Source of the DNA: a virus
DNA length: 41,434 nt
IMG/VR virus record: IMGVR_UViG_3300019458_000059
Coordinates: 1 to 41,434 of that record
Strand: one strand, 5' to 3'
The first letter of the stretch is position 1. The number at the start of each line of letters is the position of its first letter. The position numbers and the translations under genes are program-made. Below the pieces are notes generated by a model. It was not told the origin of the DNA. It did not search any database and saw only the letters and a list, made by a program, of their open reading frames with translations. Shown here piece by piece: positions 1 through 41,434 of this stretch.

Positions 1-14
1 ATAGCCATGTTTCT

Positions 15-608
15 TTACCTCGCCCGTCTGCGGTCGATAACCTTGTATCCCGCAGCCACGGTGCTTCCAGGGGTATGTCCAGGGGCGATTCTGCTGCGCT
101 GCCCCGTTCGCGCCTGATACGACCGCCAAGCGTCCCGGCTACGATGGTCCATGCTATCCCGGATAGACGCCTTAAGTGTTGCTTCCTTGGCTTCCTCGTG
201 CCGCTCCATGACGGCTGCTGCACCAGTGACCTTGGTTCCGTCCTTGGCTGTGTGAGTTTCATCCCTCACGCGCCATGTGTCACGGGACTCCAAGTCTGCC
301 AGGATGTTGTCAATTGACCACAAATCGGTGTTGTGCTGCCGGTGAATCATCGAGATGGGAACTAGCCCGTGTCTCGCGCACATAGCCGTGTCGTTGTTGG
401 TGCTGATGACAGCCATTGGAAGTAACTGTCCGCTCAGCCTTGCCCGTCGAGCTAGCACATATGCATACGGCTGCTGTCGGCTCGGTAGAACGACCAAATC
501 CGGGTCGAAGTTGTGCAGTCGTTGTAACCAGTATGGCGGCGGAACTGCCATCCTCGGGTTGTCCGGGATGTAGTTCACGCCGACGTAGGGATTAGACTCG
601 CTGCTCAT
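15..608 (-). CDS. Hypothetical late (head or neck) protein, 197 aa
   Basis: Not recognised. It is the most distal gene of the leftward head operon in this window and overlaps the stop of the upstream 138-aa gene (shared base at 608). The protein is soluble-looking, with no signal or membrane segment. The N-terminal half is rich in Pro, Tyr and Trp (PPPYW near residue 23); the C-terminal half is charged and probably helical. Its position after coat protein suggests head completion, neck or tail assembly, which is inference only. The stop lies 14 bases from the window edge. Confidence 0.75.
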   Translation of the reverse strand: MSSESNPYVGVNYIPDNPRMAVPPPYWLQRLHNFDPDLVVLPSRQQPYAYVLARRARLSGQLLPMAVISTNNDTAMCARHGLVPISMIHRQHNTDLWSIDNILADLESRDTWRVRDETHTAKDGTKVTGAAAVMERHEEAKEATLKASIRDSMDHRSRDAWRSYQARTGQRSRIAPGHTPGSTVAAGYKVIDRRRAR

Positions 609-1024
609 TACCGGCCGATGCTGGACGAGTAAACCTCGCCGTCATCCGATTGCGGGACGCCAGCATCGAATGCCGAGTGCTTCTTGCGTCCTCGGAGTTG
701 GACAGTTCTCACGCCGGGAGCGGTGTCGAGTTCCTCACGATTCAGGAACTGCGGAGCATCCGACTGCTCAAGGGGTGAAATGTCGTCCTTCTGCCTATCG
801 CCGGCCTTCGCCTTGACGCCGACGAGGTAGATGCGGCTCATCGGATTGTTCGGATCCTCAGAGCCCATCCGCACGTTCTGTTTCTTCGCGTGCCAGACAG
901 CGATGAGCGGGAATCCGGGATTCTCGCCCGGTTCGAGCTTCTTGGTTTCGCCATCGAAGATACAATAAAGAGCCTTTGACGTGCGATTGACCAGCGTCAC
1001 GGTCTGCGGAAAAATTCCTGCCAT
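608..1024 (-). CDS. Hypothetical head-associated protein, 138 aa
   Basis: Not recognised by family. The first ~70 residues look like a small beta domain (FPQTVTLVNRTSKALYCIFDG, then a Pro/Gly turn and IAVWHAKK), followed by a charged linker and a basic RGRKKH patch. A purine-rich stretch precedes the ATG. It lies one gene after coat protein, with the HNH gene inserted between. A head decoration or completion role is possible from position, but no sequence motif proves it. Confidence 0.75.
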   Translation of the reverse strand: MAGIFPQTVTLVNRTSKALYCIFDGETKKLEPGENPGFPLIAVWHAKKQNVRMGSEDPNNPMSRIYLVGVKAKAGDRQKDDISPLEQSDAPQFLNREELDTAPGVRTVQLRGRKKHSAFDAGVPQSDDGEVYSSSIGR

Positions 1025-1068
1025 TGTGTTTCCTCTCCCTCTATTACGATTTGTTCAGAATTAATGAA

Positions 1069-1545
1069 CTAGGCGGATTGTCGAACATCACGATGATGTT
1101 TACGATGACAGTTCGCGCATAGCACATCGCATTTGGCAATTTCGGCTCTAATTCGTTCGATACTGAAACGACGAATAAAGCCAATGTGTCCTTTTTTGTC
1201 TGCCAATCCATTCCTATGATGGAAATCCAGACAAGCCACATCCGATTCGCTGCACCGAATACATCCACCACTACGCGCCTCATCGAGAATTTGCTTCTTC
1301 TCGGCATGGGCACGTTCCCATCCTGCCCTGTATACCTCAGGATTACTACGCCGCCATCTAGCTTGCCGCTCTGCGCCTTTTCGCAAAAACTCCGGATCTA
1401 GGCGTTTTCTAGCCATCCGAAGTTGAGCGCATTTACGACAACATGCTGTTTTCCGCCATTCTCTTCTGTCGCGCTTTGTCTGCCAGTAAGTATTCTCCGG
1501 GGAATACTCATGTCCGTGCGGACAATGCGTCTTAGGTTTACCCAT
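1069..1545 (-). CDS. HNH endonuclease, probable homing endonuclease
   Basis: 158 aa from the ATG at 1545. The N-terminus has Cys/His pairs (CPHGHEY, then CCRKC), likely a zinc-binding DNA-recognition part. A basic, Arg/Trp-rich helix follows. The C-terminal HNH core shows CIRC, then DFHHR, then CANCHRKHH, the usual beta-beta-alpha-metal nuclease signature with flanking CxxC zinc ligands. It sits between coat protein and the next head gene, a common site for free-standing homing endonucleases. The frame is open for nine more codons upstream, but AGGGGG lies just before the 1545 ATG, so I chose that start. The start is inside a perfect hairpin (separate entry). Confidence 0.88.
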   Translation of the reverse strand: MGKPKTHCPHGHEYSPENTYWQTKRDRREWRKTACCRKCAQLRMARKRLDPEFLRKGAERQARWRRSNPEVYRAGWERAHAEKKQILDEARSGGCIRCSESDVACLDFHHRNGLADKKGHIGFIRRFSIERIRAEIAKCDVLCANCHRKHHRDVRQSA

Positions 1546-1573
1546 GCTACACCCCCTAAGGAAGTGTAGCATG
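1543..1573 (-). promoter_or_regulatory. Hairpin sequestering the HNH start codon
   Basis: Perfect 10-bp inverted repeat CATGCTACAC / GTGTAGCATG (1543-1552 and 1564-1573) with an 11-base loop. In the minus-strand mRNA the 3' arm holds the ATG of the HNH gene and the loop holds its AGGGG Shine-Dalgarno. Folding would block ribosome entry. T4 homing endonuclease genes are known to be restrained by similar RNA structures; that this one does the same is inference. Confidence 0.7.
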
Positions 1574-1593
1574 GATTCACCGTAAGGGCCAAT

Positions 1594-1642
1594 AGTAACT
1601 CAGTCCCTATGGTCCGTAAACCATAGAGAACTAAGAGTTACT
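1594..1642 (-). terminator. Long hairpin at the 3' end of the coat gene (attenuator, processing or stability element)
   Basis: Nested inverted repeat overlapping the coat-gene stop: outer arms AGTAACTC (1594-1601) and GAGTTACT (1635-1642), inner arms CTATGGT (1607-1613) and ACCATAG (1620-1626), 6-base loop. The arms are nearly continuous. No U-run follows on the minus strand, so it is not a textbook intrinsic terminator. A partial attenuator, RNase site or 3' stabiliser for the abundant coat mRNA fits the position. Confidence 0.6.
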
Positions 1643-2942
1643 CATCCCTCACTACGATTAGGGTCTGTCCGGTGACCCCATCCCAACGAGCGTTGAGCCC
1701 AGGGTTCTTGCAGAAGAGCTGCTGACGCATGTAATACCACGCCTCGAACGCATGACGAGCGGAAGAACCCGACCCGTCACGCACCCAGACGCCGTCGCGG
1801 TCGACGAACTTGCCCTTCTCGCTGACGATTCGACGAAAGTCTGACTTCATCGTGTCGAGGAAGTAGACCTGGTCGAGACCGATGGTCCGGATAGCCTTGA
1901 TGGGAACCTCACCGAGCGTAAGGTCTCCCTGCTTGAAGGCAGCCGTTCCACCGTCCGGACGCTGGAGCTGAGCCCCAATGTAGCGCCGGTCGGCATCGAG
2001 CAGCTTGATATACTCACGCCGCACGCTGTGATGCATCAGCAACAGGTTGATGATGCCACCCAGCTTCTGATTCACTACGTCGGCCGTCCGCTGCGCCACG
2101 TCGAGGGAGAACGCCCCTACCGATGACACAACGTAGGACTTGTAGTTCGCGTAGACAGACCGGAGAATGCCGAAGTAGTTGTCGCGGTTGGTGCCATCGT
2201 CAACCAGAGCCGGCAGGCCCCAGAACGCCTTTTCGTAGCTGGTGTCGTTGATGTCCGTCACCGAAGCGTTGGCAGCCTGAACGAGATAGTCGTCAGTGGC
2301 CCATGCCGCGTTGATGGCAGCAGCCGACGTGAAGTCGGAACCATCGGAATTGACCGCCGCAACCTTCGCGATGCCAGCGCGGAGCTGACCAGTCGCGGGG
2401 TTGACGGCTCCGATGTGCATTCCGACCTGGATGAACCTGTTTCCGAATGACCCGCCAGCGGTTCCGATAAGACCCGGACGGTCCACGTCAACGTCGGTGC
2501 CCGTTCCCGGGTCATCCGTCAGTCGAGCAAATACGCCACGACCATCGGTAGACAGAGCAAACTCGACTCGCTTGGCAATGTCATCGATGATTCTGGTCTT
2601 CTCGTCCGTCATTCCCGAGCGGAAAGCCGCCTCGGAGCTGGTGAGGTCGTCCATTGCCTCTTCGGTCAGCCGGAGTCGCGCCATGAGCTTCCGCATGTCG
2701 ATGGAGCCCTGAACGTGAGTCTGGTTGCCGGCGACGGCAAAGGCCGAGTCTTCACCTACGAACATCGGAGAAACGTTACGACCGACGTGAGCCGCCCATT
2801 TCTCTTCCCGCCCACCCTTGTAAGCGGTTTCCTTCAGCGGAAACTCTTCCGCCAGAGGAAAGCTGTTATTGACACCCTCGGAGATTCCCTCCTGATAGAC
2901 GTCCTTCATCAGGCCGTCGAGGGCTGCGCGGTCTGCGCCCAT
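1638..2942 (-). CDS. Major capsid (coat) protein
   Basis: 434 aa, forming the icosahedral shell. The call rests on order (terminase, portal, scaffold, this gene) and composition: an N-terminal arm, a helical spine-like segment (MARLRLTEEAMDDL, with EKTRIIDDIAKRVEF), and a long beta-rich C-terminal half ending in RWDGVTGQTLIVVRDE, as in HK97-fold coat proteins. The length is close to P22-type coat proteins. It directly follows the scaffold with a 27-base gap, and a purine-rich AAAGAGG precedes the ATG. No cleavage site or prohead protease gene is seen nearby. Family identity would need a structure comparison. Confidence 0.82.
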   Translation of the reverse strand: MGADRAALDGLMKDVYQEGISEGVNNSFPLAEEFPLKETAYKGGREEKWAAHVGRNVSPMFVGEDSAFAVAGNQTHVQGSIDMRKLMARLRLTEEAMDDLTSSEAAFRSGMTDEKTRIIDDIAKRVEFALSTDGRGVFARLTDDPGTGTDVDVDRPGLIGTAGGSFGNRFIQVGMHIGAVNPATGQLRAGIAKVAAVNSDGSDFTSAAAINAAWATDDYLVQAANASVTDINDTSYEKAFWGLPALVDDGTNRDNYFGILRSVYANYKSYVVSSVGAFSLDVAQRTADVVNQKLGGIINLLLMHHSVRREYIKLLDADRRYIGAQLQRPDGGTAAFKQGDLTLGEVPIKAIRTIGLDQVYFLDTMKSDFRRIVSEKGKFVDRDGVWVRDGSGSSARHAFEAWYYMRQQLFCKNPGLNARWDGVTGQTLIVVRDE

Positions 2943-2969
2943 GATTGTGCCTCTTTCGCTGCGATGCGA

Positions 2970-3782
2970 TTAGCGCCCGAATGACCCGCCGTGCTCCAAA
3001 AATGCAGCAACGGCTGCGTCTTCAACCGCTTTCTCGCTTTTGTAGTCAACCTTCGGCCTGCTAGTCGTCACGGGCGCATTTCCTCGCCCATTCGGAACCG
3101 GCCTGCGCTGGTTGACAGTCGTTGTGGTTACACTGCGTCGAGCGGGCTCATACCAGTCTTCAAGCCACTCTTGGGCGAATTCCTGAATCAACTTCGGGTC
3201 GCCCTTTTCGTGTCGTGCCAGGAAGTCCGGGTCGGCTTCGGCTCTCCGGACGTAGGCAGTGGTAAGTGCTCTTGCCTGTCGCTCGGTGAGGTCGCCGCCC
3301 AGCTTATCCGCCACGATTCCCACGACATCATTCACCATCGACTGCGCATGCATAGTCCAAATGTGATTGGCAGTCTCTTTGAAGGACTGCCCTGCAGCCA
3401 CCGCTTCTCTAATCCCCCTGATGTCATCGGGACTCAACCCGGCCAGTTCGGGATAGATTTTGGCGAACTGCGATTTGATGACTTCGATGTCTTGTTCCTC
3501 AGCGGACTGAGGAGTGACACCGGCAAGTGCAGCGATGCGACGATTCAGCTCGGTAATCTGAGCCTGAGAGTCGTTGAACTGTCTTTCATACGCTTGACGC
3601 TTGATTCTTTCGCTTTTCAGGTCGTTGAGAATGCCTTGGTCGCGTCGGTTGTCTCCCGTTTTCGTAGCAGGGTCGGGGGTCCCTGCAACCGGCGCAGTAT
3701 TCTGAACCTGGGGTTGACCTTCCGGTTTGGATTCACCAGCCGGAGGAGTCTGTGTTTCCGACGTTACGTTTTCATCAGCCAT
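2970..3782 (-). CDS. Scaffolding protein
   Basis: 270 aa. A disordered, Pro/Thr/Gly-rich N-terminus is followed by a coiled-coil segment (LKSERIKRQAYERQFNDSQ, then ITELNRRIAALAG), a helical middle and a basic, likely disordered C-terminus (RRPVPNGRGNAP). This disorder-coil-basic-tail plan and the place immediately before coat protein are typical of phage scaffolds, which guide procapsid assembly and then leave. It has its own upstream promoter candidate in the 123-base gap after portal, fitting the need for high scaffold and coat expression. Confidence 0.8.
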   Translation of the reverse strand: MADENVTSETQTPPAGESKPEGQPQVQNTAPVAGTPDPATKTGDNRRDQGILNDLKSERIKRQAYERQFNDSQAQITELNRRIAALAGVTPQSAEEQDIEVIKSQFAKIYPELAGLSPDDIRGIREAVAAGQSFKETANHIWTMHAQSMVNDVVGIVADKLGGDLTERQARALTTAYVRRAEADPDFLARHEKGDPKLIQEFAQEWLEDWYEPARRSVTTTTVNQRRPVPNGRGNAPVTTSRPKVDYKSEKAVEDAAVAAFLEHGGSFGR

Positions 3783-3825
3783 TTTCGTTACCTCACTTTG
3801 TTAACCCGGTGAGTTCCGGGGAAAG

Positions 3826-3840
3826 TGGCACAATCTTTGC
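3826..3840 (+). promoter_or_regulatory. Sigma-54-like -24/-12 motif (antisense to portal)
   Basis: TGGCACAATCTTTGC matches the sigma-54 form TGGCAY-N5-TTGC, with GG and GC ten bases apart. It is intergenic but points against the leftward head genes, towards the 3' end of portal. If active it would make antisense RNA; it may instead be a protein-binding site. Confidence 0.4.
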
Positions 3841-3855
3841 CGACATTACAACAGA

Positions 3856-3885
3856 ATTATGGCACGATGCTTGCAGAGATGTCAA
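3856..3885 (-). promoter_or_regulatory. Sigma-70-like promoter for scaffold and coat genes
   Basis: On the minus strand: -35 TTGACA (complement of 3880-3885), 18-base spacer, -10 CATAAT (complement of 3856-3861). It lies about 75 bases upstream of the scaffold start in the only long gap of the head module. It overlaps a sigma-54-like motif on the opposite strand, so one of the two readings may be accidental. Confidence 0.5.
3860..3874 (+). promoter_or_regulatory. Sigma-54-like -24/-12 motif, second copy
   Basis: TGGCACGATGCTTGC, 34 bases after the first copy, same strand. It has the full TGGCACG and TTGCA blocks. It sits in the spacer of the minus-strand sigma-70-like promoter for scaffold, so binding here could repress or compete with that promoter. 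Confidence 0.4.
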
Positions 3886-3905
3886 ATATGTAATTGCGCC
3901 TACAT

Positions 3906-6323
3906 CTACGCAGGTCCCTGTTTCTGGGCTCCCTGGCCGTTACCCTTCGGCTCGTTGTCCTGGGTGGACTCGCGGTTCGAGTTGGACATGCCGGCTCCAG
4001 CCCCGCCCGGTAAACCGCCAGAAGCCATAGCCTGCTGCATCATCGCCTGAGCACCAGCCATCTCGATTTCCTGGAGATGCGCGTCGAGTAAGCCTTCGAG
4101 TTGGGATTTCTTCGCCAATAGGTCGCGAATGGTGTCCCCGTTCGCCCACTTCAGGAATTCCTGACGATGAACAGTCGGGTCATACCATCGCAGCCACTTC
4201 AACGGAGTGTGGTTGAGTGGTGACGGTGGAGTCGGCAGCGTCGACTCAGCGCCTTGCTGACCGTCGGCAATTGATGGCATGAAGGCAATCTGCTGTTGGA
4301 ACTGCATCTGCTCCTGCTGAGCCATCATGATGGACTGCTGGATTGCAGCATCATCATTTGCCCATTTCTCGAACGCTTCCTGCTTCTGTAATGCCGCATT
4401 GACATGAATATCGAGAGACGGAACCATCCGGGTGAGTCCCATGAGCTTCAGACCCTCATACTGAGTGTCCGGGTCCTGCATGTTGAGCATTCCGAGCTGA
4501 TTTGCATGTTCCATCGCTGCCCTGAGACCGAGATTGGTCTTCGGCGAGGTCGAGCCGTCCTCTACAACAATGGTGACACTGCCCTGGAGCTGTGCATTCT
4601 TGAAAGTCTTATATGCATAGCCCTTTGCGGGAGTGAGAATCGCCTTGGTCCGATTCTCGGGACCGAATTGACGCTCCAATTCGATAGCAAAACTGAACCA
4701 TGAGCGGTAAAAATCACCAAGAGAGCGGAATGCAGACGAGAATCGCGATTGAGAGCGCTCGACCAAGAGCTGCAATGCGCTGAATGCCTCGACACCCGTT
4801 GGTTTTGCTCCCTTGATGATGTCAAAGGTTCCCATCAGGTCTTCGAAGTCTTTCAGATACATCTCGCGGATGGTGAACAGGGAGCCATGAGGACCTTCAC
4901 CACCAATTCGCTCCGGTTTGGCATTCCCGCCGACTGTCAGTGGATTCCATCTGACGACAAGACCGGGCTCGCCAGTGAATTTCTCGACATCAGCACCCTT
5001 GGGCTCCAGCCAGATAGGGTTTGCCATCCGCTGAACAATCATCTGAAGCATCGAATCGAGTTGATTTATCTGGTCCTGCTTCTGAATGACAGGGTCTAGA
5101 GCGCCGGAACCGAGTGAACGCCCGCCAACATGCTCATAAGCCGCATGAGCAAATGGAAACAGCGGATTTCCTTCCACGTCCGTGTAGGGAATTGGCCCAG
5201 GCAGACCTTCTTCGTTCTCAAGATGAATGATTCGCTCGTCCCGGTCGCCAATCCAGCGAACAACCAAGCCTTTCGGGTATTTGTCAGTTGGTTTATGCCA
5301 CAGCTCGTATTCGGGAGCGCCTTCGTCGTTGGGTTCGCTGCCACCGCCAACATTCCAAGCCATCGGTGCTACGCCCAGGTCATTCTGCAAGGGTAGAGAG
5401 CGAAAAATCTGCAATGACCTGTCTTGCGGGGATTTCTGCCAGTTGAAGTCTTTGACTTGTGAAGCAAGAGCCGCACTGTTCTCGAAATAGCTCTTAGTCC
5501 GCCAACGAAGACGAATGACATAGGGCACTTCCGAGAATCTCGGGTAGTAATAGGGATAGGCGATTTCCAGCGGCGACAGGGGAAGTGTGACACCCCGACC
5601 CATCGGCCGAGTTTCAATCATCGGCATACCGGTAGCTGGATTGATTGCCGTCTGGAATTGGTTACCTCCGCACTTCGGGCAAACAGGAGTTGGTCCAGTC
5701 AGCTCGGTTGAGGGAGTTACAGTCCCACATGTCTGGCATTGCTCGTAAGCAATCTCGATCGTGCCGTATTTCGGACTGTATTCCCAGAACGTATGTAAGA
5801 ATGTATTTCCGAGCACAATGAACCAGAAGTGCGCCTCGGACAGGATTTCACTCATCATGTGTTCTTCGTGAAGTAGGGGATGAAGCTCGTCGCAGACCGA
5901 TGCGGTTACTACGTTCTTCGGGTCCTGACCATTAGGACGCACAATGACTCCGATTTTGATATCGGCAAACATCGCACGAATAGCCTGAACGCCTTCTTTG
6001 CACTTATTGGTGACAGGGCGCGGAATCCACTTCGCCAGGCGCCGGTCTTGCCACTCACCCAGTCGACTGTTGTAGAAAATCCACTGTCGATTGAGCATGT
6101 AGTAGATATTGCGTAGCCACTGACGCTCGAAGACCCAGCGACCCTCGAACGATTCTTTCTTACATGCTCGTGCTAGTTTGAGAAGCTCTTCGTCGGAGAA
6201 TCCTGCCTGTTTGTCGGGCAGCATTCCCTCATCTCGAACTGACTTTTCCAGCAGCTTGTCGGGGGAAGTCGTATCCGGCTCGCCCGTCATTGAAGGTTTT
6301 GGGGAGAATCCAGGAGTAGCCAT
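3906..6323 (-). CDS. Portal protein with a zinc-ribbon insert
   Basis: 805 aa, the ring at the DNA-entry vertex. The region around residues 60-180 has the portal-like pattern of aromatic helices (FERQWLRNIYYMLNRQW) and an Arg/Lys-rich loop. Two CxxC pairs (C196/C199 and C215/C218) form an apparent zinc ribbon inserted before the PLSPLEIAYPYYYPRF segment. A long helical stem follows (KQDQINQLDSMLQMIVQRM, about residue 410). The C-terminal ~120 residues are Gln/Met-rich (QQEQMQFQQQ) and then Gly-rich, probably disordered. The 4-base gap to the upstream 114-aa gene indicates one operon. The length is in the range of the large portals of P22-like or N4-like phages. Confidence 0.88.
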   Translation of the reverse strand: MATPGFSPKPSMTGEPDTTSPDKLLEKSVRDEGMLPDKQAGFSDEELLKLARACKKESFEGRWVFERQWLRNIYYMLNRQWIFYNSRLGEWQDRRLAKWIPRPVTNKCKEGVQAIRAMFADIKIGVIVRPNGQDPKNVVTASVCDELHPLLHEEHMMSEILSEAHFWFIVLGNTFLHTFWEYSPKYGTIEIAYEQCQTCGTVTPSTELTGPTPVCPKCGGNQFQTAINPATGMPMIETRPMGRGVTLPLSPLEIAYPYYYPRFSEVPYVIRLRWRTKSYFENSAALASQVKDFNWQKSPQDRSLQIFRSLPLQNDLGVAPMAWNVGGGSEPNDEGAPEYELWHKPTDKYPKGLVVRWIGDRDERIIHLENEEGLPGPIPYTDVEGNPLFPFAHAAYEHVGGRSLGSGALDPVIQKQDQINQLDSMLQMIVQRMANPIWLEPKGADVEKFTGEPGLVVRWNPLTVGGNAKPERIGGEGPHGSLFTIREMYLKDFEDLMGTFDIIKGAKPTGVEAFSALQLLVERSQSRFSSAFRSLGDFYRSWFSFAIELERQFGPENRTKAILTPAKGYAYKTFKNAQLQGSVTIVVEDGSTSPKTNLGLRAAMEHANQLGMLNMQDPDTQYEGLKLMGLTRMVPSLDIHVNAALQKQEAFEKWANDDAAIQQSIMMAQQEQMQFQQQIAFMPSIADGQQGAESTLPTPPSPLNHTPLKWLRWYDPTVHRQEFLKWANGDTIRDLLAKKSQLEGLLDAHLQEIEMAGAQAMMQQAMASGGLPGGAGAGMSNSNRESTQDNEPKGNGQGAQKQGPA

Positions 6324-6326
6324 ATA

Positions 6327-6671
6327 TTATCTGGTAAAGACTAAATTGCCAGCAGAGTCATGTCCTACACCCTGCTCGCGTGCCTCGTCGTCGCCCATGT
6401 CCTCGAACGACGGCATTTCATGAAATGGTGAACCAACTCGCGGCTGCTTGGACATCGGCGCAACCTGTTCGATTACCGGCGTAGAGATTTTGATGTCTGC
6501 AACGCGGAAGTAGAGCTGGGCTCGTTCCTGTTCGAGCTGATTCACGCGCAAACGCAACCAATCGAGATGCGTTTGTAGCATTCCGTTCTGCTTGTCGAGA
6601 GTTGCAGCCTGCGCCAGTGCCACTGCCATTTCGGTCTTCATGTCTTCGTAAATCTTCCGGTCAATCCACAT
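6327..6671 (-). CDS. Coiled-coil protein between terminase and portal, 114 aa
   Basis: Not recognised. Residues 1-55 form a strong heptad-rich helix (MAVALAQAATLDKQNGMLQT, HLDWLRLRVNQLEQERAQL). The rest is short and polar, ending in SAGNLVFTR. The position between large terminase and portal suggests a packaging or portal-assembly accessory. It lies 9 bases after the terminase gene and 3 bases before portal, so it is translated with them. Confidence 0.75.
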   Translation of the reverse strand: MWIDRKIYEDMKTEMAVALAQAATLDKQNGMLQTHLDWLRLRVNQLEQERAQLYFRVADIKISTPVIEQVAPMSKQPRVGSPFHEMPSFEDMGDDEAREQGVGHDSAGNLVFTR

Positions 6672-6680
6672 AGTGTCCTC

Positions 6681-8303
6681 CTACCATCCTCGAATAGCTG
6701 CTGCAAACGAATCGTCTGCCTCTCCATCTCCGCTGAAGAAATCACCGACTGGATAATGTTTGTCGGTTTCGGGAAGGTCGGCATTCTTGTGTTTACGCTC
6801 GTGCTCTCTCATACGCTCGATATCGTCACGAGTCTTATCGTCATAGCTTGCCCAGCGAATCTTCTCACGCTCGGACTTCTCGGTCGAAATCGTTGGAAGC
6901 TCGGGCCATGCCATGACAGCGTAACGAGTAGCATCAGGTAATTCGTCTTCTTTCTTGTAGACTTGTTCTCTCTCGCGCTTCTGTCCGTCCAAGCCAAAGT
7001 TATCGGCGTATCTATACGCTCTGAATTGCTCAACAGCTTTCGGGCAGGTAGTGCCGTAGATGATGAGCTGATTCAAATGGAACCATGACTGGACGCGCTG
7101 GATTCCGACCTGGTGATTATTCTCGGCTTGGATAACGCCGGTGCCTCGCAGTCCGAACTCAAGTCTCAACTGTGCTTCATTCTTGTTTGCCGACCACCGC
7201 ACGTTGGAGAAGCGACTCAGAGCAAATTTCCTTCGTATGTTGTCGAGATGCTGAGTCATTGCCTGATGGCGTTCCAGGTATTCGTCAATCATCACAAGCG
7301 CACCATCGCCAACAACAATCATTACTGCGCCGAATGGGTGGTCCGCACCAGAGTCCAACCCAACTAGAATCAACCTGTCTCGGCGAAGGTTGTTGAAGTT
7401 GACGATTCCACCTTCGCTGACGCATTCCGGGAGAGCCTTGCGGAGTCTAGTAGTATCGTCACTCCAGACGATGTTCCGCTCGAACATGTCACCGTAGACA
7501 CTGCCGGTGAAGTTCACGAAGTCAGCCTCGTATTCCTGTCGAAACAAGTCATGAGGCATGGTCAGGCGGGCTTCTTCGATTTCTTTCTGTAACGGACCAG
7601 ATTTGAACAGCGGATTGTCAGACGTCTTGTATTTGCACGACCAGAATCCGGGCCTCTTCGTAATCATTGCCGGCTTCCAGAGCCGGTCGTAGCACCAGTC
7701 GTAGCCCGCTGGCGACATTGTGAAGAATGCAGGGCCGAGATTTTCAGTCAGCGAAGGTCTGAATACGTCCCATGCGCGCTCGACCATCAGTGTCGTCTCG
7801 TCGAACCATGCCCAGTGAGGACCTTGACCTCGCCCTCGTTCGGGGTCATCCAGTGACCGGAACGCAATCACACTTCCATTCTTCAGCGTGAGGGTTAGAT
7901 TGTCTTGAACCCAGTTATCAACCCAGTCAGGCGGAATGAGCCTGAGCAGGGTAGGCATGGTGGAGTCTTCGAGTATTTTGAAGGTAGGCCCGCAGACCCA
8001 TCCCAGTGTTCTTGGCACGAGGGATTCTTCCCTGCCCGCCATTGCACCTACTCTTGATTTCCCACCACGCCGGCCGGCAAACACGGAAAGCCTACGATAT
8101 ACTCGTGGTGCCGTGATATTCGATGTATGGTTCGTTTTGCACTTCACACAGGTGAACCCGCCTGATGTATTCATCGAGCCGATGGTCTTGCATACGAGAC
8201 AGTAACGCAGACGACGAGCTTCCTGGAATGCTTCCTGATACGGATTGAATAGGAAGGGTTTGTCCAGGTCTGCGCCACAGTTCGGCGGAAGTCTCTTAGC
8301 CAC
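6681..8303 (-). CDS. terL: Terminase large subunit (packaging ATPase and nuclease)
   Basis: 540 aa, the DNA-packaging motor. An N-terminal zinc ribbon (C35/C38 and C52/C55) precedes the Walker A loop AGRRGGKS (about 76-83). Walker B is WAWFDE (about 165-170), and the following TMSP fits the coupling motif. The nuclease half begins at LVGLDSGADHPFGAVM (first acidic residue) and includes MIDEY and the final DELPDATRYAVMAW. The start is GTG at 8303 and overlaps the upstream cysteine-rich mini-gene. The zinc ribbon ahead of the ATPase is not a usual part of the family and is paralleled by one in the portal. Confidence 0.95.
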   Translation of the reverse strand: MAKRLPPNCGADLDKPFLFNPYQEAFQEARRLRYCLVCKTIGSMNTSGGFTCVKCKTNHTSNITAPRVYRRLSVFAGRRGGKSRVGAMAGREESLVPRTLGWVCGPTFKILEDSTMPTLLRLIPPDWVDNWVQDNLTLTLKNGSVIAFRSLDDPERGRGQGPHWAWFDETTLMVERAWDVFRPSLTENLGPAFFTMSPAGYDWCYDRLWKPAMITKRPGFWSCKYKTSDNPLFKSGPLQKEIEEARLTMPHDLFRQEYEADFVNFTGSVYGDMFERNIVWSDDTTRLRKALPECVSEGGIVNFNNLRRDRLILVGLDSGADHPFGAVMIVVGDGALVMIDEYLERHQAMTQHLDNIRRKFALSRFSNVRWSANKNEAQLRLEFGLRGTGVIQAENNHQVGIQRVQSWFHLNQLIIYGTTCPKAVEQFRAYRYADNFGLDGQKREREQVYKKEDELPDATRYAVMAWPELPTISTEKSEREKIRWASYDDKTRDDIERMREHERKHKNADLPETDKHYPVGDFFSGDGEADDSFAAAIRGW

Positions 8304-8484
8304 GAACTGCAGGCCATGTTACGTATGACAGCCAAGGCATCGACTGAGAATGATTTAGTGCTAGCCGGTCGCAATAACCGCATCTACCGCAGCCCGGACA
8401 CCCTGTCGGTTGAGAATAGAATGGTATCGGAACAGACGTCGTACCGGGAGCATATCCCCCGCTTGTGTTGTCAGTCGTTTTCAT
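8296..8484 (-). CDS. Cysteine-rich mini-protein, 62 aa
   Basis: Not recognised. A disordered N-terminus is followed by CPGCGRCGYC, a compact Cys cluster that could bind zinc. The ATG overlaps the stop of the preceding 34-aa gene and its own end overlaps the terminase start, so it is coupled to terminase translation. Confidence 0.6.
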   Translation of the reverse strand: MKTTDNTSGGYAPGTTSVPIPFYSQPTGCPGCGRCGYCDRLALNHSQSMPWLSYVTWPAVRG

Positions 8485-8588
8485 TAATTCCTCTTTTCCC
8501 GATTCGGGTCGAACAGGTCCATCACAATCACCATCAGCGTGACAGCCACTCCAATGATTAGCACGTTACCGAGATTTACTGATGGCAT
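8484..8588 (-). CDS. Small single-span membrane protein, 34 aa
   Basis: Sequence begins MPSVNLGNVLIIGVAVTLMV, so most of it is one transmembrane helix, followed by a polar DPNREKRN tail. It overlaps the 44-aa gene before it (8566-8588) and the 62-aa gene after it (TTAATG). Function unknown; it lies among packaging genes rather than lysis genes. Confidence 0.55.
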   Translation of the reverse strand: MPSVNLGNVLIIGVAVTLMVIVMDLFDPNREKRN

Positions 8589-8700
8589 GGAGTCCTTTCA
8601 GCGAGGGACGGTCTTCATTACTTACCTTCTCGGGAAGGTCTCCACCTGAGCCATACTCTTCCACCCACCGCTTCGCAATCTCCGGGTGTTTTTTAAACAT
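8566..8700 (-). CDS. Small basic protein, 44 aa
   Basis: Begins MFKKHPEIAKRWVEEYGSGG. Short phage proteins starting MFKK..P..AKRW.EE and ending in a LPEKV-like stretch are common and uncharacterised, which supports this being a real gene. No strong Shine-Dalgarno is seen. It leads the mini-gene chain 8700-8296 into terminase. Confidence 0.55.
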   Translation of the reverse strand: MFKKHPEIAKRWVEEYGSGGDLPEKVSNEDRPSLKGLHAISKSR

Positions 8701-8749
8701 GAATCTGCGTTGGGCTGAAGATTTAAATGGAATATAACTACCCTAGAAT

Positions 8750-9367
8750 CTATTCGTTCAACAATTCGCCTTCATAAATCTCCGGGGTTCCGCCAGCAGT
8801 TCCTTCTCGCATCGACTCGGGAGATCCAGTTGGCATTTCGATTCGGATGGACAGCACGTTCATATTCGCGTTGGCTGCGGGTGCGCTATCCCACTTCTTG
8901 AACAGCGTCCCCTTGGCAACTTCCAAGGCGGTTCCGAGGGCCACCTTGTCATCTTCCGAGTCCAATGCCTTGTCCAGATTACGAACCACTTTGTGTCCCA
9001 GGGAGTATTCGAGCCTGTCCTTCGGGTCATACGTTTCGAGCCAACCATGCTTGCCAGCGAGATACAGATAGGTGCTGATACTGCCTTCGCTGATTTCCAG
9101 TTCTTTCGAGATTTCCTGCTTCGAGTAGCCTTGAAGCTGCATCGCGATAATCTGATGCACCTTGATACGAACGACAGAATCGTTAGGAAGGTGCTTGAAT
9201 TTCGGAGGAGCTGGTAGTGTCGACCCATCTACTGAGGCATCCGGCAGAGGGAGGTTTACCGGCTGCGAAGCGGGAGCTGAGGAAGTCTCAATGGACGATG
9301 CGCGGCGGGAGCGATTGCTCCTGGGGATGCGCTTCGGGGACTTCTTCTGTTCGACGAGTTCGGACAC
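8750..9367 (-). CDS. Terminase small subunit-like DNA-binding protein
   Basis: 205 aa from GTG at 9367, chosen because GGAGG sits 6 bases upstream; the frame stays open nine codons further. A basic Ser/Arg-rich N-terminus leads into a helix-turn-helix (QGYSKQEISKELEISEGSIS, about residues 85-110), the DNA-recognition part of many small terminases. A helical oligomerisation region follows (DKALDSEDDKVALGTALEV). It is the first gene of the leftward head operon and directly precedes the terminase cluster. A general HTH regulator cannot be excluded. Confidence 0.72.
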   Translation of the reverse strand: MSELVEQKKSPKRIPRSNRSRRASSIETSSAPASQPVNLPLPDASVDGSTLPAPPKFKHLPNDSVVRIKVHQIIAMQLQGYSKQEISKELEISEGSISTYLYLAGKHGWLETYDPKDRLEYSLGHKVVRNLDKALDSEDDKVALGTALEVAKGTLFKKWDSAPAANANMNVLSIRIEMPTGSPESMREGTAGGTPEIYEGELLNE

Positions 9368-9384
9368 TACCAGCCTCCGACAGA

Positions 9385-9414
9385 ATTGTAACATGGCATT
9401 AGATTTGCAGGCAA
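9385..9414 (-). promoter_or_regulatory. Weak sigma-70-like promoter ahead of the head operon
   Basis: Minus strand: TTGCCT (complement of 9409-9414), 18-base spacer, TACAAT (complement of 9385-9390). It is about 20 bases before the GTG start, so the leader would be very short. As at 3856-3885, the spacer holds a plus-strand TGGCAY-N5-TTGC motif. Confidence 0.35.
9394..9408 (+). promoter_or_regulatory. Sigma-54-like motif ahead of the rightward zinc-ribbon operon
   Basis: TGGCATTAGATTTGC, exact to TGGCAY-N5-TTGC, between divergent units and pointing at the FmdB-like gene. The predicted start site (about 9420) would fall inside that gene's Shine-Dalgarno, which argues against a simple promoter role at this copy. 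Confidence 0.4.
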
Positions 9415-9426
9415 TAGGAGGCTTCC

Positions 9427-9603
9427 ATGCCCATCAGGGAATACAATTGTGTTATCTGCTCCAAGGTCGTGGAGCGCATCGAGATAGGAGACAGCGAACC
9501 CCCAAAATGCCCATGTAACGACTTACCTATGGAACGGCTCGTTTCTGCAGGTGCATTTCATTTGAAGGGAACTGGCTTTCACGCCAATGACTATAAGAAA
9601 TAA
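9427..9603 (+). CDS. FmdB-like zinc-ribbon protein, 58 aa
   Basis: The start is supported by AGGAGG 5 bases upstream. CVIC and CPC pairs make a zinc ribbon (YNCVICSK, KCPCNDLP), followed by MERLVSAGAFHLKGTGF, which closely resembles the ERLISAGAFHLKGSGW stretch of FmdB-type putative regulators. The role in phages is unknown, possibly nucleic-acid or protein binding. It is the first gene of the rightward unit; its stop overlaps the next ATG by 17 bases. Confidence 0.75.
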   Translation: MPIREYNCVICSKVVERIEIGDSEPPKCPCNDLPMERLVSAGAFHLKGTGFHANDYKK

Positions 9604-9802
9604 GAGGGCGGTTCTGGTTCTTGCCAATGGAATGAATGTCATCATGGGCGAGATACTTCCTGAGGTTCATGAAGTCCGTGATACCATCGAAGTGGAGTGG
9701 CGTGGAAGACGTATCAAGGCTTTGTTAGCTCTGGTAGAGCCTAAACGGGTTGTCTACAGGGAGATACAGAATGCTGAAGTTCCTCCTGACGATGCTGCGT
9801 AA
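9587..9802 (+). CDS. Hypothetical protein, 71 aa
   Basis: Not recognised. A compact beta-rich small domain (AVLVLANGMNVIMGEIL, then TIEVEWRGRRIKALLALV). It overlaps the FmdB-like gene before it and the zinc-ribbon gene after it, so expression is coupled. Confidence 0.65.
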   Translation: MTIRNKRAVLVLANGMNVIMGEILPEVHEVRDTIEVEWRGRRIKALLALVEPKRVVYREIQNAEVPPDDAA

Positions 9803-9929
9803 GCAGTGCGTAGAGTGCGGCTCACGCCAGAAGCTTGCCCCATACCGCAAGCGTGGTTGGCGGGTCGAATATGTCTGTCCGCAGCATTACTATCAGGAAT
9901 TCTTCCTCAAGAAATTGAAACATGAGTGA
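9771..9929 (+). CDS. Zinc-ribbon mini-protein, 52 aa
   Basis: Begins MLKFLLTMLRKQCVECGS; a CVEC pair and a later CPQH form a plausible zinc site. The basic Lys/Arg content suggests nucleic-acid binding. It overlaps the preceding gene by 32 bases and the following HNH gene by ATG/TGA. Confidence 0.6.
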   Translation: MLKFLLTMLRKQCVECGSRQKLAPYRKRGWRVEYVCPQHYYQEFFLKKLKHE

Positions 9930-10173
9930 TTATCCCAAGCGTGGTAGTCGTGAAGCTCATCGCACTGCGGCAGAGACCAAGCTCGGCAGACCGTTGCGCA
10001 AGGATGAAGATGTCCATCACCGCGATGACGACAAGAAGAACTTCGACCCTGCGAACCTGGATGTCATGAAGCATGGTGAGCATTCTCGACTGACAGCCAG
10101 CAAAGAACGGAAGGCATTTGCCGAGTTGGCGGCTTCATTGCGCATGTTCCGAGAGAAGAAGAAGCTCTACTGA
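9922..10173 (+). CDS. Small HNH endonuclease-like protein, 83 aa
   Basis: The core reads DVHHRDDDKKNFDPANLDV, then KHGEHSRL, the HNH_3-type pattern (His-His-x-Asp ... Asn ... Pro-x-Asn-Leu ... His-x-x-His). It lacks any long recognition domain, so it may nick DNA with help from a partner, or act in packaging as small HNH proteins of HK97-like phages do (known for that family, inferred here). Coupled to neighbours by overlaps at both ends. Confidence 0.8.
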   Translation: MSDYPKRGSREAHRTAAETKLGRPLRKDEDVHHRDDDKKNFDPANLDVMKHGEHSRLTASKERKAFAELAASLRMFREKKKLY

Positions 10174-10427
10174 TGAATACCAATCTTCCGTCTGAGGACA
10201 AGGTTCGCGAGTTGGCAATGGTCATCTATGATTCTCTGCTGAATCAGGGATATGATTTAACCGCTGCCGAATTACTGTCAGCTCTATTCACAGCTACTAG
10301 CTCCTGTGCTCAAGTAGTGCTCGACATGCCCCAGCCCGAAGAGCACAGAATGCTCAATCGCATGAAGATTATCGAGTCGCTTCAGAGCATTGTCGACAAG
10401 CTCAAAAGCGGCGAAATTATTCATTAA
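10173..10427 (+). CDS. Hypothetical helical protein, 84 aa
   Basis: Not recognised. Mostly helical, acidic, no Cys motif apart from SSCAQ. The ATG overlaps the HNH stop (TGATG). Its TAA is immediately followed by the first base of the tRNA-like gene, so its mRNA must be cut at the stop codon when the tRNA is processed. Confidence 0.65.
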   Translation: MNTNLPSEDKVRELAMVIYDSLLNQGYDLTAAELLSALFTATSSCAQVVLDMPQPEEHRMLNRMKIIESLQSIVDKLKSGEIIH

Positions 10428-10502
10428 GCCGGGGTAGTTCAAGTCCTAGAACCCTGTTTTGTGAACAGGAACGTGCTGGCTGGAGGCCAGCCCCCGGCTC
10501 CA
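10428..10502 (+). tRNA. tRNA-Thr(UGU)-like gene with altered D- and T-loops
   Basis: 75 bases, folding as a full cloverleaf: acceptor GCCGGGG/CCCCGGC, U8-A9, D-stem GTTC/GAAC, anticodon stem CCTGT/ACAGG with loop TTTGTGA (anticodon TGT), variable loop AACGT, T-stem GCTGG/CCAGC, discriminator T, encoded CCA. Acceptor, discriminator and anticodon loop resemble bacterial tRNA-Thr(UGU). Odd points: position 26 is missing, base 37 is G, the D-loop is AAGTCCTA (CC where GG is expected at 18-19), and the T-loop is CTGGAGG instead of TTCRANY. C19-G56 replaces G19-C56, while U8-A14, A15-U48 and A58 are kept. Standard covariance searches may score it poorly. It could be functional, a decoy or decaying. 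Confidence 0.75.
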
Positions 10503-10509
10503 AATTGAC

Positions 10510-10734
10510 ATGAAACGCTGTCGTATTCACCCGTGGTATCAAGTCCGACAGCGTCCTACTCTACGCTGTTCTTTCTGCTGGCAGCTCTGGCGTGCGAGAC
10601 TCCGATGGATACTGCGAAACCGCTCTGGACGGACCTGGATAGAGAGTTTCACTCCTATTACGTCCTGTTCATCCTGCACGATTGCAAGGCCCCCTGCGTC
10701 GACGAAGACTGGGAGCGATTCTATTCGGAGCTGA
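10510..10734 (+). CDS. Putative small zinc-finger protein, 74 aa
   Basis: The first 30 residues (MKRCRIHPWYQVRQRP, then CSFCWQLWRAR) look like a genuine small phage zinc finger with C-x-H and CSFC pairs. The rest is Ser/Arg-rich and less convincing, and another frame (10605-10823) looks real over the same bases. A frameshift joining the two is possible. Confidence 0.4.
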   Translation: MKRCRIHPWYQVRQRPTLRCSFCWQLWRARLRWILRNRSGRTWIESFTPITSCSSCTIARPPASTKTGSDSIRS

Positions 10735-10823
10735 GGAATCCCCACTGTATTCATGGTCGAATTCGCAAGGGGTGCTATCAGTGCATCCCTCCTACTACCT
10801 GGTCAACAAGCTTTCCTAGATAA
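10605..10823 (+). CDS. Putative acidic protein with Cys cluster, 72 aa, overlapping frame
   Basis: Frame +1 to the preceding ORF. From MDTAKPLWTDLDREF onward it has natural-looking composition and ends with CIHGRIRKGCYQCIPP, a possible zinc site. The start is uncertain: the frame is open back to 10533 and no good Shine-Dalgarno precedes 10605. Either an overlapping gene or the true 3' half of the 10510 gene. Confidence 0.4.
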   Translation: MDTAKPLWTDLDREFHSYYVLFILHDCKAPCVDEDWERFYSELRNPHCIHGRIRKGCYQCIPPTTWSTSFPR

Positions 10824-10906
10824 AAAATTTCTGGCAGGACCGGGACTGGATTAAAAAATCCTGGCTCTGATCCTGATATAAAAAAATTCTGGCTCGTGGA
10901 CCGCTT
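10819..10906. repeat. Three A-tract/TCTGGC direct repeats
   Basis: Three near-copies of an A6-7 tract followed by T(T/C)CTGGC at about 10820, 10850 and 10879, about 30 bases apart. Phased A-tracts can bend DNA. It lies just after the last rightward gene of this unit. A binding array, packaging or replication site is possible; function unknown. Confidence 0.5.
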
Positions 10907-10980
10907 CGCGCCCCGCCCCCATCCCAATCTCCGAGGGGGTCCGGGGGTGTAAGGCTTTGTGCTGCAAAGTGTTACTCGCT

Positions 10981-11006
10981 ATTCTTCGTAATGGACTACG
11001 CAGAAT
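10981..11006. repeat. Imperfect palindrome
   Basis: ATTCT-T-CGTA (10981-10990), 6-base loop, TACG-C-AGAAT (10997-11006): nine pairs with one T/C mismatch. Likely an operator or RNA hairpin between converging units. Confidence 0.55.
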
Positions 11007-11062
11007 AACGTAGTCAATCTAATTCATTCCATCCGCAATTGATTGTGATTCGACTTGGTTAG

Positions 11063-11106
11063 GATATTCGCTGTGATTGACCTATGTGTCAATGCTGCCG
11101 AATATC
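11063..11106. repeat. Nested perfect palindrome
   Basis: Outer arms GATATTCG (11063-11070) and CGAATATC (11099-11106), symmetric 5-base internal loops, inner arms ATTGAC (11076-11081) and GTCAAT (11088-11093), 6-base loop. The symmetry suggests a dimeric-protein site or a cruciform. No U-run, so not an intrinsic terminator. Confidence 0.65.
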
Positions 11107-11258
11107 AGCGGGGCGGATATACGTAGGGAAGGATAGGCTAGTCGTCGTCACACATCTAAGGTGACTATCCAGTCATGCTTCTGAGCTAGAGTCTGGTGAG
11201 CGGAAACTCCATCAGACGTATCAAATTCGGTTAACGTTGAACGCGGCATCAAGCCAGA

Positions 11259-11708
11259 TCATGGCTTCACCCCCAGCTTTCGTGCCATCGCGCGATACGA
11301 GTCCAGGGACAGGCGCTCGACCAGACACATTACGTCCGTCCATTCCAGCGCAACGTGATGTGCCCATTCCCAAGCCGATTCCTCCGCGAGCAGCTTCAGC
11401 CGCACGTCCCGCAACGTGGCTATCTTGCCCGTGGCTCGCATCTCGGGGCTCATCTCGGAATACAGCCGGCCGGTGGGATGAAGGTTATGCCCCATCTCGT
11501 GCAGCGCCACGGCATAGGTCGTCTCGTCGATGACGGGCGCGATGAGCGCTACAGGATTTCCCGTGAGACCATTCCAGGAGGCCAGCGCCTGGTGCGGCTT
11601 CAGGGAGGCCCACACGATCAGCCGCACCTTGAAGGCGGCCGCCAGCTCCGTAACGTGCTGGGCGTAGCGCGCGTTACGGTCGATCGACTCGTGCTTGTTT
11701 GCGGTCAT
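11259..11708 (-). CDS. HExxH zinc metallopeptidase-like protein, 149 aa
   Basis: The ATG at 11708 has GGGAGG 7 bases upstream. The motif LHEMGHNLHP (H70, E71, H74) is the zinc-binding HExxH of gluzincin-type peptidases, and the acidic AEESAWEWAHH segment about 35 residues later supplies a likely third ligand. No signal peptide, so cytoplasmic. ImmA/IrrE-type proteins with this layout cleave repressors; a role in cutting a host or phage regulator is possible but inferred. The coding region is visibly richer in G+C than its neighbours, suggesting recent acquisition. Last gene of the four-gene leftward unit. Confidence 0.75.
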   Translation of the reverse strand: MTANKHESIDRNARYAQHVTELAAAFKVRLIVWASLKPHQALASWNGLTGNPVALIAPVIDETTYAVALHEMGHNLHPTGRLYSEMSPEMRATGKIATLRDVRLKLLAEESAWEWAHHVALEWTDVMCLVERLSLDSYRAMARKLGVKP

Positions 11709-11710
11709 GA

Positions 11711-11956
11711 TCACGCCTCCCTTTCAGTAACACCACCCTTAACTCGAATGAAACCATTCGTTACGTATTCCATCAGTCGAGCCGCGTCGATTGTGTCGCG
11801 TAAGTAGCTGCCACCCATGCGCCACTCGATAATCAAGCGGCCTGATCTCTCGAGCAAGGGCTGAGACTGCGGAATGTTCCATGCCAGTTTGCCCCATCGC
11901 GGGCATTCGACAGTCTGACCGAGGAGACTTGAAACTTGTTCAAACTTCATTGTCAT
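11711..11956 (-). CDS. Hypothetical protein, 81 aa
   Basis: Not recognised. Begins MTMKFEQVSSLLGQ and appears to be a small beta-strand/helix protein. GAGAGGG lies 4 bases before the ATG at 11956, whose first base overlaps the upstream stop. It precedes the metallopeptidase by 2 bases. Confidence 0.65.
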   Translation of the reverse strand: MTMKFEQVSSLLGQTVECPRWGKLAWNIPQSQPLLERSGRLIIEWRMGGSYLRDTIDAARLMEYVTNGFIRVKGGVTEREA

Positions 11957-12216
11957 CAAACCCTCTCCAATCTGATTATCCGTGTGTATGTCCGGTCAGC
12001 AGGACTACCGCCAAGTGAGCGACGTGTTTTTACTTCCAGATGACATGGCTTCCAGCCAGTAGAACGTCCAACAATGAATCGGCGCGTTTCCCCGTGAGCA
12101 TCCGTAACCTCTACGCGCCAGCCTTCCAAGCCGATTAACTGAGACGTCAGACCGGAATAGTCGCGCAGTCTGATACGCTCGTCATCAGAAAGACTATCCC
12201 ATTTTGTTTGATTCAT
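11956..12216 (-). CDS. Hypothetical protein, 86 aa
   Basis: Not recognised. Polar N-terminal helix, then a beta-rich part (GWRVEVTDAHGETRRFIVG) and a basic C-terminus. It overlaps the gene before it by 23 bases and shares its stop with the next start. Second gene of the leftward unit. Confidence 0.65.
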   Translation of the reverse strand: MNQTKWDSLSDDERIRLRDYSGLTSQLIGLEGWRVEVTDAHGETRRFIVGRSTGWKPCHLEVKTRRSLGGSPADRTYTRIIRLERV

Positions 12217-12448
12217 GAGTAGTAGCCTCTACTAACGCCAACCATGCGATGTGCCTTGTCTGGCTTGCATCGAGATAGACCTGTTTTGCTTGGTCTATTT
12301 CGGTACTCTCTGTAGGGGGATACCGGTAACGCATGTCTCCCGCACGGTCGCCGTATTTTGCCTGTAGCAGTGTTGAGAGCCGGTCATCAGCTTCCTGTGC
12401 AGCCTTGGTTGCTGTCTGGTAAGCCTCGAGAGTATTTACAGGTTCCAT
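12194..12448 (-). CDS. Hypothetical helical protein, 84 aa
   Basis: Not recognised. The frame is open to 12514, but GGAGG precedes the ATG at 12448 by 5 bases, so I start there. Helical, Ala/Gln-rich (YQTATKAAQEADDRLSTLL). First gene of the leftward four-gene unit, facing the divergent promoter region. Confidence 0.68.
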   Translation of the reverse strand: MEPVNTLEAYQTATKAAQEADDRLSTLLQAKYGDRAGDMRYRYPPTESTEIDQAKQVYLDASQTRHIAWLALVEATTHESNKMG

Positions 12449-12503
12449 GTTTACCTCCTTACACGCTACCTTGAATGTGTAATCGTTCATGACACTACCT
12501 ATT

Positions 12504-12518
12504 GCATCGGCCATGCCA
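12504..12518 (-). promoter_or_regulatory. Sigma-54-like motif for the leftward small operon
   Basis: Minus-strand TGGCATGGCCGATGC: GG and GC ten bases apart, one mismatch (A for T) in the -12 block. The predicted start at about 12492 gives a 44-base leader before the 12448 ATG. The only good minus-strand match in the window. Confidence 0.45.
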
Positions 12519-12570
12519 TTCGTCTAACTCAATAGAATCAACAACTTACCTTTATGTAACGACTAAATCA

Positions 12571-12607
12571 TGTATCAAAGTAGGTCATACGGTTACACTT
12601 TGATACA
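12571..12607. promoter_or_regulatory. Long perfect dyad upstream of the tandem promoters
   Basis: TGTATCAAAGT (12571-12581), 15-base spacer, ACTTTGATACA (12597-12607): an 11-bp perfect inverted repeat. It lies 27 to 150 bases upstream of three sigma-54-like sites and about 55 bases behind the divergent one, the right place for an activator or operator. Confidence 0.6.
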
Positions 12608-12633
12608 GGCTAGGCAGACTACAGTTCTGTATT

Positions 12634-12648
12634 TGGCATACGAGGTGC
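12634..12648 (+). promoter_or_regulatory. Early promoter 1, sigma-54-like
   Basis: TGGCATACGAGGTGC, GG-N10-GC, one mismatch in TTGC. Preceded by TACAGTTCTGTAT, a block repeated before promoter 3 and partly before the motif at 13056. Confidence 0.5.
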
Positions 12649-12675
12649 ATACATACCAGCGAATACAGATTTGGT

Positions 12676-12690
12676 TGGCACGAACCTTGC
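12676..12690 (+). promoter_or_regulatory. Early promoter 2, sigma-54 consensus match
   Basis: T-TGGCACG-AACC-TTGC-T agrees with the published consensus YTGGCACGRNNNTTGCW at every fixed position. The best match in the window; start expected near 12702. Confidence 0.6.
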
Positions 12691-12752
12691 TAGGACAGGA
12701 TTGTAAATCACATATCTGTCGTTACAATTCTAATTGATTACAGTTCTGGTAT

Positions 12753-12767
12753 TGGCACGGTAAGTGC
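12753..12767 (+). promoter_or_regulatory. Early promoter 3, sigma-54-like
   Basis: T-TGGCACG-GTAA-GTGC-T, one mismatch from consensus. The predicted start near 12779 leaves a 33-base leader that holds the G-rich repeat and the Shine-Dalgarno of the first early gene. Confidence 0.55.
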
Positions 12768-12782
12768 TAGGTTGAGAACCAA

Positions 12783-12804
12783 GGGGACCGGGGGACCGGG
12801 GAGG
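12783..12804 (+). promoter_or_regulatory. G-run leader with quadruplex potential
   Basis: GGGG-ACC-GGGGG-ACC-GGGG-A-GG, ending in the Shine-Dalgarno of the 12812 gene. Four G-runs with 1-3 base loops could form a G-quadruplex that hides the ribosome site; the last run is only two G, so it may be weak. Confidence 0.4.
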
Positions 12805-12811
12805 ACAGCAA

Positions 12812-13024
12812 ATGAACAATCAAACAGAAGAGCAGCGATTTTTCGTAGTTCCTGCGCCAGGTCATTATGGCGATCGTGCTCGTGTGCTCTCATCGCATGC
12901 AACTATGGAGGCCGCCAATCGTGCTGCTGGCATTGGATATGTAATTCGTGTCGGCAGTCTGCGTAAAGGCGCGGAATGGTTGCGGGTCTTTGAAGAGACT
13001 TACCAGACCAAAGGGAAGAACTGA
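12812..13024 (+). CDS. Hypothetical first early gene, 70 aa
   Basis: Not recognised. A small soluble alpha/beta protein (RFFVVPAPGHYGDRARVL, then AANRAAGIGYVIRVGSL). GGGGAGG lies 8 bases before the ATG. First gene downstream of the tandem promoters, the usual place for a host-takeover protein. The stop overlaps the next ATG. Confidence 0.65.
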   Translation: MNNQTEEQRFFVVPAPGHYGDRARVLSSHATMEAANRAAGIGYVIRVGSLRKGAEWLRVFEETYQTKGKN

Positions 13025-13203
13025 TGAATCACAAGTTGACCATCATTTCTGTAATTGGCACAGCACTTGCAGCTATCGGCGCATATAAACTCTATTGCGT
13101 CCTCTCAGGTGGGCACGAAGACATGCGCACGAACGAGGACCGGGGAATGTCCGTGACCTGCTTCCGTTGCGGCAGGAAGACTCAAGGCATCAATGTCTGG
13201 TAA
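13024..13203 (+). CDS. Small membrane protein with CxxC, 59 aa
   Basis: N-terminal membrane segment (LTIISVIGTALAAIGAYKLY), then a polar tail with CFRCGRK, a possible zinc or redox pair. It overlaps both neighbours (ATGA at 13024; 11 bases at the end). A sigma-54-like motif lies inside its membrane-segment codons. Confidence 0.6.
   Translation: MNHKLTIISVIGTALAAIGAYKLYCVLSGGHEDMRTNEDRGMSVTCFRCGRKTQGINVW
13056..13070 (+). promoter_or_regulatory. Sigma-54-like motif inside a coding region
   Basis: T-TGGCACAGCACTTGC-A; preceded by TTTCTGTAAT, similar to the block before promoter 1. It could add expression of 13193 onward; or it may simply reflect Gly-Thr-Ala-Leu-Ala codons. Confidence 0.35.
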
Positions 13204-13402
13204 ACGGAAGCTCAAGCCAATGACTCATGCGGAGCGGCAGAGGCTCATACATGCCCCCTTGCCTTTATCTATAAGGCAACACAAAGGAATGTCACATGCT
13301 GGTAGCAGAATTTATCAAGATGTTCCGGTAAAGGGGCAAAGAGTCTGGAAGAACATTCCTTGGGATGAAGAGTTAGTAGTTATTGAGAGGGAGGATGACT
13401 GA
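13193..13402 (+). CDS. Hypothetical basic protein, 69 aa
   Basis: Not recognised. Basic, with RIYQDVPVKGQRVWKNIPWDE near the C-terminus and no membrane segment. It overlaps the preceding gene by 11 bases and the next by one. Confidence 0.6.
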   Translation: MSGKRKLKPMTHAERQRLIHAPLPLSIRQHKGMSHAGSRIYQDVPVKGQRVWKNIPWDEELVVIEREDD

Positions 13403-13737
13403 TGATTTCAAGGACACTGGATAATATAGAGGGACTGACCGTTGATGAAATCAGGACCAGTTCCAACACTCCGAATGATTCCACGTTTGTAGTAACTTTC
13501 ACCGATGGTTCCGTGCTGATACTGGAGGCATATCTACACTATGACAACTGTGTGGATATGAGAGCCAGAAACTACAGCAGTCTTCAGCCTTGGGAGCTGT
13601 TGGACTACGAATTCATCGACCAGGAAAAGTATGAGGAACTGGTCAAAGTCAAACGGGTAATGAGGGAGCAGGAAGTCGAGAAACGGGAACGGGCAAAACT
13701 GGCTCAGTTACTGAGGAAATACGGGAGTGCCAAATGA
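13402..13737 (+). CDS. Hypothetical protein, 111 aa
   Basis: Not recognised. Alpha/beta first half (VDEIRTSSNTPNDSTFVVTF), then a charged C-terminal helix (VKRVMREQEVEKRERAKLAQ) likely to coil. Linked to neighbours by TGATG and ATGA overlaps. Confidence 0.65.
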   Translation: MISRTLDNIEGLTVDEIRTSSNTPNDSTFVVTFTDGSVLILEAYLHYDNCVDMRARNYSSLQPWELLDYEFIDQEKYEELVKVKRVMREQEVEKRERAKLAQLLRKYGSAK

Positions 13738-14096
13738 GAGTAGAAGTCACGTCACAAAAGGTCAAGGTCGTCTTGTCAAAGCGGAATCTGCTTGCACTAT
13801 TGGAGAAGGTGAAGGGATTCCCGGCAGGCGGTTATATGACTATTGTCAAACCAGACCCGACTACCGGCATCCTAATCGTTGCTACTGGTGAGCCTGACGA
13901 GTTGCACTACAGCGAGGACCGGGGACCGGCAGGTGTTATGCATCTATCAACTGAGGTTGCGATGCGCGAATACTGGGAGCGGGAGCTTCTCATCACCGAA
14001 GCGGAAAACATGCTGGTATCCAATCTGCAACCTGTGGAAGAGGTCTACAAGCTGATTCGCAGACTGATTAGCTCGCTCGAAAAGGCACAGCAATAG
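13734..14096 (+). CDS. Hypothetical phage protein, 120 aa
   Basis: Not recognised at family level, though the opening strand-helix pattern (VKVVLSKRNLLALLEKVKG, then TIVKP) is of a type often seen in small phage accessory proteins. The C-terminal third is helical. The start overlaps the previous stop; an AGGAGG follows for the next gene. Confidence 0.65.
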   Translation: MRVEVTSQKVKVVLSKRNLLALLEKVKGFPAGGYMTIVKPDPTTGILIVATGEPDELHYSEDRGPAGVMHLSTEVAMREYWERELLITEAENMLVSNLQPVEEVYKLIRRLISSLEKAQQ

Positions 14097-14104
14097 GAGG
14101 AGAC

Positions 14105-14587
14105 ATGTTTACAGAGATTCCGCTATTTGACGGGAAAACCTCTCTGGACCTGATGCTGCACGTTCGCAAGCTGATTCTGGACGAGCCCAATCGAATCCTC
14201 ATGGACATTTGGGGTATTCGTTTGCAGGGTGATGCATATGATGAGGGTGTAAAAGACAAAATGACGATGAACCATGGTCGTAACTTTCCGTCCTGTGGGA
14301 CTGTTGCCTGTCTCAATGGCTGGATGGATTACTCGATGGGAAAATATAACACTCAGCCATACAATGCATTGAGCTATCTGCCTGAATCCCCCAAGAACGA
14401 GGCTCGTGCGTTATTTGGAGGAAGCTGCATTATCGACTACGAGATCGACGACTTCATCAAGATTCAGCCGTATCCGTTCCCGTGTCCGTTCAGCAACAGT
14501 CCTGAAGAGTATGCGCAGGCAGTCGCGGAGAACATCGACAAATTCATCGAGCGGAATCGGGAAGCGCTGGAGGCTCATATCATCTAA
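14105..14587 (+). CDS. Conserved-type phage protein with CGTVACLNGW motif, 160 aa
   Basis: The motif SCGTVACLNGWMDY (about residues 62-75) matches the xCGTxACxxGW signature of uncharacterised proteins common in phages and mobile elements. The Cys pair could bind metal or form a disulphide. A PYPFPCPF stretch lies near residue 120. Preceded by AGGAGG at 6 bases. Function unknown. Confidence 0.7.
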   Translation: MFTEIPLFDGKTSLDLMLHVRKLILDEPNRILMDIWGIRLQGDAYDEGVKDKMTMNHGRNFPSCGTVACLNGWMDYSMGKYNTQPYNALSYLPESPKNEARALFGGSCIIDYEIDDFIKIQPYPFPCPFSNSPEEYAQAVAENIDKFIERNREALEAHII

Positions 14588-14856
14588 TGAAGAAAACTAC
14601 ACGCATCAAGTTAGGACGCACGGATGCGCAGGGTCAACTAATCGGGCTGGAGAACCGGATGTCAAAGCACGACCTGGAGAGGCGGGCAGTTAAGATTGAA
14701 GCGAGGAAGGCTGTAGCGGAGAACCTCGTGCTGCACATCGGGCAGGCGAAGCTGATGGCAATGGCTGTTGCTGCGGCTGTCAGACGTTCGGACAGGATTC
14801 ACTACTCTATTGAGGCAGGACTAGTGTTTGCTATCGTCTACCTGTTCTTCCTATAA
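14587..14856 (+). CDS. Basic protein with C-terminal membrane anchor, 89 aa
   Basis: A Lys/Arg-rich cytoplasmic part (RRAVKIEARKAVAENLVLH) and a C-terminal hydrophobic segment (AGLVFAIVYLFFL). Tail-anchored topology. The start overlaps the preceding stop (TAATG). Function unknown; it belongs to the cluster of membrane mini-proteins. Confidence 0.6.
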   Translation: MKKTTRIKLGRTDAQGQLIGLENRMSKHDLERRAVKIEARKAVAENLVLHIGQAKLMAMAVAAAVRRSDRIHYSIEAGLVFAIVYLFFL

Positions 14857-14861
14857 GGCTC

Positions 14862-15098
14862 ATGGGAATTAGGATGGGCTACGTAATCTTCGTTGTGGTC
14901 TTCAGCGTCGTGGCGGTCTTGTATGCTAGAAGACTCTTTACTCGACTCCATTACCAGCAATTGGAAAGACTGACCAGGGAGAGAGTAGAGGCGGCAAGAA
15001 GATTAACAGACCAGAAGGCTGTAGATAGAATGTGGCGCAGGATGGTAGGTCCCGAGGAACACGAGAGGCTGAAGAAGATATACGAAAGGGTCTGGTAG
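14862..15098 (+). CDS. N-anchored coiled-coil membrane protein, 78 aa
   Basis: A membrane segment at residues 5-24 (MGYVIFVVVFSVVAVLYARR) is followed by a charged helix. ATG at 14874 is an alternative start. Function unknown; the i-spanin-like plan (anchor plus helix) is noted, but no paired outer-membrane partner overlaps it. Confidence 0.55.
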   Translation: MGIRMGYVIFVVVFSVVAVLYARRLFTRLHYQQLERLTRERVEAARRLTDQKAVDRMWRRMVGPEEHERLKKIYERVW

Positions 15099-15106
15099 GT
15101 AATGCA

Positions 15107-15268
15107 ATGACGAAAGTAGAAGCCTGGGTTCTGTTCTTTGCTGCTGCTCTGAACAAGGGGAGTAATGCAGTCGATTCTGCCAAGTGGGCTGCTGAAGAGG
15201 CAGACCGGATGGTTGTGCAGTTCGAGAAGCGATTCAAGTTCGACGAGGAAGACAAGAGCAAGTCGTGA
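15107..15268 (+). CDS. Hypothetical helical protein, 53 aa
   Basis: Begins MTKVEAWVLFFAAALNKG. An amphipathic helix, acidic C-terminus. The frame is open further upstream, but GTAGGTAATGCA precedes this ATG and the upstream portion overlaps the neighbour. GTGA overlap with the next gene. Confidence 0.5.
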   Translation: MTKVEAWVLFFAAALNKGSNAVDSAKWAAEEADRMVVQFEKRFKFDEEDKSKS

Positions 15269-15564
15269 GGACATTCCTGCGCGTCACCGTCTATGCCTTC
15301 CTCGCTACTGCTGTATTTCTGCTGATGCTGCTATTCACGTCCGGTTGCAGTATCGGCATCTACCGCGACTGGCGAGGCAGACCAGAGAACCGGCGTGCGG
15401 GACCGGAGCCTATCGTCAAGGTCTGGACTGCCCGATGCGAGCGGATAGCAATCGGGGCAGCGCGATATGGCGTGAACACTAGGAAGCTGAGAGCAGAGTA
15501 TGTAAGACTCTGTGTTATCGAGCTTGCGCAGGCTGACTTTCAAAGAGCCAGGAGAGCTGAATGA
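15265..15564 (+). CDS. Putative lipoprotein, 99 aa
   Basis: GTG start. An N-terminal hydrophobic signal (VYAFLATAVFLLMLLF) ends in TSGC, a lipobox giving a lipidated Cys about residue 28. The mature part is basic (DWRGRPENRRAGPEP) with two more Cys. A periplasm-facing lipoprotein implies a diderm host, though the signal alone does not prove it. An o-spanin or superinfection-exclusion role is possible; there is no direct evidence. Confidence 0.6.
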   Translation: MRTFLRVTVYAFLATAVFLLMLLFTSGCSIGIYRDWRGRPENRRAGPEPIVKVWTARCERIAIGAARYGVNTRKLRAEYVRLCVIELAQADFQRARRAE

Positions 15565-16031
15565 ACATCTGGCCTCTTGTTTTCATAGGGGCAGTTGCTC
15601 TCATCGTATTGCTCCTGCTATGTCGTATTGCTCTTGTTGTGAGAGAGGATTACGACGAACTACTGCTGGACGCCCTGGAAAGGTCAGTTAGAATGCAATC
15701 CTGGTATGCCAGCACTCTGAATGCCTATGATGGCGGAGAACGACAATTATTCGAGAATGCGAACGAATGGATATGTCATCTAAGACGTTCTGTTCGCTTT
15801 TTCGGTATTAAAAGGAGAAAAACAGAGGACAGGACCATGAACTTTGACTACGAAGAAGTATGGGCTGGTCTGGAAAAGGTAGTGAGAATGTATTCGCTTC
15901 AGCTTCAAATTATGAATGCTTACGATGGGGGAAATCGGCTACAGTTCAGGAATGCTGCCGAATGGCTGGAATATCTGGATAAGAATTATGTTCCTTATCC
16001 TGCCAACGCAACGAAGAGGGAGGACCGATGA
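15561..16031 (+). CDS. Membrane-anchored protein with internal duplication, 156 aa
   Basis: N-terminal membrane helix (PLVFIGAVALIVLLLLCRIA), then two copies of a ~60-residue domain: copy 1 has SVRMQSWYASTLNAYDGG and NANEWICHL, copy 2 has VVRMYSLQLQIMNAYDGG and NAAEWLEYL. Between them an in-frame ATG (15838) follows AAAAGGAGAAAAA, so copy 2 may also be made alone. The same AAGGAG-type block recurs at about 16060. Function unknown; a tandem duplication followed by fusion is the simplest history. Confidence 0.65.
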   Translation: MNIWPLVFIGAVALIVLLLLCRIALVVREDYDELLLDALERSVRMQSWYASTLNAYDGGERQLFENANEWICHLRRSVRFFGIKRRKTEDRTMNFDYEEVWAGLEKVVRMYSLQLQIMNAYDGGNRLQFRNAAEWLEYLDKNYVPYPANATKREDR

Positions 16032-16105
16032 AGAAGTTCATTGGCGTCCTATCCGTCTTTTCGGTATTTAAAAAGGAGAAAATTCGATGGAATTTGAATG
16101 GATGA
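16028..16105 (+). CDS. Possible 25-aa mini-ORF
   Basis: Begins MKKFIGVLSVFSVFKKEK; the ATG overlaps the preceding stop. It contains the duplicated Shine-Dalgarno block within its codons. Possibly a truncated copy of the 16185 gene start (both begin MKKFI), so it may be a remnant. Confidence 0.3.
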   Translation: MKKFIGVLSVFSVFKKEKIRWNLNG

Positions 16106-16179
16106 AGTTCATACTAGGATTCGTTGGATTTATTGTCGGATTTGCCATTGTCCAGCTTGTTTTTATTATCAGGAGATAA
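16087..16179 (+). CDS. Single-span membrane mini-protein, 30 aa
   Basis: Begins MEFEWMKFILGFVGFIVGFA; almost wholly a membrane helix ending in IIRR (positive inside). AAAAAGGAGAAAA is 5 bases before the ATG. Function unknown. Confidence 0.5.
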   Translation: MEFEWMKFILGFVGFIVGFAIVQLVFIIRR

Positions 16180-16184
16180 GATAT

Positions 16185-16466
16185 ATGAAGAAGTTTATCG
16201 CCGGCAGCCTCCTGGGATTTGTGCTCGCTTGCTGGTCTCCATCTGCTCAATCGAAATTTGAGGACCCGGCCTGTGTTCCCGGTATGACTCTTGCTGTGGG
16301 ACAGCTTACATCTGCCGACCACGAACAGGAAGAGGGATACTGGACCATTGGCAAGCTGACCATCATGGTCAGCCCGGAGTCGTTGAACAACCAGACTACT
16401 CTTCCTCGATACAAGGGTGACGAGGTTGTGCTCAGCATTCGGCTAAGGAAAGCGGAGGATAGATAA
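16185..16466 (+). CDS. Secreted protein with signal peptide, 93 aa
   Basis: MKKFIAGSLLGFVLACWSPS then AQS gives a signal peptide with a likely cut after about residue 23. The mature part is a small beta-rich domain. The frame is open upstream to 16098, but the signal peptide fixes the start; GGAGATAAG precedes it. Exported, function unknown. Confidence 0.6.
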   Translation: MKKFIAGSLLGFVLACWSPSAQSKFEDPACVPGMTLAVGQLTSADHEQEEGYWTIGKLTIMVSPESLNNQTTLPRYKGDEVVLSIRLRKAEDR

Positions 16467-16467
16467 A

Positions 16468-16716
16468 ATGAAAAGACTACTCGCTACGGCATTCTGTGGC
16501 TGGATTCTCTGGACATTTGCCAGCAATGAGAGCAGTTTTTATTGGTTTCCTTCTGACGGATACCAATCGTATGATACATGCCGAGCAGCAATGGAAGTAC
16601 GATACACCCACCAGTGGAAGAAAGAAGAGAAAGGGGAAGCAGCCAAAAACTCGCGCACGTTCTCATGCTTCCCAAGTGATTTTGACCCTCGCGAAGAGAA
16701 AGCAGGGAAGAGGTAA
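16468..16716 (+). CDS. Exported Cys-containing protein, 82 aa
   Basis: N-terminal MKRLLATAFCGWILWTFAS resembles a signal peptide; the mature part has two Cys (DTC, FSCF) suited to a disulphide and is charged. Directly follows the other exported protein. Confidence 0.55.
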   Translation: MKRLLATAFCGWILWTFASNESSFYWFPSDGYQSYDTCRAAMEVRYTHQWKKEEKGEAAKNSRTFSCFPSDFDPREEKAGKR

Positions 16717-17096
16717 TGCAGGTCATCGACCCTTACGGCGACCATAGCGTTGGCAGGTTCATGGCTCTTGAGCCCGATCTGTCTATCACTGCTGCTACTC
16801 GTCGGAGGCAGCAGCATCAAAACACTCGACTGGATTGGGTCACTGTCCGATGGATTCGTGCTCGCTTCTACGAGCTGACTCAGCCGACACGGATTGAACG
16901 TATTGTTGCTCTGAGACAGGAGCGTCCAATCCCTGTCTGTAATCAGGCAATCATCGACATTCTCAAGAACAAGAGCTGGATTGACCTGAGTTACAAGTGG
17001 AAGCCTCTGCCAGTTACCAAGCGGTATTGGTCCCCGGAGGCGCGGGAACGGCAGTCTATGATAACCAAGGCAGGTATGAGGAGAGTGAAGCGATGA
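16716..17096 (+). CDS. Hypothetical basic protein, 126 aa
   Basis: Not recognised. Highly basic, with repeated Arg (ATRRRQQHQNTRLDWVTVRW) and aromatic residues; nucleic-acid binding is plausible. Joined to neighbours by TAATG and ATGA overlaps. Confidence 0.6.
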   Translation: MQVIDPYGDHSVGRFMALEPDLSITAATRRRQQHQNTRLDWVTVRWIRARFYELTQPTRIERIVALRQERPIPVCNQAIIDILKNKSWIDLSYKWKPLPVTKRYWSPEARERQSMITKAGMRRVKR

Positions 17097-17359
17097 ATAT
17101 CTTTAAAACGGTTTTGAGCAATGAGAGAGTAAAATCAGCAGAGTGGGTTTTCGACTCTGACGGAGCCATAAGGACTGAAGAAGGTCTATGTCCTTTGGAG
17201 GTCTATTTCTCGAACAGTGCTTGTTATACTTTGGCGTCAGCAGTGGTTTTCGGCTGGATCCAGACAAGAGCCTTTATGATTGTGGCAGACGTTGCGAGGA
17301 ACCAGCGCACGCGTAATCGGGTGATGATGGAACAGGCATTAATGGGGAGTATCTCGTAA
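17093..17359 (+). CDS. Hypothetical protein, 88 aa
   Basis: Begins MNIFKTVLSNERVKSAEW; a middle hydrophobic segment (SACYTLASAVVFGWIQTRAF) could be membrane or core. The frame is open upstream, but the ATG at 17093 overlaps the preceding stop, which is the local rule. Function unknown. Confidence 0.6.
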   Translation: MNIFKTVLSNERVKSAEWVFDSDGAIRTEEGLCPLEVYFSNSACYTLASAVVFGWIQTRAFMIVADVARNQRTRNRVMMEQALMGSIS

Positions 17360-17562
17360 TGAGACTAGCCCACTACCATGTCAGGAAAAACATTGATGAC
17401 AATTCCATAGGTGACACTGTTGGGAAAGTAATAGAACAGATTCCAGAGCCTTATAGTGCTCTATACATCATTCCACACACAATGCGCCCCTTTGGTCTTG
17501 GTTTTGGTAGTGGCAGGCTGGATGTATTCGCAGTAGATATCGTAGCGAGGTATGAGGAATGA
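17359..17562 (+). CDS. Hypothetical protein, 67 aa
   Basis: Not recognised. A small globular domain with a Gly-rich turn (RPFGLGFGSGRLDVF). Overlaps the previous stop by one base and the helicase start by ATGA. Confidence 0.6.
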   Translation: MRLAHYHVRKNIDDNSIGDTVGKVIEQIPEPYSALYIIPHTMRPFGLGFGSGRLDVFAVDIVARYEE

Positions 17563-18557
17563 GTGTCCAAGGTATCCACTTTTACTCAACTGCCGAGCTG
17601 CTTCAACTACCCGATACCGAATGGCTGGTTCAGGACTGGATACCACGTCAAAGACTGGTTACCATGTATGGACAGCCAGGGCATGGGAAGTCGTTCGTTG
17701 CGCTCGATATTGCTTTGAGCGTGGCAGAAGGTATTCCCTGGCTTGGCAAGCACAAGACCCGGCAAGGGCCTGTTATTTATATTGCTGCCGAGGGAGGGCA
17801 TTCCATCAAACGGAGGGTGAAAGCCTGGATGGATTACAACGGTATTAAGTCCATCGAGGCAATGCAATTCGTCCTAGAGGCATTCGATATGAAGGACGAG
17901 CGGGCTGTCGGAGAGTTTGTCGAGAAAATTGAGGACCGGGACATCTACCCAGAGCTGGTCATAGTCGACACCCTGAGCCGTTCCTTTGGCGGAGGAGAGG
18001 AAAATGCATCGACGGACATGGGCCAGTTCGTCAATCGCATTGCCGAGGTGGCTACGAATCGACAGACGGCTATCATGGCAATTCATCATACCAACGTCGG
18101 TGGAGCTCGGGAAAGGGGTCATACTTCACTACGTGGTGGAATGGACGTCATGATAAAATGCACGGCTATTAAAGACCGGGACCATCAACTGAAGAATGTT
18201 ATCGTGGATAACGACAAACAGAAGGACGACCCTTCAGCCCCTAGAATCGTCTTGGAACGGTTGAATGTAGCCAAATCCTGTGTGCTCATACCCTCCAAGG
18301 GTAAAGACCTGCCCGAAGGTGTACCAATGTTGTCCGACGTAGCTGCCAAGCTGCTTCGTGTCTGCTGGGCTGTCGAGGGTGAAAAGATTGAGAAGGACGA
18401 GTGGCTGGCAACTGTTGAGTTTTCTCAGCGGACTTTCCATCGGGCAGCAAATGAGCTGCTGGACAAGAAGCTGGTCAAGCGGCAGGGGCATGGGAAGTAT
18501 ATGCTGACGGGACCGGGTCTAACAACCCGGGATGCGTATGATGAGCAGAGTCAGTAA
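17559..18557 (+). CDS. RepA/DnaB-like replicative helicase (AAA_25-type ATPase)
   Basis: 332 aa. Walker A GQPGHGKS at 38-45, Walker B ELVIVDTLSR near 130, and IMAIHHTN (His sensor) near 165, the layout of RepA-type hexameric helicases and phage RecA-fold NTPases. The C-terminal ~80 residues form a winged-helix-like domain (FSQRTFHRAANELLDKKLV), fitting origin recognition. It closes the early operon and is immediately followed by a repeat cluster, as with plasmid rep genes beside their origins. No primase was recognised. Confidence 0.85.
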   Translation: MSVQGIHFYSTAELLQLPDTEWLVQDWIPRQRLVTMYGQPGHGKSFVALDIALSVAEGIPWLGKHKTRQGPVIYIAAEGGHSIKRRVKAWMDYNGIKSIEAMQFVLEAFDMKDERAVGEFVEKIEDRDIYPELVIVDTLSRSFGGGEENASTDMGQFVNRIAEVATNRQTAIMAIHHTNVGGARERGHTSLRGGMDVMIKCTAIKDRDHQLKNVIVDNDKQKDDPSAPRIVLERLNVAKSCVLIPSKGKDLPEGVPMLSDVAAKLLRVCWAVEGEKIEKDEWLATVEFSQRTFHRAANELLDKKLVKRQGHGKYMLTGPGLTTRDAYDEQSQ

Positions 18558-18578
18558 GTAGTAGTTACTGCTACTTAC
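18554..18578 (+). repeat. Hairpin at the helicase stop
   Basis: GTAAGTAG (18554-18561) and CTACTTAC (18571-18578), perfect 8-bp stem, 9-base loop, containing the stop codon of the helicase gene. No U-run. Confidence 0.6.
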
Positions 18579-18615
18579 CATAGCTACTATAGTTACCATA
18601 GTTACTATAGGGGGT
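18579..18615. repeat. Two 18-bp tandem repeats
   Basis: CCATAGCTACTATAG and CCATAGTTACTATAG, each containing the palindrome CTATAG, in tandem just after the helicase gene. Confidence 0.6.
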
Positions 18616-18633
18616 CTGGGGGAGAATCACACT

Positions 18634-18783
18634 GATAGTGCCATAGTGTTGTATATAGGGTATTGGCACTTTGGCACTATCTCGGTTTAAGTCAATAAAA
18701 ATGGGCCTTAAGTGTCTTTTTTAGGCTTGGCACTATTGGCTGATAGTGCCACCACTTTTGGCACTTTGGCATTATGTTCGCAC
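18634..18783. other. Iteron-like cluster, candidate replication origin
   Basis: At least six copies of (T)TGGCACT(AT) or its complement: GATAGTGCC (18634-18642), TTGGCACT (18663-18670), TTGGCACTATC (18671-18681), palindrome GGCACTAT-N6-ATAGTGCC (18729-18750), TTGGCACT (18759-18766) and TTGGCATTA. Between them lies an A+T-rich segment (about 18688-18723). Iterons plus an AT-rich stretch next to a RepA-like helicase is the usual plan of a theta origin; a transcription-factor array is the alternative. Confidence 0.6.
18767..18781 (+). promoter_or_regulatory. Sigma-54-like motif at the end of the iteron cluster
   Basis: TGGCATTATGTTCGC; GG-N10-GC kept, one mismatch in TTGC. It overlaps the last iteron half-site, so the match may derive from the repeat family. 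Points at the 18853 mini-gene. Confidence 0.3.
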
Positions 18784-18852
18784 GCAGTGGTTATTTAAAT
18801 GCTTGAATGAGCTACTCAAGCGGTTCGCTACGCTTCAGGGAGGAGAGGAACT

Positions 18853-18909
18853 ATGAACGCTATCACATCACACATCGACCATGATAGGGTCGTTCTCCTG
18901 CAGGCGTAA
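18853..18909 (+). CDS. Possible 18-aa peptide with strong ribosome site
   Basis: MNAITSHIDHDRVVLLQA, preceded by GGGAGGAGAGGAACT. The strong Shine-Dalgarno suggests translation, perhaps as a leader peptide; the remaining sequence to 19049 has no other gene. Confidence 0.35.
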   Translation: MNAITSHIDHDRVVLLQA

Positions 18910-19049
18910 GACAGGCTCTACTGAGAGTCGCAGGCAAGGACAGGGGTTAGGGTAGGGGTGGACAGAGTTAACAGAAATGAGTTCTAAGAACAGCCTATAT
19001 TTATTGGGTCTTTTAGAGTCAACTTGAGCGTAGAAAGGGAACTACAACC

Positions 19050-19247
19050 ATGACCAAGTGGGAGTATGCAGTTACTTTCGAGTCCAACGTCAATCCGCCC
19101 GAGACTATCCGGGGCGTAGTCGAAGAGACTGATAGTGGGGCCCCGTCTGGTGCTGCAGGTAGAGCCGTGCGACAAGCCGAGAAACATAAGCCTACCAGGA
19201 GCCGATATGAGAGCGTAGTAGTTCTCCTAGTCAAGAAGACATTCTGA
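19050..19247 (+). CDS. Hypothetical protein, 65 aa
   Basis: Not recognised. A beta strand start (WEYAVTFESNVNPPETIRG), a Gly/Ala linker and a basic C-terminal strand. AAAGGGA precedes the ATG. An isolated gene between the repeat cluster and the next operon. Confidence 0.55.
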   Translation: MTKWEYAVTFESNVNPPETIRGVVEETDSGAPSGAAGRAVRQAEKHKPTRSRYESVVVLLVKKTF

Positions 19248-19308
19248 CTCTGCTGTAAGTGATGTACAGGGCAGGGACAGGCTAGACAAGCGTTCTGAGG
19301 GTCACCTT

Positions 19309-19323
19309 GGGAACGCTACTTGC
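19309..19323 (+). promoter_or_regulatory. Degenerate sigma-54-like motif before the 281-aa gene
   Basis: GGGAACGCTACTTGC followed by A; GG-N10-GC with an exact TTGCA but a poor -24 block. 81 bases before the 19405 ATG, in the only gap there. Confidence 0.35.
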
Positions 19324-19404
19324 AATTCTTTAGCAACGTATCCGGATTTCAATACTGTTCTGTCTCCTAACGACAGAACATCATGTCCTTAAGGAGGACA
19401 CCCA

Positions 19405-20250
19405 ATGGGAGCAAGACCGAGTTCTTTCAAAACTGGCGGAGGATTCCTGAATAACGTAGACGCTGTATTCGCGGATTACGAATTCACGACTGATGCCCCT
19501 GGCGGCGGGAAGGCAAAGACCAAGAGGAGCAAGAGCGGGGATGGCGACTTCACTCCTGGATATGTCAAAATCTCGTTCAAGACGGATGGAGCGAGTGAGG
19601 TTCAGCAGACTAGCCTCTATTTTGGTAATGCGGAGAGCTTCGAAATCTCGGACGATGGCAAGACCCTAACTCCTGTCGAAGAGGGATTCGGACTGTCGGG
19701 CAATACCGAATTTGCACGGTTCATCGAGTCTCTCGTTATGGCCGGATTTCCCGAGACGAACCTGCCGGAAGATGATATCAACTACGAGGCAATCATCAAC
19801 TGGCGTATGCGTCTCCATCAGGTTGTGAACGAGGAAGCTACCAAGAAGCTTGGGAAACAGAAAAACAAGAAGACCGGGAGGGAATACGAACGGCGTGATT
19901 TGCGTGTCCTGGACGTCTATGGTCCGGTCGAGACCAAGACTGTTGGCAAGGGCAGCTCTAAGTCAGCCGTGAAGGCTGTCACCGCCAAATCAGGCAAGGC
20001 AAATGGTGCATCCAAGTCGAACAACGACGAGGTTGAGGCTCTCGCAATCGACACATTGCAGACTATCCTGAATGCTGCTGGTGCGAACGGGCTTATCAAG
20101 ACCAAGCTGCCATTGGCAATCACCAAGGCCATTACAAAGCATCCGCTCCGTGAGGATGTCCGCCGTCTTATCATGACCGATGATTTCCTGGGTCGTGAAG
20201 AGGGTTGGGCCTACGACCAGTCGGAACAAATGCTTATCGCTGTCGAGTAG
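19405..20250 (+). CDS. Probable DNA-replication/recombination accessory protein, 281 aa
   Basis: Not firmly recognised. Residues 1-165 form a beta-rich region with many polar Gly/Lys loops. A Lys/Ser/Ala linker follows (about 175-215). The C-terminal ~65 residues look like a winged helix (GLIKTKLPLAITKAITKHP). A beta barrel, flexible linker and small C-terminal domain, at the head of the replication module and with its own promoter region and terminator, fits an abundant single-strand-binding protein, but this is inference. AAGGAGGACA lies 6 bases before the ATG. Confidence 0.6.
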   Translation: MGARPSSFKTGGGFLNNVDAVFADYEFTTDAPGGGKAKTKRSKSGDGDFTPGYVKISFKTDGASEVQQTSLYFGNAESFEISDDGKTLTPVEEGFGLSGNTEFARFIESLVMAGFPETNLPEDDINYEAIINWRMRLHQVVNEEATKKLGKQKNKKTGREYERRDLRVLDVYGPVETKTVGKGSSKSAVKAVTAKSGKANGASKSNNDEVEALAIDTLQTILNAAGANGLIKTKLPLAITKAITKHPLREDVRRLIMTDDFLGREEGWAYDQSEQMLIAVE

Positions 20251-20260
20251 TTGCGGAGTA

Positions 20261-20292
20261 GGGCTCCAGGATAGATGCCTGGGGCCCCTTTT
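20261..20292 (+). terminator. Intrinsic terminator after the 281-aa gene
   Basis: GGGCTCCAGG (20261-20270), loop ATAGATG, CCTGGGGCCC (20278-20287): 10 bp with one G-U, followed by CTTTT. The clearest intrinsic terminator in the window. Confidence 0.8.
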
Positions 20293-20305
20293 CAAAGAAG
20301 GGCCA

Positions 20306-20467
20306 ATGTTGTCTATCTGTGAAAAATGCGGATGTGAGACTCTTGACTCTCTCAAGCACGATTGCCTGGAGTCACTTTACAGCCAAAAGAGATTGCTGGT
20401 TGACCAGCTATTCAAAATTCAAGATAAGATTTTACAACTAGGTGGAAGTTCTTTGAACATCGAGTAG
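20306..20467 (+). CDS. Small zinc-finger coiled-coil protein, 53 aa
   Basis: CEKCGCE and HDC give a possible zinc site at the N-terminus, then a helical part (QKRLLVDQLFKIQDKILQLG). The start is the first ATG after the terminator (AAGAAGGGCCA upstream). Function unknown. Confidence 0.55.
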   Translation: MLSICEKCGCETLDSLKHDCLESLYSQKRLLVDQLFKIQDKILQLGGSSLNIE

Positions 20468-20479
20468 TAGTTACTTTCC

Positions 20480-20556
20480 AGGGCTGGCTAACGGATACCG
20501 CGCTTAGATGTCGCGGGATACGAAGTGGGACTCAGGTCCAGGAACGAGCCAGCCCT
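20480..20556 (+). ncRNA. Orphan structured RNA, three-way junction
   Basis: P1: AGGGCTGGCT (20480-20489) with AGCCAGCCCT (20547-20556), 10 perfect pairs. P2: CCGCG with CGCGG, 9-base loop CTTAGATGT. P3: GGAC-TCAG-GTCC. Junction strands (AACGGATA, GATACGAAGTG, AGGAACG) are purine-rich, as in ligand-binding or catalytic junctions. No U-run follows, so it is not a terminator. It ends 27 bases before the exonuclease ATG and fits a cis-regulator, a ribozyme or a small RNA. I recognise no Rfam class. Confidence 0.6.
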
Positions 20557-20583
20557 AATTCTTTCAATCGGAGCAGAATTCTA

Positions 20584-21177
20584 ATGCTTGTTACTCCGAT
20601 CGACCACGGACTCGAATTAGGGGCTAGCAAGAATCCCCGCAGTTCTGGCCTGCATCTCTCCGAAATCTACAACGACCTATTTGCTTGTCTTGAGCCCAAG
20701 CGCTATAAGGCTGGAGCACCTGTTAATAAAGCATTGCTTGAAGCTGGCATTCTCTTTGAAGAGATGCTGGAACGTGCATTCGTGCTGCGATTACAGGAAA
20801 CGGTAGGTCGGCCTGGAGAGCTTGTTTCCGAGGAAGGCGTCAAGTGTTCTCCTGACCTGTTCATCTTCGATGCGGAGGACAACTTCCGTATTGGTGAAAT
20901 CAAGCTGACCTGGAAGAGCAGCCGAGATGTCCCTCGTGAACCCGGAGAGAATGGCTTCCCGGTCAAGTTCAAGAAGAACTTCGTGCAGATGATGGGTTAT
21001 TGTCACGTAGCTCGGACTCCCTATGCCCGTCTAATCTCGTTCTTCGTCAATGGACAATACATTCCCGGCCCGCCCGAGCCGGAGCTGCTGGCCTGGGACA
21101 TCGAATTCTCGACACAAGAGCTGCGCGAGAATTGGGCCATGCTCATAAACCATGCACGTGACAGGGAAATGCTGTAA
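20584..21177 (+). CDS. PD-(D/E)XK exonuclease, Cas4/RecB-like
   Basis: 197 aa. SPDLFIFD (D91) and RIGEIKLTW (E105, K107) make the D...ExK catalytic core; FEE about residue 58-60 and QMMGYCHVA downstream fit the supporting acidic and Gln motifs of the RecB/Cas4 clade. No Cys cluster, so probably no Fe-S centre. Such exonucleases process ends for phage recombination and usually pair with an annealase or RecA-like partner; the Sak4-like ATPase follows two genes later. Confidence 0.82.
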   Translation: MLVTPIDHGLELGASKNPRSSGLHLSEIYNDLFACLEPKRYKAGAPVNKALLEAGILFEEMLERAFVLRLQETVGRPGELVSEEGVKCSPDLFIFDAEDNFRIGEIKLTWKSSRDVPREPGENGFPVKFKKNFVQMMGYCHVARTPYARLISFFVNGQYIPGPPEPELLAWDIEFSTQELRENWAMLINHARDREML

Positions 21178-21200
21178 TCGTTGAGAGAGGATTTACTGCA

Positions 21201-21566
21201 ATGACTAATCAAAGACTATTCGACCGAGTCAGCAAGCATCTGCTGAAGCAAGGGAAAAAGTCTATTGACCCGAATGGTATGTGTCTTTATCGTGATCCTC
21301 GTGGATTGAAGTGTGCTATAGGTTGTCTGATTCCTGATAGTCGGTATTACCCGGGTCTAGAGGGTAAATCGATTTACACCTCTGCTGTGATGGCTGCTGC
21401 CAGATATACCAAAGACCAGATAAAGCTAGTTTTAGAGCTTCAGAATCTGCATGACGCTTTCATCATTAATTCTGACTGCTGGCCGGAGAAATTGGCAGAG
21501 ATTGCTCGCAATAATGGTCTCACTTTTGCTTACAGCAGGGAGAAGCAGCATGCCGAAGCAGAATAG
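21201..21566 (+). CDS. Conserved-type phage hypothetical protein, 121 aa
   Basis: The stretch LLKQGKKSIDPNGMCLYRDP, then LKCAIGCLIPDSRY, resembles a family of uncharacterised proteins frequent in phages (xHLLxQGxxS...CxYRxxxGLKCAIGCLI). Small, helical, two Cys. Function unknown. The C-terminus overlaps the next gene by 17 bases. Confidence 0.7.
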   Translation: MTNQRLFDRVSKHLLKQGKKSIDPNGMCLYRDPRGLKCAIGCLIPDSRYYPGLEGKSIYTSAVMAAARYTKDQIKLVLELQNLHDAFIINSDCWPEKLAEIARNNGLTFAYSREKQHAEAE

Positions 21567-22356
21567 CAACCCGCTGAGTCGTTTCAGTCTCGCATCGCAC
21601 GAGCTGCGTAAGCGTATCATCGCAGCCAGTGCTGGTGAAGTCGGAACAGGCAAGACCCGCTTCTGGATGACTGCACCGGGGCCTATTGTCGTCTTCTCGC
21701 TCGATATGGGCACGGAGGGTGTCGTCGAGGAATTCAGACAGGACGGCAAGGAAATCTACGTTCAGGAATATGAGTGGGCTCCCCCGCCTGTGGCTGAGGA
21801 TACGTCTTACGAAGAGAAGGAAGAATTCAAGGAACAGGCGCAGTCCATTCGAAACCGGTTCCTTGAGGACTTCGAGATAGCGGTTCAGAATGCTCGCACC
21901 GTTGTCTGGGATAAGGAATCCGACATCTGGGAAATGTTTCGCTATGCCGAATTCGGAGCACCTAATGATGCCCCGAAGAACTATGCTGCTCTCAACCAGC
22001 GGTATCGTCGAGCTGTCAACCTGCCAAAGTCATTCGATGTTAATTTCGGATTGATTCGTGGGCTCAAAGACAAGTGGGGCACACGGATGAAGCGGTCTGG
22101 CAATGGGACGCAGCCGTTTAATACTGGCGAGCGAGAGGTTGTAGGCTTCTCCGAGCTTGACGGACTGGTCCATACGACGCTATTCCATCGACGCGAAGAG
22201 GGTAAATTCCTCATCGATGTCGGGAAGTCTCGCGGTCCCGGTGGACAGGCAATTCAGGACCAGACGCTTGAAGCCATGTCGAGCGGACTTGGTCTTACAT
22301 TTTCTGAATTGGCTCAGCTCGTGTTTCCTGAGACAGATGACGGGGATTGGGTGTAG
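21550..22356 (+). CDS. Sak4-like RecA-fold recombination ATPase
   Basis: 268 aa. Walker A GEVGTGKT at 29-36, followed by MTAPGPIVVFSLDMGTEGV, the AAA_24/Sak4 pattern in which a short core domain binds and anneals single strands with help of SSB. The frame is open to 21451, but MPKQNSNPLSRF with GGGAGAAGC upstream is the sensible start and keeps the core near the N-terminus. Together with the exonuclease it forms a recombination pair. Confidence 0.78.
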   Translation: MPKQNSNPLSRFSLASHELRKRIIAASAGEVGTGKTRFWMTAPGPIVVFSLDMGTEGVVEEFRQDGKEIYVQEYEWAPPPVAEDTSYEEKEEFKEQAQSIRNRFLEDFEIAVQNARTVVWDKESDIWEMFRYAEFGAPNDAPKNYAALNQRYRRAVNLPKSFDVNFGLIRGLKDKWGTRMKRSGNGTQPFNTGEREVVGFSELDGLVHTTLFHRREEGKFLIDVGKSRGPGGQAIQDQTLEAMSSGLGLTFSELAQLVFPETDDGDWV

Positions 22357-22359
22357 TCG

Positions 22360-22599
22360 ATGGCTCTGGGTATTGTTCTCAGAACTCTCTGTGGCTGCGA
22401 GCGGGTCTTGCATATTCTGGACAGGGACTACCCTCCTACCTGGAGGATTCCATATGTTAGCTTCGGAGTCCATCATTTCAGGACGGGTGACAGCATGGAT
22501 TCGCTAGTTACCTCCTGCGAGGGCTACAAGGTCAGAAATTTCGAGCGAACATCCGTGATTGGCATCTATGACTATCCGGTGTATCTGGAGGTAGTATGA
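22360..22599 (+). CDS. Hypothetical protein, 79 aa
   Basis: Not recognised. It has CGCE and several aromatic residues (RIPYVSFGVHHF). Starts 3 bases after the ATPase gene and ends overlapping the next ATG. Confidence 0.55.
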   Translation: MALGIVLRTLCGCERVLHILDRDYPPTWRIPYVSFGVHHFRTGDSMDSLVTSCEGYKVRNFERTSVIGIYDYPVYLEVV

Positions 22600-22778
22600 A
22601 AACAGTTTACAAGGTAAAAACACAGTCTCCCTACTACTCGAATGACCGCGAGTATTGAGTGCTAGCCACTTCAGCAAGCAGGGCTATCTCGAAGCTGAAG
22701 CGGAAGGGACGGAAGCTATTGGACCGTGGTGAAAAGGTAATCGGTGTTGCCTATATCGGCATTATCAACGTGGAGTAG
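22596..22778 (+). pseudogene. 60-codon gene interrupted by an in-frame TGA
   Basis: MKTVYKVKTQSPYYSNDREY, then TGA at 22656-22658, then in the same frame VLATSASRAISKLKRKG... to TAG at 22776. The two halves read naturally as one small protein with Trp (TGG) at the stop position. It could be a nonsense mutation, a sequencing error, readthrough, or two mini-genes (the second from GTG at 22659). Elsewhere TGA is a normal stop. Confidence 0.5.
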
Positions 22779-22780
22779 CC

Positions 22781-23530
22781 ATGTTACTTGTCGCAAAGGA
22801 ACCATCGTCAGCCGAGCTGGAGATTCCCCTACAACGCTTGGGAATCCCTGCCGAGAAGACTCATCTGGACTTTGGTGACTTCGCGCTCATCGGTCGTGGA
22901 ATAGGTGGTAAGCAGGTCATGGTTGGTGTCGAGATGAAGAAGGTCAAAGACCTTATCGGCAGCCTGCGGACTCAGCGGCTCCAGGGACATCAGGCACCCG
23001 GAATGCTTACCACCTTCGACTATCGCTACCTGCTGGTCGAGGGAGAGACTCGGACTGACCAGCATGGATTCATCTGCATGCGCGGTAAGTTCGGCCGGTG
23101 GAAGCCTGTCAGGAGCAAGATGACCATGATGGAGCTGGAAGAGCGCATCCTGACTCTCGTCCACAATGGTGGCTTTCACTTCGTTAGGACTACCAACACA
23201 CGGCGGGACACGCTTCTCTGGCTTGCTGCCCTCTACCGTTGGTGGACCGACCGGGACATGGACGAGCACAAAAGTCATCTTGGTATTCATATTCCAAGTG
23301 GCGTAGTGCCTCTCACACGGTTCCGAAAAGCCGTCTATGCCCTACCCGGAATCGGACTGAAGACATCGCTTGCGGCGCAGAAGCAGTTCCGCTCACTGCG
23401 TCGGGCTATTGGTGAATCAGAAGTAAAAGATTGGGCGGAACTAGTCACGACCGACAGCGAGGGTAAGTTGAGACGACTGGGAGAGAAGGAAGCCGCTCGC
23501 ATTGTCGAAGAAATAGATAGGGAGTATTAG
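22781..23530 (+). CDS. ERCC4/XPF-type nuclease
   Basis: 249 aa. HLDFGDFAL, then VGVEMKKVKDLIGSL and RLQGH, match the XPF/ERCC4 nuclease fold (GDF, then VxxExKxxxDLxxSL, with V-E-M-K-K at the ERKxxxD position). The C-terminal FRKAVYALPGIGLKTSLAAQ is a helix-hairpin-helix. Structure-specific cutting of branched DNA is the family role; here it would resolve recombination or replication forks. Lies between recombination and polymerase genes. Confidence 0.82.
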   Translation: MLLVAKEPSSAELEIPLQRLGIPAEKTHLDFGDFALIGRGIGGKQVMVGVEMKKVKDLIGSLRTQRLQGHQAPGMLTTFDYRYLLVEGETRTDQHGFICMRGKFGRWKPVRSKMTMMELEERILTLVHNGGFHFVRTTNTRRDTLLWLAALYRWWTDRDMDEHKSHLGIHIPSGVVPLTRFRKAVYALPGIGLKTSLAAQKQFRSLRRAIGESEVKDWAELVTTDSEGKLRRLGEKEAARIVEEIDREY

Positions 23531-23532
23531 CT

Positions 23533-23877
23533 ATGGACATTCCGGAGATTGGCGGAACTGGTTTACAGCCTATCGAACTGCCTGACATGCGACTGTTTCG
23601 CGTGACTCGGAAGAAGGCGGACTTTACGAAGGAAGAATGGAATGCGGAATACGTCTCGATGCTGGAAACTATCGACATCTGGGCACATACCGTGCAATAC
23701 GGTGACAGCTCAGTGCTCGCATTCTTCAAGCTCGTAGTGGTTGATAGGGACACTCCGAATCAGCGAGTGGCCCCTCAGCTCAAGCGTGTGTTTGCGCAAT
23801 GGCTTGATGTTGAAGAGATTGAAGTGCCCAAGCCTATGAAGTCGAGCATCGTTTCACCCGGAGTTAGCTGGAACTAA
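23533..23877 (+). CDS. Hypothetical protein, 114 aa
   Basis: Not recognised. Alpha/beta with a central helix (TKEEWNAEYVSMLETIDIW) and a strand (SSVLAFFKLVVVDRD). Directly abuts the polymerase ATG (TAAATG), so probably a polymerase-linked accessory. No catalytic motif seen. Confidence 0.6.
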   Translation: MDIPEIGGTGLQPIELPDMRLFRVTRKKADFTKEEWNAEYVSMLETIDIWAHTVQYGDSSVLAFFKLVVVDRDTPNQRVAPQLKRVFAQWLDVEEIEVPKPMKSSIVSPGVSWN

Positions 23878-26508
23878 ATGCGCATTAGGGGGGAAGGTTC
23901 TGTCCCGTCTGAAATCATGTTCGTTGGCGAAGGTCCCGGTCCTGAGGAAGACAGGGTCGGTCGGCCTTTTGTCGGCAAGGCCGGAAAAGAACTAAACAGA
24001 TTTCTGGATGGCGACAGCCTTCCCCTTCGAGAAGATGTATTCGTCGATAACCTCTACCGGCAGTATGGTGGAAAGAAATATGTCTACACTGCCGAGGACC
24101 TTGCACGGGACGAGCCCGAGCTAATCCGCAACATCAAAGCAGTTCAGCCAAAGATTATTGTCCCTCTGGGTCGACATTCGACTCGTTGGTTCATGGGCGA
24201 TGTCGATATGGACGATTGCCAGGGTATTCCTTGGATTGTCACACCGGAGAAGGTTGGTAGGGAAGTGGTAGTCCTGCCAATAGTTCATCCTGCTGCCGGT
24301 TTCCACAATCCAGAGATGTCACCCTACGTTGTTGATGGCTTCTTCCAGCTCAGTCGATTCCTGAATGGCGAGGTAGAGGCCCGGGTCATGTTCGACGACC
24401 CATATCCGAATCCAGTCTACGAAGAGGTAACAGATGCAACTCATCTTCGAGTGGTTCTGCGAGCAGTGTGTAGGGGAACCCGTGTCCATGTCGATACTGA
24501 GGGAACGCCAGGGCATCCCTGGTCGCTACAATTCTCATTCCAGCTCGGAACAGGCTATCTTATCCGTGCTGCGCATCGAGACCTGCTCAGACTATTCGCC
24601 GCGCATATCAGGGGTGTCGGGGCTATCATCGTCTACCACAACTCCCTCCATGACCTCTCCATCAACAGAGCACTCGGAATAGCAGACCTGCTCGCTGACG
24701 TGCAGTTCGACGATACGATGGTCATGGCCTACCTGTTGCAGATTGTGCCGCAGGGATTGAAGCCATTGGGTCTGCGGTTTGCCAACATGCGGATGCGGAG
24801 CTATATGGACCTGCTTGGAGGGAAGCAGAATCAGCTCGCGCTCGACTATGCTGTTGGCTTGTTCGACATTGAACAGTTTGACTGGGAGGCTAGATGTGAA
24901 GATGCATTCTGGACGGAAATCGACAAAGGTCGGAACATCCGCGTCCATCCGAAAGTCCCAAAGACACCGCTCCACAAAGCGGCGGAACGTATCCTCCGCT
25001 CAAAGAAGCCATACAAGCTCTGGAATGACCAGATTGAAGACACTCGGGTTGCCGGCTACAATCGCATGGGACCCATGCCAGAAGCTACCCTCAACCATGT
25101 CCCTGCCGGAGATGCCATCGAATACGGTTGTCGTGATGCTGACTGCACTGGGCGTGTTCGTCCAGAACTCGAACGGAGACTGGACGCACTTGAACTCCGA
25201 CCTGTCTACGACCTAGAGATTGCCACCTATCCGCTCATCGACCAGATGCAGAAAGTAGGCATTCGACCCGACCTGCCCTACTTCAAGAAATTCTCAGCCG
25301 AGTTGCAGGACGAGATTGATATCATCCAATATCGGCTTGAGCAGTGGACAGGACGAGAGGACTTCAACGCGAACAGCGGAGACCAAGTTGCCGAGTATCT
25401 ATTTGACGAGTTAGGTCTTGAACCTCTCAAGATGACTGAATCCGGTCGAGGCTCGACCAACGATAAGATTCTCGGAGGACTGGAACACGAGCACGGAAAC
25501 TCTTTCCCCGTTATTGGTGATATCCGCGAGTATCGTGAAGTTTACAAGCTCAAGAATACCTTTGTGGATAGACTTCCAGACTTCGTCCGTTACTGGCCTT
25601 ATGACGACAGGATTCACTCTACTTTTCGAACTACTCGAGTAATTACAGGACGACTGTCTGCGTCAGACCCTAACATTCTTGCTCTTCCGAAGCGGGGGAA
25701 GTTTGCCAAGGCTTTTAGGCGTGGATTCATTGCCGACCCGGGGCATATCTTTGGATCATGGGATTTGTCGCAAATCGAATTGCGTATTCTAGCTCATCTG
25801 TCGCAGGACCCGTTGATGCTCGCTATTTACAGAGGCGAGAAACGAAATACTGATGGTTCACTTATCGACCTGCATGCTCAATTGGCTGAGCGTATCTTTG
25901 GAGTCAAGCCGGCCGACCAGGACAAGTCCAAGCACCGACTGCCAGCAAAGGCTATCAACTTCGGAATTCCGATGGGAATGACAAATATTGGTTTGACTAT
26001 CGAACTACGGAAGAATGGCGTCATGGTCACCGAAGACGATGCCCAACGCTGGCTTGATGAAACGTTCGCGCTTTATAAGGCAGTGCCGAACTACATGGAC
26101 CAGATGAGGGCTGAGGCCAGGCGGAATGGTTATATTCGCTGCTTGTCTGGTCGCATCCGTTACATAGGCGGTATCCGTTCCTCGAACGAGCGGGTTCGAG
26201 CTGAGGCCGAGCGGTTTGCCTTCTCGACTCCTATTCAAGAGGGTGCCCAATTTGTAATGAAGACTGCCGGGGCCTATATCTGGAAGAACATTATTCAACG
26301 CCGGCAGAAGATGGGCCAGTGGATTGAGCCTATAGTGCAGATTCATGACGACATGGTATTGGAATTGCAGTCCGAACAGCTAGCTAGGGAGGTTCATCCC
26401 GAGATGGTCTATGCAATGACAAAAGTGTTCCAGGAACTGTCGGTGCCTATTGAAACATCCGGGGACCTTGGACCGAACTGGGCAGATATGGTAGAGATTG
26501 TTGCATGA
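23878..26508 (+). CDS. Family A DNA polymerase with N-terminal uracil-DNA-glycosylase-like domain
   Basis: 876 aa. Residues ~10-160: UDG superfamily fold, motif FVGEGPGPEEDRVGRPFVG (14-32) and VLPIVHPAAG near 132-141. Exonuclease: D206/E208 (HVDTEG), HNSLHD (D259), YGCRDAD (about 415). Polymerase: motif A SWDLSQIELR (about 625-635), motif B LPAKAINFGIPMGM (about 686-699), motif C QIHDDM (about 820-825). In motif B the usual Tyr of FGxxYG is Met. UDG-PolA fusions are known from SPO1-type phages. It is the replicative polymerase of this phage; whether the UDG part cuts or only binds uracil is open. Confidence 0.93.
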   Translation: MRIRGEGSVPSEIMFVGEGPGPEEDRVGRPFVGKAGKELNRFLDGDSLPLREDVFVDNLYRQYGGKKYVYTAEDLARDEPELIRNIKAVQPKIIVPLGRHSTRWFMGDVDMDDCQGIPWIVTPEKVGREVVVLPIVHPAAGFHNPEMSPYVVDGFFQLSRFLNGEVEARVMFDDPYPNPVYEEVTDATHLRVVLRAVCRGTRVHVDTEGTPGHPWSLQFSFQLGTGYLIRAAHRDLLRLFAAHIRGVGAIIVYHNSLHDLSINRALGIADLLADVQFDDTMVMAYLLQIVPQGLKPLGLRFANMRMRSYMDLLGGKQNQLALDYAVGLFDIEQFDWEARCEDAFWTEIDKGRNIRVHPKVPKTPLHKAAERILRSKKPYKLWNDQIEDTRVAGYNRMGPMPEATLNHVPAGDAIEYGCRDADCTGRVRPELERRLDALELRPVYDLEIATYPLIDQMQKVGIRPDLPYFKKFSAELQDEIDIIQYRLEQWTGREDFNANSGDQVAEYLFDELGLEPLKMTESGRGSTNDKILGGLEHEHGNSFPVIGDIREYREVYKLKNTFVDRLPDFVRYWPYDDRIHSTFRTTRVITGRLSASDPNILALPKRGKFAKAFRRGFIADPGHIFGSWDLSQIELRILAHLSQDPLMLAIYRGEKRNTDGSLIDLHAQLAERIFGVKPADQDKSKHRLPAKAINFGIPMGMTNIGLTIELRKNGVMVTEDDAQRWLDETFALYKAVPNYMDQMRAEARRNGYIRCLSGRIRYIGGIRSSNERVRAEAERFAFSTPIQEGAQFVMKTAGAYIWKNIIQRRQKMGQWIEPIVQIHDDMVLELQSEQLAREVHPEMVYAMTKVFQELSVPIETSGDLGPNWADMVEIVA

Positions 26509-26660
26509 GTGACCACATCGCGAAGGCTGAGACGTTGCAATGTTGGTATCGTATATTCATGGGAAATTCCTGTCCACGTCCTGCACGTTGGTGGTGGGCG
26601 GACGATCCTGACGAAGTGGTTCGCGCCATGATGAGCATAAACACGACACGGATAGTCTGA
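26505..26660 (+). CDS. Hypothetical mini-protein, 51 aa
   Basis: MSDHIAKAETLQCWYRIF..., Trp-rich (RWWWADDPDE). ATGA overlap with the polymerase gene. Its first dozen codons resemble the start of the 26714 gene, so the two may be partial duplicates. Confidence 0.5.
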   Translation: MSDHIAKAETLQCWYRIFMGNSCPRPARWWWADDPDEVVRAMMSINTTRIV

Positions 26661-26713
26661 ATCCGGTCGGGCCTGCACGTTGGCTCACAGCCTGAGGAAG
26701 GAGCCCTAGCACT

Positions 26714-26911
26714 ATGACCGACTACACTGCGAAGGCTGAGGCACTCGACATGCACATAAGCGGCATTACAACGCATATTAATTATCTTGGGGAACTTACA
26801 TATCGCTGGGTCTTGGATAAAGACCAGCGTATAGCAGCAATCGCAGCCGTTCTGGCCGAAGTCGCTGCTGAGGCCGAGCAACGCGGAAGGGAACAGGCGC
26901 TAGAGGCGTAG
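26714..26911 (+). CDS. Hypothetical helical protein, 65 aa
   Basis: Begins MTDYTAKAEALDMHISG; all-helical, acidic C-terminus (LAEVAAEAEQRGREQALEA). GAGGAAGGAG lies upstream. N-terminal similarity to the 26505 gene is seen in DNA and protein. Confidence 0.55.
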   Translation: MTDYTAKAEALDMHISGITTHINYLGELTYRWVLDKDQRIAAIAAVLAEVAAEAEQRGREQALEA

Positions 26912-26918
26912 ACAGTCA

Positions 26919-27035
26919 GTGTCCACCATCTCAGTTATTTCATTCGTGATTTTCATTGTTGCTGCTCCAATGACTGGCTGGTATGCCGGCAAGCTGTTCG
27001 TCGAGTGGCTGAACGGTAAAGACATCGACTTGTAA
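26919..27035 (+). CDS. Single-span membrane mini-protein, 38 aa
   Basis: GTG start; SVISFVIFIVAAPMTGWYAG is a membrane helix, followed by KLFVEWLNGKDIDL. Follows the preceding stop by 7 bases. Function unknown. Confidence 0.45.
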   Translation: MSTISVISFVIFIVAAPMTGWYAGKLFVEWLNGKDIDL

Positions 27036-27047
27036 TCAGGAGGAACC

Positions 27048-27422
27048 ATGCCGAAGCTGTCTACGTCCCCGAAAGCAGTCGCTACTCAGGAAGTCAAGCT
27101 CGAACCGAAGCTGAAGGCACGTCTCCTGAGAGAGATGAAAGCCTACGCTGAACTCGAAGCGCAGTATGAGGCACTTGGCGCGCAACTGGCAAAGAGCAAA
27201 GAGAAGGCTGCCTCGATGCTTCAGGAAGCTGGTGTCAAGAAGGTGAAGATTGACGGTCATACTGCTTTTACCGTTGAGGGCACCTACAGCTTTCTCGACA
27301 AGACCAAGCTGATTGCACTTGGAGTGACAACCGAGATGTTGGAGGAAGCTACGGTAACCCGGCCAAAGTCGCCCTACACGCGCATTATTCATCCTGGCTC
27401 GAAGAATACGAGGGAGGACTAG
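27048..27422 (+). CDS. Hypothetical coiled-coil protein, 124 aa
   Basis: Residues 15-65 form a helical coil (LKARLLREMKAYAELEAQYE), then a small strand-rich domain (VKKVKIDGHTAFTVEG). AGGAGG precedes the ATG by 5 bases. Similar coil-plus-small-domain proteins are common near phage polymerases; function unknown. Confidence 0.65.
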   Translation: MPKLSTSPKAVATQEVKLEPKLKARLLREMKAYAELEAQYEALGAQLAKSKEKAASMLQEAGVKKVKIDGHTAFTVEGTYSFLDKTKLIALGVTTEMLEEATVTRPKSPYTRIIHPGSKNTRED

Positions 27423-27426
27423 TGTT

Positions 27427-27855
27427 GTGAATATACAAGATTTCCAGAAAGAGGTTCACCAGCGTAATGTCGAGAAGGGGTTCTACGACTACAAGGCAGA
27501 CCTTGCGCTGGCGTATGAAATACTGCATGACAGGTTTGTATCGGACGAATCGTTCGAGGCACTATCTCGCATCCTCATCGACTACTCCAAGCTCCAGCTC
27601 GAACGCAAACTGCTACTCGTCATCGGGGAGATAGTCGAGGCGCATGAAGAGTTGCGTGCAGGACACTCACCGTCCGAAATCTACTACAATCCCGAGAAGC
27701 TGGATAAGCCGGAGGGGTTCAGCGTCGAGATAGCTGATGCCCATATTCGCCTGTGGGACCTGGAAGCTGCTCACGGTATTGACTCGGAAGACTCTCTCAC
27801 GCTGAAGAGCCGATACAACGAGGGTCGAGCCTACAAGCATGGGCGACAATTTTGA
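27427..27855 (+). CDS. MazG-like nucleotide pyrophosphohydrolase
   Basis: 142 aa, GTG start. An all-helical domain with GEIVEAHEELRAG and EIADAHIRLWDLEAA, matching the MazG/all-alpha NTP-PPase signature (ExxEx~20-27ExxD, here E..E...E..D). Phage MazG proteins hydrolyse NTPs or ppGpp-like signals. Part of a nucleotide-handling set with the 30238, 30657 and 31067 genes. Confidence 0.75.
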   Translation: MNIQDFQKEVHQRNVEKGFYDYKADLALAYEILHDRFVSDESFEALSRILIDYSKLQLERKLLLVIGEIVEAHEELRAGHSPSEIYYNPEKLDKPEGFSVEIADAHIRLWDLEAAHGIDSEDSLTLKSRYNEGRAYKHGRQF

Positions 27856-27890
27856 GCATAGGCATACAGCTTGCATCTGGAGAGGACATC

Positions 27891-28568
27891 ATGAGACAAC
27901 TTATCCGCATCCTGGCTGGAACGGCTGTCGCTCTGGTCTTGTCCAGCCCTGTATTCGCTCAGGAGGCACTCAGAATCGTTGAAGCCCGGCGTGCGTCGTA
28001 TCCGACCCCTATTCCACGCGAGCAGGTTCCAGTGCTGCTCCGTGGTATCGCGTCCGACCTGAATGCTGCCGATATCCCCGGTGGCCCATTTGGCATCCTG
28101 CGGAAGGAGTCAGGCAACCAGTGTGGCGGCTTCTCGTGCGACATCATCTGCTCGGGACAGAACAGTCAGCAGCGTCAGTGGGACGTGTTACGTGACTCGC
28201 CCGAGACAGCCGCACCTGTCTGGAATGAGGTTCCGGCCGGTCATGTCGTGCCACGCCAGTGTATCTTTGGCATCATTCCTCCGCCTCCTTCGCCTCCACC
28301 GCCTCCTTCTGGCCTGGAAATTCGTGTCGCAGAACTGGAGCGTAAATTACAGGAGCTGCATGAACGTTTCGTAGCGCAATCAGCAGATTTGAATGCGGTA
28401 AAGAATGCTATCGCGCAGTTACAGGCACTGGTGAATCAGCTTCAGGAGAATATCGGAAGAGCGAATGAGGAACTAATAAAACAACAAGACCAGCTTGATA
28501 ATCGCTGTGTGACAGGGCGAGTTGCGGGATTCATTCCTGTTCGCTCATGCCCGGAGCCGAGACGATAA
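27891..28568 (+). CDS. Exported coiled-coil protein with poly-proline hinge
   Basis: 225 aa from the ATG at 27891. A signal peptide (LAGTAVALVLSSPVFAQ, cut near 24) is followed by a Cys-containing domain with CGGFSCDIICSG, a hinge of eleven Pro in IPPPPSPPPPPSG, then a ~65-residue coiled coil (RVAELERKLQELHERF) and a short Cys tail. A periplasmic or surface protein; the fold suggests a trimer or dimer. Unusual among phage replication genes. The frame is open 13 codons upstream. Confidence 0.65.
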   Translation: MRQLIRILAGTAVALVLSSPVFAQEALRIVEARRASYPTPIPREQVPVLLRGIASDLNAADIPGGPFGILRKESGNQCGGFSCDIICSGQNSQQRQWDVLRDSPETAAPVWNEVPAGHVVPRQCIFGIIPPPPSPPPPPSGLEIRVAELERKLQELHERFVAQSADLNAVKNAIAQLQALVNQLQENIGRANEELIKQQDQLDNRCVTGRVAGFIPVRSCPEPRR

Positions 28569-28844
28569 ATGCCTGTTAACCTTTCGAGAAAGGTTACCAA
28601 TACGCGCTATAACAAGTCTGATAAAGGGAAAGCTCGCCAAGCGCGCTATAACAATTCCAATAAAGGCAGGATGCGCTACAAGCGCCGCGAAGATCGCAGG
28701 ATTAAAATTGGAGAGAAACAGCATTTGTTCCCTTCGATAGAGATTGCCGAGCAGGCCCGTGAGCTGAGAGATAGGCTTACAGCCGAGTTTCTAACAAAGC
28801 AGGCAGTCGAAAGAGACATACTCAGAGAGGCAGAGAAATCATGA
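28569..28844 (+). CDS. Basic repeat protein, 91 aa
   Basis: The N-terminal half has a repeated TRYNKSDKGKARQARYN and NSNKGRMRYKRRED pattern (RYNxSxKGxxRxxR), a DNA-binding style repeat found beside some HNH nucleases. The C-terminal half is an acidic helix. Role unknown. Confidence 0.6.
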   Translation: MPVNLSRKVTNTRYNKSDKGKARQARYNNSNKGRMRYKRREDRRIKIGEKQHLFPSIEIAEQARELRDRLTAEFLTKQAVERDILREAEKS

Positions 28845-29056
28845 GTTTGAGTAGAGACAGTCGCCAGGAGCGTAAGCTGAAGACCCTGCGTCGTGCTCAG
28901 TTCAGGCTGAAGCAGAGATTTGAATCTATTGACTGGGAAGAAGATGTTTTGACTCCCGAAGTCCTGGCACTCAAGGCCGGCAAGCCCGTGCTCGGACTTC
29001 CTGCAGGCGCCGCATTCGACATTCAGGTGGAAGATGAGAATAGTAATAAAGAGTAG
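28841..29056 (+). CDS. Hypothetical protein, 71 aa
   Basis: Not recognised. Basic N-terminus (SRDSRQERKLKTLRRAQFRL) and a C-terminal part with PGGA-like turns. ATGA overlap before, 23-base overlap after. Confidence 0.55.
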   Translation: MSLSRDSRQERKLKTLRRAQFRLKQRFESIDWEEDVLTPEVLALKAGKPVLGLPAGAAFDIQVEDENSNKE

Positions 29057-29696
29057 GGGAAACTCTACCGACAATGGACAGATTATCATCCGTCCTGCTC
29101 GAATAGTAGTCCCTTCTCGTCCCATGCGCGTGCTCGATTTCGATACAGAGTGCAGGCCCCTGCATTGGATTAACTCCGAGTATGTTAGTAAGGAAGTCAC
29201 AGCGCTTGCGTGGGCATGGGCTGACAAGCCTGACGAAGTCTCATACTATCTGCTAGGCGAGACAGACCATCTGACCATGTTAAGAGCATTCGTCAATGCT
29301 TATAACCAGGCAGACATGGTGACAGGTCACTACATTCGAGGATACGACCTGCCACTAATCAACAGTGCACTGATGGAGTTGAAGTTGCCTGTCCTTGGCA
29401 AGAAGATGACACACGATACAAAGATTGACCTGGTTCGACAGCATGGACTCAGCATGTCGCAGGAGAGCTTGGGGACCATGTTACGGCTGGACCACAAGAA
29501 GATAGACATGAACCAAGGCAAGTGGCGCGCAGCCAATCGACTCCAGCCCGAAGGACTCGCATACGTCCGTGAACGTGTTGTTGGCGACGTGCAGCAGCAT
29601 ATCGAGATGTATCGAGAGCTGCTGAGTCTGGACTACCTGACACCGTCTAAAATGTGGGAGTCAGGCACGTTCGAGAGTCCGGCATACACACCGTAG
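29034..29696 (+). CDS. DnaQ-like 3'-5' exonuclease
   Basis: 220 aa. RVLDFDTECRPLHW (DxE, motif I), GHYIRGYDLPLIN (motif II with Asn/Asp) and VVGDVQQHIEMY (motif III) fit the DEDD exonuclease fold. A start at 29124 (MRVLDFDTE) is possible; the upstream ATG has AGGTGGAAG before it. The polymerase already carries an exonuclease domain, so this is a second proofreading or processing enzyme. Confidence 0.78.
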   Translation: MRIVIKSRGNSTDNGQIIIRPARIVVPSRPMRVLDFDTECRPLHWINSEYVSKEVTALAWAWADKPDEVSYYLLGETDHLTMLRAFVNAYNQADMVTGHYIRGYDLPLINSALMELKLPVLGKKMTHDTKIDLVRQHGLSMSQESLGTMLRLDHKKIDMNQGKWRAANRLQPEGLAYVRERVVGDVQQHIEMYRELLSLDYLTPSKMWESGTFESPAYTP

Positions 29697-29714
29697 TGAA
29701 AGATAGGGACATAG

Positions 29715-30122
29715 ATGCGAGCCCGTCCCATTCGACCCATTCGTCAGCGTAATTCGATGGATTGCGGTATTGCCGCTCTGGCAATGCTGACGGGCAAGTC
29801 TTATGGCGACGTGGCCTATCAGGCCCGGCGGTTGTATCCTCGGATGCCTCGCCGTGGCCTGGGGCTCTACCATCTGGAGCGAATTGCAAAGGCGCTAGGC
29901 TTCAGACTCAAACGGGTCTACAAGCGGGATGGCGGGCATCTGATTGAGCACAACCTGGGCATCCTCGGCGTGATTGGCAAGGGTGTCTCCTGGGCCGGAC
30001 ATTGGGTTCTCTGGAAGGAAAGCGTAATCATCGACCCGGATGAAGACAGACAAGTCTGGGGGATGGAAGAATTCCTGCGGTCTACGAAGACACGGCCGAC
30101 AACCATGCTGGTGCTGGAGTGA
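29715..30122 (+). CDS. C39-like papain-fold cysteine peptidase
   Basis: 135 aa. QRNSMDCGIAALAMLTG (Q11, C17) is the N-terminal catalytic pattern of C39/papain-like peptidases; GHWVLW (H96) and IIDP (D107) complete the triad. No signal or transporter domain, so cytoplasmic. C39-like phage proteins may cleave host proteins or act on modified substrates; target unknown. Confidence 0.75.
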   Translation: MRARPIRPIRQRNSMDCGIAALAMLTGKSYGDVAYQARRLYPRMPRRGLGLYHLERIAKALGFRLKRVYKRDGGHLIEHNLGILGVIGKGVSWAGHWVLWKESVIIDPDEDRQVWGMEEFLRSTKTRPTTMLVLE

Positions 30123-30241
30123 TGCGTCAATTCTGGCATCGTTGGCTTGTATGGCGCTGGAAACATGGCCTTGGAACACGCTGGCTTCTCTGGCAAACGA
30201 CGCACCCGCTTACAGACCCGGAAAGGGGATATTGGGAGTGA
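30122..30241 (+). CDS. Trp-rich mini-protein, 39 aa
   Basis: MRQFWHRWLVWRWKHGLGTR and more; seven Trp in 39 residues and basic. The ATG overlaps the peptidase stop and the stop overlaps the next GTG. Could be a membrane-active or nucleic-acid-binding peptide. Confidence 0.45.
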   Translation: MRQFWHRWLVWRWKHGLGTRWLLWQTTHPLTDPERGYWE

Positions 30242-30657
30242 CTATCTACCTCGCTGGCAGTATGCGTAACTCCGCTGTCCCGGAAGTGGCAAACAAGCTG
30301 CGGGCTGAGGGGTATGACGTATTCGATGACTGGTGGTCTTCAGGAGAGAAGGCTGACGACAACTGGCAGGCGTATGAGAAACTGCGAGGTAGGACGTTTA
30401 CACAGGCACTGGCAGGCTATCACGCACAGAATGCCTACGCGCTGGATTTGAAGCATCTGAGCCGAGCGGATATACTGGTGCTGCTCTTGCCGGCTGGCAA
30501 GTCCGCTCATATCGAGATGGGCTGGATGATAGGCAAGGGCAAACGAGCCTACATTCTGCTCGATGGCGAGCCCAACCGCTACGACATCATGTATAACTTT
30601 GCAACTGGCGTGTTCACCAATCTGGAAGACCTGATTACGGAACTTAGGAGGGATTAA
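30238..30657 (+). CDS. Nucleoside 2-deoxyribosyltransferase-like protein
   Basis: 139 aa from GTG at 30238 (the frame is open upstream but GTGA overlap and domain start fix it). IYLAGSMRNS opens the Rossmann-like fold; ADILVLLLPAGKSAHIEMGW carries the acidic and Glu catalytic region (E in HIEMGW). Related folds move deoxyribose between bases or hydrolyse nucleotide derivatives; phage relatives may handle modified nucleotides or counter nucleotide-signalling defence. Function inferred from fold. Confidence 0.75.
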   Translation: MTIYLAGSMRNSAVPEVANKLRAEGYDVFDDWWSSGEKADDNWQAYEKLRGRTFTQALAGYHAQNAYALDLKHLSRADILVLLLPAGKSAHIEMGWMIGKGKRAYILLDGEPNRYDIMYNFATGVFTNLEDLITELRRD

Positions 30658-31070
30658 TGAGCGGCGATTCGAGATTCCATGCACTTTTGAAACAGATTGG
30701 CGACCTCCACGACAAGAAACAGAAAGACTATGGTTCAGGAACTGACTCATTTGCCAACATCCGTGCCAGTCAAGAGTGGGGTATAGCATCCTGGATTGGT
30801 GCTCTTGTCCGTCTCAACGACAAGGTGCATCGGTTGAAGCAATTCGCACGTCGAGGTGACCTGGCAAACGAGAGCGCAGAAGACTCCATGATGGATATTG
30901 CCGTATATGCACTCATTGCACTTATTCTGTATCGTGAGAGCAAAGATGAGCAGCCTTCTGTTACTCTGGTAGCTTCTCCCCCAGAAACAGGACCAATCTA
31001 CAAGTGGAGCCCTCTCTATCATTCGAATCCTCTCGATATTCAACAGCGAACAGGAGACGAGTCTGTATGA
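30657..31070 (+). CDS. DUF1599-like nucleotide-modification-associated protein
   Basis: 137 aa. KKQKDYGSGTDSFANIRAS, then RLNDKVHRLKQF and EDSMMDIAVYALIALIL, follow the MazG/dUTPase-like all-alpha pattern of DUF1599 (nucleotide modification associated domain 1). TAATG overlap with the transferase-like gene suggests they work together. Confidence 0.72.
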   Translation: MSGDSRFHALLKQIGDLHDKKQKDYGSGTDSFANIRASQEWGIASWIGALVRLNDKVHRLKQFARRGDLANESAEDSMMDIAVYALIALILYRESKDEQPSVTLVASPPETGPIYKWSPLYHSNPLDIQQRTGDESV

Positions 31071-31663
31071 AGGTAGGCTTCGACATTGACGGTGTTCTCG
31101 CAAACTTCCATGATGGCTTTAACGCTGTGCTCGCGGAAGTAGGTGGTCGGCCGGCTCCGTCGAAGATGGGTGATAATGGTCCTGAACAGTGGGATTGGTT
31201 TACTGGAGACTACACGCCTGAAGAAATCAGCTCAGCATGGGCGAGAGTCAAGACCTCTGACAAATTCTGGTCCAGTCTGGAACAGACAGAAAATATGCAG
31301 CGGCTGATAAGTGCATGGTCGAACATTCCTCTACGTCATGACATCTACTTCATCACTCACCGCACCGGTCATGAAGCCAAGATTCAGACTGAGAACTGGT
31401 TAAAATCTCGCCTTGGCAAACGTCGGGAGATAACTGTTCTCATGAGTGGGGATAAGGCAGGGATAGCATCTTCACTGGCATTGGACCTCTATATCGACGA
31501 CAAGCCGGAGAACGTGAATAGTGTAGCCGCGAACCGGCGTGACCTGGAGCAGAATTACACGAAGGTCTTCCTTCAGCTTCGACGGTATAACCAGAAAGCA
31601 ATCATCGACCCACTAGTTGAACCGGTAGGGAATATCATGAGGCTGGTCAACATCATTTCGTAG
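31067..31663 (+). CDS. HAD-family phosphatase, deoxynucleotidase-like
   Basis: 198 aa. VGFDIDGVLANFHDGF is the DxDGVLxxF nucleophile motif of 5'(3')-deoxyribonucleotidases; a Thr/Ser follows in YFITHRTG and DLYIDDKPENV is the acidic motif IV. ATGA overlap (31067-31070). It would adjust the dNMP pool. Confidence 0.78.
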   Translation: MKVGFDIDGVLANFHDGFNAVLAEVGGRPAPSKMGDNGPEQWDWFTGDYTPEEISSAWARVKTSDKFWSSLEQTENMQRLISAWSNIPLRHDIYFITHRTGHEAKIQTENWLKSRLGKRREITVLMSGDKAGIASSLALDLYIDDKPENVNSVAANRRDLEQNYTKVFLQLRRYNQKAIIDPLVEPVGNIMRLVNIIS

Positions 31664-31693
31664 ACATGCTAGACTAAAGGGGTGAGACCGTCG

Positions 31694-32347
31694 ATGACCC
31701 GTCTACTACTCATTCCTCTTATTTCTGCACTAGTACTCCAGCCTGTGTCACCGCCGGAGCTGACTCCTCGCTTCGACCAGCCTAGCGTCGCCATTATCAA
31801 TCCAGAATTCAGACTACCTCAGAATGCCGACTCTGTCGTCTACGTCCGACAGCAGCCACATGGAGACAATGCAGGCGGATGCACTAGCTTTGCGGTTCGT
31901 ATTGCCAAACAGAATATCTACATAACGGCTCAGCATTGTGTCAGCAATCCGCCTATCAGCATCAACAAACAGCCCGGAACTGTCATTCTCGCCGACAAAG
32001 ATGTAGACATTGCTGCATTATCGGTTCCAGTGCAGCCAAAGGGTGTATTGTCTATCGGTCCTGAACCAGCTCACACAGAACAGTGTGTTGGAATCGGATT
32101 CGTAGGAGGGACTCCGACCTTCATCGTTACGCGAAAGGCTGCGCAGGAGAACACTAAGGTTGTCTGGTTGCCTAAGTTTCTGCCTGGAATGTCAGGCGGG
32201 CCAATTCTGAATCACAGGGGTGAGGTAGTGGGGATTATCCAGAACGTAGGCAATCCGACGTCGGTATTTGACATCGTTGCTGTCTCTTCCAGTTCTGGTG
32301 AGCTGAAGGCGTTCCTGAAGCGAGTCGAGATAGCTCTGAAGGGGTAA
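31694..32347 (+). CDS. Exported trypsin-like serine protease (rightward unit)
   Basis: 217 aa from ATG at 31694. Signal sequence LLLIPLISALVLQ; catalytic triad H81 (TAQHC), D105 (KDVDIAALS), S167 (PGMSGGP), with a Gly-rich oxyanion region. GTG at 31682 is an alternative start. An exported S1-like protease in a phage early/middle region is unusual. Substrate unknown; it could process envelope proteins, surface receptors or the phage's own exported factors. Confidence 0.8.
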   Translation: MTRLLLIPLISALVLQPVSPPELTPRFDQPSVAIINPEFRLPQNADSVVYVRQQPHGDNAGGCTSFAVRIAKQNIYITAQHCVSNPPISINKQPGTVILADKDVDIAALSVPVQPKGVLSIGPEPAHTEQCVGIGFVGGTPTFIVTRKAAQENTKVVWLPKFLPGMSGGPILNHRGEVVGIIQNVGNPTSVFDIVAVSSSSGELKAFLKRVEIALKG

Positions 32348-32352
32348 TTGAG

Positions 32353-32502
32353 ATGCTCAGAGACTCGATAGAAACAGTGCTGCTTCTGGTTACTTGGACA
32401 CTGGCAGCACCAATTCTAGCAGTCTTGATGCTGGCTATCTTGTTATTGTTCGGATTAGGTTTACTGAATCGACATATCCGAAATATGTGTCGATATTTCT
32501 GA
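32353..32502 (+). CDS. Small two-span or one-span membrane protein, 49 aa
   Basis: ETVLLLVTWTLAAPILAVLM plus LAILLLFGLGLL give one long or two short membrane helices; basic C-terminus (NRHIRNMCRYF). Follows the protease by 5 bases. A holin-like role is possible because the lytic enzyme lies opposite, but it is in a separate unit. Confidence 0.5.
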   Translation: MLRDSIETVLLLVTWTLAAPILAVLMLAILLLFGLGLLNRHIRNMCRYF

Positions 32503-32592
32503 CTAACTTCTAGGAGTAGTGCCTCCCCGGGGCCTGCTATCGAACCAGCCTCGAATCCATAACAACAAGTTCATGACCCATTCCAGGAATCT

Positions 32593-32607
32593 TGGCACGC
32601 TTCTTGA
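32593..32607 (+). promoter_or_regulatory. Near-match to the sigma-54-like motif
   Basis: TGGCACGCTTCTTGA, last base wrong in TTGC. In the 110-base gap between the converging 32353 gene and the transglycosylase; antisense to the latter. Confidence 0.25.
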
Positions 32608-32612
32608 CGGGA

Positions 32613-33143
32613 TTACTGACCCCCGTGCTCAACTTTCAACTGTGTATAGATTTGTAACACTGCTCTTGCGTATGACCCATTACGCAGCGGTTGGGTTCCC
32701 GGCAGGTTACTCCCTTTTCCGCCATTATAGGCTGCCAGGGACGCGAGCAGCCTCTGGTGAGGGTCCACAGTCGGGCCTGCCTCTTCGCTCCATTCCCGGA
32801 GCCTCCTGAGCCGTCTACAGCCGTATTCTAGGGCGACTTCCGGTAGGAACATCAGCTCGGGTGGGTCAGTCTTCGGGTAGCCATCCTCGACCGCTACCGG
32901 GAACATGACCTGCATGAGACCATAAGACGAGCTGATACGGCGAGGATTGGCATACTTCTTGCGTGCCCACTCCCACCCTGGACTCAATTTAAGATACCGA
33001 TTGTAGAAGTCAGGCTCGAAACGAAAAGCATCGGCATTCCCGCTGGATTCCTTGACCACCACAGCCTCGACCAGAAGAGGGTCCAGGTCGTGCTTGGCTG
33101 CAACCTGCTCGATAAGGTCGAAGTAGCGGGTTCGAAGAGGCAT
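32613..33143 (-). CDS. Lytic transglycosylase (SLT domain)
   Basis: 176 aa from ATG at 33143. Catalytic Glu in VVVKESSGN (E32), SSYGLMQVM near 70 and LASLAAYNGGKGSN near 145 define the goose-lysozyme/SLT fold. No signal peptide, so release would need a holin, or it is a virion-bound wall-penetration enzyme. The ATG overlaps the stop of the holin-like gene (TAATG). The most distal gene of the leftward late unit, just before the converging early unit. Confidence 0.85.
   Translation of the reverse strand: MPLRTRYFDLIEQVAAKHDLDPLLVEAVVVKESSGNADAFRFEPDFYNRYLKLSPGWEWARKKYANPRRISSSYGLMQVMFPVAVEDGYPKTDPPELMFLPEVALEYGCRRLRRLREWSEEAGPTVDPHQRLLASLAAYNGGKGSNLPGTQPLRNGSYARAVLQIYTQLKVEHGGQ
32948..32962 (+). 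promoter_or_regulatory. Sigma-54-like motif inside the transglycosylase gene (antisense)
   Basis: T-TGGCATACTTCTTGC-G, exact to the short form, on the plus strand within leftward coding sequence. May be accidental. Confidence 0.25.
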
Positions 33144-33415
33144 TACGGCTTGCCTCCGCCCATCCATCCCTGTAGGAACCCACCTACGAGTCCTCCGACC
33201 ATTCCAGCAACCGAGCCGGTTACGCCGCTGGTCTTACGCGAGCTGATTCTATGTGAATTCATTGTGGCCCGGAGCACAGCGATATCTTCGGCATGGTCGT
33301 TCACTCGTTTACGTTCATCGACCAGAGCATCATGTAGGCCATCGAAGCGGCTGTCGATATGATTCATCCAGCGAGTAAACTCTGCTGAGCTGATTGGGTT
33401 ACCGTTTTCTGTCAT
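33143..33415 (-). CDS. Holin-like protein, XhlA-type topology, 90 aa
   Basis: An N-terminal polar coil (RWMNHIDSRFDGLHDALVDE, then KRVNDHAEDIAVLRATM) and a C-terminal Gly-rich hydrophobic segment (GSVAGMVGGLVGGFLQGWMG). The coil-then-membrane plan is that of XhlA-like lysis proteins. Adjacent to the transglycosylase. Start chosen at MTENGN; the frame is open upstream into its neighbour. Confidence 0.6.
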   Translation of the reverse strand: MTENGNPISSAEFTRWMNHIDSRFDGLHDALVDERKRVNDHAEDIAVLRATMNSHRISSRKTSGVTGSVAGMVGGLVGGFLQGWMGGGKP

Positions 33416-33416
33416 C

Positions 33417-34391
33417 TTATTCTCCGAGAATACTACGAAGGGCTCGCAACGCTGCTGGCTCAAACGATGCCAATGGAGCCTGGGCAGCTTGCCCGATTCC
33501 ATACTCCGACACAGGCAGAATGGATGACGGAATGCCGCCAAGGTCAACTCTGTCCTTCATAAGACCACGCGCTACGAGTGCCGCAAACCCGTAAGGAAGT
33601 CCATACCGCCCCGCCAAAGCAATACCGAATGGAACGGTAAGAGGCAGGTCGTCATCAGCGGTAATAGCGCCGTGAAGACCACCAGCTCCTAGCACTGCAC
33701 CAAGTGTGCCCGGATGCTGTCTCCATTCCCTTGCAACGCGTAGCCCCTCAGTGAACTGATTGAAAGGTGTGCGGCGAAAAGGGAAAACATAACGGGCAGC
33801 AGGTGACTCTAATACTTTCCCCAGCTCGCCAGTGAGCGGAGACTGGAGCACGGCCCGCTGTGCTTCCCTTGCAGTCAGGCCAGCACGTTCGAGGGCATTA
33901 CGGGTTGCTACGTCACCAGCATTCAGGAGACGACTGGGTGATGGAAGAAATCCCGGACGTCCGGTAATACTTCCAGCAGGTCCCGCTACTTCGCCAGCTC
34001 GATATGCCTTGACCCAATCCTTGACTGTCTGGCGTGAGAAGAATTCGCGCAGGGGTGCTATTGAACCACGCTCAGATGATTCAATTATAGGAGCACCAAT
34101 GTTGCCCAATACAGATTTTGGCACAGCAAAACCAGATAGCATGAGCTGCTGACGAAGACTATTCAGCTTCGATAGACCAGAGCTGAGAGCACCTGGACGC
34201 CGTGCGAGCAGACCAGCTCCTACCAGTGCTGTGCCGCCTAGCACTGCTGGCAGAATGCTCGAACCGCTATCCTCGGTAGAACCGGACGTAGCGGCACCAG
34301 GACGGCCAATCTCGATTCCATCGATATCGCCGTAGTTAGACGCAGTAGACCCCGAGCCGCCAATCTGAATTCCACCAATTTCGACAGGCAT
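33417..34391 (-). CDS. Internal virion/ejection protein candidate, 324 aa
   Basis: Not recognised. Gly/Ser-rich N-terminus, hydrophobic stretch (SILPAVLGGTALVGAGLLA, about 50), and a helical, Arg/Leu-rich body. It ends with LRALRSILGE, the short motif shared by its neighbours. No enzyme motif. The location among tail genes suggests an injected or internal protein. Confidence 0.65.
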   Translation of the reverse strand: MPVEIGGIQIGGSGSTASNYGDIDGIEIGRPGAATSGSTEDSGSSILPAVLGGTALVGAGLLARRPGALSSGLSKLNSLRQQLMLSGFAVPKSVLGNIGAPIIESSERGSIAPLREFFSRQTVKDWVKAYRAGEVAGPAGSITGRPGFLPSPSRLLNAGDVATRNALERAGLTAREAQRAVLQSPLTGELGKVLESPAARYVFPFRRTPFNQFTEGLRVAREWRQHPGTLGAVLGAGGLHGAITADDDLPLTVPFGIALAGRYGLPYGFAALVARGLMKDRVDLGGIPSSILPVSEYGIGQAAQAPLASFEPAALRALRSILGE

Positions 34392-35035
34392 TACTTTTTC
34401 CTTTCAGGCAGCAAGTCTTTCACGAACTCCCTTAGTTGTTTTGGGGTAACACCGTAACCGTGCCCATAGCCAAATTGAACCACGCTCACCAATTCACCCT
34501 GCTGATTGACAATTGCTCCACCACTTTGCCCTTTGACGAACAGGATATCGAAGGACATGCGGGTGTTGAGAGGAACTGCCAGACTGCCCTTCATGCGTCC
34601 TGACACCCTACCCGCCGAATAGAGCGGTGAGTCGTTGGCGACACCAAATCCCGCTGCAATTACTTCGTCGAACAGCTCCAAGTCGTCAGCATCGGATACC
34701 GGAATCTCGTTCTTGAAGCTCGCGCCTGTAACGCGCAATATCGCCAGGTCGAGAATCTGGTTGCGGCGGATGACGGTTGCATCGTTTCCGCCTGCAATGA
34801 CGGACTGGCCCTCGGCAGTAATCTCTTCAGGAGAAGGCAGGCAGTGATTCGCAGTCACGACTATTGTCTTCTCTTTGTTGATGACGACGCCTGAACAGTA
34901 GATTCGACTGTCCAATTTACCGGATTGAACCTTGACAACAGCCGATTCAATCTTCTTGTCAATAGCTGCCCATGAGGCAAAGCTTGACGTGGAGAAGACA
35001 AGCACGAGTAAATAAGCGAGAGCGATACGAGGCAT
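34391..35035 (-). CDS. Exported trypsin-like serine protease (late unit)
   Basis: 214 aa. Signal peptide (ALAYLLVLVFSTSSFA, cut near 20); H64 (TANHC), D97 (QILDLAIL), S171 (KGQSGGAI). A different sequence from the 31694 protease but the same fold. Its place among virion genes is odd, since exported enzymes are rarely in the structural operon; it may alter the cell surface late, or be part of the virion. Confidence 0.8.
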   Translation of the reverse strand: MPRIALAYLLVLVFSTSSFASWAAIDKKIESAVVKVQSGKLDSRIYCSGVVINKEKTIVVTANHCLPSPEEITAEGQSVIAGGNDATVIRRNQILDLAILRVTGASFKNEIPVSDADDLELFDEVIAAGFGVANDSPLYSAGRVSGRMKGSLAVPLNTRMSFDILFVKGQSGGAIVNQQGELVSVVQFGYGHGYGVTPKQLREFVKDLLPERKK

Positions 35036-35049
35036 AGGGCACCTTATAG

Positions 35050-35979
35050 TTATTCGTATTTCACGAATGGTCGCCAGCTTTCAGGAAGCCAGTCGAGCTT
35101 GACATTGGACACGTTAGGTCTGGCAGTTCCAGCAGGCCGAACAGCGGGACTCAACAGTTCCCGTAGTCGATTGAGTTTGTCCTGATTCTGTGACAGGATG
35201 ACTCGATTCACTTCTGAACGACCAGCTTCAGCAGCCTCACGAGCGCGAGCAATCTTGCCCGCATTCTCGACGAGTATCTGCCGGTTCGTTGGACGATATG
35301 CTCGATTGTATGCCTCGACTCTTTCAGCCAAACGCTCGACATCAGGCGCGTCACGGAAGAACCGGTCGAGACGCTTGAAACCAGCACCGATAATAGGAGC
35401 AACACGCTTCGTGATAGCTGGCAGAGCTGCCAATGCAGCTTCGGGAATGGCGGATAGGCGAGTCTGTCCTTCCTCGGACCGAGGATTGATTGCAGTCGCT
35501 GCTGCTCCGACTCCCATACCAGCCGTAGAAAGACCGGCCAACGAAGCAGCCAGCGGAAGGGACGCACCACCCGTAAATGGTGCAGCAGCCAAGGCTCCGA
35601 GCGAACCAAGACCAGCCAATCCACCCCCTACACGAGCAACGTTACCAGCACCCTGGACAGCTCGGAGTCCTTCAAGCGCAGCAGATTCGCCGGTAGTGAA
35701 CGGTCGAGGATTGAATACCTCGATGTCATCAGGAGTGCGCTGCAGGCCAGGCAGAGCTGGTCTGCCAGCACGGCCGATACCTTGGATGACTGACTCGTCT
35801 TCCTGTCGCTGCAATTCAGCAAGCTCAGCAGATCTCTGTTCGTCTAGCAGGCGCTGGTTCTCGCGTTCCTGTAACTGGCTGGCGAATGCCTGCTCGCCCA
35901 GTCTCTGGCGCTCGGTAGCGCCTTCGTCAGTGCGAACGATATTCGTCCGGCCGATATTGGTATAGCGTGGAGTAGCCAT
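35050..35979 (-). CDS. Virion protein candidate, 309 aa
   Basis: Not recognised. An N-terminal Arg/Glu coil (ERQRLGEQAFASQLQEREN), a hydrophobic Gly/Ala-rich middle (SLGALAAAPFTGGASLPLAA) that could enter a membrane, and a helical basic C-terminal half. It contains LEGLRAVQGA and LNRLRELLSP, related to the shared motif. A membrane-entering ejection protein is a reasonable guess. Confidence 0.62.
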   Translation of the reverse strand: MATPRYTNIGRTNIVRTDEGATERQRLGEQAFASQLQERENQRLLDEQRSAELAELQRQEDESVIQGIGRAGRPALPGLQRTPDDIEVFNPRPFTTGESAALEGLRAVQGAGNVARVGGGLAGLGSLGALAAAPFTGGASLPLAASLAGLSTAGMGVGAAATAINPRSEEGQTRLSAIPEAALAALPAITKRVAPIIGAGFKRLDRFFRDAPDVERLAERVEAYNRAYRPTNRQILVENAGKIARAREAAEAGRSEVNRVILSQNQDKLNRLRELLSPAVRPAGTARPNVSNVKLDWLPESWRPFVKYE

Positions 35980-36758
35980 TATTGACCCATTACACGTCTA
36001 AGAGCTTCGAGTTTCTCGGGAGTGCCCCGAACCTCACCAGAAGCTATCAGCTCATCGAGGGATTGACCAGGATATGCCTGCTGAATTGCAGCAGCAGCGG
36101 CTTGCATGGCGCTATCGTCGCTTTCGAGCGAACCAATCGCCTGCTGACGGAGTTGTTCCGCCTGCTCCTGGGGAGTCGGTCCGCCAGCTCCAAAGAACCC
36201 CTTGAGTCTGCTGAATAACCCTACTGGCTGTTTCTCGATTGCGCTCGCACGTCTCAGAAGGTCCGCAGTCTGTTGGCTCTGCCGACGCCCCGCAATTGCA
36301 GCACTGGCGCGTTCGCCCTTGCCCTCTTCCGCAGTCTGCAGCCGCTGTCCCAATGCTTCGAGATTCGCTTGAGCACGACGGTCACGACCCTCTTCCAGCA
36401 TTGCATATCGATCGGCAGCAAGTCGAGCGGCTTCAATATCACCACGACTCCTGATGCGCTGCTCTTCCAGTCCATATTCGCCAGCGACACGAGCCGGAAG
36501 CGCACGAGCTTGTGCTTCCCTTCCCTGCATCCCGAGCACGCTACGAAGCTTGCTGAATGCGGACTCTCGGAGTGCCTCACGCGAGGGGACAGCATATGGA
36601 CCTCCGCTTGCTGCACCTTCCTGTCCTTGCTGAATCTGTTCTTGAATCAGGTCTTCCTCAGACGGCTCCAGGTCCGCCATCTCGGAATCCACGAACGGAT
36701 TCCGCACAGGTGACGGCTGGAACTGACGCGAGAGGAATCCTTGCAGTTCGTGCGGCAT
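35979..36758 (-). CDS. Virion protein candidate, 259 aa
   Basis: Not recognised. Helical and charged throughout, with Glu/Gln/Arg runs (EDLIQEQIQQGQEGAAS; ARALPARVAGEYGLEEQRIR). It carries FSKLRSVLGMQG internally and ends EALRRVMGQ. It overlaps both neighbours by one base, indicating one operon. Probably an internal or tail-associated elongated protein. Confidence 0.62.
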   Translation of the reverse strand: MPHELQGFLSRQFQPSPVRNPFVDSEMADLEPSEEDLIQEQIQQGQEGAASGGPYAVPSREALRESAFSKLRSVLGMQGREAQARALPARVAGEYGLEEQRIRSRGDIEAARLAADRYAMLEEGRDRRAQANLEALGQRLQTAEEGKGERASAAIAGRRQSQQTADLLRRASAIEKQPVGLFSRLKGFFGAGGPTPQEQAEQLRQQAIGSLESDDSAMQAAAAAIQQAYPGQSLDELIASGEVRGTPEKLEALRRVMGQ

Positions 36759-37120
36759 TATCGTTTCCTCATGTTGCGAAGAGCAGACAGCGACGGCCGT
36801 CCGCCGAACTGCTCAGGACCGAACGAGATATTGCCACTTGTGGCGTCCTGGTGAATCTCTTGGAATGGTGCAGACTCGACCTGCAACGGTCCCTTATTCT
36901 GCATCCGGCGTAGAGCGTTCAGTGCCCATACGTTCTCGTTCTGCTGGCGGCTCCGTCCCTTCGCGTCATGCCGACCAAGACCTGTCAGGCCACTCCCACC
37001 CGGCGCAGAGCCAGGGGACATCTGCCATCGGCCGAGAATTTGATTGAGCACGGATTCTTCATTTACAGGGTCCATGCTGGCAAGGTTCAGCCGTGAACGA
37101 GAAAGTGAATCTGCTGCCAT
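36758..37120 (-). CDS. Small virion protein candidate with LR motif, 120 aa
   Basis: Not recognised. Mostly disordered, Gly/Pro/Asn-rich. It contains LNALRRMQNKG in the middle and ends SALRNMRKR. Abuts the next gene. Confidence 0.6.
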   Translation of the reverse strand: MAADSLSRSRLNLASMDPVNEESVLNQILGRWQMSPGSAPGGSGLTGLGRHDAKGRSRQQNENVWALNALRRMQNKGPLQVESAPFQEIHQDATSGNISFGPEQFGGRPSLSALRNMRKR

Positions 37121-37420
37121 TTACCGTCTCCGTCGCCCTGCAATGGCTGCAAGTCCAGTCAATGCCGGCGGAACAGGCGGTTGACCTTCAAGAGCCGCAA
37201 ACATATTCTCGATTGGCTCAATGTCTGGTTCCTGCATCGTGGCAGCAAATGAGAACGGGTCCTGCTGTCTGGGTTCGACATAGGGCTCGTTGGCTAGCTG
37301 CTGAAGACCAGCCAGGGATGCCGGACTTGCCGGGGGTGGAGCCGGTCGCCGAACAGTTGACTTAGGAAGTCTGGCACCAGGAGAAGCCAGAGCGGGAGCA
37401 GTGTTGATTTGCTGCGGCAT
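37121..37420 (-). CDS. Small Pro-rich virion protein candidate, 99 aa
   Basis: Not recognised. Pro/Ala-rich (RRPAPPPASPASLAGLQQLA); ends TGLAAIAGRRRR, with an earlier LAGLQQLANE. Disordered with short hydrophobic motifs. No gap to the preceding gene. Confidence 0.58.
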   Translation of the reverse strand: MPQQINTAPALASPGARLPKSTVRRPAPPPASPASLAGLQQLANEPYVEPRQQDPFSFAATMQEPDIEPIENMFAALEGQPPVPPALTGLAAIAGRRRR

Positions 37421-37809
37421 TAGTAAATCCTTCTCAAACCTGCAAGTGAGGCTGACAAATCCGGATACAAACGATTTCCTAACCCTGCCCTGAGAGCACC
37501 AGGGCTGAGTAATTGTTCACCCTCAGCCCCACCTTGGGGACCAAGTGATTGCAGCCCACCAAGTGCCGAGGGTTTTTCCTCGGGCGGGGGCACGGTTGGA
37601 ACAGTCGGTGTAGTCGGTCCACCAGGAACAGGAGCTGGCTCTGGAGCAGGACCCGGCAGGGGAGCAGTCATGGTCATTCTCGGACCACGAAACGCTGGCA
37701 AGCCTTGCTTCTCAGGCGTTAGCAGAAGTCCTGCAGACCTGCCGCGACTGGCACTACCTGTGCCGCTGAAAGACGCCTTGCCTTTTGCTCCCGCAAACTG
37801 AACAGGCAT
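37420..37809 (-). CDS. Small Pro-rich virion protein candidate, 129 aa
   Basis: Start chosen at MPVQFAGAKGK (37809); a longer frame reaches 37896 but overlaps the next gene. It has a Pro-rich run (PLPGPAPEPAPVPGGP), LGGLQSLGPQ, and ends SLAGLRRIY. Disordered with two copies of the motif. Confidence 0.58.
   Translation of the reverse strand: MPVQFAGAKGKASFSGTGSASRGRSAGLLLTPEKQGLPAFRGPRMTMTAPLPGPAPEPAPVPGGPTTPTVPTVPPPEEKPSALGGLQSLGPQGGAEGEQLLSPGALRAGLGNRLYPDLSASLAGLRRIY
37749..37763 (+). promoter_or_regulatory. Weak sigma-54-like match in coding sequence (antisense)
   Basis: TGGCACTACCTGTGC; GG-N10-GC, one mismatch. Inside leftward coding sequence, so low weight. Confidence 0.2.
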
Positions 37810-37810
37810 T

Positions 37811-38449
37811 TTAGTAAATCGAGTTGATGAGCTGTAACAGAGCTGACAGGCTCTGGTTACGTGACGAAATGTCCTGTCCACGCTGTGTGATTGCACCAGC
37901 GTAGTTGCGGTTACTCACCTCCGCTGCACGATTCAAGTCCTGCATAAGCTGCTCGCGAGTGAATTCATTCACCCTGCCTGCTCCGCCAGAGATGATATCG
38001 GAAGATAGCGCGCCTTCGAGTCCGCTACCGGCCTGACCCCTGTTCGCCATCAGACCCTCAAGCGCAGTCAGACTGGACCGAGCAGTCTGACCGGCTTGGT
38101 CCTTGGCTCGGGCAAACGCAGCCGCACGAGCTGCTTGCTCATTGCCAGCCAGACCAGGAGCATTTACTTCCGGAGGTTCAGCCCCAATACCGCCTCCGCC
38201 TTGACCCGATGCGAATAACTGATTGAGATAAGGCTTTAGCGTTTGTAGGCGAGCCTGAGCTGCACGCTCGGCAATCTCGGCACTATTATCGATAATGTCC
38301 GTGCCGCCGCCATGCCAAGCCGTTGGATTGATGACGCGAGTAGACTTAGTAGATGTGAGACCGCTATTGCTTGAAGCGGGTCCTGTATTGTAACTGGAGG
38401 GGGACCCCTGGTAACCCGGTCTCAAACCTGTAACAATCTGTCCAGCCAT
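37811..38449 (-). CDS. Virion protein candidate, 212 aa
   Basis: Not recognised. Helical and Ala/Gln-rich, with an N-terminal GYQGSPSSYNTG stretch, and near the end RNYAGAITQRGQDISSRN followed by LSALLQLINSIY. A Gly run (GQGGGGIG) separates two helical halves. AAGGAAGAAC precedes the ATG. It leads the group of six or seven motif-bearing proteins. Confidence 0.62.
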   Translation of the reverse strand: MAGQIVTGLRPGYQGSPSSYNTGPASSNSGLTSTKSTRVINPTAWHGGGTDIIDNSAEIAERAAQARLQTLKPYLNQLFASGQGGGGIGAEPPEVNAPGLAGNEQAARAAAFARAKDQAGQTARSSLTALEGLMANRGQAGSGLEGALSSDIISGGAGRVNEFTREQLMQDLNRAAEVSNRNYAGAITQRGQDISSRNQSLSALLQLINSIY

Positions 38450-38486
38450 AGTTCTTCCTTATCGTCCTAACTTATTCTACACCACT

Positions 38487-38501
38487 TGGCATGCTATTTG
38501 C
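38487..38501 (+). promoter_or_regulatory. Sigma-54-like motif at the 38494 gene stop (antisense)
   Basis: T-TGGCATGCTATTTGC-T, exact to the short form, in the gap before the 38449 gene; it overlaps the stop of the 45-aa gene on the other strand. Confidence 0.35.
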
Positions 38502-38631
38502 TTGTATCCGGTTTCTTATCTTCATCCCTGGCTTCCAGCTTCTGCAATGCTTCTACGAGCCGAAGCTGCAAGTCATAGATTTCCGCCTGCTGTTTCCCGA
38601 TGAGCTGTAGAATCTCGTCTGCTTTCAACAC
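38494..38631 (-). CDS. Coiled-coil mini-protein, 45 aa
   Basis: GTG start with AAGGAGA 7-8 bases upstream. ADEILQLIGKQQAEIYDLQL and LVEALQKLEARDEDKK give one heptad coil. Sits between the fibre and the virion-protein cluster; may be a fibre adaptor or chaperone. Confidence 0.6.
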   Translation of the reverse strand: MLKADEILQLIGKQQAEIYDLQLRLVEALQKLEARDEDKKPDTSK

Positions 38632-38738
38632 GATAAATTCTCCTTAGGTAATCAGGATTAATCAGGCAATTACGCCAGTTGCCTGATTATTCGGTCTTTA
38701 TTCTACGTCGACCATCTTTATTCGACGCCAACTGACAT

Positions 38739-40289
38739 TTACGCAATGTCGATGATAATGATCGCCTCGACTGTCGTATTGTCGCCAGATGTTGCAGTCC
38801 AAGTGCCTCCCCCAGGAGAGGTATAAAGCTCTACCTTGTCATCACCAGCAGCAATTCGAGCTATACCGAAAACTGGTGTTCCACCTGCGTCAACAGCACG
38901 AACATTGCCTGCATAGTCAAGGTCCTGCCCCGTTCCTTGAGTGAATCCACCAGGAATCTTTACTCGAAGAATGGCTCCTGTAGTGCTGACATCAGTATTC
39001 GCTATACGAAGCATCAGGAACATAACTTTTCCAACAAGTGCATACCTGTAGATTACCTGGTCGCCTGAGTCTACTGTCCAAGTTCCTGTGCTTGCAGTAA
39101 AATTTGCAGAATCGTAGCTGACATTTATCCACTCCCCAAGTGCGGTAGTGCGCCCACGCTCGAAGAGCTGGTCCCCCGCAACAAGGTCACGAGACAGGTG
39201 GATATCCCTTGGGCGAGTTGCACCAGTTGCGCCAATGTCGTGAGACGCATCAGCCGCGAAGAGTAGACTGGCGCGTAGTGTTGAAACACCCGCTACATCC
39301 AGCGTTCCATCGATATCTACGTTCCGGCCGACAAACAAGTCACGTGGTCTGGTAGCCCCTGCCGCACCGATATCATACGTGTTATCGGCAGAGAACAACA
39401 ATCCAGCACCCGAGAGAGTAAGAGCTGTTCCGCTCAGCGACCAAGTTCCGCCGGCAGGGAAATCTCCGATGAGCAGGGCCGAGTATGCAGGCAGTGAAGC
39501 ACCGGCTCGAATATATGTTCCAGCAGACCCCTTAGCAAGCGCAGTCAGGGTATCCGTGGCTGAAGCATGCGGAATACTACCTTGTGCAAACGTGTCCGGA
39601 ATGGTGAATGTCGACCATGCAGGTAATGTTCCAGTCGAACGGATAATTTTACCAGCAGACCCTACTGTAAGTCCTGTTAGTGTATTGGCAGCACTCCCGT
39701 AAACGATATCACCTGCTGCGAATGTATCCGAGATAGTGGAAGTAGCCCAGGCAGGCAATGTTCCAGTAGAGCGCAGGAATTTACCAGTAGCTCCGATTGT
39801 GAGACCAGCCAATACGTTAGCAGAGCTGGCATAGGAGATGTCGCCAGCCGTGAAAGTGTCAGGGATGGTAAACGTAGACCATGCCGGTAGTGTCCCGGTT
39901 GAACGAATTAGCTTGCCCGCACTTCCTATCGTCAGTCCCGCTAGCACATTGGCGGAACTGGCGTAGACTACTGCTCCTGATGTAAACGTATTGGGAATTG
40001 TGAAGCCAGACCAGTCCGGGGTGGTGCCATTGGACCGCAGAACCTTACCGGAGGCGCCAATTCCCAGTGTCGAGAGAGTATTTACAGCACTGCCATAGAG
40101 TAAATCTCCGATTGCAATCGAGTTGAGCCCGGTTCCGCCATTAGTCACGGCAAGAATCGTGCTACCGATGTTGTCGGTATTGGTCAAGTCGAGCTGGAAT
40201 GCAAACAACGCCTCGAAGTTGGCGCGAATGCGATACACCAACTCTTCGCTGAGTGGTCCCTCGATTTCGTATGGACGGTCTAGTTTCAT
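38739..40289 (-). CDS. Tail fibre/receptor-binding protein with repeats
   Basis: 516 aa. The N-terminus (~60 residues) is a likely attachment part. About residues 60-280 are five to six imperfect repeats of ~43 residues with (Y/S)ASSANVLAGLTIGSAGK and RSTGTLPAWSTFTIPDTF. Two ~50-residue repeats follow with (S/A)DNTYDIGAAGATRPRDL-like text. The C-terminal ~140 residues form a beta-sandwich-like receptor-binding head. The gene overlaps the upstream tail gene by 4 bases. The repeats give a long shaft that can grow or shrink by recombination. Confidence 0.82.
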   Translation of the reverse strand: MKLDRPYEIEGPLSEELVYRIRANFEALFAFQLDLTNTDNIGSTILAVTNGGTGLNSIAIGDLLYGSAVNTLSTLGIGASGKVLRSNGTTPDWSGFTIPNTFTSGAVVYASSANVLAGLTIGSAGKLIRSTGTLPAWSTFTIPDTFTAGDISYASSANVLAGLTIGATGKFLRSTGTLPAWATSTISDTFAAGDIVYGSAANTLTGLTVGSAGKIIRSTGTLPAWSTFTIPDTFAQGSIPHASATDTLTALAKGSAGTYIRAGASLPAYSALLIGDFPAGGTWSLSGTALTLSGAGLLFSADNTYDIGAAGATRPRDLFVGRNVDIDGTLDVAGVSTLRASLLFAADASHDIGATGATRPRDIHLSRDLVAGDQLFERGRTTALGEWINVSYDSANFTASTGTWTVDSGDQVIYRYALVGKVMFLMLRIANTDVSTTGAILRVKIPGGFTQGTGQDLDYAGNVRAVDAGGTPVFGIARIAAGDDKVELYTSPGGGTWTATSGDNTTVEAIIIIDIA

Positions 40290-41434
40290 CGGCGTCCAAG
40301 TTCGTGGAAGGGTAGCTCGTATCCGAAGATGCGAACCCCCTTACCGATTTCCTTCAGGTAGAATCGGAGCTTTGCGACCTTACCGAGGCCTAACCTGTCG
40401 AGTCTATGCCGGCTCTGTGTCAGGTCGGCTTCCATCGGGTCACCTTCCTGAAGGTTTACGACTGTAGTCTTACCAGTCGGAACTCCATCGATAACCTCTT
40501 GACCAATCTCGCCAGTAGAGGGCGTGACTATGAGCTTACCCGCATTTGGAGCAATCTCCTGTCTCGTCAGCACCGACAGCTCGCCCCAGTAATGGTCGAT
40601 TTCTGGTGCATTGGCATGGAAAGCTGGAGATTCCACGTCAAACTCGATAGGATGGCCCTCGTCCTCGAATGTCGGCATGTTCATCTGATAGATGAATCCG
40701 TTCGTTCCCCCAATTGCAGCACGAATGACATTGGTTGAATCGACAATATGGCCCGTGCAGCGGGGAATGAATGCATCGGTCTTGTGTGGTCCGAAGAACT
40801 GCATCCGATTCAGATCCAGGCTAATCCATCTGTCATCCCCAGATGCCTTATCCTTCAGGTGAAGCTCATAGGCATTGGTGACAGGATTATATCGACCGAA
40901 GGCATTCTTGAATTCGGCCCGGTCGAAATATGTGTCCGAGTTGAGCCACGACTGCACTTGTTTATCGCTGATGTTTGCAACGCCACCCGAATCCCACTTG
41001 TAGATGCCAAACTGTCCCTTGGCATGGCCCAGGTAGTAGCCTACGTCTTTGATGATAACGACTGATTCCTGGGACTCGACGCCAGACCCTTCTGTAATGG
41101 TGAGCAGGCCGAATCCACTGCCACTGGGGACTATCTTGTGGAACGCTGAACGACGTGCCACACCCAACTCGTCACGTCTACGAATGAGTGCGGTTACGCC
41201 TTGTTCGTCCTCGCCTACCGGTTGGATGGGGAAACTGTTGGTTGCCGACCACGCATACATCTTGCTCGCTTCAGAGTGATAGAGCGTGTCCTTGTCATTC
41301 CGACCCACACCGAATAGCCGCTTCTTGAATTCGGCTACAAGGTATAGGTCGGGCGGCGCACCGAGCGTCGGAGCGGCAACAAGCGACAGAGAGGCATCGC
41401 TCAAGTCGTCCTGAATCGACGTAACGGTGTTGCC
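40286..41434 (-). CDS. Tail hub or DNA-stabilisation protein, partial (5' end missing)
   Basis: Open to the right edge of the window; at least 382 codons are seen. A TTG codon at 41404 reads as a possible start, but the frame continues upstream (GNTVTSIQDD), so the gene is probably truncated. Beta-rich, with many Trp/Tyr; the C-terminus reads RFYLKEIGKGVRIFGYELPF, a pattern found in phage tail nozzle/stabilisation proteins. It precedes the fibre gene, as such hubs do. Family assignment is tentative. Confidence 0.65.
   Translation of the reverse strand, partial: GNTVTSIQDDLSDASLSLVAAPTLGAPPDLYLVAEFKKRLFGVGRNDKDTLYHSEASKMYAWSATNSFPIQPVGEDEQGVTALIRRRDELGVARRSAFHKIVPSGSGFGLLTITEGSGVESQESVVIIKDVGYYLGHAKGQFGIYKWDSGGVANISDKQVQSWLNSDTYFDRAEFKNAFGRYNPVTNAYELHLKDKASGDDRWISLDLNRMQFFGPHKTDAFIPRCTGHIVDSTNVIRAAIGGTNGFIYQMNMPTFEDEGHPIEFDVESPAFHANAPEIDHYWGELSVLTRQEIAPNAGKLIVTPSTGEIGQEVIDGVPTGKTTVVNLQEGDPMEADLTQSRHRLDRLGLGKVAKLRFYLKEIGKGVRIFGYELPFHELGRR

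Follow-up and report, generated by a model that had tools for sequence, protein, structure and literature searches.

The window, a 41.4-kb IMG/VR phage contig, carries terminase, portal and major head protein genes in its left, minus-strand arm and DNA polymerase and helicase/primase genes in its right arm. At 10428–10502 on the plus strand lies a tRNA-Thr(UGU)-like gene, encoded CCA included, that was identified by ARAGORN, by a phage tRNA covariance model and by a cloverleaf scan. It begins on the base after the stop codon of an 84-aa ORF (10173–10427, +), which is itself preceded by an HNH endonuclease gene (9922–10173, +; Pfam HNH_3, E 2.7e-10). G006, the relative whose DNA polymerase is closest (61% identity), has a tRNA-Pro immediately after its HNH homologue and a tRNA-His about 340 bases further on, both with normal elbows. 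No tRNA occupies the same site in the other relatives examined. Since tRNA-Pro and tRNA-His are found there in one relative and no tRNA in the others, the HNH-adjacent position is a site at which tRNAs are acquired.

No homologue of the window tRNA was found among the related phages, and BLAST searches of the region or of the tRNA against phages and plasmids returned none. Scans of viral contigs for exact patterns from the D-, anticodon and T-arms of the window tRNA retrieved unrelated sequence only, while an 18-mer of the tRNA had a single match in bacterial genomes, in Robertmurraya and outside a tRNA context. A host search through TerL in genome contigs gave no match.

Downstream of the tRNA, the stretch at 10510–10823 opens with the start of a small zinc-ribbon-like protein (MKRCRIHPWYQ...CSFCWQLW) that matches a relative over 27 residues only. 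Beyond these residues the likely coding frame changes, as in a frame-shifted gene or two overlapping genes. At 10830–10960, an A/T-rich stretch is followed by a GC-rich string ending CTCCGAGGGGGTCC; the relatives L040, L046, L047 and L065 have a similar element at this position, which is perhaps a terminator or a genome-end signal.

The 75 bases of the tRNA form acceptor, D, anticodon and T stems of 7, 4, 5 and 5 pairs, and all 21 of these 21 pairs are Watson-Crick. The 5' acceptor strand (GCCGGGG, 10428–10434), which carries G1-C72, C2-G71, G4-C69 and G5-C68 and pairs with 10492–10498, is joined by UA to the D-arm (GUUC AAGUCCUA GAAC, 10437–10452), where C18 is 10445 and C19 is 10446; base 26 is absent after 10452. 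The anticodon arm (CCUGU UUUGUGA ACAGG, 10453–10469) presents UGU at 10460–10462 and G37 at 10463, and after AACGU comes the T-arm (GCUGG CUGGAGG CCAGC, 10475–10491), with C54 at 10480, U55 at 10481, G56 at 10482, G57 at 10483, A58 at 10484 and G60 at 10486. The gene ends, all on the plus strand, with the 3' acceptor strand CCCCGGC, the discriminator U73 (10499) and CCA (10500–10502), the three together spanning 10492–10502.

Several near-invariant features are retained, namely U8, A14, A15, A21, U33, U48, G53, U55, A58, C61 and the encoded CCA. Others are altered (G18>C, G19>C, U54>C, C56>G, Y60>G), besides the loss of base 26, and the canonical elbow contacts G18-U55, G19-C56 and U54-A58 are replaced by C18-U55, C19-G56 and C54-A58. 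Of these, G19-C56 is in tRNAs generally the most conserved long-range pair and keeps the elbow of the L-shaped molecule together. With the register set without the T-loop, D-arm positions 18/19 were read as CC in six of seven votes. Sequence and geometry are thus as the earlier note had described them, from the intact pairs, CC at 18–19, G56 and C54 to the missing base 26 and the CCA. The window tRNA also has G37, whereas every other tRNA-Thr(UGU) found in this analysis has A37. Because C54-G60 and U55.G59 can extend the T-stem in an alternative pairing of the T-arm, the modelled 7-nt T-loop is not certain. Two further strings may be coincidences: D-arm positions 10437–10446 hold a perfect T-arm consensus string (GUUCAAGUCC), and T-loop positions 10482–10486 read GGAGG, a Shine-Dalgarno-like motif 23 bases 5' of the next AUG.

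ARAGORN calls the gene at 10428–10502 as tRNA-Thr(UGU). The Rfam model RF00005 gave no match to it even at E ≤ 10, and its gathering cut-off of 29 bits was not reached. A covariance model built from 31 tRNAs of related phage contigs, however, matched the window tRNA over its full length with 39.3 bits (E 4.9e-11, filters off). In the cloverleaf scan the gene reached the maximum score of 42, the best of 160 dinucleotide shuffles of the window scoring no more than 38, and its fold z-score against shuffles was −3.4. A chance origin of the cloverleaf is rejected.

The determinants of threonine identity in bacteria are G1-C72, C2-G71, G4-C69, G5-C68, G35 and U36 (PMC9976931, Table 1), and the window tRNA has the complete set, G35 and U36 included. 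Like other UGU isoacceptors it has U at position 34, and its U73 is common to most of the other phage tRNA-Thr(UGU) found in this analysis. When it was aligned globally with 223 other phage tRNAs, it matched best a tRNA-Thr(UGU) at L272:8299-8375 and a tRNA-Thr(CGU) at L272:7233-7307, both on a 358-kb jumbo phage contig and both sharing the GCCGG acceptor start and U73 with the window. Canonical phage and bacterial tRNA-Thr(UGU), of which L272:8299-8375 is an example, have in common with the window tRNA the GCCGG- acceptor, the threonine identity pairs, U73, the UGU anticodon and the cloverleaf geometry; they differ in having G18G19, U54U55C56, A37 and base 26, where the window tRNA shows C18C19, C54U55G56 and G37 and lacks base 26.

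Relative to L272:8299, the closer of the two, pairs 6-67, 11-24, 31-39, 50-64 and 51-63 are changed on both sides and 49-65 has gone from G.U to G-C, with no stem pair broken. Broken stems and free drift at paired sites, the signs of a pseudogene, were not found. Five two-sided changes without a broken pair indicate that the fold was under selection at some stage of the lineage of this tRNA; since no homologue was found in the related phages, selection on the window tRNA itself is something that we infer through a more distant tRNA-Thr. Compensation for codon usage is not supported as its role, since the major genes of the window use ACA less than any other threonine codon. A reading of the gene as a histidine tRNA through a shifted anticodon loop was rejected, because it would break the anticodon stem.

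The earlier note had argued that C19-G56 is a compensatory swap, of a kind not favoured by mere decay. From the window sequence alone this argument is weak, given that positions 19 and 56 pair in 25% of shuffles that keep the loop compositions and that the complementarity between D-loop and T-loop is equalled in 22% of shuffles. The claim gains its support from comparative data, as C19-G56, U19-A56 and A19-U56 occur in other phage tRNAs and five stem pairs are compensated with none broken. In a simulation of neutral, uniform decay, all stems stayed intact in only 6 of 10,000 runs that lost five near-invariant loop sites (P = 6e-4), a value subject to ascertainment, as the window tRNA was noticed for its intact stems. 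Plain decay is unlikely in view of the five compensated and unbroken stem pairs and of the threonine identity pairs, G35 and U36, all of which are kept. Two other origins were considered and rejected. An attP-type tRNA fragment does not agree with a complete gene that has a non-canonical T-arm, and an inversion of loops between stem repeats does not agree with D- and T-loops that give no canonical loop when reverse-complemented.

For comparison, phage tRNAs were collected from 80 terminase-related loci, from pattern scans for variant D-loops, from the whole arrays of 12 phage records and from a cloverleaf scan that ignores loop sequence. The resulting curated table holds 203 phage tRNAs, the window left out; as the set is enriched for unusual D-loops and large tRNA arrays, its frequencies are not population estimates. 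At 19-56 it contains GC in 193 tRNAs, CG in five, and UA, AU, UC, UU and GU in one each, so that a non-G base at 19 mostly goes with the complementary base at 56. At 18-55 the counts are GU 182, AG 15, GC 3, CU 2 and UG 1, and at 54-58 they are UA 189, AU 8, GG 4 and CA 2. When the 3' letters were permuted within each record, the observed mutual information was reached in none of 20,000 shuffles for each of the three position pairs, although related tRNAs are not independent of one another.

An automatic covariance-model alignment showed little 19-56 covariation, with one doubly changed cell. As variant D-loops are mis-registered in that alignment, we also used the curated register and a blind one, in which positions 18/19 were transferred from the seven most similar normal D-arms and the T-loop was ignored. 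The blind register upholds C19-G56 in L211 Leu(UAA), L211 Glu(UUC), L278 Gly(UCC), a doubtful L212 element and the window, and it keeps U19-A56 in L210 Arg and A19-U56 in L267 Arg. Two further tRNAs, L278:6295 and L278:4889, have C19-G56 in the curated table and are undecided in the blind register.

In L211:6587- Leu, L211:947- Glu, L278:10142 Gly, L210:115- Arg and L267:469 Arg, positions 19 and 56 are exchanged as a pair with the stems intact, as in the window. These variants mostly keep G18-U55 and U54-A58, and C18C19 is confined to the window and the doubtful L212 element. Among the phage tRNAs compared, the combination of C18, C19, C54 and G56 occurs in the window tRNA only. For C54/A58 there are two counted precedents (L100:2037, L269:2382) and one uncounted (L211:1181), and for C18/U55 no certain precedent was found among the surveyed phage tRNAs. 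The comparison indicates that matched exchange of elbow pairs is a feature of phage tRNAs and that C19-G56 of the window has precedents. Because the same kind of matched change occurs in other phage tRNAs, the window elbow is probably a genuine variant in design, as opposed to damage in a broken gene.

The survey brought up other unusual elbows. A18 with G55, G19-C56 being kept, is present in fifteen phage tRNAs from at least eight records (Trp, Gly, Phe, Met, Leu, Ala and others), namely L069:6919, 8480 and 8560, L085:16243, L100:2037, L079:12563, L147:2130, L276:2160, L277:1204, L278:5352 and, in L150, the loci at 179, 1362, 1690, 2268 and 3160; its presence in five divergent Met(CAU) tRNAs indicates that this variant is conserved. 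The reverse-Hoogsteen pair U54-A58 is replaced by A54-U58 in eight tRNAs (L150:179; L199:7731 and 12309; L268:292; L267:1173; L278:4602; L269:4005; L275:11526), and G54 with G58 is found in four or five others (L079, L277:1204, L278:5352, L211:947, L211:1534). L211 (IMGVR_UViG_3300035180_001825), a small phage contig with many tRNAs, has perfect stems and very odd T-loops at 3805-, 1534-, 947- and 6360-; ARAGORN misses these odd-T-loop tRNAs, one of which has the anticodon CUA and could be an amber suppressor. The tRNA-like element at L212:2271-2361 combines C18C19, G56 and A54/U58 with a perfect acceptor and ACCA. Its anticodon arm is enlarged to 33 nt, which is odd, and a mismatch closes the T-loop, leaving the T-stem imperfect and the element therefore doubtful.

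Taken together, we favour, with somewhat more confidence than doubt, a working phage tRNA-Thr(UGU) with a rewired elbow, docking through C19-G56. In such a molecule, the D- and T-loops would still dock, with C19-G56 replacing G19-C56 as the outer elbow pair of the L-shape, C18/U55 would take the place of G18/U55, and C54/A58 that of U54/A58. Both ends would be processed, and the host ThrRS would charge the tRNA through the intact acceptor pairs and G35/U36; processing and charging are to be expected because the cloverleaf, the threonine identity pairs, the anticodon and the CCA are kept, and we infer expression and an L fold along with charging. In E. coli, selection for suppressor tRNAs has produced functional molecules in which T-loop and elbow pairs are altered.

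The earlier note had also expected altered modification by the host, which fits the loss of U54; the loss of Psi55 is only a guess, U55 being kept. The loss of A37 fits altered modification as well. With neither m5U54 nor t6A possible, as U54 and A37 are lost, decoding of ACA would be poorer than by a normal tRNA-Thr, going by what is established about these modifications, and the removal of the t6A site by G37 suggests weak decoding.

A decaying tRNA-Thr pseudogene, in which the elbow was lost recently and the stems are still intact by luck or because it took just one or two events to replace the loops, is the alternative to be weighed first, and we consider it rather unlikely. The gene is a singleton that has lost five near-invariant loop sites, base 26 and A37, U55 is left without a partner purine at 18, the Rfam tRNA model rejects it, the small downstream ORF at 10510 looks frame-shifted against its homologue, and some other variant phage tRNAs are uncompensated at 19-56. 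Set against this are the 21 intact pairs, improbable under the simulated uniform decay, the five compensated and unbroken stem pairs relative to the nearest sister, and a 19-56 pair that is complementary, as in other variant phage tRNAs.

A charged, non-translating tRNA or decoy, which the altered elbow and G37 would exclude from the ribosome, is improbable in our judgement, and so is its supposed task of titrating a host enzyme (ThrRS, a tRNA-targeting nuclease or a modification enzyme) or of giving threonine elsewhere. Full threonine acceptor identity, an altered ribosome-facing elbow and the missing t6A site would suit it, and there is a known analogue in a staphylococcal tRNA-Gly that is charged yet diverted to the cell wall (PMC4052509). 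However, no partner gene or acceptor pathway was found in the window, and many other phage elbow variants sit in ordinary tRNA arrays with diverse anticodons, which looks like decoding and unlike use as a decoy. As to the EF-Tu binding pairs, the window T-stem has G-C at 49-65 and U-A at 51-63, the weak staphylococcal set being A49-U65 and A51-U63 (PMC4052509), and 49-65 does not appear to be of that weak type. That the locus is no tRNA at all, being instead a chance cloverleaf, an assembly artefact or a cluster of cis-acting RNA hairpins, might be argued from the single metagenomic contig, the lack of a second copy and the silence of Rfam, and is very improbable given a score far beyond shuffles, the match to the phage tRNA model, the encoded CCA and the kinship with tRNA-Thr in acceptor, anticodon arm and discriminator.

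The interpretation in the earlier note is partly supported: the elbow is likely to be a compensated variant, and the suggested role in escape or as a decoy is conjectural. The window tRNA would be one of a loosely defined group of phage tRNAs in which tertiary elbow pairs have been swapped in matched steps. Our guess at the selective reason is poor legibility to host enzymes that read the canonical elbow, such as modification enzymes and tRNA-targeting defences, with relaxed constraint as the plain alternative. More tentatively, and with doubt prevailing, phage tRNAs may share an alternative, internally consistent elbow code (C19-G56, U19-A56 or A19-U56; A18-G55; A54-U58 or G54-G58), of which the window tRNA would be an extreme member, that leaves them ribosome-competent and poorly recognised by host factors reading the canonical elbow, be these modification enzymes, tRNA-targeting defence nucleases or surveillance.

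If natural tRNAs exchange their elbow pairs in matched fashion, the elbow would prove to be a module that can be replaced, and such tRNAs would be ready material for telling enzymes that read base identity from those that read shape only. They would also suggest a second route, besides anticodon-loop mutation, for phage tRNAs to avoid the defences with which hosts target tRNAs. A share of phage tRNAs is also overlooked by standard tRNA finders, and the wider pattern of elbow exchange deserves a systematic survey. In the open-access literature, to which our search was confined, we found no description of phage tRNAs with compensated elbow changes and no paper that connects the elbow of phage tRNAs with evasion.

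Few tertiary contacts of tRNA are as strongly conserved as G19-C56 and its neighbours, which the ribosome and many enzymes touch (PMC4810234). Some known systems are comparable to the window tRNA in part. Phage tRNAs with mutations in the anticodon loop evade anticodon nucleases (PMC10264068), and the window tRNA is likewise phage-borne and altered at sites that host enzymes could read; the changes described there are in the anticodon loop, with D-loop, T-loop and elbow unmentioned. The non-proteinogenic staphylococcal tRNA-Gly, in which G18G19 is replaced by UU or CU and which is charged and kept out of translation (PMC4052509), resembles the window tRNA in having G18G19 replaced and the acceptor identity kept. 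Unlike the window tRNA, it is not phage-borne, it carries glycine, and no complementary 19-56 replacement is described for it there. In metazoan mitochondria, tRNAs without a canonical elbow have co-evolved with altered parts of the ribosome and RNase P (PMC4810234). The window tRNA has similarly lost the canonical docking bases of the D- and T-loops, but its partners should be ordinary bacterial ones, and it has a replacement pair.
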